This document shows positions 1 to 26,603 of a stretch of 26,603 nt of DNA, piece by piece. The notes beneath the pieces are model-generated. The model was not told the origin of the DNA. It saw only the letters and a program-made list of their open reading frames with translations, and made no database searches. The position numbers and the translations under genes are program-made. This DNA is from a virus, in IMG/VR virus record IMGVR_UViG_3300046000_000847, positions 1-26,603 of that record; one strand, written 5' to 3'. Numbering within the stretch: the stretch's first letter is position 1; every line of letters begins with the position of its first letter.

Positions 1-3000
1 GAAATCACCAGTGGGATATTCTGTAGTGCTTGTAGGAGCAAATATATTATTCAATGAACTTGGAAACACTGTCCAGTTTAGGCCATTGGTGCTGTAATAC
101 ATTGTAGGTCCAGAAATGGAACTAAGTTGATTTGGGTTCCAGGCAATGTATTCACCACTGGTGTTATTGGACTTGAATGCGTTTAGTTGTGCAGCCTTAG
201 GAAATCCAGTTGAGGATTCAATCCAGTCTTTGCCATTGGTGCTGTATGCTGTTGCATTGGTTGCTGTAGCATTGGCTTGAGTAAAATATCTATACGCAAT
301 GAATTTACCAATCACACTGTTATAAGGTAATAATTTGAATACATCCTTATACACAAAGTCTGTAATGGCGGTGCCTTCAAAGGTTACATCTTTTACTTTG
401 TTCCATGTGATGCTGTCATTTGACCAATATAACTTATCAACTTCTGTTGCGTCTGGAGAAACATAAATGCTACCATTGGTCACTGCTTTCACACCACCAA
501 AAGGATAGCCAGTTGCTCCACTGGTGACATAAGTGGCTGTTTGAATACCAAAGATTGTGTTGGTAGAAAAAGCAACACTATCGCCTAAGTCAACATTGCA
601 ACCGCCAAATACCACTAATTGCCCAGCCGCAACTTTAACTGTTTGAAAAACTTGTTGTGAAGTTCTTGTTGAATAAATTGGTAAGTTTGGAATAAACGAA
701 TCATAGTTAATTCCACTGTTGGCATCTGGTATCTTGACTGATGCCCCACCACCAATGTATTCACCATCAACACTGTATGTGATTGGCACAGCAGGTGGTG
801 GATTGGTATAACCAGATATGTATTGCTCAGTAATGGTTGCTGAAGACTTCCACTTTGTCCAGGCACTCCATGCTTGATTTTGTAATCCCACTGCAGGATT
901 GTATGTGCAAGTGGAATAATACAGGTAAGAACCTGAATAGTCTGTAATTGGAGACAATATAGTATTTGGTGTAACAATATTACTTGCTGGAATGACACCG
1001 CTATAAGAACTATTGGCAAACACCAAGTTACCATGTGTAAAGATGGCTGTTTTATTTGTGCTTCCATTTGTGGTTGTGTATTTGCAAGGAAATATTGAAC
1101 CGTTTAAAATATAAGAACCACTTGTGGCACCACCACCGTCAACAACACCACCACCACCTCCACCTCCTGTGCTACCAGTTACACTGATTGTGACATCACC
1201 TGTGCCTTCTGTGGGAGTGACTGTGATTCCTGAACCAGCAATGATCTTGCTAACACCTGCTGTAGTTTCACCATTGGCACTGATGGTTATTTCATGTCCA
1301 ATGTCGTTGGAGGTAATTGAAATGCCAGCACCTGCGAGGAAAGTAAGTGTGTCATCTACACCAGCACTGAATGAAACATTGCCTGCATTAACAATTCTAA
1401 ACGCAGCCGCTTGTTGTTCCAATGCGGCCTGTGCGGCAGCAATGTCTGCTGGATCTACAATGCCCAATAACTTACCTAAATCAGTTTGACTTAGTGCTGC
1501 CAGGGCTTGAGGTGCAAATGCTTTATAAGCAAAGTATGCAATGGCACCCATGCCTAACACTGGTAACAGGTCACCAAGACTTGGCGTATCAATAGTTGTT
1601 TTGTCTGTGACTTGATCAGTGACCTGCACTGGTGTCCATGTCTTGGCCACTGTGGCACTAAATTCACCAAATGCTTTTTCATTACCACCACGCACTCTAA
1701 ACAAGTAACTGCCAGCAGGTAAACTTGCGGCCCTGAATGTCAAACTGGTTCCTTGTGCATACGGACTACCATTGCTGTTGCTACGACTACCTAGAATTTT
1801 ATAAGTGGTGCCTGCATCAGTGCTATACCAGTATTCAAAGCGATCCACAATACCACTAGGTGTTACACCTGTGATGTCTAAGGCTGGCACAGCAACTTTG
1901 TTAAATTCAGCCACAGTAGGTGCCGCTGGAGTTCCAATCACTGAAATTTCTGGAATAGCAATGGGTTCAGTTGGCACACGCGGTCTGCGTGGAACACCAC
2001 CTGCTGTATACATTGTTGAATCATATTCTTGTGCTGTGATTTCAACTGCTAGACCGCCTTGATCACTTTCAATCTCACGCACACGCACAACACGGAATGG
2101 TTTAGTTGTCCAGCCATACACATCTGTGGTGATTGTAATTACATCACCTGCTTCTGTGTTGATCTTTGAATAGTCAGTTGTGAATGTAACAACCTGATCC
2201 ATGCGGTTTTGATACAGTTCCAAATAACCAAGTGAACGTGCCTGTAAGGGTTCGTTAATCAGATCCAACTTTAGTTGTAGAATATTGTCAGGTTCATTTG
2301 CGTTACGATATTCAGCGGGTAAGTCAATACGGATCATGTCCATTTGATCACGCAACTCACGATGCGGGAACTCAACTTCAACTGCATTATACATGTTGTC
2401 TAGGTTGGTGCCTGTTAAGTCAATGCCACTAATAATGTTGCTGTCATCAAATGCCAAAACAGGTGCCTCATCCTTGTTGATTGTTACACCCCAAAGTCCA
2501 GTGGCAATGTCATAACCAACAAAACAACCTGAGTTGCCTGCTAGTCTTTGTAAGTTGTCCATTACATTGTCAGCAGGATTGATTACACCATTAATCTGAT
2601 AACGATTGGCCAGGGTCTTTGTTGCACCATCTGCTTCATCAAAATAACTCACTGTGTCATCAGCATAACCATTTAGTGCCACTAGACTTGCTGTGTCAAT
2701 TTGACTTAGTGCTAATCCAGCACCACTGATCTTATTGCGTAGAAATGCATGAATAGCATCACCTGGCTTGAACAAGTTGTTGCTGACTTTGAATTGTAAT
2801 TCAGGCAATCCTGTAATGCCTTTGTCTTTGTTGTAGGAGATTTTAACCAAGGCAAATGTCAAACCCACCATGCGTTCATCACTGACCCAACCTGGCATTA
2901 GCGTTCTAGCATCACCATGTAGTGTGGGTAGACTTGGCAAGTATTCCAGCAAGTCACTGGGGCGTATTGGTGCAGCCGCGCCATTGTATAGATAAATCTT

Positions 3001-3456
3001 AACCAAGTCTCTGGGACTGGTATCAACCACACCATCTTGATTTACAATGTAGTCAATGGTGATGCCATCTGCTTTAAAATATACTCTTTGGTTGTTCCAA
3101 TATACTTCATCCACTGTTGTTGTAATTGCTGCCGCATCACTGAGTCTTAAAGTGGTTGTTGTAGGAATTTCAGCCAAGGTCAAGCAATACCACATGGTCT
3201 TGTTTGAATCAGCAATTTGTGCATCAGTAATCTTACCACCCAAGTAAGCACTACCATACACCACTGGGATTGGGTTTGTTGTGTCTGGTGCCGCTTGTAA
3301 GCGTATGCCTTGATCTACTGCACCTGCAGGATTGTTTTTGCTGGTTGCTTTGTTAATGAGTCTACTAACACCATAAGCAACCAAGATGCGAACTATCGCA
3401 CTACCAATGTTTGAACTACCTATTGCAGCCGCGGCTGCTGTTAAAAAACTTGCCAT
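1..3456 (-). CDS. Tail tip / central fibre protein, J-like (N-terminal 1151 codons; continues at 26477)
   Basis: This is the main part of a J-like host-specificity protein at the tail tip. It starts with ATG at 3456 (MASFLTAAAA), preceded by AAGGA, and stays open to the left edge. Across the circle junction it continues in frame at 26477 and stops at 25854, giving about 1358 residues. The N-terminal 490 residues look like the phage tail-tip fold (IPVVYGSAYLGGKITD near 50-65). A fibronectin-III-like stretch follows at about 490-605. A hydrophobic segment (LLPVLGMGAIAYFAYKAF) lies near 630, then a coil/strand region and a Gly-rich linker at about 764-778. The C-terminal region carries repeated YSTNGxxW-type motifs near residues 1008, 1069 and 1119, which resemble sialidase/BNR Asp-boxes. 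Family placement is by pattern. Binding of a host receptor is inferred. Confidence 0.85.
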   Translation of the reverse strand, partial: MASFLTAAAAAIGSSNIGSAIVRILVAYGVSRLINKATSKNNPAGAVDQGIRLQAAPDTTNPIPVVYGSAYLGGKITDAQIADSNKTMWYCLTLAEIPTTTTLRLSDAAAITTTVDEVYWNNQRVYFKADGITIDYIVNQDGVVDTSPRDLVKIYLYNGAAAPIRPSDLLEYLPSLPTLHGDARTLMPGWVSDERMVGLTFALVKISYNKDKGITGLPELQFKVSNNLFKPGDAIHAFLRNKISGAGLALSQIDTASLVALNGYADDTVSYFDEADGATKTLANRYQINGVINPADNVMDNLQRLAGNSGCFVGYDIATGLWGVTINKDEAPVLAFDDSNIISGIDLTGTNLDNMYNAVEVEFPHRELRDQMDMIRIDLPAEYRNANEPDNILQLKLDLINEPLQARSLGYLELYQNRMDQVVTFTTDYSKINTEAGDVITITTDVYGWTTKPFRVVRVREIESDQGGLAVEITAQEYDSTMYTAGGVPRRPRVPTEPIAIPEISVIGTPAAPTVAEFNKVAVPALDITGVTPSGIVDRFEYWYSTDAGTTYKILGSRSNSNGSPYAQGTSLTFRAASLPAGSYLFRVRGGNEKAFGEFSATVAKTWTPVQVTDQVTDKTTIDTPSLGDLLPVLGMGAIAYFAYKAFAPQALAALSQTDLGKLLGIVDPADIAAAQAALEQQAAAFRIVNAGNVSFSAGVDDTLTFLAGAGISITSNDIGHEITISANGETTAGVSKIIAGSGITVTPTEGTGDVTISVTGSTGGGGGGGVVDGGGATSGSYILNGSIFPCKYTTTNGSTNKTAIFTHGNLVFANSSYSGVIPASNIVTPNTILSPITDYSGSYLYYSTCTYNPAVGLQNQAWSAWTKWKSSATITEQYISGYTNPPPAVPITYSVDGEYIGGGASVKIPDANSGINYDSFIPNLPIYSTRTSQQVFQTVKVAAGQLVVFGGCNVDLGDSVAFSTNTIFGIQTATYVTSGATGYPFGGVKAVTNGSIYVSPDATEVDKLYWSNDSITWNKVKDVTFEGTAITDFVYKDVFKLLPYNSVIGKFIAYRYFTQANATATNATAYSTNGKDWIESSTGFPKAAQLNAFKSNNTSGEYIAWNPNQLSSISGPTMYYSTNGLNWTVFPSSLNNIFAPTSTTEYPTGDF
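4..129. repeat. Left copy of 126-bp end overlap (circular assembly)
   Basis: Bases 4-129 are identical to 26478-26603, the last 126 bases of the window. The identity stops at base 3 (a here, t at 26477). The overlap lies inside one open reading frame that continues in phase on both sides. This fits an assembly overlap of a circular or circularly permuted genome, not true terminal repeats. Bases 1-3 (gaa) disagree with 26475-26477 (tct) and are probably an end-of-contig error. Confidence 0.93.
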
Positions 3457-3462
3457 TCTATT

Positions 3463-3912
3463 CTATTCCTTAATCCAATGCTGTTCCACACAACGCCATC
3501 CACGCTTGTCAAGATTGACATTTGTGCTGCCTGGTTGTGTGCTCAGACTAACCTGATCTACCAATTTATCTCGTATAAATCTTTCACAATCTCGTTCCCA
3601 CTGCAGATATAATTCTGCACTACTTCTCGTGCCACGTGATGCTGGTTCAACCCACCAAAACAATTCACGCATCCTAGTGCGGCTTCCAATCCAAGGATCT
3701 TGTTCCTTCATTGCACCTATCATACCTGTCACCACTCCGTTGTCTTCAGCAACCATGAGATAGTGATACAGTATAATATTAGTTAGTCGCTCACGGGCAC
3801 ATGATAAATCTTGCTGTGTCCATGAGTTGTAATCTAATAAACTGGCACCAGCAAATGCTTTCAACAACTGTAACAGTTGTTCTACATCCGCAACCCGTGC
3901 TGGTCTAATCAT
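3463..3912 (-). CDS. GNAT-like N-acetyltransferase in the tail module
   Basis: The 149-residue protein starts MIRPARVADVEQLL, the usual beta1-alpha1 opening of GNAT acetyltransferases. A VAEDNGVVTGMIGA strand pair lies at about 54-67, the segment ELFWWVEP is at 83-90, and RGTR at 93-96 sits where the acetyl-CoA pyrophosphate-binding Q/RxxGxG/A loop is expected. The C-terminal KRGWRCVEQHWIK matches the end of the fold. The start codon overlaps the stop of the preceding tail-tip gene by ATGA, and the J-like gene begins 6 bp after its stop, so it is expressed with the tail genes. The substrate is unknown. Modification of a virion or host protein would be a guess. The loop is degenerate, so a non-catalytic structural role is possible. 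Confidence 0.7.
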   Translation of the reverse strand: MIRPARVADVEQLLQLLKAFAGASLLDYNSWTQQDLSCARERLTNIILYHYLMVAEDNGVVTGMIGAMKEQDPWIGSRTRMRELFWWVEPASRGTRSSAELYLQWERDCERFIRDKLVDQVSLSTQPGSTNVNLDKRGWRCVEQHWIKE

Positions 3913-4772
3913 GCTACCGCCAAGGGCTTACCAAAGTCAAAGTTTGAGTTGGCAATAGTTGCCACACGGCCAAATGCCGCATCATTACCACGATAACTTG
4001 TGCCAGGTGTTGTTACAGTTACACTTGATACTTTATTTGCTGTGACAACTGCTGTGATTCTAGCACCTGTGGCTGCTGTTGAATCAGCGGTTGTAACTGT
4101 CAGGTTGGTGTATGTGCCATTGGTATAACCACTACCAGGTTCTATATCATCTATAGTTGCAATGGCACCTCCAGTGGTTGTAGTTGCAATTCTAAAACTA
4201 AAACCTGTTCCACCTGTTATTGCCGCGGTGCATAAGAAGCCAGGAAAGTTATACTTGCGTTCATAGTCGTTGGTTCTTTGTCCAACAATCTTTTGTTCTA
4301 ACACTTTGACAATGCTTGAGCAACTTACACTTACAGTTGTGGTTGCTGATTCACTGAACTGGTTGAACTCGTCATTGAAACTGTAGTTGGCAATGATACC
4401 TTGGAAACGCAGGCTTGGATTGCCTGTGATGTTTAGTTTGACTCCTGTGTTGGCATCAAAGAACATACGATAGATAATAACACTACTGCCTTTGAGTTTG
4501 TAATCCATCATGCTGGCAACAAATGCTTGATCAATGGCACTCATTGAAATGGTAACATCACTACCACTAGGTGTTAGTTCATTGTTGAATTCACTGATGC
4601 CAAGTAAGATACCCAAGGGTGAATATGTGTAAGCAACATTATCACTTTCTGTAATGCTGACAGGCACATCATGGCTACTAAACCGCAACACACCATAGTT
4701 GGGTATTGTCATGCGAACAAATGCCGCTTGCTTGACTGCTGAGTAAGATGTTAAATTAAGACCTGTGCTCAT
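3909..4772 (-). CDS. Tail tip / hub protein with inserted GSGY-type beta domain
   Basis: This 287-residue protein lies between the M-like protein and the GNAT-like/J-like genes, where lambda-type phages have gpL and gene transfer agents have DUF2163-type proteins. Residues 1-170 look like the hub fold (GISEFNNELTPSGSDVTISM near 55-75, then MDYKLKGSSVIIYRMFF near 88-104). Residues about 187-270 are different. They hold GSGYTNGTYT and a second TPGTSYRGND unit, a Gly/Thr-rich beta motif common in aquatic phage structural proteins. Its start overlaps the stop of the upstream gene by one base (TAATG), behind an AGAGGT Shine-Dalgarno. The tail-tip role is well supported by position. The exact family is inferred. 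Confidence 0.68.
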   Translation of the reverse strand: MSTGLNLTSYSAVKQAAFVRMTIPNYGVLRFSSHDVPVSITESDNVAYTYSPLGILLGISEFNNELTPSGSDVTISMSAIDQAFVASMMDYKLKGSSVIIYRMFFDANTGVKLNITGNPSLRFQGIIANYSFNDEFNQFSESATTTVSVSCSSIVKVLEQKIVGQRTNDYERKYNFPGFLCTAAITGGTGFSFRIATTTTGGAIATIDDIEPGSGYTNGTYTNLTVTTADSTAATGARITAVVTANKVSSVTVTTPGTSYRGNDAAFGRVATIANSNFDFGKPLAVA

Positions 4773-5413
4773 TATATGACCTCTTGGAATTCAAAGTCAC
4801 CATTAAACTCAATCAAGTCCTTTTCAACAAATGTCCATGTTGGTATCTTGGTGCAAATCACTGTCCAAGAAACTTCAGGACCAACTTTAAATGTGACTGC
4901 GGTTTCACTGGGAGTCTCAAGAATACTTCTGTGAACTTCAACCAATTGTGTTGCGGCACTACCTTTTGTCACAGCGGCAACAACACTATACACATACTTG
5001 CTGCCAGTGGGTTGAATTAAATCACCTGCTCTAAACAACAAACTGCCTGTTGATCCTGGCATGTTGCCTAGTTCAAACTTATAGGTATTACTTGCAGCCT
5101 GTGTGGCGTTATATTTCCAAGTCATTGTTGAAGTGGAAGTAGCATTGCCACGATACTGTGTGATCCACTCATAGCCAGCCTTGGTAAGATTAATGGTTTG
5201 ACTTTGCAACATGGCCTTGGTGTCAATGCTTTCTATATAACCACGGTGAGTGTTCCATACCATACGGCCAGGCATTGACACAGCAAACTTCCAAACTGCT
5301 CCACCACGGCTTACTGTGCGAATCACTTGATCACGACTGACAGTTTGACTTATCACTGGTCGTTTTGTAATGCTGATGTTTTCAGCATTGTCTATTACCC
5401 ATTGAAAACTCAT
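4772..5413 (-). CDS. Tail tip protein directly after the tape measure (M-like/distal tail)
   Basis: The protein has 213 residues and begins MSFQWVIDNAENISITKRP. It is rich in predicted beta strands, with VSRGGAVWKFAVSMPGRM near 33-50 and SWTVICTKIPTWTFVEKDL near the C-terminus. Its position just downstream of the tape measure gene matches lambda gpM and the distal tail proteins that join the tail tube to the tip. The start follows AGGAGAT by six bases and lies 3 bp after the tape measure stop, so the pair is co-transcribed and probably coupled. I recognise no catalytic motif. The assignment rests on gene order plus the beta-rich composition, so the family name is tentative. Confidence 0.65.
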   Translation of the reverse strand: MSFQWVIDNAENISITKRPVISQTVSRDQVIRTVSRGGAVWKFAVSMPGRMVWNTHRGYIESIDTKAMLQSQTINLTKAGYEWITQYRGNATSTSTMTWKYNATQAASNTYKFELGNMPGSTGSLLFRAGDLIQPTGSKYVYSVVAAVTKGSAATQLVEVHRSILETPSETAVTFKVGPEVSWTVICTKIPTWTFVEKDLIEFNGDFEFQEVI

Positions 5414-5416
5414 ATC

Positions 5417-7759
5417 TTATCTCCTACCACTTGGGATTGAACTGCGACCTTTCTCAGTCACAGCATATAAAAACTCTGGATCTCGTGCAATCATTTGACG
5501 GAAACTTGCGGCGTCATTGGCTACGATATTATAAACAATATTAGTTCCACTGCCACCTCTACTGCCACTCAATTGGTTGTTGGGCACAATGGTTCCAGCA
5601 CTCTTGCTTAGGAATAATTCAGGACCGTTTTCTCCAACCATGTAAGGTGTGTTGGCTGAAACAGGACCACCCTTGGCTTTACCTGGTATGCCACTCAACA
5701 TTGAGAAGAAGTTGCCTACGCCACTGCCAGTTCCACCACCACCAAACAAGCCTAGTGCTAGTTGTTTTGCTTGTATGCGAACAAAATCGCTAATGATACT
5801 GTTGGCTAGGTCTTTAAAACTTAGTTTACCAGTCTTGACAAAGTTAACAATGGCATCTTCAAAGCCTTTGGTGAATGTTGAAAAATAACCTTGTGCTTGC
5901 TTGCTGGCGTTGTTGGCATCTTCAGCATATTGTTTGTATGCTTGTGCCCAACCTGTGCCAAACTCACGGCTCTTATCAATTTGTTCTTGTGCGTTCTTGA
6001 CCAGTTGATCAGTGGTCTGTTGTTGCTCTGCTCTGATCTTGGCCTGTTGTTCTGCACTTACTTGTCCATCCTTGCCCAGTTTCAATTGTTCTTGTTGGAT
6101 CCGTTGTTGTGCAGCCAGTTCACCTGCCAGTTTAATGGCTGTGATTGTTTGTTCATTCTGTGTGCCAGTTAAATCAATCAGTCTAGTCTTTTGTGTTATG
6201 TTGTCATTGTCTCTGGCAAACAACTGATTGAGTGCATCTATTCGTTGTTGTTCAACACGCAAGGCATCCAAGTTGGCCTTGGTATAATTGCCAATGGTTT
6301 CAATATTATCACCAGTGGTTCTTTGTATTCTTGCAATGCTCTTTTCTAATTCTTCTACTTTAGCAGGTGCATTTGGATCAATGCCTATTTGTAATTTGGT
6401 TTTGGCCAGTTCATCATTTAAACTTATTACAAGACTTCTTTGTCCTAACAAGGTTGCATATTTTGCTTGCTCAATGGCCACTTGATCTTCACCCAGCCCA
6501 ATTAACTTGGTAGATGCTATCAGGTCTTGTAGTTTAAATCCTAAACTATTTTCATAATTGTCTGTGACTTGCTGTTGTTGAATTGTAAACTGCTTCATTG
6601 CATCAGTTAAACGATTCTGCAAATCATATTCTTGTGTTTGTTGTTTTGCTCTTACAGCGCCTATTCTTGCGGCAAGTTCACTGGCTCTTTGATCAGCACC
6701 TTCTGGACCACTCAACTGTTTGTTTGCCGCAATGTCTGCTTGAATGCCTTTGATGTCAGCCTCTGCTTGTGCCTTGATCTTGTTCATCTCATCACGAGTG
6801 CGTAAAGCAGCCTGTAAGAATGTCTGACTGGTGGCATCTGCTATGCGTTTGGTGCTGGCTTCAAGTGCTTCTTTGCTGAGATTGCCTGCGGCACCTGGTG
6901 CTGGTGCTCTGTTTAGTAATCTACGATTTTCACTGTCTACTTCGCTTTGTGGTAAAAAGTTTGGAGTCTTGATGCCTAATGTAGATTGTATGCTTTTCTT
7001 AATGCTTTGGTAGAGTTTTTCACTGGCATCATATGCACCATTAATTTCAATAGCCAAGTCGCCAAAGAAACTTAGAAATTTTCTTTCTAGACTTGCTTTT
7101 AGTGATTGAATTGCATCATTGTATCTGTTTAAGGCCGCGGTTTGTTCATCAGTGATGGCATTCTTACCTGCTGATACTTTTGACCAATCAATCTTTGCGG
7201 CTTCCTTGCCCAACAAACTGGTTGCAAGTCTTGCACGATCAGCAGGATCAGCAATTAGTTTTAAAGCCGCAATGGTTTCTTGTAGGATTGCACCGCTGTC
7301 TCTGAGTTTGCCATTAACATCAACTGTGTTAACACCTAATGCTCTGAATGAATCCTTGTAGGCTGTGTTGCCATCTGCGGCTTCACCAATGCTGACACTT
7401 AATTTACTGGCAAACTTTTCAAATGAATCTACGCTACCTCCAGCATCTAATAAACTTTGTTTGAAATTTAATAAACTGCCTGCACCAATGCCAGTGGCAT
7501 CACTGATGTCTCCCAGTTGATCTGCAAGTGTCAATGAGTCTCTACCCAAGACTGCAAATGCCGCAGAGGCTGCCACAGCGGCCAACCTAAGTGGGCCAAG
7601 TTTACTAACGATACCAGTAATTGTATTACCCAGGGCTCCACCTGAAGGTATAATACCTTGCATGTCTTTGCCTAAGTTTTTAATGTTGTCGCCTGCGGCT
7701 TTGATACCAGCCGCACCTTCAGTCTTAAACCTTAGGATGAAATCTTCTATTGTTGCCAT
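5417..7759 (-). CDS. Tail tape measure protein
   Basis: At 780 residues this is the longest protein of the mid-tail region, and it follows the chaperone pair as in most siphoviruses. The N-terminus (MATIEDFILRFKTEGAAGIK) leads into a hydrophobic stretch near residues 45-75 (LRLAAVAASAAFAVLG). Long Gln/Ala/Lys-rich helical segments run through about 200-600. The C-terminal region has the lambda gpH-like pattern FEDAIVNFVKTGKLSFKDLA near 635-655, a Gly-rich LFGGGG, and VGENGPELFLSKSAGTIVPN near 710-730, a common tape measure ending. At roughly 1.5 angstrom per residue, the family rule of thumb, this predicts a tail of about 115 nm. The start has a good AGGAAAAT site, 1 bp after the upstream gene. 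Confidence 0.93.
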   Translation of the reverse strand: MATIEDFILRFKTEGAAGIKAAGDNIKNLGKDMQGIIPSGGALGNTITGIVSKLGPLRLAAVAASAAFAVLGRDSLTLADQLGDISDATGIGAGSLLNFKQSLLDAGGSVDSFEKFASKLSVSIGEAADGNTAYKDSFRALGVNTVDVNGKLRDSGAILQETIAALKLIADPADRARLATSLLGKEAAKIDWSKVSAGKNAITDEQTAALNRYNDAIQSLKASLERKFLSFFGDLAIEINGAYDASEKLYQSIKKSIQSTLGIKTPNFLPQSEVDSENRRLLNRAPAPGAAGNLSKEALEASTKRIADATSQTFLQAALRTRDEMNKIKAQAEADIKGIQADIAANKQLSGPEGADQRASELAARIGAVRAKQQTQEYDLQNRLTDAMKQFTIQQQQVTDNYENSLGFKLQDLIASTKLIGLGEDQVAIEQAKYATLLGQRSLVISLNDELAKTKLQIGIDPNAPAKVEELEKSIARIQRTTGDNIETIGNYTKANLDALRVEQQRIDALNQLFARDNDNITQKTRLIDLTGTQNEQTITAIKLAGELAAQQRIQQEQLKLGKDGQVSAEQQAKIRAEQQQTTDQLVKNAQEQIDKSREFGTGWAQAYKQYAEDANNASKQAQGYFSTFTKGFEDAIVNFVKTGKLSFKDLANSIISDFVRIQAKQLALGLFGGGGTGSGVGNFFSMLSGIPGKAKGGPVSANTPYMVGENGPELFLSKSAGTIVPNNQLSGSRGGSGTNIVYNIVANDAASFRQMIARDPEFLYAVTEKGRSSIPSGRR

Positions 7760-7760
7760 T

Positions 7761-8036
7761 TTATTTTCCTAACTTTTTAATTTCGCCACGGATGAACTTG
7801 TCAGTTGGCTTGGTCATGCCCTTTCCACCGTTTTGTTTACTCCACCCATTATCCAGGCGTTGAGCATAAGGATAGTTGGCTTGAATTTCATCACCACTCA
7901 GCACAGTTGAGCGTTGAGCGTTACCAGTATCTTTGGGAGTTATATTTTTAAAGAAGGCGTATGCTTTAGCAGCCAGGTTCTTGCTAGCCAAGTCCGTTGA
8001 CAACTGCTGTATGCGTTTGTTGATTTCTCCAGCCAT
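7761..8036 (-). CDS. HK97 gp10-like small tail/neck protein
   Basis: The 91-residue protein shows the HK97 gp10-like pattern: an N-terminal helix, then PKDTGNAQRSTV near 35-46 (the family's P-x-DTG-x-L/A-R-x-S box), IQANYPYAQRLDNGWSKQNG near 51-70, and a C-terminal helix. Proteins of this family act at head-tail joining or tail completion. They usually sit before the major tail gene, whereas this one lies between the tail chaperone pair and the tape measure. The start ATG lies one base beyond the TGA of the frameshifted chaperone frame. An AGGAAAG site lies about nine bases upstream. Family assignment is by motif. Function in the tail is inferred from location. Confidence 0.65.
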   Translation of the reverse strand: MAGEINKRIQQLSTDLASKNLAAKAYAFFKNITPKDTGNAQRSTVLSGDEIQANYPYAQRLDNGWSKQNGGKGMTKPTDKFIRGEIKKLGK

Positions 8037-8037
8037 T

Positions 8038-8573
8038 TCATTTCTTTCCTATAATCTCTAACAACTGCTCTTGCGAGTATTGAGTCCCTCCACTACCATT
8101 TGCTTCTTCCCTTTGGTGTTGTTCCCATGTTAAACTAACATCATACACCTGCAAATCAAACGTTGTGGCCCTATTAATTACATCACTTGGTAACACTCCA
8201 TAATGTTTGGCCATGGCACCTATTGTAATTAACTTGACTGTTGCCCAGTCACTACTGTTGATGACATGGCCTTTGACTTTCCCAAGTTTTCATTTATCTT
8301 TACCAGGGCGGCAAAACAAATGTCCACTGGCAGCATGTCATCTTCTTTTAATACTGGCTTACCTGCTTCATTCAAAACAATCTTACGAATCAGTTTATTC
8401 AATTCTGTTCCATCCTCATCCTGCTGAACTTTAAAAAAGTTAAAGTAGGTGTTGAGGTCTATATTATCATACATGTAGAAGGTGATTGTATCCCCGTAGG
8501 CTTCTACAATCTTGGGATCATCAAGATCCATTCTAATTAGTGTGGGTTTCTTTGCGACTTCGCTTATCAACAT
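8038..8573 (-). CDS. Tail assembly chaperone, frameshifted long form (GT-like)
   Basis: The long form uses the first 99 codons of the gene starting at 8573, then shifts to the -1 frame at GGGAAAG (8283-8277) and runs 79 more residues to TGA at 8040-8038, about 178 residues in all. The -1 frame has no start of its own in a suitable place. It encodes a plausible domain (AMAKHYGVLPSDVINRATTF, then VSLTWEQHQREEANG and QYSQEQLLEIIG) of the kind fused to gpG in gpGT. In lambda, gpG coats the tape measure and gpT recruits the tail tube subunit. The slippery heptamer is identical to lambda's. Frameshift efficiency cannot be judged here. Confidence 0.82.
8229..8573 (-). CDS. Tail assembly chaperone, short form (G-like)
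   Basis: The unshifted product is 114 residues, starting MLISEVAKKPTLIRMDLDDP and ending GQQSS. Size, acidic character and position between the major tail protein and tape measure gene match gpG-type chaperones. These bind the tape measure during tail assembly and are usually absent from the virion. It begins 3 bp after the stop of the 56-aa gene. The last 15 residues, after the slippery site, are specific to this form. The role rests on gene order plus the conserved frameshift arrangement, not on strong sequence similarity. Confidence 0.8.
   Translation of the reverse strand: MLISEVAKKPTLIRMDLDDPKIVEAYGDTITFYMYDNIDLNTYFNFFKVQQDEDGTELNKLIRKIVLNEAGKPVLKEDDMLPVDICFAALVKINENLGKSKAMSSTVVTGQQSS
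8277..8283 (-). other. Programmed -1 ribosomal frameshift site GGGAAAG
   Basis: The zero-frame codons read TTG GGA AAG, so the heptamer G GGA AAG has the X-XXY-YYZ form, and tRNAs can re-pair as GGG AAA. It is the same heptamer used between lambda genes G and T. The zero frame stops 48 bases further on, while the -1 frame stays open for 79 codons. I found no strong downstream stem-loop by eye. Confidence 0.85.
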
Positions 8574-8576
8574 ATC

Positions 8577-8747
8577 TTATTTTCCAATCTTATCTTTTAA
8601 ATGATGTATGGTGCTTAGTAGAAAACGCAATCTTGCGTCTGCTTGTTCCAAGTCCTTACGACTGCACTTTAGTTCTGCAATGCATTTGGCTGCTTCTGCT
8701 TCCATGCTCTTGAGAATATCTTCTGTGCTCAACTTATCAAAAATCAT
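8577..8747 (-). CDS. Small coiled-coil protein (56 aa) before tail chaperone
   Basis: The reading frame encodes 56 residues (MIFDKLSTEDILKSMEAEAA through HHLKDKIGK). It is charged and almost entirely helical, with a heptad-like pattern of Leu/Ile between Lys and Glu. It has the best Shine-Dalgarno in the region, AGGAGGT six bases before ATG, and ends 3 bp before the chaperone start, so it is very probably translated. It is the first gene after the terminator at 8791-8812. I do not recognise the family. A small accessory of tail assembly or a helper of the chaperones is possible from position only. Confidence 0.75.
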   Translation of the reverse strand: MIFDKLSTEDILKSMEAEAAKCIAELKCSRKDLEQADARLRFLLSTIHHLKDKIGK

Positions 8748-8787
8748 AACTTACCTCCTAGGGCTAGTTACAGATATTTAGCCCAAG

Positions 8788-8812
8788 ACAAAGCCCCCAG
8801 GGTAGGGGGCTT
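8788..8812 (-). terminator. Intrinsic terminator after major tail protein gene
   Basis: A perfect 8-bp stem AAGCCCCC/GGGGGCTT (8791-8798 with 8805-8812) has a 6-base loop. On the minus strand it is followed by TTTGTCTT. It lies 26 bp past the stop of the major tail protein gene. The tail genes downstream have no clear promoter, so it may be leaky and lower their expression relative to the capsid and tail tube genes. Confidence 0.8.
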
Positions 8813-8837
8813 GTTTACTAAATCAACTTGTGATCAA

Positions 8838-9389
8838 TTAAGCAATAGCAGCCAATGTGTAGTCGCCGTTAACTTCAATAGTTACAGGGCTAACCCAGAC
8901 TGGACTTGACGCACTAACAGAAGGGGCTAGGCTAGATACAAAGCCATTGCCCATGATCAAGTAGTTGTCAGGAGTTGCACCAGTAGTAGCACCACTTGGA
9001 GCAATCATGAATGCCACTTGTGTGCGTGTGTTACTTAGACCAAAAATACCTGCTGTGATGGCTGTTGTAGTTGCACCAGTTGTTCCAAAGAACAGGGTTG
9101 GGTCAAGAACGAAGTTGCCACTTAGGCTGTTGGTTGAAACTGTAGTGATTACACTTTCACCAGACTGGTCGAGTTGCTGCCAGCGAAATGATCCGTTAGC
9201 GTTGTTGATTGTCACATCTTGTAAACCTGCTAGTTCAATGGCTCCTGCAGCCAGTGTCAAAGCACCAGTAGCAGAATCAACAGCACTATAAAAGTCACTA
9301 CTTGTAAGGGTAGCGTGTGCTGAAGCATCATACTTAACAAGAACAAGTTTAACGCGGTTTACCGCGGTAGTTGCATTAATATATGCCAT
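8838..9389 (-). CDS. Major tail tube protein (probable)
   Basis: The 183-residue protein is rich in Ala, Thr, Ser and Val and poor in charge, as tail tube subunits are. It starts MAYINATTAVNRVKLVLVKY and ends with VWVSPVTIEVNGDYTLAAIA. It lies between the completion protein and the tail chaperone genes, the standard place for the tube protein. A strong terminator directly follows, and a GGAACAAAAAA site precedes the start. No diagnostic motif is visible, so the call rests on order, size and composition. A role as a different virion protein cannot be excluded, but no other candidate for the tube exists in the window. Confidence 0.75.
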   Translation of the reverse strand: MAYINATTAVNRVKLVLVKYDASAHATLTSSDFYSAVDSATGALTLAAGAIELAGLQDVTINNANGSFRWQQLDQSGESVITTVSTNSLSGNFVLDPTLFFGTTGATTTAITAGIFGLSNTRTQVAFMIAPSGATTGATPDNYLIMGNGFVSSLAPSVSASSPVWVSPVTIEVNGDYTLAAIA

Positions 9390-9400
9390 TTTTTTGTTCC

Positions 9401-9793
9401 TTAATTAATTGTGTAAAACCTATACTCAAAAGTATAAGTTACGACATCTCTGTCTATAGAAGCATCATAGTCAAATTCTTTTCTGAAAGAAGTTGGTATG
9501 TTGCTCAAATCTTTTGCTACTCTTAAAGTAGTCAATGTTGAATCTAAATCAATGGGTCTTGTCTTGGCGTCTACTGCAAGATATCCTTGGACTGTTGTTA
9601 CAGTTTCCATGATATCCGTGCCATCAAGCACCTGAATGACTGGAGTTTGTTTAGTGGTTGGCTCATCAAGATAAACTCGTTTCTTGTTAGTGAGGTATAA
9701 AGGACTATCACCTTGTGCCCAAGGCAACTCTGGTGAGGTAGTAATGCCACCTGCCAAGTTTGCTTTGAGATAATTTAATAGTTCTGTTCTCAT
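9401..9793 (-). CDS. Head-tail or tail completion protein (probable)
   Basis: This 130-residue protein (MRTELLNYLKANLAGGITTS) sits between the connector and the major tail protein, where head-closure and tail-terminator proteins lie. It ends in a strand-rich DRDVVTYTFEYRFYTIN, which is reminiscent of the last strands of tail terminator proteins. The start overlaps the upstream stop by ATGA, so translation is probably coupled. No family signature is firm. Both tail terminator and neck protein remain possible. Confidence 0.6.
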   Translation of the reverse strand: MRTELLNYLKANLAGGITTSPELPWAQGDSPLYLTNKKRVYLDEPTTKQTPVIQVLDGTDIMETVTTVQGYLAVDAKTRPIDLDSTLTTLRVAKDLSNIPTSFRKEFDYDASIDRDVVTYTFEYRFYTIN

Positions 9794-10296
9794 CTTGCAC
9801 GAATCAAGTTAAGTTTAGATGGAGCCTTATCACTTGTATTAACTGTGCCGTCTCCAGCAAAGTCGTAGAAGTCTCCAGACTCAATCAATTCCACAAACAT
9901 CTTTTCAGTTTTATCTTCATAATACTTGATCTTTTGAACCTCAGCACTATCTAGATTTGAAAAGTCTGCTACCTTTGGCAAAATATATTCTGCCAAGGCC
10001 AAGTATACACACAAGTCAGTAAAGTCTGCTTTGCGTGCCACTATCCTTGCGGCATTGACTGAGGGAATTAGTCTGACATCATTCTTCAAAGATGCATCAC
10101 GAGTGAATTGGTAATCTTTCCACCAGTCACTGCTTTTGATACGTGCAAGCAATCTCTCACTGGCACGGATCAAGGCATCTTCTACAACAACATCAGTTAA
10201 TCCCTCATTACTTTCAAAAATCCGTTGGTCGCGATCCACTACATCCTGGTAATCCGCAAAACTGCGAACTGTTGTTCCTGAAATAATAAACGACAT
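9790..10296 (-). CDS. Head-tail connector/adaptor protein (probable)
   Basis: The protein has 168 residues, starts MSFIISGTTVRSFADYQDVV, and is mostly helical (ALIRASERLLARIKSSDWWK near 42-61, FTDLCVYLALAEYILPKVAD near 92-111). The size, helical makeup and position straight after the capsid gene match gp6/gp15-type adaptors that sit under the portal. The start has a near-perfect AAGGAGGT site four bases upstream. The adaptor role is inferred from order and fold type. I see no specific motif. Confidence 0.62.
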   Translation of the reverse strand: MSFIISGTTVRSFADYQDVVDRDQRIFESNEGLTDVVVEDALIRASERLLARIKSSDWWKDYQFTRDASLKNDVRLIPSVNAARIVARKADFTDLCVYLALAEYILPKVADFSNLDSAEVQKIKYYEDKTEKMFVELIESGDFYDFAGDGTVNTSDKAPSKLNLIRAR

Positions 10297-10318
10297 CGTG
10301 ACCTCCTTGATTTAAATA

Positions 10319-11125
10319 TTAAACATTAACAAGTTTAATACCGCGTGTGGCATCAATAACACCAACACCAGCGTGTAAACTTGCAACAATGTCGTTACCA
10401 ACTGCGGCTGCACGGCGTTGAATTTCTAAATCAACATTCTTGAACATTGCGATTCTGAGAGCATCTTGGGAGAAAATAAATCCCTTGTTTGTTCCAGTAA
10501 CATAAGCACTCTGGAATAAACGAACACCACCAACACTGGCCAAGAAACCATTTGTCATTGCTTCGTTCTGGAATGTGCCACCAGCGTAAGCGGCTGTGCC
10601 AATTGCTTTCATTAGTGCGGCTGCTTGGGCTGGGCTCAAGATACCATACAATTGACCCATTTCACCAGCACCACGGATTTGTGCAACTGCGTTGAAAATT
10701 GCGTCAACTGAAACTGGATCGCTATCACCAGTGCTGGCTGTCAATGAGTTCATTGCTGTGATAACATCTGCATCAAATGCTTTGGCAACTGATTGACCTA
10801 ATACACGGCCAAGTTCAGATGGATCAATAGCACCTAGATCACGCATGACATCACGAGCGGCGTAGATGTTAGCAGAGATTGTAACTTTAGTATCAGTAAT
10901 GCCAAGTGCGGCAAAATCTTCAGCATCGTGACTTGCACTTGTCAACTTGCTGGCTGTAACAGAACCCATAACTGGAATCTGTGCGGAATTGCTACCTGCT
11001 GGTAGGTTAACCATAGGGATAAGACCACCACCTAAGAATAGGGAGTTTTCTTGTGCTGTATAGACTGTGGCTGCTTTGGTAGCAACTACTAATGCGTCTA
11101 AATCATATGAGGTATTAAAAGCCAT
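10319..11125 (-). CDS. Major capsid protein (HK97 fold)
   Basis: The 268-residue protein follows the scaffold gene and has the look of an HK97-fold coat protein. It has an N-terminal arm (MAFNTSYDLDALVVATKAAT), a strand pair SAQIPVMGSVTASKLT near 47-62, an E-loop-like region, a spine helix ELGRVLGQSVAKAFDADVIT near 104-123, and an A-domain with YGILSPAQAAALMKAIG near 159-175. The C-terminal GVGVIDATRGIKLVNV is typical of coat proteins that end in a beta strand. There is no large N-terminal delta domain, consistent with a separate scaffold gene upstream. AAGGAAAA precedes the start. Confidence 0.9.
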   Translation of the reverse strand: MAFNTSYDLDALVVATKAATVYTAQENSLFLGGGLIPMVNLPAGSNSAQIPVMGSVTASKLTSASHDAEDFAALGITDTKVTISANIYAARDVMRDLGAIDPSELGRVLGQSVAKAFDADVITAMNSLTASTGDSDPVSVDAIFNAVAQIRGAGEMGQLYGILSPAQAAALMKAIGTAAYAGGTFQNEAMTNGFLASVGGVRLFQSAYVTGTNKGFIFSQDALRIAMFKNVDLEIQRRAAAVGNDIVASLHAGVGVIDATRGIKLVNV

Positions 11126-11143
11126 TTTATATTTTCCTTAAAA

Positions 11144-11818
11144 TTAAATTTTGCCGTTGCGTCTTGCTTCAGCGTATATTTTCCTGTGGTCACTGCGAGT
11201 GAGATCTAATGAACCTAAATCAACTGGTCCAGGACTGTTGTCACGGACTCCACCATTTGTGTTAGTAGTAGCAGGAGTAGCAGAAACAAAGTGGGGATTG
11301 GACTGAAGCCATTCTTGAACATATTGTTCAACACTTAATGGTTTGCCCTTCTCACTGTATCTCACTGTGCCTTTTTCATCTAACACTTCAACATCGCCTT
11401 CTTCATTTAGTCTTAAATTGTTCCTGAGAAGTTGTTTCACTTGTGCAGGATTCACACTACGATATTGTGCGGCGTAGTTCATCAATGGTTGTTCTAATTT
11501 GAATTCACGAATGATATTATCGCGTTTGGCAATTTCAGCCTCCTTCTTGGAGATTGCATCTGCCATGACCTTTTCAAAGTTTCCTTTTTTAACTTCAAGA
11601 TCTTGCTGTTGTTTGCGATAGTTGGTTACGATATCTCGCAACTCATCTGGTTCGCCTAGATCAGCATATTTGCCTGAGAGTTTCTTTTCTAGTTGAGTCT
11701 TACTCTTGGCTAGAATAGCATTTACCTCATCTTGAGTAAAGGTCTTTGATACCTGACTGTTTGTTTCAGTGGATGTGTCAGTGTCCACGGTTGCTGTTGT
11801 GTTTTCTTGATCCAACAT
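11144..11818 (-). CDS. Scaffolding protein
   Basis: This acidic, helical protein lies between portal and capsid genes. It has a disordered Thr/Glu-rich N-terminus, then KTFTQDEVNAILAKSKTQLE, long charged helices, LSVEQYVQEWLQSNPHF near 160-175, and a basic C-terminus ARRNGKI. This layout is usual for phage scaffolds, whose basic tail contacts the coat protein. I place the start at ATG 11818 (MLDQENTT, 224 residues), because GAGAGG sits eight bases upstream. An upstream TTG at 11854 would add 12 residues but has no good ribosome site. The role is inferred from order and composition. Confidence 0.8.
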   Translation of the reverse strand: MLDQENTTATVDTDTSTETNSQVSKTFTQDEVNAILAKSKTQLEKKLSGKYADLGEPDELRDIVTNYRKQQQDLEVKKGNFEKVMADAISKKEAEIAKRDNIIREFKLEQPLMNYAAQYRSVNPAQVKQLLRNNLRLNEEGDVEVLDEKGTVRYSEKGKPLSVEQYVQEWLQSNPHFVSATPATTNTNGGVRDNSPGPVDLGSLDLTRSDHRKIYAEARRNGKI

Positions 11819-11866
11819 AAATCCCGCCTCTCTTGGAGTATTGTTTTGTGACAACTTCTTGCTGTC

Positions 11867-13225
11867 TTATACTGCTAGGTTGTCACCTGCTGTATTGGGT
11901 TGAGGTGTTGCATCCGCTGTGAGATCCAACAAGCCTTTAATTTTTTCTACAATTGATGTTTTAACAGCAGGGTCTTCAACGGTGCTATAAGTTTTAATCA
12001 ACTGGTCTAATTCATTTTGTGTATCGTGAATAGCAAATGAGTCTGGATATTCAACGGTGCCTGACCAAGTTAAGTTTTGATACAGAGCATACAGTTTCCA
12101 CAACTGTTCTTCACACAATTCAATGTTGTCTGCCATTTCACTTAAGCGGCTGTTGAGCAAAGCGAACTCTACTTCTCTGCTGACGCCACTCATGACTTGT
12201 GCTTCATTGGCACGGATACTGCCTGTGTTGGCCATCTTGTCAATACTGCTGACAATGTTGTTGATGGCTGTGTAAATGCTTGACACTTCTTGTCCACTAA
12301 ACTCTAACACATAAGGCTTTAAGGCAGGATCCATGGACTGCGGCATATGAATCAATGCTCCTGCTCCTGAACCTACATTGGTATCTGCTGTGGTAACAAG
12401 ACTTGGATGACTACCAAGACGAATGCCTTGTTCAACTTCACTGGTCAAGTTATAAATCATTCTTGACGCATCAGCAATGTCTTCAATACTACTAATACCC
12501 AAGCCACGAATGGTTGAAGTTTGATTGTATAAAATAACAGCAGGGATAACACCTAGTTGATTGATTTCAATGCTTTTGTTTTTTACTTCTTGCTTTTCAT
12601 GATTGATGGTTGTGGTTTGAATAAACTCTGGTGTCCATTCTTTAACAACTGAAACACTGCTGTTGCTGTCTTCAATGTATTTGAAATATGAAAGTTCATA
12701 ACGACCACTTTCTAATCTAGTCCATGAGAAATCTGTGACCAGTAATGGTGACAAGAGATTCAAATAAGGACGCACACCAGCGGCAAGTTCATCAGCACGG
12801 GTAATGGCGCCAATGTTGGCTTTTGACATTATGATCCATGAATGTCCAAACACATTGGCCCATGTTGCGGCCTGCTTCATGAAACTGTCTAAGTCACGAC
12901 CTTCATGATCAGCATCAGCCAAGAAGGCCACTAATGCTGGATCATTTTCTAAACCTGTTAATACACGCTCAGGTTCAGTTCTAAACAAGAAACTAATGTA
13001 AGTGGAAATGATACTGCGTGGATGATTATCATATGGGGTGTTGGCCAAGCGTTGATTGTATTCATTTGCTGTTTCAAGTTGGTAGCGTGTAAGATAGCCG
13101 CCTTTGCGATAAGTTTCCCCACCTGAGAAACTATCATATAAAAACTCGTAGCGTTGTCTGTTACGACTGACAAGCGGGTTCACTGAGGCCGCGTCAGCGT
13201 AGTTCTGGCTTAGAATTGTATCCAT
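11867..13225 (-). CDS. Portal protein
   Basis: The 452-residue protein follows the large terminase and fits the portal family in size and order. It starts MDTILSQNYADAASVNPLVS. The region YNQRLANTPYDNHPRSIIST near 56-75 resembles the N-terminal domain of portals of the DUF4055 type. Next come a mixed alpha/beta wing (RPYLNLLSPLLVTDFSW near 151-167) and helices that probably line the channel, ending with LWKLYALYQNLTW. Portals form the dodecameric ring at one capsid vertex through which DNA is packaged. An AAGGAAA site lies upstream of the start. The preceding 69 bp hold no gene. Confidence 0.82.
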   Translation of the reverse strand: MDTILSQNYADAASVNPLVSRNRQRYEFLYDSFSGGETYRKGGYLTRYQLETANEYNQRLANTPYDNHPRSIISTYISFLFRTEPERVLTGLENDPALVAFLADADHEGRDLDSFMKQAATWANVFGHSWIIMSKANIGAITRADELAAGVRPYLNLLSPLLVTDFSWTRLESGRYELSYFKYIEDSNSSVSVVKEWTPEFIQTTTINHEKQEVKNKSIEINQLGVIPAVILYNQTSTIRGLGISSIEDIADASRMIYNLTSEVEQGIRLGSHPSLVTTADTNVGSGAGALIHMPQSMDPALKPYVLEFSGQEVSSIYTAINNIVSSIDKMANTGSIRANEAQVMSGVSREVEFALLNSRLSEMADNIELCEEQLWKLYALYQNLTWSGTVEYPDSFAIHDTQNELDQLIKTYSTVEDPAVKTSIVEKIKGLLDLTADATPQPNTAGDNLAV

Positions 13226-13294
13226 TGCTTTTCATTTCCTTGTATAGACCGTCTGTGATCAGTAGATGTCTGGTATCTTTATTTATGCTCATGC

Positions 13295-14530
13295 TTAGGC
13301 CAGTTGATGCCCCCATCGCTGTGGTGATCGTGCTTCCACTGGTTTAGTGATTGGGAATGAATACTGAATCCAATATGTGGCAGCATCTGCTCCATGATCC
13401 CAACCCTTGTCCTTGTCTGGTTGCATACTGTCTGGTTTGTATGACCAGTTCTTAAAACAAGCAATGGTCTTTTTACAAACAGGATCAATGAAGAAGCGTG
13501 TGCTGTCATCTGGTCGCTTGAAGAATAAACTATTGCCACTGTTGATGCGATCTCGCACCAAGGGGTGTTGTCTATGATAGCGTGTGACAAAGCCAGCCAT
13601 CTCCAACAACTTGATATCAGTGTTACCACCAGCACTGGTCTTACGCTGAACACCAGCAGGGTCAGGAAACACAGTGATGGGATTACGCGGATATCTACTT
13701 CTAATCTCATTGATCATTTCTTGTGTGTTACTGTTGTCAAGATAGATCTCATCATACACTTCAATACCTGTGGGCGTTTGACGACCAACAACTGCACTCA
13801 TTGGCGTGCCATTAAAGTCCATGCCTATGAATACAGGTTCTGTTTCTGTGGGCTTACGCACTTCACGAATGTTATGCTCGCCAAACTCACCAAATATAAT
13901 TCCAGCAAACACTTGCCAACTAGCACAGTATTCTTGTAAGAACACCTTGGGTGATAAGTCTTGCTTGGCTTGTTCAATCTCATCTGCATCTACAAAGCCA
14001 CCCTCTGCTGTTGTGTAACTAAAACTTGCCCAATTTGGCTTTGTCAAATGATTATCATACAAGTCTCTTGCAGCCTGATTGCCTGCTTTGGGAGTCCCAG
14101 TAAACAAGGCGTGTCCACGTTTGTCACTCAAACTAGGGCGTATGATTTGATGCCAAATGTTTTCAATATCAATGTCACAGAACTCATCCACACAAATAAA
14201 TGAGATGCTTTCCCCCCTGAGGTTATCTCCCTGCTCTGCTGACTTCAAACATATTTGACTATTATTTTTGAGTCTGATCGTAAGTTCGCTTTCATTAGTA
14301 TCTTCAATCCAATTTAACTTGCTTAGTTTCTTTTTTAGTTTGGTCCAGCATAGACTTTTAATCTGCTGTCTACTATTGGCCAACATCCACACAACACTAT
14401 TTGGTTTACTTGCAAACCTACACACTTCACGCATGGCGAGAAATGTTTTGCCTCCACGACGACCCGCAAGCACTACACGAAATCGTGTATCACTATCAGC
14501 AATCAGTTGTTGCTTGGCACTTAACGGCAT
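13295..14530 (-). CDS. terL: Large terminase subunit (ATPase-nuclease)
   Basis: This 411-residue packaging motor shows all the main motifs. Walker A is AGRRGGKT at 22-29. Walker B is FICVDEF at 111-117, with the catalytic Glu after Asp. The coupling motif is LFTGTPK at 142-148. The RNase H-like nuclease has its acidic residues in GMDFNGTP (D238), VFPDPAG (D290) and DHGADA (378-383). The length is usual for the family. It overlaps the preceding 64-aa gene by ten bases and is preceded by the small subunit gene. It cuts concatemeric DNA and pumps it into the prohead through the portal. Confidence 0.97.
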   Translation of the reverse strand: MPLSAKQQLIADSDTRFRVVLAGRRGGKTFLAMREVCRFASKPNSVVWMLANSRQQIKSLCWTKLKKKLSKLNWIEDTNESELTIRLKNNSQICLKSAEQGDNLRGESISFICVDEFCDIDIENIWHQIIRPSLSDKRGHALFTGTPKAGNQAARDLYDNHLTKPNWASFSYTTAEGGFVDADEIEQAKQDLSPKVFLQEYCASWQVFAGIIFGEFGEHNIREVRKPTETEPVFIGMDFNGTPMSAVVGRQTPTGIEVYDEIYLDNSNTQEMINEIRSRYPRNPITVFPDPAGVQRKTSAGGNTDIKLLEMAGFVTRYHRQHPLVRDRINSGNSLFFKRPDDSTRFFIDPVCKKTIACFKNWSYKPDSMQPDKDKGWDHGADAATYWIQYSFPITKPVEARSPQRWGHQLA

Positions 14531-14715
14531 AGCACATCGTTAATGTGATCAGCAATACGCATGGCTTCTTCTGGCGTTACAAAATAACTGCGGTTGTGAA
14601 CTGACCCTGTGACACCATCAAGTATTGTGCTTGTTATTTTGAGTTGTAGTTCTTTAGGTGTTAGCCAACTTAGACTAATCTTTAATTCGTAATCATCAAG
14701 TTTCTGTATCAGCAT
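14521..14715 (-). CDS. Unknown 64-aa protein between terminase subunits
   Basis: The start at 14715 (MLIQKLDDYELKISLSWLTP) is chosen because AGGAAG lies six bases upstream. Longer upstream readings would sit inside the small terminase gene in another frame. The protein ends with FVTPEEAMRIADHINDVLCR, a predicted helix. It overlaps the small subunit gene by 20 bases and the large subunit gene by 10, so all three are tightly coupled. I do not recognise it. A packaging accessory is possible from its place, but nothing in the sequence proves this. Confidence 0.7.
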   Translation of the reverse strand: MLIQKLDDYELKISLSWLTPKELQLKITSTILDGVTGSVHNRSYFVTPEEAMRIADHINDVLCR

Positions 14716-15145
14716 CTTGTTCTTCCTGTTCATCATCAATGGTGTCGTCATCCATGTCATCACTCCAAGGTAACGGACGCTTGTCATCACTTGTGGTTCC
14801 AGTATCATTTTGACTCAGTATGTTTTTACCCAACCAAATCAGCATTGTGGGATTACCTTCTAATGCAACTCTTAACTGTGCTTGACGCAATGTGATCTTT
14901 AAATTATGACGGCCTTTTGTAAGAAATTCCTTAAAGTTGTATCTTAATGTGTTTTCATGCACATCAAAGTAGGCAGCAATTTCACGGTCAGAGACTCCTA
15001 AACTTGCCAAGTGTTCTACTTCTTCAGGTGGGACAATGATTTTATTTCGTCCAACAACTATGCCTAGGACTGTTTTCTCAGCCCACTTATGTTCACCATT
15101 GGGTCCAGGTTTGTTATATGTGTTATCGTTTGATTCTTCGTTCAT
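14696..15145 (-). CDS. terS: Small terminase subunit (probable)
   Basis: The 149-residue protein starts MNEESNDNTYNK at 15145, five bases after AGGAAG. An earlier ATG at 15169 has no comparable site. A helix-turn-helix lies at about 49-75 (LGVSDREIAAYFDVHENTLR), fitting DNA recognition by small terminase. It is followed by LRQAQLRVALEGNPTMLIWL, a pattern seen in small terminase-like proteins. The C-terminus is very acidic (DDMDDDTIDDEQEEQDAD). The gene overlaps the metallopeptidase gene by 23 bases and leads into the 64-aa gene and terL. Confidence 0.8.
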   Translation of the reverse strand: MNEESNDNTYNKPGPNGEHKWAEKTVLGIVVGRNKIIVPPEEVEHLASLGVSDREIAAYFDVHENTLRYNFKEFLTKGRHNLKITLRQAQLRVALEGNPTMLIWLGKNILSQNDTGTTSDDKRPLPWSDDMDDDTIDDEQEEQDADTET

Positions 15146-15491
15146 CTTCTTCCTGTGTCCTTTCAGCAATAAAGCCTAGTAGTTCAGGGTTGGCAAAGAA
15201 TATTTGTGCCCATGCCATACCTAGGTTGTGAACTTGATGCTCACTTAATTCTAAATGTAGTAAGTCAGATACCACATGTGTAACTTCATGTAGTAGTGTG
15301 TCCAAGCACTGAATACCTTTGAGTTGATCTTGTATTCTAATTTCACTGTGTGCTAGATCTTGTTCGCCAAACGCACTTGACATGATGCGTTGTGGGATCC
15401 ACTGTATGTCTGTGACATTACCTAAGATCTCTATTTGACGATATGTTGTGGGATGGGGCGGATTAACCAAGCCGCGTGGTTGTGTTTTCAT
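15123..15491 (-). CDS. HExxH zinc metallopeptidase-like protein
   Basis: The 122-residue protein has HEVTH at 68-72 within TLLHEVTHVVSDLLHL, a zinc-binding gluzincin-type site, and Glu84 or His85 as possible third ligands. Small HExxH proteins of the ImmA/SprT-like kind often lie just upstream of phage terminase genes. Their substrate is usually unknown. It begins the packaging module. GGAG lies about 13 bases before the ATG. Cleavage of a host regulator or of a virion precursor are both possible but unproven. It is not expected to be the endolysin, since no cell-wall-binding or secretion signal is seen. Confidence 0.75.
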   Translation of the reverse strand: MKTQPRGLVNPPHPTTYRQIEILGNVTDIQWIPQRIMSSAFGEQDLAHSEIRIQDQLKGIQCLDTLLHEVTHVVSDLLHLELSEHQVHNLGMAWAQIFFANPELLGFIAERTQEEDERRIKR

Positions 15492-15550
15492 TTCTATGCA
15501 ATCTCCAAATCTATACGCTTACTTACCTGGTATAGAAAAGAAACTTGCTC

Positions 15551-15589
15551 TTAGCCATAAAAGTGCCACTTTTAGTCAATGGCGTTGAC
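15551..15589 (-). promoter_or_regulatory. Tandem dyads upstream of packaging genes, with weak promoter
   Basis: Two adjoining dyads lie about 70-100 bp upstream of the packaging genes. The first is a perfect 8-bp palindrome with one central base at 15558-15574 (TAAAAGTGCCACTTTTA). The second is GTCAA/TTGAC with a 5-base spacer at 15575-15589. On the minus strand, TTGACT (15579-15574) could be a -35 box, but at 17 bp the -10 is only GGCTAA. This would suit a late promoter needing an activator that binds a dyad. That is inference. Confidence 0.4.
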
Positions 15590-15644
15590 TGGGCTGTGGC
15601 CGCCAGGTCCTAGGTAGTAGGATAACTTTATTTAAGTCATAAGA

Positions 15645-15662
15645 AAGCCCCTTGCGGGGCTT
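15645..15662 (-). terminator. Intrinsic terminator after the 143-aa gene
   Basis: A perfect 7-bp stem AAGCCCC/GGGGCTT has a 4-base loop, TTGC on the plus strand. On the minus strand it is followed by TTTCTTATG. It starts 7 bp past the stop of the 143-aa gene at 15670. It separates that transcript from the packaging module. Confidence 0.85.
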
Positions 15663-15669
15663 GTTTGTT

Positions 15670-16101
15670 TTAGATGTTTAGTTCTTTACGCAAACGCATT
15701 ACTTCAGTTATCTGACGCTCTTTGCCTTTGAGCCCTGGATGTGTGGGCCAAATATCACCATGTGCTGGACTTGCGTAGGCACTACCAATTTCTAAATGAA
15801 AATCTTCACGGCGTCCTTCAGCATGTAGTTCAGCGGGTAAGAACACACAGAAATAAGGATGCTGATATGACTTTGGAAGTTTAAACTCGTTGATGCTGAG
15901 TTGGTTGCTAAATGGCTTAATGGTCAATCCATGTAATTTACATTGTGCTTCAAACCAATCCAAGCGTTGTTGATTTGACAATGCGTTCCAAGCGGCTTCA
16001 TCTGTGATGTCTGCTTGAACTTCTTGTGCTGTGCTGATGATAGCACTGATATTAAACTGCTCTGCCAGTTTACGAACTTTGTGTTTTAATGATTGGGCCA
16101 T
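15670..16101 (-). CDS. Unknown 143-aa protein with its own promoter and terminator
   Basis: The gene encodes a 143-residue protein beginning MAQSLKHKVRKLAEQFNISA. It has a near-perfect AAAGGAGG site seven bases before the ATG. An extended -10 promoter is at 16161-16153 and an intrinsic terminator directly follows, so it is a monocistronic unit and probably strongly expressed. The C-terminal half has HLEIGSAYASPAHGDIWPTH and a basic ending ERQITEVMRLRKELNI. There is no signal peptide or TM segment. I do not recognise the family. Independent control suggests a regulatory or early host-takeover role, but this is only inference. Confidence 0.8.
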   Translation of the reverse strand: MAQSLKHKVRKLAEQFNISAIISTAQEVQADITDEAAWNALSNQQRLDWFEAQCKLHGLTIKPFSNQLSINEFKLPKSYQHPYFCVFLPAELHAEGRREDFHLEIGSAYASPAHGDIWPTHPGLKGKERQITEVMRLRKELNI

Positions 16102-16152
16102 TTTGGACCCTCCTTTGTGTTATATGAACTACATTGTGTAGCCCATGTATCA

Positions 16153-16161
16153 ATTATAACA
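16153..16161 (-). promoter_or_regulatory. Extended -10 promoter for the 143-aa gene
   Basis: The minus strand reads TGTTATAAT, a perfect TATAAT with the TGn extension. It lies about 50 bp before the start codon of the gene at 16101. No good -35 box lies 16-18 bp upstream, which extended -10 promoters can do without. The leader contains a CTACA/TGTAG hairpin. Confidence 0.7.
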
Positions 16162-16194
16162 AACTAAACAGGACCATGCGACCTGAGCCTTGCC

Positions 16195-16225
16195 AAAAGG
16201 AAACCCCGTATCTCACGATAGGGGG
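16195..16225 (-). terminator. Intrinsic terminator of the small-RNA cassette
   Basis: On the minus strand, CCCC and TATC (16225-16217) pair with GATA and GGGG (16212-16204), with one C-C mismatch between them and a GTGA tetraloop. TTTCCTTTT (16203-16195) follows. Confidence 0.8.
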
Positions 16226-16282
16226 CTCCAGGATTTAATTACACACACGTTGCTGGAACCACACCACATAATCCCAGCACGT
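16195..16282 (-). ncRNA. Candidate small RNA, about 88 nt
   Basis: No protein gene lies between the strong promoter at 16317-16289 and the terminator at 16225-16195, so the cassette would make a short RNA. The expected +1 is A at 16282, seven bases past the -10. The RNA opens directly with a stem, ACGTGCTGG pairing with CCAGCAACGT (16256-16247, one bulged A), around a 17-base loop. Then comes a single-stranded GTGTGTAATTAAATCC stretch and the terminator hairpin with a U-rich end. A stem at +1, an open middle and an intrinsic terminator are the classic layout of bacterial small RNAs. The target is unknown. An 18-codon frame inside it has no good ribosome site. Confidence 0.72.
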
Positions 16283-16288
16283 ATATTT

Positions 16289-16317
16289 AGTATACAGGTT
16301 TAACAGGCTGTTGTCAA
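16289..16317 (-). promoter_or_regulatory. Strong sigma70 promoter for the small RNA
   Basis: The -35 box TTGACA (16317-16312) and the -10 box TATACT (16294-16289) are separated by exactly 17 bp, the closest match to consensus in the window. Just upstream lie two TCTGAT(A/T)A units ten bases apart (16323-16340), which could be UP-element-like or operator sites. The next protein gene starts 188 bp downstream, behind a terminator and a second promoter. Confidence 0.85.
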
Positions 16318-16352
16318 CGATTTCTGATAAAATCTGATTAACATTCAGCCCT

Positions 16353-16383
16353 ATTTTGATAAAACTTGAATCCTTATCAAAAT
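16353..16383. repeat. 10-bp inverted repeat after the 83-aa gene
   Basis: ATTTTGATAA (16353-16362) and TTATCAAAAT (16374-16383) form a perfect inverted repeat with an 11-base spacer, one base past the stop of the gene at 16385. There is no T-run after it, so it is a poor terminator. It shares TGATAA with the units at 16325-16330 just upstream of the small-RNA promoter, so a common binding protein is possible. Confidence 0.6.
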
Positions 16384-16384
16384 T

Positions 16385-16636
16385 TCAACATTGTAATTTA
16401 CGCACAAACTCCAGTTCTGGATCCAGATAACTTATTTCTAGTCCGCTGTCTTGCACATTTATAACACCAACAACTCCATTATTAATGGGTTGGCGTATTG
16501 TTATTGTGCATAAACCCTCTGCTTCATCAGCATACAACTGATTTAATATAGGATCTGCAAATTCTACTTCTAAGTTTTGTTTAAATTTCATAAATGCGTG
16601 ACACGCATCCTGGAATGTTAAAGTGTATGTGAACAT
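16385..16636 (-). CDS. Unknown 83-aa protein
   Basis: An 83-residue acidic protein (MFTYTLTFQDACHAFMKFKQ) whose ATG overlaps the preceding stop by one base (TAATG), so translation is coupled. It contains CTITIRQPINNGVVGVINVQ in the middle, probably a beta-hairpin, and ends EFVRKLQC. I do not recognise it. It lies in the pair of small genes between the origin-like element and the small-RNA cassette, at the end of the replication transcript. Confidence 0.72.
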   Translation of the reverse strand: MFTYTLTFQDACHAFMKFKQNLEVEFADPILNQLYADEAEGLCTITIRQPINNGVVGVINVQDSGLEISYLDPELEFVRKLQC

Positions 16637-16842
16637 TATAATTCAAACTCCAATTCCCTATGTTTGTATACTCTTGATAAGTTGTATTCATCCATGCCTA
16701 AAATATCTACACAATACCCTGCTAATTTACATACAAATGCATATTCTTCAGCATCATCCTTGTTTCCAAAAAACTTTACATAATACTCTTTGCTTAACAA
16801 TCCAGTCCTACATTTTGGCACAACTAACAAATGTTTTCTCAT
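16636..16842 (-). CDS. Unknown 68-aa protein
   Basis: I choose ATG at 16842 (MRKHLLVVPKCRTGLLSKEY), because AAAGG lies seven bases upstream. A TTG at 16857 would add five residues with no ribosome site. The 68-residue product contains NKDDAEEYAFVCKLAGYCVD and ends ELEFEL. The alternation of strand and helix suggests a small folded domain, but I cannot name a family. The gene lies right beside the AT-rich inverted-repeat element, so a part in replication control is conceivable but not shown. Confidence 0.7.
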   Translation of the reverse strand: MRKHLLVVPKCRTGLLSKEYYVKFFGNKDDAEEYAFVCKLAGYCVDILGMDEYNLSRVYKHRELEFEL

Positions 16843-16862
16843 ATCATAACCTTTCAAATACA

Positions 16863-17004
16863 GCGTGGACAGCGTCTACGCAGGGTTTATTTTTGTATGT
16901 AAAAATAGAAATATTTTTTTTAATTAATTTATTTTTTTTAATTTTTATTTTTTATCTCTATTTTATATAGTTTTTAAACCACTGCGTAACCGCTGTCCTT
17001 ACGC
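16863..17004. other. Origin-like element: inverted hairpin motifs around AT-rich core
   Basis: Two related motifs face each other. The plus-strand copy (16863-16889) and the minus-strand copy (17004-16976) share GCGT, GGACAGCG, TACGCAG and GGTTTA in that order. Each can also fold: GCGTGGAC/GTCTACGC around AGC in the first (one G-T pair), and a perfect GCGTAA/TTACGC in the second. Between them about 85 bp hold only about six G or C. It lies 4 bp past the helicase gene stop. Paired initiator-binding sites around an easily melted core are typical of replication origins. That function is inferred. Confidence 0.6.
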
Positions 17005-17007
17005 GAT

Positions 17008-18996
17008 TTACACCTTCTTATCTGCTTTTACGCTGTTGATAATGTCTTGCACACTGGGTTTAACCAACATAGCAGGGTCTTTGCTCCCAACAAATTCCTT
17101 CAATTTATCAATGTCTGCCGTGCTTGGGGCGTCTTCAATTGGAACAACAATTACTGCTGATTTAATTAATGATCCTGTATTGTATTTAGAAGGTTGTTTG
17201 GGTGGAGCAACCAATCTTCTTTGATACTTGCCATGCACCATTTCTTCTTTGATGTATTTGTCATGTGCTTCAGCATAGTGACGTATTGCACCATGTTCCA
17301 AGCCACCTTTACAAAAGATATTACATCTAGTATTATCCGCCAAAGTTGCATCCTTTTTATAACAATAGCCCAGGTCCAACAAGTATTGTTTAATAGTTTC
17401 TGTTGTGCTATTTAATTGCTTGTGTGCCACTGCATTACGATCACTTTGAATTACTTTGTAAATTTCATGAACTTCGCGAGTTGTAATAATATCTGGACCA
17501 TGTTCTCCAATAAACTCAGCCGTGCATCTAATAGCATCCTTTTTGTATTCTTCAATGTCTTTCCAATCTTGTCCACGCAGAGGTGGCAAGTGGTAACGCT
17601 CACTCTTATATTTTTGATCTAGATAATTTAAGAACTGTTGGTTAACAGCATGACTTTGCCATTGTTCACTTAACACTCCTCTCAGTGCCGCATCACCAAT
17701 ATCAAATTGACTCATTTTACTGGTATCAATGCCTGCACCTTTTAGCAAGTTTTCAACATAGTTGGCACCATGTTCCTTGTCCAACATCTTAACAGTATTT
17801 TCAGCAAATGTGCTGGCACCAACTTTGATTGGACTAACACGCATCATCTGTGGGCCATCTTCAAATGGCAACGGAAACAATTCTTGATTACTTCCCCAAG
17901 CATAACTTACACAGTTGTCAGTTTCCATCTCAACACCATACTTAATTTTAATGTATTGTTTAAGGCTGCCAGTTGCGTTTTTAATTTTGTTCCATTCTCC
18001 TGATATTGGAATCTCATCACCAAAGATAAAAGTTTTGCCCATTTTAAAAGCATTGAACCCTCCATCAATAGTTTCCCATAAGCCAGTAAAGCGTAGTTCA
18101 GCACCAAGTATAACACTAAAATTAATGTCAAAATACGCATTCTTACCGCATTTGCCTTTGCCAAAGAACACTGGCATGCTTAACATGTTATTGCCAATGT
18201 CTGCACATAACACACCATAACTCCATTTTTCCAACCACTCTAAGTTTTCTTCTTTACTGCCTGCCCAACGTTGTTCTTCTTCGTTCCACATAATAGAACA
18301 ACCGCTTAATGCAAACAACAATGCTTTCATAATAATTGGACACTCTTGTTTCTCATCTGTTGGGTAGTTGGGTTTCATTACACTACCAAGATCCAACAAA
18401 TTATAAGTTTGTTCATCAACTTCATCTACAGTATTAACAAGTTTACTATACAATCGTTTAGGGAACTGAAATTCTTCTTCTTGTTCAGTTTCTGGATTAA
18501 ACATTTTAACAGTCTCACCCTCAATCATCTTTCTAAACAATACTTGTGAGAAAGGATGTTTTAGTTCTACCCAGTTGGGATACAATGTTTGTGGTGGGAT
18601 CCACTTTATTTCTGTGCAATGTTCTTCTTTTTTAGTTTTTTTATTTTTCTTTTTAGTTTGCAACTTATAAAAATACTTTGGCGTAGCATCCCTAAAGAAA
18701 CTTACTTGATATCCATTATAGATTTCTAATGCATTTTGAAAGTAATTCCATTTTGCTTCGTTGCTGAGTTCTTCTTTTTCTGCTGTTGCTTTTTCTTTCT
18801 CTGCTTCTTTATCAGCCTTTGCTTTGGCTGTTGCGGCTTCTTTGTCTGTTTTGATTTTGAGTTTTTCAGCGTCTGCTTTGGCCTTGGCTGCTTCTTTATC
18901 AGCCTTTGCTTTGGCCTTTGCTTTGGCCACAGCATCTTTAAGTTTTGCTTGCTCTGCGGCAAGTTCTTCTAGTGTTGGTGTGTTTAAATCCATCAT
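17008..18996 (-). CDS. SF3-type replicative helicase (D5-like) with Lys/Ala coiled-coil N-terminus
   Basis: The 662-residue protein has the three SF3 motifs. Walker A is GKGKCGKN at 279-286. Walker B is TFIFGDEI at 322-329. Motif C runs through SYAWGSNQELFP at about 364-375, with the Asn sensor, and an arginine (R386) follows. Such helicases load as hexamers at phage origins and partner with a primase, here the next gene upstream. Residues about 13-80 are an unusual Ala/Lys/Glu repeat (KAKADKEA units), probably a long charged helix. ATGATGG at 18996-18990 offers two starts. The first overlaps the primase stop. The origin-like repeat lies just past its stop. Confidence 0.88.
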   Translation of the reverse strand: MMDLNTPTLEELAAEQAKLKDAVAKAKAKAKADKEAAKAKADAEKLKIKTDKEAATAKAKADKEAEKEKATAEKEELSNEAKWNYFQNALEIYNGYQVSFFRDATPKYFYKLQTKKKNKKTKKEEHCTEIKWIPPQTLYPNWVELKHPFSQVLFRKMIEGETVKMFNPETEQEEEFQFPKRLYSKLVNTVDEVDEQTYNLLDLGSVMKPNYPTDEKQECPIIMKALLFALSGCSIMWNEEEQRWAGSKEENLEWLEKWSYGVLCADIGNNMLSMPVFFGKGKCGKNAYFDINFSVILGAELRFTGLWETIDGGFNAFKMGKTFIFGDEIPISGEWNKIKNATGSLKQYIKIKYGVEMETDNCVSYAWGSNQELFPLPFEDGPQMMRVSPIKVGASTFAENTVKMLDKEHGANYVENLLKGAGIDTSKMSQFDIGDAALRGVLSEQWQSHAVNQQFLNYLDQKYKSERYHLPPLRGQDWKDIEEYKKDAIRCTAEFIGEHGPDIITTREVHEIYKVIQSDRNAVAHKQLNSTTETIKQYLLDLGYCYKKDATLADNTRCNIFCKGGLEHGAIRHYAEAHDKYIKEEMVHGKYQRRLVAPPKQPSKYNTGSLIKSAVIVVPIEDAPSTADIDKLKEFVGSKDPAMLVKPSVQDIINSVKADKKV
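18801..18915. repeat. 28-bp direct repeat in helicase N-terminal coil
   Basis: The same 28 bases occur at 18801-18828 and 18888-18915, encoding the KAKADKEA units of the charged helix. Shorter related units lie between. The exact DNA identity points to recent repeat expansion within the gene. Confidence 0.75.
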
Positions 18997-20015
18997 AACT
19001 TCTTTCTATATAAATTCAAAGTTTCTTCTGAAACTTTATTGGGTCTCTTGACCACAATTGGTTTGCCCCCGTAAGCACTTATAAATGCATCACGAGTTTC
19101 TCTGCGTATGCGATCTCCATCCCAACCAGTCCATGCTTGCATTCTAATAACAGGACTTGTCAGTGCTGATTCTGGGTGTGCCATTCTAGCACAAATAGCA
19201 TCATACTCATTATATGTCATTCCTACACTACGACATAAACTTACCAGTGTAAGCACAGCATGATTGCTGGCTCCAGCACCTGCATAATGTAAGCCTACAC
19301 ATGTTGATAAACTTGCCACTACTGCTGATTTATACGCATCAGCAAATTCTGCATCCATTGGCGTATTTGAATGAGGTAGTGGAGGAATATACACTTTGGG
19401 TTCACGATATTCAAAATCATATGGATCCAACATAACTCCTTCATTCCATTTACTGTATGAACTGTTTAGTCCACTGTGAAAGTAAAAACTTTGACTCATT
19501 GTAAATGAACAGTTGTCTACTCCAGGAAAAGTTTCTGTAATGGCCGCTTGCCTGCCCCCAATGTCTGCTTTAAGCAAGGGTTGGCTGAATGGAATTACAA
19601 TACGAAATTTGTGCTTTTCTGGGCTGTGTCTAAATGTAGTGTAAAGCACATGCTCAATGTCTTTATAAAGATCTTGTGCCTCTTGAATAGTCATTTTCTC
19701 ATCAACATCTAATATAATGCCGTTGACAGCAACCACATTGGCTTTGCTTCTACGAACAGTATTTGGAATCTCATCATAGGTGCCTTCAGGAATCCTTTGC
19801 CATTCATTATCTACAACATGTCCATGATAACTGCGTCCAGGCTCTACTGTAGGATCATCTAGTGTTTTAAACTCCGCAAAGTTAAACATTAAAGTTTCTT
19901 CTTTACTAAGGCTATCCATATGTGTTGTTAGTATGTCAGCAATGTCCTTCCAAGACTCATCCACTACATGAGCAACATACGCTTTCTTAACACTTTTAAA
20001 AATTGTTAGTATCAT
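18993..20015 (-). CDS. Archaeo-eukaryotic-type primase (AEP-like)
   Basis: I start at ATG 20015 (MILTIFKSVKKAYVAHVVDE, 340 residues), one base past the stop of the OB-like gene. A longer reading from 20072 would run inside that gene. The motifs resemble AEP primases: IILDVDE at 100-106 (the metal-binding DxD), then FRHSPEKHKFRIVIPFSQP at 128-146 (a basic His/Arg motif on a strand), and VDNCSFTMSQSFYFHS at 166-181. The helicase gene follows with an ATGA overlap, forming the usual primase-helicase pair. It would make primers, and possibly extend them. No separate DNA polymerase is present. A prim-pol activity is possible but unproven. Confidence 0.75.
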   Translation of the reverse strand: MILTIFKSVKKAYVAHVVDESWKDIADILTTHMDSLSKEETLMFNFAEFKTLDDPTVEPGRSYHGHVVDNEWQRIPEGTYDEIPNTVRRSKANVVAVNGIILDVDEKMTIQEAQDLYKDIEHVLYTTFRHSPEKHKFRIVIPFSQPLLKADIGGRQAAITETFPGVDNCSFTMSQSFYFHSGLNSSYSKWNEGVMLDPYDFEYREPKVYIPPLPHSNTPMDAEFADAYKSAVVASLSTCVGLHYAGAGASNHAVLTLVSLCRSVGMTYNEYDAICARMAHPESALTSPVIRMQAWTGWDGDRIRRETRDAFISAYGGKPIVVKRPNKVSEETLNLYRKKL

Positions 20016-20016
20016 A

Positions 20017-20433
20017 TTATTCAAACAAGTCCTTGACCATGCCAGCCAACTTCTCCGCTTGTGCCAATACATCGTCCTTGGTCACTTTGCTTTTAGTTGT
20101 TGCTGTATTTTCTTCATTCCAAATCTTACGGCAAACATCTTTCATGGCCTGCACGGATTCAAGTTTGTCTTGTATCTGCGGAATTGAGTCTGCATTTATT
20201 TGTAGTTCTTTACTGAGTCTGCCGTTAAGGAACTTGACTAAAAATCCATTATCTAAGTTGCGTGTAATGTAGCCCCAGTTTTGTGAATTGCGATAGTCAT
20301 CTACAACGTAAGTTGTATAAGTTTTGCCATCGTCTATGCCCCACAAGGTAATTGTGGTCATTGCTGAACCGTCGCGGTTGCTGTAGCCGCGGTGTTGAGC
20401 CACCACTGCATAAAATTGATCTTTGAATACCAT
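20017..20433 (-). CDS. Probable OB-fold single-strand DNA-binding protein
   Basis: The 138-residue protein starts MVFKDQFYAVVAQHRGYSNR. The first 70 residues are a run of strands (AMTTITLWGIDDGKTYTTYV, then WGYITRNLDNGFLVKF) as in an OB fold. A helical region follows, and the acidic-hydrophobic C-terminus KDLFE recalls SSB tips that recruit partners. It is the first gene of the replication operon, with AGGAG nine bases before the start and a sigma70 promoter about 60 bp upstream. Binding of single-stranded DNA is inferred from fold pattern and neighbours. A regulatory protein remains possible. Confidence 0.6.
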   Translation of the reverse strand: MVFKDQFYAVVAQHRGYSNRDGSAMTTITLWGIDDGKTYTTYVVDDYRNSQNWGYITRNLDNGFLVKFLNGRLSKELQINADSIPQIQDKLESVQAMKDVCRKIWNEENTATTKSKVTKDDVLAQAEKLAGMVKDLFE

Positions 20434-20482
20434 TATAAATCGCTCCTAATTGTTGGTAATAACTACTGCTATCGTTTGGGCG

Positions 20483-20494
20483 ATAACATGTTAT
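20483..20494. promoter_or_regulatory. 12-bp palindrome over the replication promoter start (possible operator)
   Basis: ATAACATGTTAT is a perfect palindrome directly after the -10 box and covers the expected start of transcription. A TATCG/CGATA hairpin (20470-20485) overlaps it. A bound protein would block RNA polymerase. No repressor gene is recognised in the window. Confidence 0.5.
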
Positions 20495-20523
20495 ATTATA
20501 CTTATGATCAATGTAAAAAACAA
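20495..20523 (-). promoter_or_regulatory. Sigma70 promoter for the replication operon
   Basis: The -35 box TTGTTT (20523-20518) and a perfect TATAAT (20500-20495) are 17 bp apart on the minus strand. The OB-like gene starts about 60 bp downstream. Confidence 0.78.
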
Positions 20524-20551
20524 GTGCTCTTATTCCCTTACTTTTGCTCCG

Positions 20552-20655
20552 TTTGGTGAAATTGACCAAATATGTTATGTTTGGTGTTGATTGTGCGGGG
20601 CTTTTGTATAAATATATCTATGCAAGTGAGCAATCCACTTGCTACTGATTTGGTG
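20552..20655 (+). repeat. Three TTTGGTG units upstream of the replication promoter
   Basis: TTTGGTG occurs at 20552, 20580 and 20649 in the same direction. Inverse copies lie nearby (ACCAAA at 20565, CCAAATC at 20720). The first forms a TTTGGT/ACCAAA hairpin, and the third is one side of the long helix in the structured region. They may be protein-binding iterons or only parts of RNA stems. The spacing is irregular. Confidence 0.4.
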
Positions 20656-20874
20656 AGTATCTCTCGTCGCTTGTTGGTAACATAATTTAAATTGTAATAG
20701 GGAGGCCATCCTTATTACGCCAAATCAGGGAATAGGATCAAGGTGCTGTTGGGGCACAGTTAAACATTTATATGTTTAACAACTTGGTCCTTTTCTTATG
20801 GCCAAAAGAAAAGCCCCAGTGCTTCCCAGCAGGAGGGCTTCAGTGAATGATGGATCCTGACCCTCTTGGGCTGG
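20622..20874 (+). ncRNA. Structured noncoding region, possible plus-strand RNA
   Basis: This gene-free stretch folds densely. In order: GCAAGTG/CACTTGC (20622-20642); an 11-bp helix joining 20645-20655 to 20718-20728 and enclosing a 9-bp hairpin at 20695-20717 that abuts it; GTTAAACAT/ATGTTTAAC (20759-20780); CTTTTCTT/AAGAAAAG (20790-20813); and a long hairpin at 20826-20874. Three of these helices contain a G-T position that pairs as G-U only if the plus strand is transcribed. On the minus strand they become A-C mismatches. No convincing plus-strand promoter or terminator was found, so transcription is unproven. A role as DNA structure near an origin is possible. Confidence 0.5.
20803..20840 (-). 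terminator. Possible terminator of the lysis-side transcript
   Basis: On the minus strand, AAGCCC (20840-20835) pairs with GGGCTT (20816-20811) around an inner TGCT/AGCA stem, and TTCTTTTGG follows. It lies about 95 bp past the stop of the 97-aa gene. The three-base internal loops weaken it. Confidence 0.5.
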
Positions 20875-20933
20875 AGCCTATGCTATACATGTCAACAACT
20901 TAGTGTTGTTAACACTTTTAGTTATGAATGTGT

Positions 20934-21227
20934 TTACGGTTCTATTCGTCCAGAGTCCATACGCATAACACTAAAGTCTTCAGTGTTGAACAAGGCGTTC
21001 ATTTTATCGCGTAGGCGTAAGGCATGTGCTAGGTTTTGAAAGTTGACTCTAGCATACTTGGGTCCTGGATAATCAAAGTCCACATTGATCACAGTTTTTA
21101 TTTGCATTGGCTTGCCTTTGTAGAACACACTCCAAGTATAAAATGCTTCTACAACTTCAATGCGTTTTCTATCAGCATCAATATGACTCAACAACACAGT
21201 TGGTTTGGTTCTTCCACCAGGATTCAT
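20934..21227 (-). CDS. Unknown 97-aa protein
   Basis: A 97-residue protein (MNPGGRTKPTVLLSHIDADR) whose start overlaps the stop of the 210-aa gene by ATGA. It alternates strand and helix: IEVVEAFYTWSVFYKGKPMQ, then VNFQNLAHALRLRDKMNALF. I recognise no family. Coupling to the upstream helix-turn-helix gene suggests that they act together, perhaps in regulation, but nothing more can be said. About 500 bp of noncoding, structured sequence follows. Confidence 0.72.
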   Translation of the reverse strand: MNPGGRTKPTVLLSHIDADRKRIEVVEAFYTWSVFYKGKPMQIKTVINVDFDYPGPKYARVNFQNLAHALRLRDKMNALFNTEDFSVMRMDSGRIEP

Positions 21228-21856
21228 ATGGCCATGGCCCTTCTATCATTGCGACCCACAACCAGGCCTGCTTCGCTGGCTATTTCTTTGATGCGAACTC
21301 TAGTCAAGCCATACTTGTCTTGTATTTCTTGTTGTAGCATGACACCTGCACGTATGTCTGCTAATAAGGCCTCACGATCAAAGTCTGTTTTAGGAGGTGT
21401 CCATTTTCTTTTTATTTGTATACCATACTCTGGCACATCAGGGACATCAGGCTGTGGAGCACCTGGGGGTCTATACTTGTTGCCACAAGCGTCAAGCCTG
21501 GGTGGCTCATATTGATATGTAATGGTCATGCTATTGGCTTTGAAGAAAGCATCGCATCCTGAACTTGCCGCAAGGTCTATCCAACTTTGAATGTTCAACA
21601 CACTTGCAATAATCATTCTCCAATCCCTTGTGGTATATTGCATACTCCAAGGTGTCGCCATCAAATGACTAAATGCCAAATCTTTTTTAATCACTACAGC
21701 GGCTCTAATATGCTCCGTTGAAACAGTATCACATAAAAACTTATAATCTCCTACTCCACATGCAAATCTCAAAATACTTTGGGGTGTTGGATACACATTG
21801 TTAATGCGGTTAAAGTTGTGGTCATACCAACGATTGGCTATCATATTTTCATTCAT
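21224..21856 (-). CDS. Unknown 210-aa protein with C-terminal helix-turn-helix-like region
   Basis: The protein starts MNENMIANRWYDHNFNRINN. An in-frame ATG five codons later could also serve. The first 115 residues hold no motif I know. A Pro-rich hinge follows at about 117-155 (PPRLDACGNKYRPPGAPQP and a second PP-rich part). The last 45 residues (ALLADIRAGVMLQQEIQDKY, then LTRVRIKEIASEAGLVVG) read as a homeodomain-like helix-turn-helix. DNA binding is therefore likely. A late-gene or replication regulator would suit the architecture. It lies after the holin gene and is coupled to the 97-aa gene. It is not an obvious endolysin. Confidence 0.7.
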   Translation of the reverse strand: MNENMIANRWYDHNFNRINNVYPTPQSILRFACGVGDYKFLCDTVSTEHIRAAVVIKKDLAFSHLMATPWSMQYTTRDWRMIIASVLNIQSWIDLAASSGCDAFFKANSMTITYQYEPPRLDACGNKYRPPGAPQPDVPDVPEYGIQIKRKWTPPKTDFDREALLADIRAGVMLQQEIQDKYGLTRVRIKEIASEAGLVVGRNDRRAMAI

Positions 21857-21927
21857 AAACTAGTTAAAATCCCTTTACTAATTTATATATGGCTCCTATA
21901 AAACATTTCATTGCCACTAAAGTCTTA

Positions 21928-22368
21928 TTACGACTTTCCTGCTATCTTTTCTTGACTACGTCCATAAGCCGCAAGTCCCAGCACAGCACCCATAGCAATG
22001 TGATACAAGCCAGCACCTTGCAACGTTAGCGGACTCCACTGACTTGTCACTTGCCCACCTTGAACTGTTTGCAACACACTCCACAATATTGGAAACACAA
22101 CAAAGTCTGTGGCACATGTAATCATGTAAATGAAAGCCATCATGGGCCTCCATTTGCTATTGATGAAGTTGCCAAATTTGTCATCAGTCTCAAGAGTGTT
22201 TGTTGCTCCTTGAACTGCTACCTGGGCTGCCGCATCTGCCACTGCTTTGGTCTTGGCTGCTTCGTCTGCTGAACTCCAACCACCAGCGGCAATTTTGGCA
22301 TCTACATTCATTTTGACTCTAGGACTCAACTCATAATGAGTATCATCATAATCTTCAAATTTTGGCAT
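21928..22368 (-). CDS. Holin, 3-TM gene-transfer-agent type
   Basis: This 146-residue protein starts at ATG 22368 (MPKFEDYDDTHYELSPRVKM), one base past the preceding stop. An ATG at 22389 lies inside the upstream gene. The signature of the 3-TM holin family is clear: SKWRPMMAFIYMITCATDF near 72-90, FPILW, then WSPLTLQGAGLYHIAMGAV near 112-130, ending AAYGRSQEKIAG. Such holins form inner-membrane lesions that time lysis. It pairs with the coiled-coil/TM protein encoded directly upstream. No endolysin gene is recognisable next to it. Confidence 0.85.
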   Translation of the reverse strand: MPKFEDYDDTHYELSPRVKMNVDAKIAAGGWSSADEAAKTKAVADAAAQVAVQGATNTLETDDKFGNFINSKWRPMMAFIYMITCATDFVVFPILWSVLQTVQGGQVTSQWSPLTLQGAGLYHIAMGAVLGLAAYGRSQEKIAGKS

Positions 22369-22369
22369 A

Positions 22370-22657
22370 TTACTTGATATGAACCACAATGTAGCCCAAG
22401 AGGCTTAACAAGGCCACCACAATACTACCTGCTGTAATAATTATGGTCTTGAACTTTTCACTCTGTTGACTACTAATAAGTTTCTTGATTTCATCAAAGT
22501 GATCTTGTGTGCTGTCTTTGATTTCTCGTATGTCAGTTTCAATGCGGTCAAAGCGAACTTCTATGTTGGCAAATCTTTCTGTAATCTGGCTATAGCGTAA
22601 AGCACATATTTCTTCATGTGTATCTAATTGTGCCTTGGTCTTGTCTATTTGAGTCAT
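22370..22657 (-). CDS. Coiled-coil protein with C-terminal TM (XhlA-like lysis protein)
   Basis: I start at ATG 22657 (MTQIDKTKAQLDTHEEICAL, 95 residues), which overlaps the upstream 59-aa frame's stop by ATGA. Residues 12-68 are a charged heptad coil (FANIEVRFDRIETDIREIKD). Residues 71-93 are a single TM segment (TIIITAGSIVVALLSLLGYI) ending in a short basic tail. This matches haemolysin XhlA-like phage proteins, which associate with membranes and often partner holins. It lies one base from the holin gene. A role as antiholin or accessory is inferred. Confidence 0.75.
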   Translation of the reverse strand: MTQIDKTKAQLDTHEEICALRYSQITERFANIEVRFDRIETDIREIKDSTQDHFDEIKKLISSQQSEKFKTIIITAGSIVVALLSLLGYIVVHIK

Positions 22658-22833
22658 TTCTTTGCTGCCTGCTTCTGTAGAAGTTCTTCTAGTTCTGCGT
22701 TTCTTAACGCCTGTATCAGTTGGTTGCATAATTGCTTGGCCTTTAGTATTTCCTTGTCAACAACAATATCACTTGTTGAGTTTTTTAGGCGGCTTAGGAT
22801 AACGCCTTTTGTTCTTTTCTGTTCTTGAGCCAC
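22654..22833 (-). CDS. Small helical protein, GTG start (59 aa)
   Basis: The frame reads 59 residues from GTG at 22833 (AQEQKRTKGVILSRLKNSTS) and ends in a charged amphipathic helix (LKAKQLCNQLIQALRNAELE, then QKQAAKK). Its stop overlaps the next ATG as ATGA, the coupling used throughout this genome. GAGAGG lies about ten bases before the GTG. The amino-acid pattern is protein-like, so I think it is real. It overlaps the 27-aa frame in another phase. Family unknown. It probably belongs to the lysis cluster. Confidence 0.6.
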   Translation of the reverse strand: MAQEQKRTKGVILSRLKNSTSDIVVDKEILKAKQLCNQLIQALRNAELEELLQKQAAKK

Positions 22834-22852
22834 GGGTTGGTAATCCTCTCAT
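22769..22852 (-). CDS. Possible 27-aa basic peptide
   Basis: ATG at 22852 has a better Shine-Dalgarno (AAAGGA, seven bases upstream) than the GTG it overlaps. It encodes MRGLPTRGSRTEKNKRRYPK and a short Pro/Lys tail. It could be a real short basic peptide, or a leader whose translation helps start the overlapping 59-aa frame. The overlap contains a six-A run, so slippage between the frames is conceivable. Confidence 0.4.
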   Translation of the reverse strand: MRGLPTRGSRTEKNKRRYPKPPKKLNK

Positions 22853-22867
22853 ATCTATTCCTTTCAA

Positions 22868-25285
22868 TTAAAACAATGCATTCCAAGTGGTGCCATCATG
22901 ACACTCAAGTTTAGCGGTTGTTGTGTTAAAAATAACCCATCCAGCACTTGCTCCTAATGCATCACGCTGTGTGGTTGTATATAATGGATATTTAATTGGC
23001 ACACTAAAACTTGCTCTACTTGCACTCATGTTTAGATATTGTGTTGTGCCAGTTTTACCTTGGCTGAATGTATGTTCATCACTGCGGTATGTGGCTGCCT
23101 GTGGATTTAGTGAAAACACCTGAATCAAGTTAGCACCACTTGTAATAGGTATGTTCGTTGGTGCTAGGCTTAAAGTAAAAGTTGTGCCCAAGTTGGTATT
23201 TGATACATAATTTTCTGCGGCTGTAAATCCAAAGAATCCAGTAACTGCCGCTGTGGTGTCGTTTAACCAACCTGTTGAAGTGTAACCTGTAACATCAACT
23301 GAACCTAAAATGTCGCCTGACTGAACTGCACTAGGCCCTGTGCTGACACCTTCTGGAAAACCACGAGCCTTTTCAAATATAACACGACCACGACTGGCTG
23401 AACCAGATCCAGGGGCACCTGCTGTGGCATTACCAGTGTAACTTCTCATTACAGTAGCAGGACCGCGTGTGGTATTTTCACTGTTGCTAAGACTGACACC
23501 ACGGAAATATGGATTGGCCGCAGCCTGTGCGGCACTGCTGTTCAAGGCAAATATATCACCAGCGGAGGCTTGTGTTGAGTTGCGTATTGTGCCTTTAACA
23601 AAATTACCTGTGGCTGTTACACTATTAAATGTTGGGCTTGCTGTTGTAGCAATACTTTGTCCAATGCTGATAACACCAGTGCCACTATCGTATGTAACAC
23701 CAGTGCTGGCACTCAACGCACTTCTAGCACCTGATGTGGTAATGTAATTTGCATCATTAGTGAAACTACTAACTGCGGTGGGCTTGCCAGTCAAGTCTGC
23801 ATAAGCACCAGAAAACAATGTAGGCAATCCACTCAAACTACTATAAGCACCATCAAACAATGTGGGCTTGCTGGTTAAGTCTGCATACACACCTGAGAAC
23901 AATGTGGGCTGGCCAGTCAAGTCACTATAGGCGCCTGTAGAGGCCACTGTGGCATAAGAAGGTTGAGTATAACTCATCACACCTGTAGTGCTGTTGTAAC
24001 TTAGTGAACCAGTGGCACTGATTGAGGCTCTAGCTCTAGCATCTGTGTAATACAAGTTGGTGCCTTCTGCCACATCAGTTGTGCTCTTACCAGCAAGTTG
24101 TCCTGTAAATGTAGTTCCAAAGTCTGCGGTGTTCAACTTGTTGCCCAGGGCTGTTGACATAGTTGTGGCAAAGTTTGGATCATCACCCAAGGCCGCCGCC
24201 AATTCATTAAGTGTGTCCAATGTGGCAGGACTTGCATCAACAATGGCTGCTGCCGCACTGGCTGCCGCTGAGTCAGCATAAGTCTTTGTAGCAATTGTAG
24301 AATCAACAGCAATAGCACCTGTGCCCTCAGTATATGTGATACCTGTAGAGCCGCTTACAGCCGCTCTAGCACGGGCTGTAGTGTGATATAAGTTGGTGCC
24401 TTCTGCTAAGTTGGTTGTGCTTTTAGTTGCTAATCTGCCATCAAAGTCAGTGTTAGCCCTAGCACTAGTATAATATAGATTAGTTCCTTCAGCCAAGTTT
24501 GTAGTGGCCTTGGTTGCCAAGCGTGTGTCAAAGTCAGTGTTGGCACGAGCACTGGTATAATAAAGATTAGTGCCTTCATTTAAGTTTGAGGTTGTTTTTG
24601 TAGCAAGGCGTGTGTCAAATGCTGAGTTGACTCTTGTATCAGTATAATATTTGTTTGTGGTGCCTTCTGGCAATTCATCTGTAGTAACAGGATTTGCACC
24701 ACCTGTGTAACTGATGACACCTGTGGTGTTGTTATATGTAATACTACCTGTGCCACTTATGCTGGATCTAGCACGGGCTGTAGTATGATATAAATTACTG
24801 CCTTCAGCAACATTGGTTGTTGATTTAGTGGCCAGTCTAGTATCAAATGCACTCGTGGTAAAATATAGATTTACGCTACCTTCAGGCACATCATCAGTGG
24901 ATGTAATAACGGGCACAGCGGTCACTTGGCTGTCAACATATTGTTTTGTTGCTGCCTGTAAGTTTGCGGCTGGATCAGCACTTAGAGTCAGTGCTCCAGT
25001 CATTGTGCCACCACTCTTGTTGAGTTTGGTATCTAATGCTGTTTGTGTCGCGGTGCTGACAGGTTTGTTAGCATCACTGGTATTATCAACGTTGCCAAGA
25101 CCAACATCTGTTTTGTTGGAGATAGTGCTGATGGTAAATGTTGCGTTTTCTTCAACGACACTAACAGGTTGGCTAGTGGTTGCAACTGAAACAGTTGCTG
25201 AGTCGCCAGTGACAGTAATAGAAGTAGTGCCTCCTGTTACTGTGACTGTTTCTTTAAGTTCAGTTACAGTTATATCAGTAGGCAT
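22868..25285 (-). CDS. Repeat-rich tail fibre protein (805 aa)
   Basis: The N-terminal 75 residues are Thr/Val-rich strands, followed by VGLGNVDNTSDANKPVSTAT and NKSGGTMTGALTL with AATKQYVDSQ, the common phage fibre repeat. Residues about 130-330 carry tandem units around EGTNLYYTSARANTDFD with a 29-residue period. Residues about 448-502 carry 14-residue units of the YADLTGKPTLFSGA type. The C-terminus ends YTTTQRDALGASAGWVIFNT and CHDGTTWNALF, a knob ending common in aquatic phage fibres. Such fibres trimerise and contact the host surface. It lies downstream of the tail-tip gene in the same direction. Confidence 0.88.
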   Translation of the reverse strand: MPTDITVTELKETVTVTGGTTSITVTGDSATVSVATTSQPVSVVEENATFTISTISNKTDVGLGNVDNTSDANKPVSTATQTALDTKLNKSGGTMTGALTLSADPAANLQAATKQYVDSQVTAVPVITSTDDVPEGSVNLYFTTSAFDTRLATKSTTNVAEGSNLYHTTARARSSISGTGSITYNNTTGVISYTGGANPVTTDELPEGTTNKYYTDTRVNSAFDTRLATKTTSNLNEGTNLYYTSARANTDFDTRLATKATTNLAEGTNLYYTSARANTDFDGRLATKSTTNLAEGTNLYHTTARARAAVSGSTGITYTEGTGAIAVDSTIATKTYADSAAASAAAAIVDASPATLDTLNELAAALGDDPNFATTMSTALGNKLNTADFGTTFTGQLAGKSTTDVAEGTNLYYTDARARASISATGSLSYNSTTGVMSYTQPSYATVASTGAYSDLTGQPTLFSGVYADLTSKPTLFDGAYSSLSGLPTLFSGAYADLTGKPTAVSSFTNDANYITTSGARSALSASTGVTYDSGTGVISIGQSIATTASPTFNSVTATGNFVKGTIRNSTQASAGDIFALNSSAAQAAANPYFRGVSLSNSENTTRGPATVMRSYTGNATAGAPGSGSASRGRVIFEKARGFPEGVSTGPSAVQSGDILGSVDVTGYTSTGWLNDTTAAVTGFFGFTAAENYVSNTNLGTTFTLSLAPTNIPITSGANLIQVFSLNPQAATYRSDEHTFSQGKTGTTQYLNMSASRASFSVPIKYPLYTTTQRDALGASAGWVIFNTTTAKLECHDGTTWNALF

Positions 25286-25286
25286 A

Positions 25287-25790
25287 TCAAACTCCTAGTG
25301 CTGTGTATTGTGGACTAGTGCTTGTGGTTGGATCACCAACTGGGCAATCTGGTTCCCAGTTATTGATATACACCCAACGATGTGTGCTGATGTTGTTTAA
25401 CGCACCAGCCGTTTTCCAAGTAACACCAACAACTGTAAGAGGAATGTTTTTACGAGCATCAGGCACAATAGGACCTGCATACATGCCTGCTGGAATAGTA
25501 ATGTTGACTGTTCCTGCTGGGGCTGATACAACAACAATGTTGCTGCCACTAACTTCCACCTTGGGGAAGGAACCAATGACCTTGCTGGTAGCAAAGTTTG
25601 GCTCGCCACTGTAGCGGTCATACGCAAGTGTGTCTACTACTAAAGTTTGATGATCAACTTCAAATGTCCATCCAGTGATGTCTTGTCCAAAGTTGTATTG
25701 TAATGTTTTTTGTGTTGATGGGAAGATTGATTCGCACTTGACTTCGTCAGGTCCGCCCAGCCATTGTTGAAATGATAAGATACCAGCCAT
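25287..25790 (-). CDS. Accessory virion protein next to fibre gene (167 aa)
   Basis: The protein starts MAGILSFQQWLGGPDEVKCE, behind AGGAG eight bases upstream. It is beta-rich, with LQYNFGQDITGWTFEVDHQT near 30-49, GTVNITIPAGMYAGPI near 93-108, and VVGVTWKTAGALNNIS near 120-135, ending QYTALGV. The strand layout recalls small immunoglobulin-like or baseplate upper domains that link fibres to the tail tip. It lies between the J-like gene and the fibre gene, which starts one base after its stop. The structural role is inferred from place and composition. The family is not certain. Confidence 0.62.
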   Translation of the reverse strand: MAGILSFQQWLGGPDEVKCESIFPSTQKTLQYNFGQDITGWTFEVDHQTLVVDTLAYDRYSGEPNFATSKVIGSFPKVEVSGSNIVVVSAPAGTVNITIPAGMYAGPIVPDARKNIPLTVVGVTWKTAGALNNISTHRWVYINNWEPDCPVGDPTTSTSPQYTALGV

Positions 25791-25814
25791 TTTGTTTCTC
25801 CTAAGGGATACAAT

Positions 25815-25834
25815 GCTGACACTAAGGTATCAGC
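25815..25834. repeat. Intergenic hairpin after the J-like gene
   Basis: GCTGACAC and GTATCAGC pair (one mismatch) around a TAAG loop in the 63-bp gap after the tail-tip gene. There is no T-run, so it is not a standard terminator. It may mark an RNA-processing or attenuation site before the accessory protein gene. Confidence 0.45.
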
Positions 25835-25853
25835 AAGGTTCTATGTTTATTTA

Positions 25854-26603
25854 TTAAGTGCTGAAGCGAACAGTGTAAGACACAGTGCTGGTGGCAACTC
25901 CATATTCCACTGAAAGATTGTTGGAGCCTATACCATAATATCCCACTCTATAAATTGCAGGAGTGCCGCTGACACCTGGATAATGATACACAGTTGCATA
26001 AGCAATTGGCACATCATAATTGGTAGTGCGTGTTACACCTGAAGCCAGGGTTGTTACACTGCCAGCAGGTTCAGCAGGAGGCGCCGTATAAGTTCTTGTA
26101 AAACTTGATGCTGTTATTGTATTACCACTAATGGTGTATGTTCCATATACTGTGCCTAAATCATCGTTTAGAGTTAAGGTAGTATCTGGATTTGTTCCTG
26201 GTTGGCTCCATCTATTAAAAGCATTCATTTTTACATAAAATGATGTTGCACTAATAGGTATAACAACTAAGTTGCTTGAGCGAGTGCTTTTAACAGTGTA
26301 GGAGTTCCAAAACGGATCAGTGCTGATCTTACCAGTGGCAGCACCCAGGGCTTGAATGTATTGCTCAATTGATTGAACACCACTATTGAAGGTGTATGCA
26401 CCCACAGTGGTTGTAGAAAGAGTAAAATAATTTAATTTACAAACCCATCTATTGGAACCAGGCACAGGATAAATTCTATCACCAGTGGGATATTCTGTAG
26501 TGCTTGTAGGAGCAAATATATTATTCAATGAACTTGGAAACACTGTCCAGTTTAGGCCATTGGTGCTGTAATACATTGTAGGTCCAGAAATGGAACTAAG
26601 TTG
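25854..26603 (-). CDS. J-like tail tip protein, C-terminal part (continues from position 4)
   Basis: This is the end of the tail-tip gene, open to the right edge and in frame with the part at 1-3456 through the 126-bp overlap. The part unique to this end (26477-25854) encodes 207 residues. They begin with RIYPVPGSNRWVCKLNYFTL, run through strand-rich segments (SNLVVIPISATSFYVKMNAF), and end TVSYTVRFST before the stop at 25854. An ATG at 26576 is internal, not a start. The C-terminal part would be the most exposed receptor-contacting region, inferred from the J family. There are no collagen-like or knob motifs I recognise. Confidence 0.85.
   Translation of the reverse strand, partial: QLSSISGPTMYYSTNGLNWTVFPSSLNNIFAPTSTTEYPTGDRIYPVPGSNRWVCKLNYFTLSTTTVGAYTFNSGVQSIEQYIQALGAATGKISTDPFWNSYTVKSTRSSNLVVIPISATSFYVKMNAFNRWSQPGTNPDTTLTLNDDLGTVYGTYTISGNTITASSFTRTYTAPPAEPAGSVTTLASGVTRTTNYDVPIAYATVYHYPGVSGTPAIYRVGYYGIGSNNLSVEYGVATSTVSYTVRFST
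26478..26603. repeat. Right copy of 126-bp end overlap
   Basis: Identical to 4-129 over 126 bases and lying in the same reading frame. Removing one copy closes the genome at about 26,477 bp. Confidence 0.93.

Follow-up and report, generated by a model that had tools for sequence, protein, structure and literature searches.

The stretch of DNA analysed here (hereafter the window; 26,603 nt in full) is a 26.6-kb virus record whose main genes lie on the minus strand, with profile matches to terminase, portal, scaffold, capsid, tape measure and tail-fibre genes and to a primase-like protein. Bases 4–129 and 26478–26603 are identical and form a terminal repeat of 126 bp, which makes a complete and circularly closed genome probable even though the record carries no such classification. 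The closest named relatives of its TerL, those of Pelagibacter phage HTVC026P and phage DSL-LC06, are only about 43% identical. Lying on the minus strand between the replication and packaging genes is a cassette of about 125 bp (16195–16322), delimited as a modular unit by alignment breakpoints with the related loci L008, L006 and L083. It opens with a sigma-70-type promoter, P1 (16289–16317, minus strand), made up of a −35 TTGACA (16317–16312), a 17-nt spacer and a −10 TATACT (16294–16289), both hexamers being invariant in four homologous cassettes. Promoter geometry predicts a transcription start at A16282, 7 nt past the last base of the −10, in agreement with the start proposed in an initial annotation of this sequence. 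That annotation also called P1 the strongest promoter of the genome, which holds in the sense that it is the top sigma-70-like site of the window by consensus match score only: in a position-weight scan P1 scored 14.6 and the runner-up, which is antisense, 13.2, while the best site over 30 order-1 shuffled genomes scored 14.3, slightly below P1. Downstream of P1 are about 88 nt of gene-free sequence, comprising a hairpin, an unpaired linker and an intrinsic terminator and ending at 16195, a layout that was rightly described as typical of bacterial small RNAs (sRNAs). The cassette had been said to make no protein; indeed, no ORF of at least 40 aa is present between 16102 and 16384, and neither the frame nor the length of a short ATG frame within the cassette is conserved (peptides of 10, 11, 10 and 18 aa across the four copies).

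The full 86-nt RNA has a predicted folding energy of −34.8 kcal/mol (z −4.2), and none of 200 shuffled sequences folded as well; the RNAs of three relatives gave fold z values of −3.7 to −5.7. The 5′ hairpin (16251–16279, minus strand) alone gave −17.9 kcal/mol (z −3.5) when folded as a single sequence. In the comparative structure it is a helix of 12 pairs (16279–16268 with 16262–16251) closed by the 5-nt loop GUGGU, its lower stem covarying and its tip, UUAUGUGGUGUGG, being invariant with four pairs, three of which are U.G wobbles. A 9-bp stem with a 17-base loop had originally been drawn here: the hairpin stands, but comparison gives 12 pairs, most of the supposed loop is probably paired, and some relatives do not keep the outer ACGT/ACGT pairs. 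Because the consensus fold pairs most of the 17-base loop, its suggested role as a seed is doubtful, and by comparison of the copies the invariant linker appears the better candidate. This linker (16230–16250, minus strand; 3′ end GTGTGTAATTAAATCCT) is predicted to be unpaired, may act as a seed or a protein-binding stretch, and in the four copies is invariant save for a variable GT/GTG repeat and its first bases. It leads into the intrinsic terminator T1 (16195–16229, minus strand; GGAGCCCCCTATCGTGAGATACGGGGTTTCC then TTTT), recognized by fold and alignment, which as RNA reads GGAGCCCC-C-UAUC-GUGA-GAUA-C-GGGGUUUCC then UUUU and has a stem of 12 pairs bearing a C.C mismatch. A terminator with a U-rich tail, as first annotated, is therefore present and conserved, with a final run of only four U residues in the window, six in L006 and five in L083, and a short run also in L007; a simple terminator scan of the window did not have T1 among its listed terminators.

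With TerL as query, 80 loci were retrieved, among which L006 and L007 carry the cassette; a linker pattern search added the carrier L083, an identical cassette is present in L005/L002, and the 143-aa protein encoded next to the cassette retrieved only a near-identical contig. The comparison thus comprises four distinct copies, all related (window, L006, L007 and L083), with TerL identities to the window of 93, 92 and 80%, respectively, for the latter three. The cassette is absent from all other relatives examined. When a covariance model (R1) was run over 28 related records and the window, the four cassettes scored 110–115 bits and the next best match no more than 28.4 bits; weak matches in L023, L018, L028, L012 and L032 resembled the cassette in the form of the terminator or over a short piece of the linker, and not in the hairpin. 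No further cassette was found by nhmmer over the collected loci. Searches for diverged viral copies with hairpin, linker and terminator patterns returned the same carriers and chance matches, among them L084 and L252–L256, and among the matches listed for the promoter-only pattern TTGACA-17-TATACTAAATA nothing was informative.

When the copies are aligned, the promoter hexamers, hairpin tip, linker and terminator are invariant or nearly so and the promoter spacer and lower stem are variable. All 96 helix cells are paired across the four copies, with no broken pair, and at 4 of the 12 hairpin pairs both sides have changed with pairing kept. Compensatory stem changes in related phages, which the initial annotation had anticipated, are thus found, and the promoter and terminator are present in all four copies, in none of which has a protein gene taken the place of the RNA. 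The observed pairing and double changes were matched by 17 of 500 shuffles; shifting the helix partners by 1–3 columns reduced pairing to 41–54% of cells; and RNAalifold, when given no structure, recovered the same 24 pairs with a consensus fold of −32.5 kcal/mol. The terminator helix is invariant across copies and so by itself carries no covariation information. In a strand test on the hairpin, 48 of 48 cells paired as minus-strand RNA and, owing to the wobble pairs, only 33 of 48 as plus-strand RNA, so that the minus-strand transcript appears to be the folded molecule. The cassette goes beyond what chance would give, and the existence of a genuine strand-specific noncoding RNA gene is, on these alignments, well supported.

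The linker and terminator (the last 48 nt) are 97.9, 100 and 100% identical to those of the window, i.e. one change over three comparisons; in the neighbouring 122-aa gene identity at third codon positions is 81–86%, and the promoter spacer matches at 10, 10 and 6 of 17 positions (35–59%). Drawn from four related sequences only, this is strong though not conclusive evidence of constraint. Relative to the window, L083 8039–10316 is mosaic, with third positions 86% identical in the 122-aa gene and only 55% in TerL; as this points to recent exchange around the cassette, which probably took place in the L083 region, the 122-aa gene can serve as a fair clock.

The cassette has clean boundaries. Alignments of the window with L006 and L083 break off exactly where T1 ends (16195) and pick up again at 15651; on the promoter side, the alignment with L008, which lacks the cassette, extends no further than 16323, 6 bp short of the −35. 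In L007 the flanking genes differ on both sides. The late region follows directly after T1 in L006 and L083, whereas in the window a separate unit outside the RNA gene (15641–16159, minus strand; absent from L006 and L083) sits precisely between T1 and the late block. It consists of an extended −10 promoter (TGTTATAAT / TGTTATAATTGATACATG, minus strand), a 143-aa gene (15670–16101, minus strand) with no family match, and a terminator, AAGCCCCGCAAGGGGCTTTCTT; the same promoter-leader type precedes different genes in L007 and L009. The motif TAAATAAAGTTATCCTACTACCTAGGACC lies at about 15602–15635 (minus strand); versions resembling CTACCTTAGGAC precede the packaging genes of L006, L083, L011, L013 and L016, and the motif could be a cos/pac site or a late regulatory site. 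L007 has a second TerS-like gene (GGARPGGGRPKG; 1180–1517) upstream of its cassette, and a 490-aa frame (3471–4942) between TerS and TerL.

No Rfam 15 family, GcvB included, scored above its gathering cut-off in the window, and a permissive Rfam scan of 16150–16350 gave chance-level matches only (e.g. SprX at 11.1 bits against a cut-off of 80). Among 50,697 named phage records there was no meaningful match (best E = 5). A host homologue was likewise sought, but the hairpin pattern had 33 chance-level matches in 84,980 bacterial and archaeal genomes, none of them with the linker after it. The cassette therefore represents a new RNA family of a kind, the phage-encoded sRNA, that is already known. 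GcvB-type sRNAs have G/U-rich pairing regions, and the invariant GUGGUGUGG of the cassette could likewise pair with C/A-rich mRNA sites; the cassette differs, however, in that Rfam gives no match to GcvB and in that the predicted fold places most of its G/U-rich part in pairs.

At the level of sequence, the cassette has the attributes of an autonomous phage sRNA gene: a promoter and a terminator of its own, a covarying structure and no conserved ORF. Our favoured interpretation, to which we give a modest preference, is that it is an RNA-only ‘moron’ encoding a trans-acting sRNA; the sRNA gene is well supported, and its action in trans is plausible and unproven. Under this proposal, host RNA polymerase would start at P1, at about 16282 on the minus strand, and an RNA of about 88 nt (5′ hairpin, linker and terminator hairpin) would be made and released at T1 (16195). 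The spacer shows no sign of a conserved operator, and transcription may therefore proceed from early in infection. The invariant linker GUGUGUAAUUAAAUCC, perhaps together with the G/U-rich hairpin tip, would base-pair with host or phage mRNAs. Among the relatives the cassette is either present or missing as a single piece, at a position that separates the replication genes from the packaging genes. A decoy role, also suggested in the initial annotation, with a host RNA or protein as the bound partner, would be a less probable variant of this proposal, and a CsrA decoy was rejected because the copies share too few GGA sites.

Scans for targets within the phage gave none that both exceeded shuffled sequence and was also kept by L083. 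The helicase start (GGATTTAAACACAC, 18996) was considered as a target of the linker, but its −15.0 kcal/mol is within the shuffled range and the L083 start lacks most of the site. The start of the 122-aa gene was considered as a target of the loop, with p of about 0.03 in the window and 0.17 in L083; the same start sequence occurs in L008, which lacks the RNA. These null scans, though an absence of evidence, shift the odds towards a target in the host or a partner protein. The sequence conservation of T1 and its short U tail in the window count against the favoured reading, the former because a simple base-pairing sRNA would not need it.

Given its location, the main rival to an sRNA acting in trans is an arrangement of the lambda PR′/6S type, in which P1 would be a constitutive late promoter and the RNA a short terminated leader, a Q-like phage factor or the RNA itself (as in HK022 put) carrying polymerase past T1 into the packaging, head and tail genes. 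We regard this as possible but distinctly less probable. Like lambda PR′-tR′/6S, the cassette combines a strong constitutive-type promoter with a short terminated RNA and is placed before late genes: the promoter, hairpin and terminator lie just before the packaging genes in all four phages, T1 (16229–16195) precedes the late block, and no other strong sense promoter is found between T1 and TerL in L006, L083 and L018. L018 also has a strong promoter-hairpin-terminator of unrelated sequence ending about 40 nt before TerS, and L009 a weaker leader in the same slot. However, among 108 distinct upstream regions with enough sequence (L007 being inspected directly), only the four carriers and L018 combine a strong promoter with a gene-free terminator downstream of it, so this is not a late promoter that the group uses in general, and in the window the second promoter-gene-terminator unit intervenes between T1 and the late genes. 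Q action needs both a Q site in the spacer and a −10-like element (PMC6606751). Here the spacer that would hold the Q site is unconserved (6–10 of 17 positions), and the −10-like GATTAT at +10 to +15 (GATTAT/AGTTAT/AATTAT/GATTAT) loses its key A in L006; the cassette thus differs from lambda PR′/Q in having no conserved Q spacer or −10-like pause signal, and in its absence from most relatives. Among the scanned phage proteins none was recognisable as a Q or N family member by PHROG or Pfam match, several being without any match. The two readings overlap, as lambda 6S has been reported as an Hfq-dependent sRNA (PMC12197685), and a terminated leader could itself act as an sRNA.

We consider it unlikely that the hairpin acts in cis at the early/late junction as a new type of RNA antiterminator or switch, in a scheme where related phages would exchange unrelated promoter-hairpin-terminator leaders at one site, as specificity cassettes, to control late genes with no known Q protein. 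Since other members of the group carry a different hairpin and terminator before their packaging genes (L018, L009 and L008/L012), a shared cis role at the junction is possible. The cassette resembles HK022 put in having a structured RNA at the very start of the transcript with terminators after it. The put RNAs consist of two antiterminating hairpins (PMC9378689), adjacent and together about 70 nt, whereas the cassette has one hairpin and an intact, conserved terminator, a difference drawn by description that also weighs against the put-like form of the late leader.

Promoter-hairpin-terminator leaders of other sequence families occur not only in the TerS slot (L018 and L009) but also before replication genes (window and L083), a recurrence that lends some weight to a role in cis. 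At 20800–20925 (minus strand) of the window lie a palindrome, GTTAACAAC-ACTAA-GTTGTTGAC, then TATAGCATAGG, a small CCC-AAGA-GGG hairpin and a terminator; this element is near-identical in L083, a related form lies directly before TerS in L009, and in L018 a comparable hairpin with an AAGA loop follows a different promoter. At 20691–20806 (minus strand), upstream of the replication genes, lies a further conserved noncoding RNA, of about 110 nt. Its stems, of which there are several (e.g. GTTAAACAT/ATGTTTAAC), differ from those of L083 (L251 103–219) and L008 (2865–2980) by changes that look compensatory; its core, GTGCCCCAACAGCACCTTG, is invariant, it has no Rfam match, and it is possibly a riboswitch-, ribozyme- or leader-type element.

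The remaining explanations fare worse. An insulator alone, with T1 ending early transcription, P1 incidental and the hairpin without a role, is in keeping with the terminators of varied sequence at this junction in many group members, but we think it quite improbable, as it leaves unexplained the four compensatory pairs, the invariant tip and linker and the conserved promoter hexamers. Still less do we favour a replication or packaging signal, in which the RNA would prime DNA synthesis or the DNA would be an origin or a cos/pac site. The position of the cassette between replication and packaging genes would suit such a role, as would the direct repeats AATCAAGTTTTATCA upstream of the −35 (16323–16385, minus strand) in the window, L006, L083 and L008; yet L007 has the cassette without the repeats, L008 the repeats without the cassette, and most relatives must replicate and package without it. 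A small-peptide gene (ATG TGG TGT GG..., giving a short MWCG peptide with the hairpin as a side effect) is scarcely credible, for although an ATG frame occupies the corresponding position in each of the four copies and reads MWCGSSNVCN, MWCGSNIVCGN and MWCGPSNVCN in the relatives, a 2-nt frame shift turns the window copy into MWCGSSNVCVIKSWSPLS, the start codon is inside the hairpin with no conserved ribosome site, and substitutions track base-pairing and not codons.

Phage sRNAs that act in trans include lambda PreS (LPR1), VpdS, AgvB/EcOnc01, sar and DicF (reviewed in PMC12197685). The putative cassette RNA is alike in size (PreS is about 88 nt) but has no sequence match in Rfam or among named phages; PreS, VpdS and others act on host or phage RNAs, as is proposed here for an RNA acting in trans. 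It resembles phage morons in its own promoter and terminator, clean boundaries and patchy presence, and differs from the usual ones in carrying an RNA and not a protein gene, whereas the window has a usual protein-coding unit right behind it. Most of the phage sRNAs known so far come from prophages and from phages of model bacteria, whereas this is a covariation-supported family in uncultured environmental tailed phages whose named relatives are all distant. Being a clean unit of about 125 bp, the cassette offers a defined sequence to seek in metatranscriptomes. If action in trans is true, morons can carry nothing but RNA; if action in cis is true, the cassette would point to a switch for late genes that neither the lambda nor the HK022 model covers.
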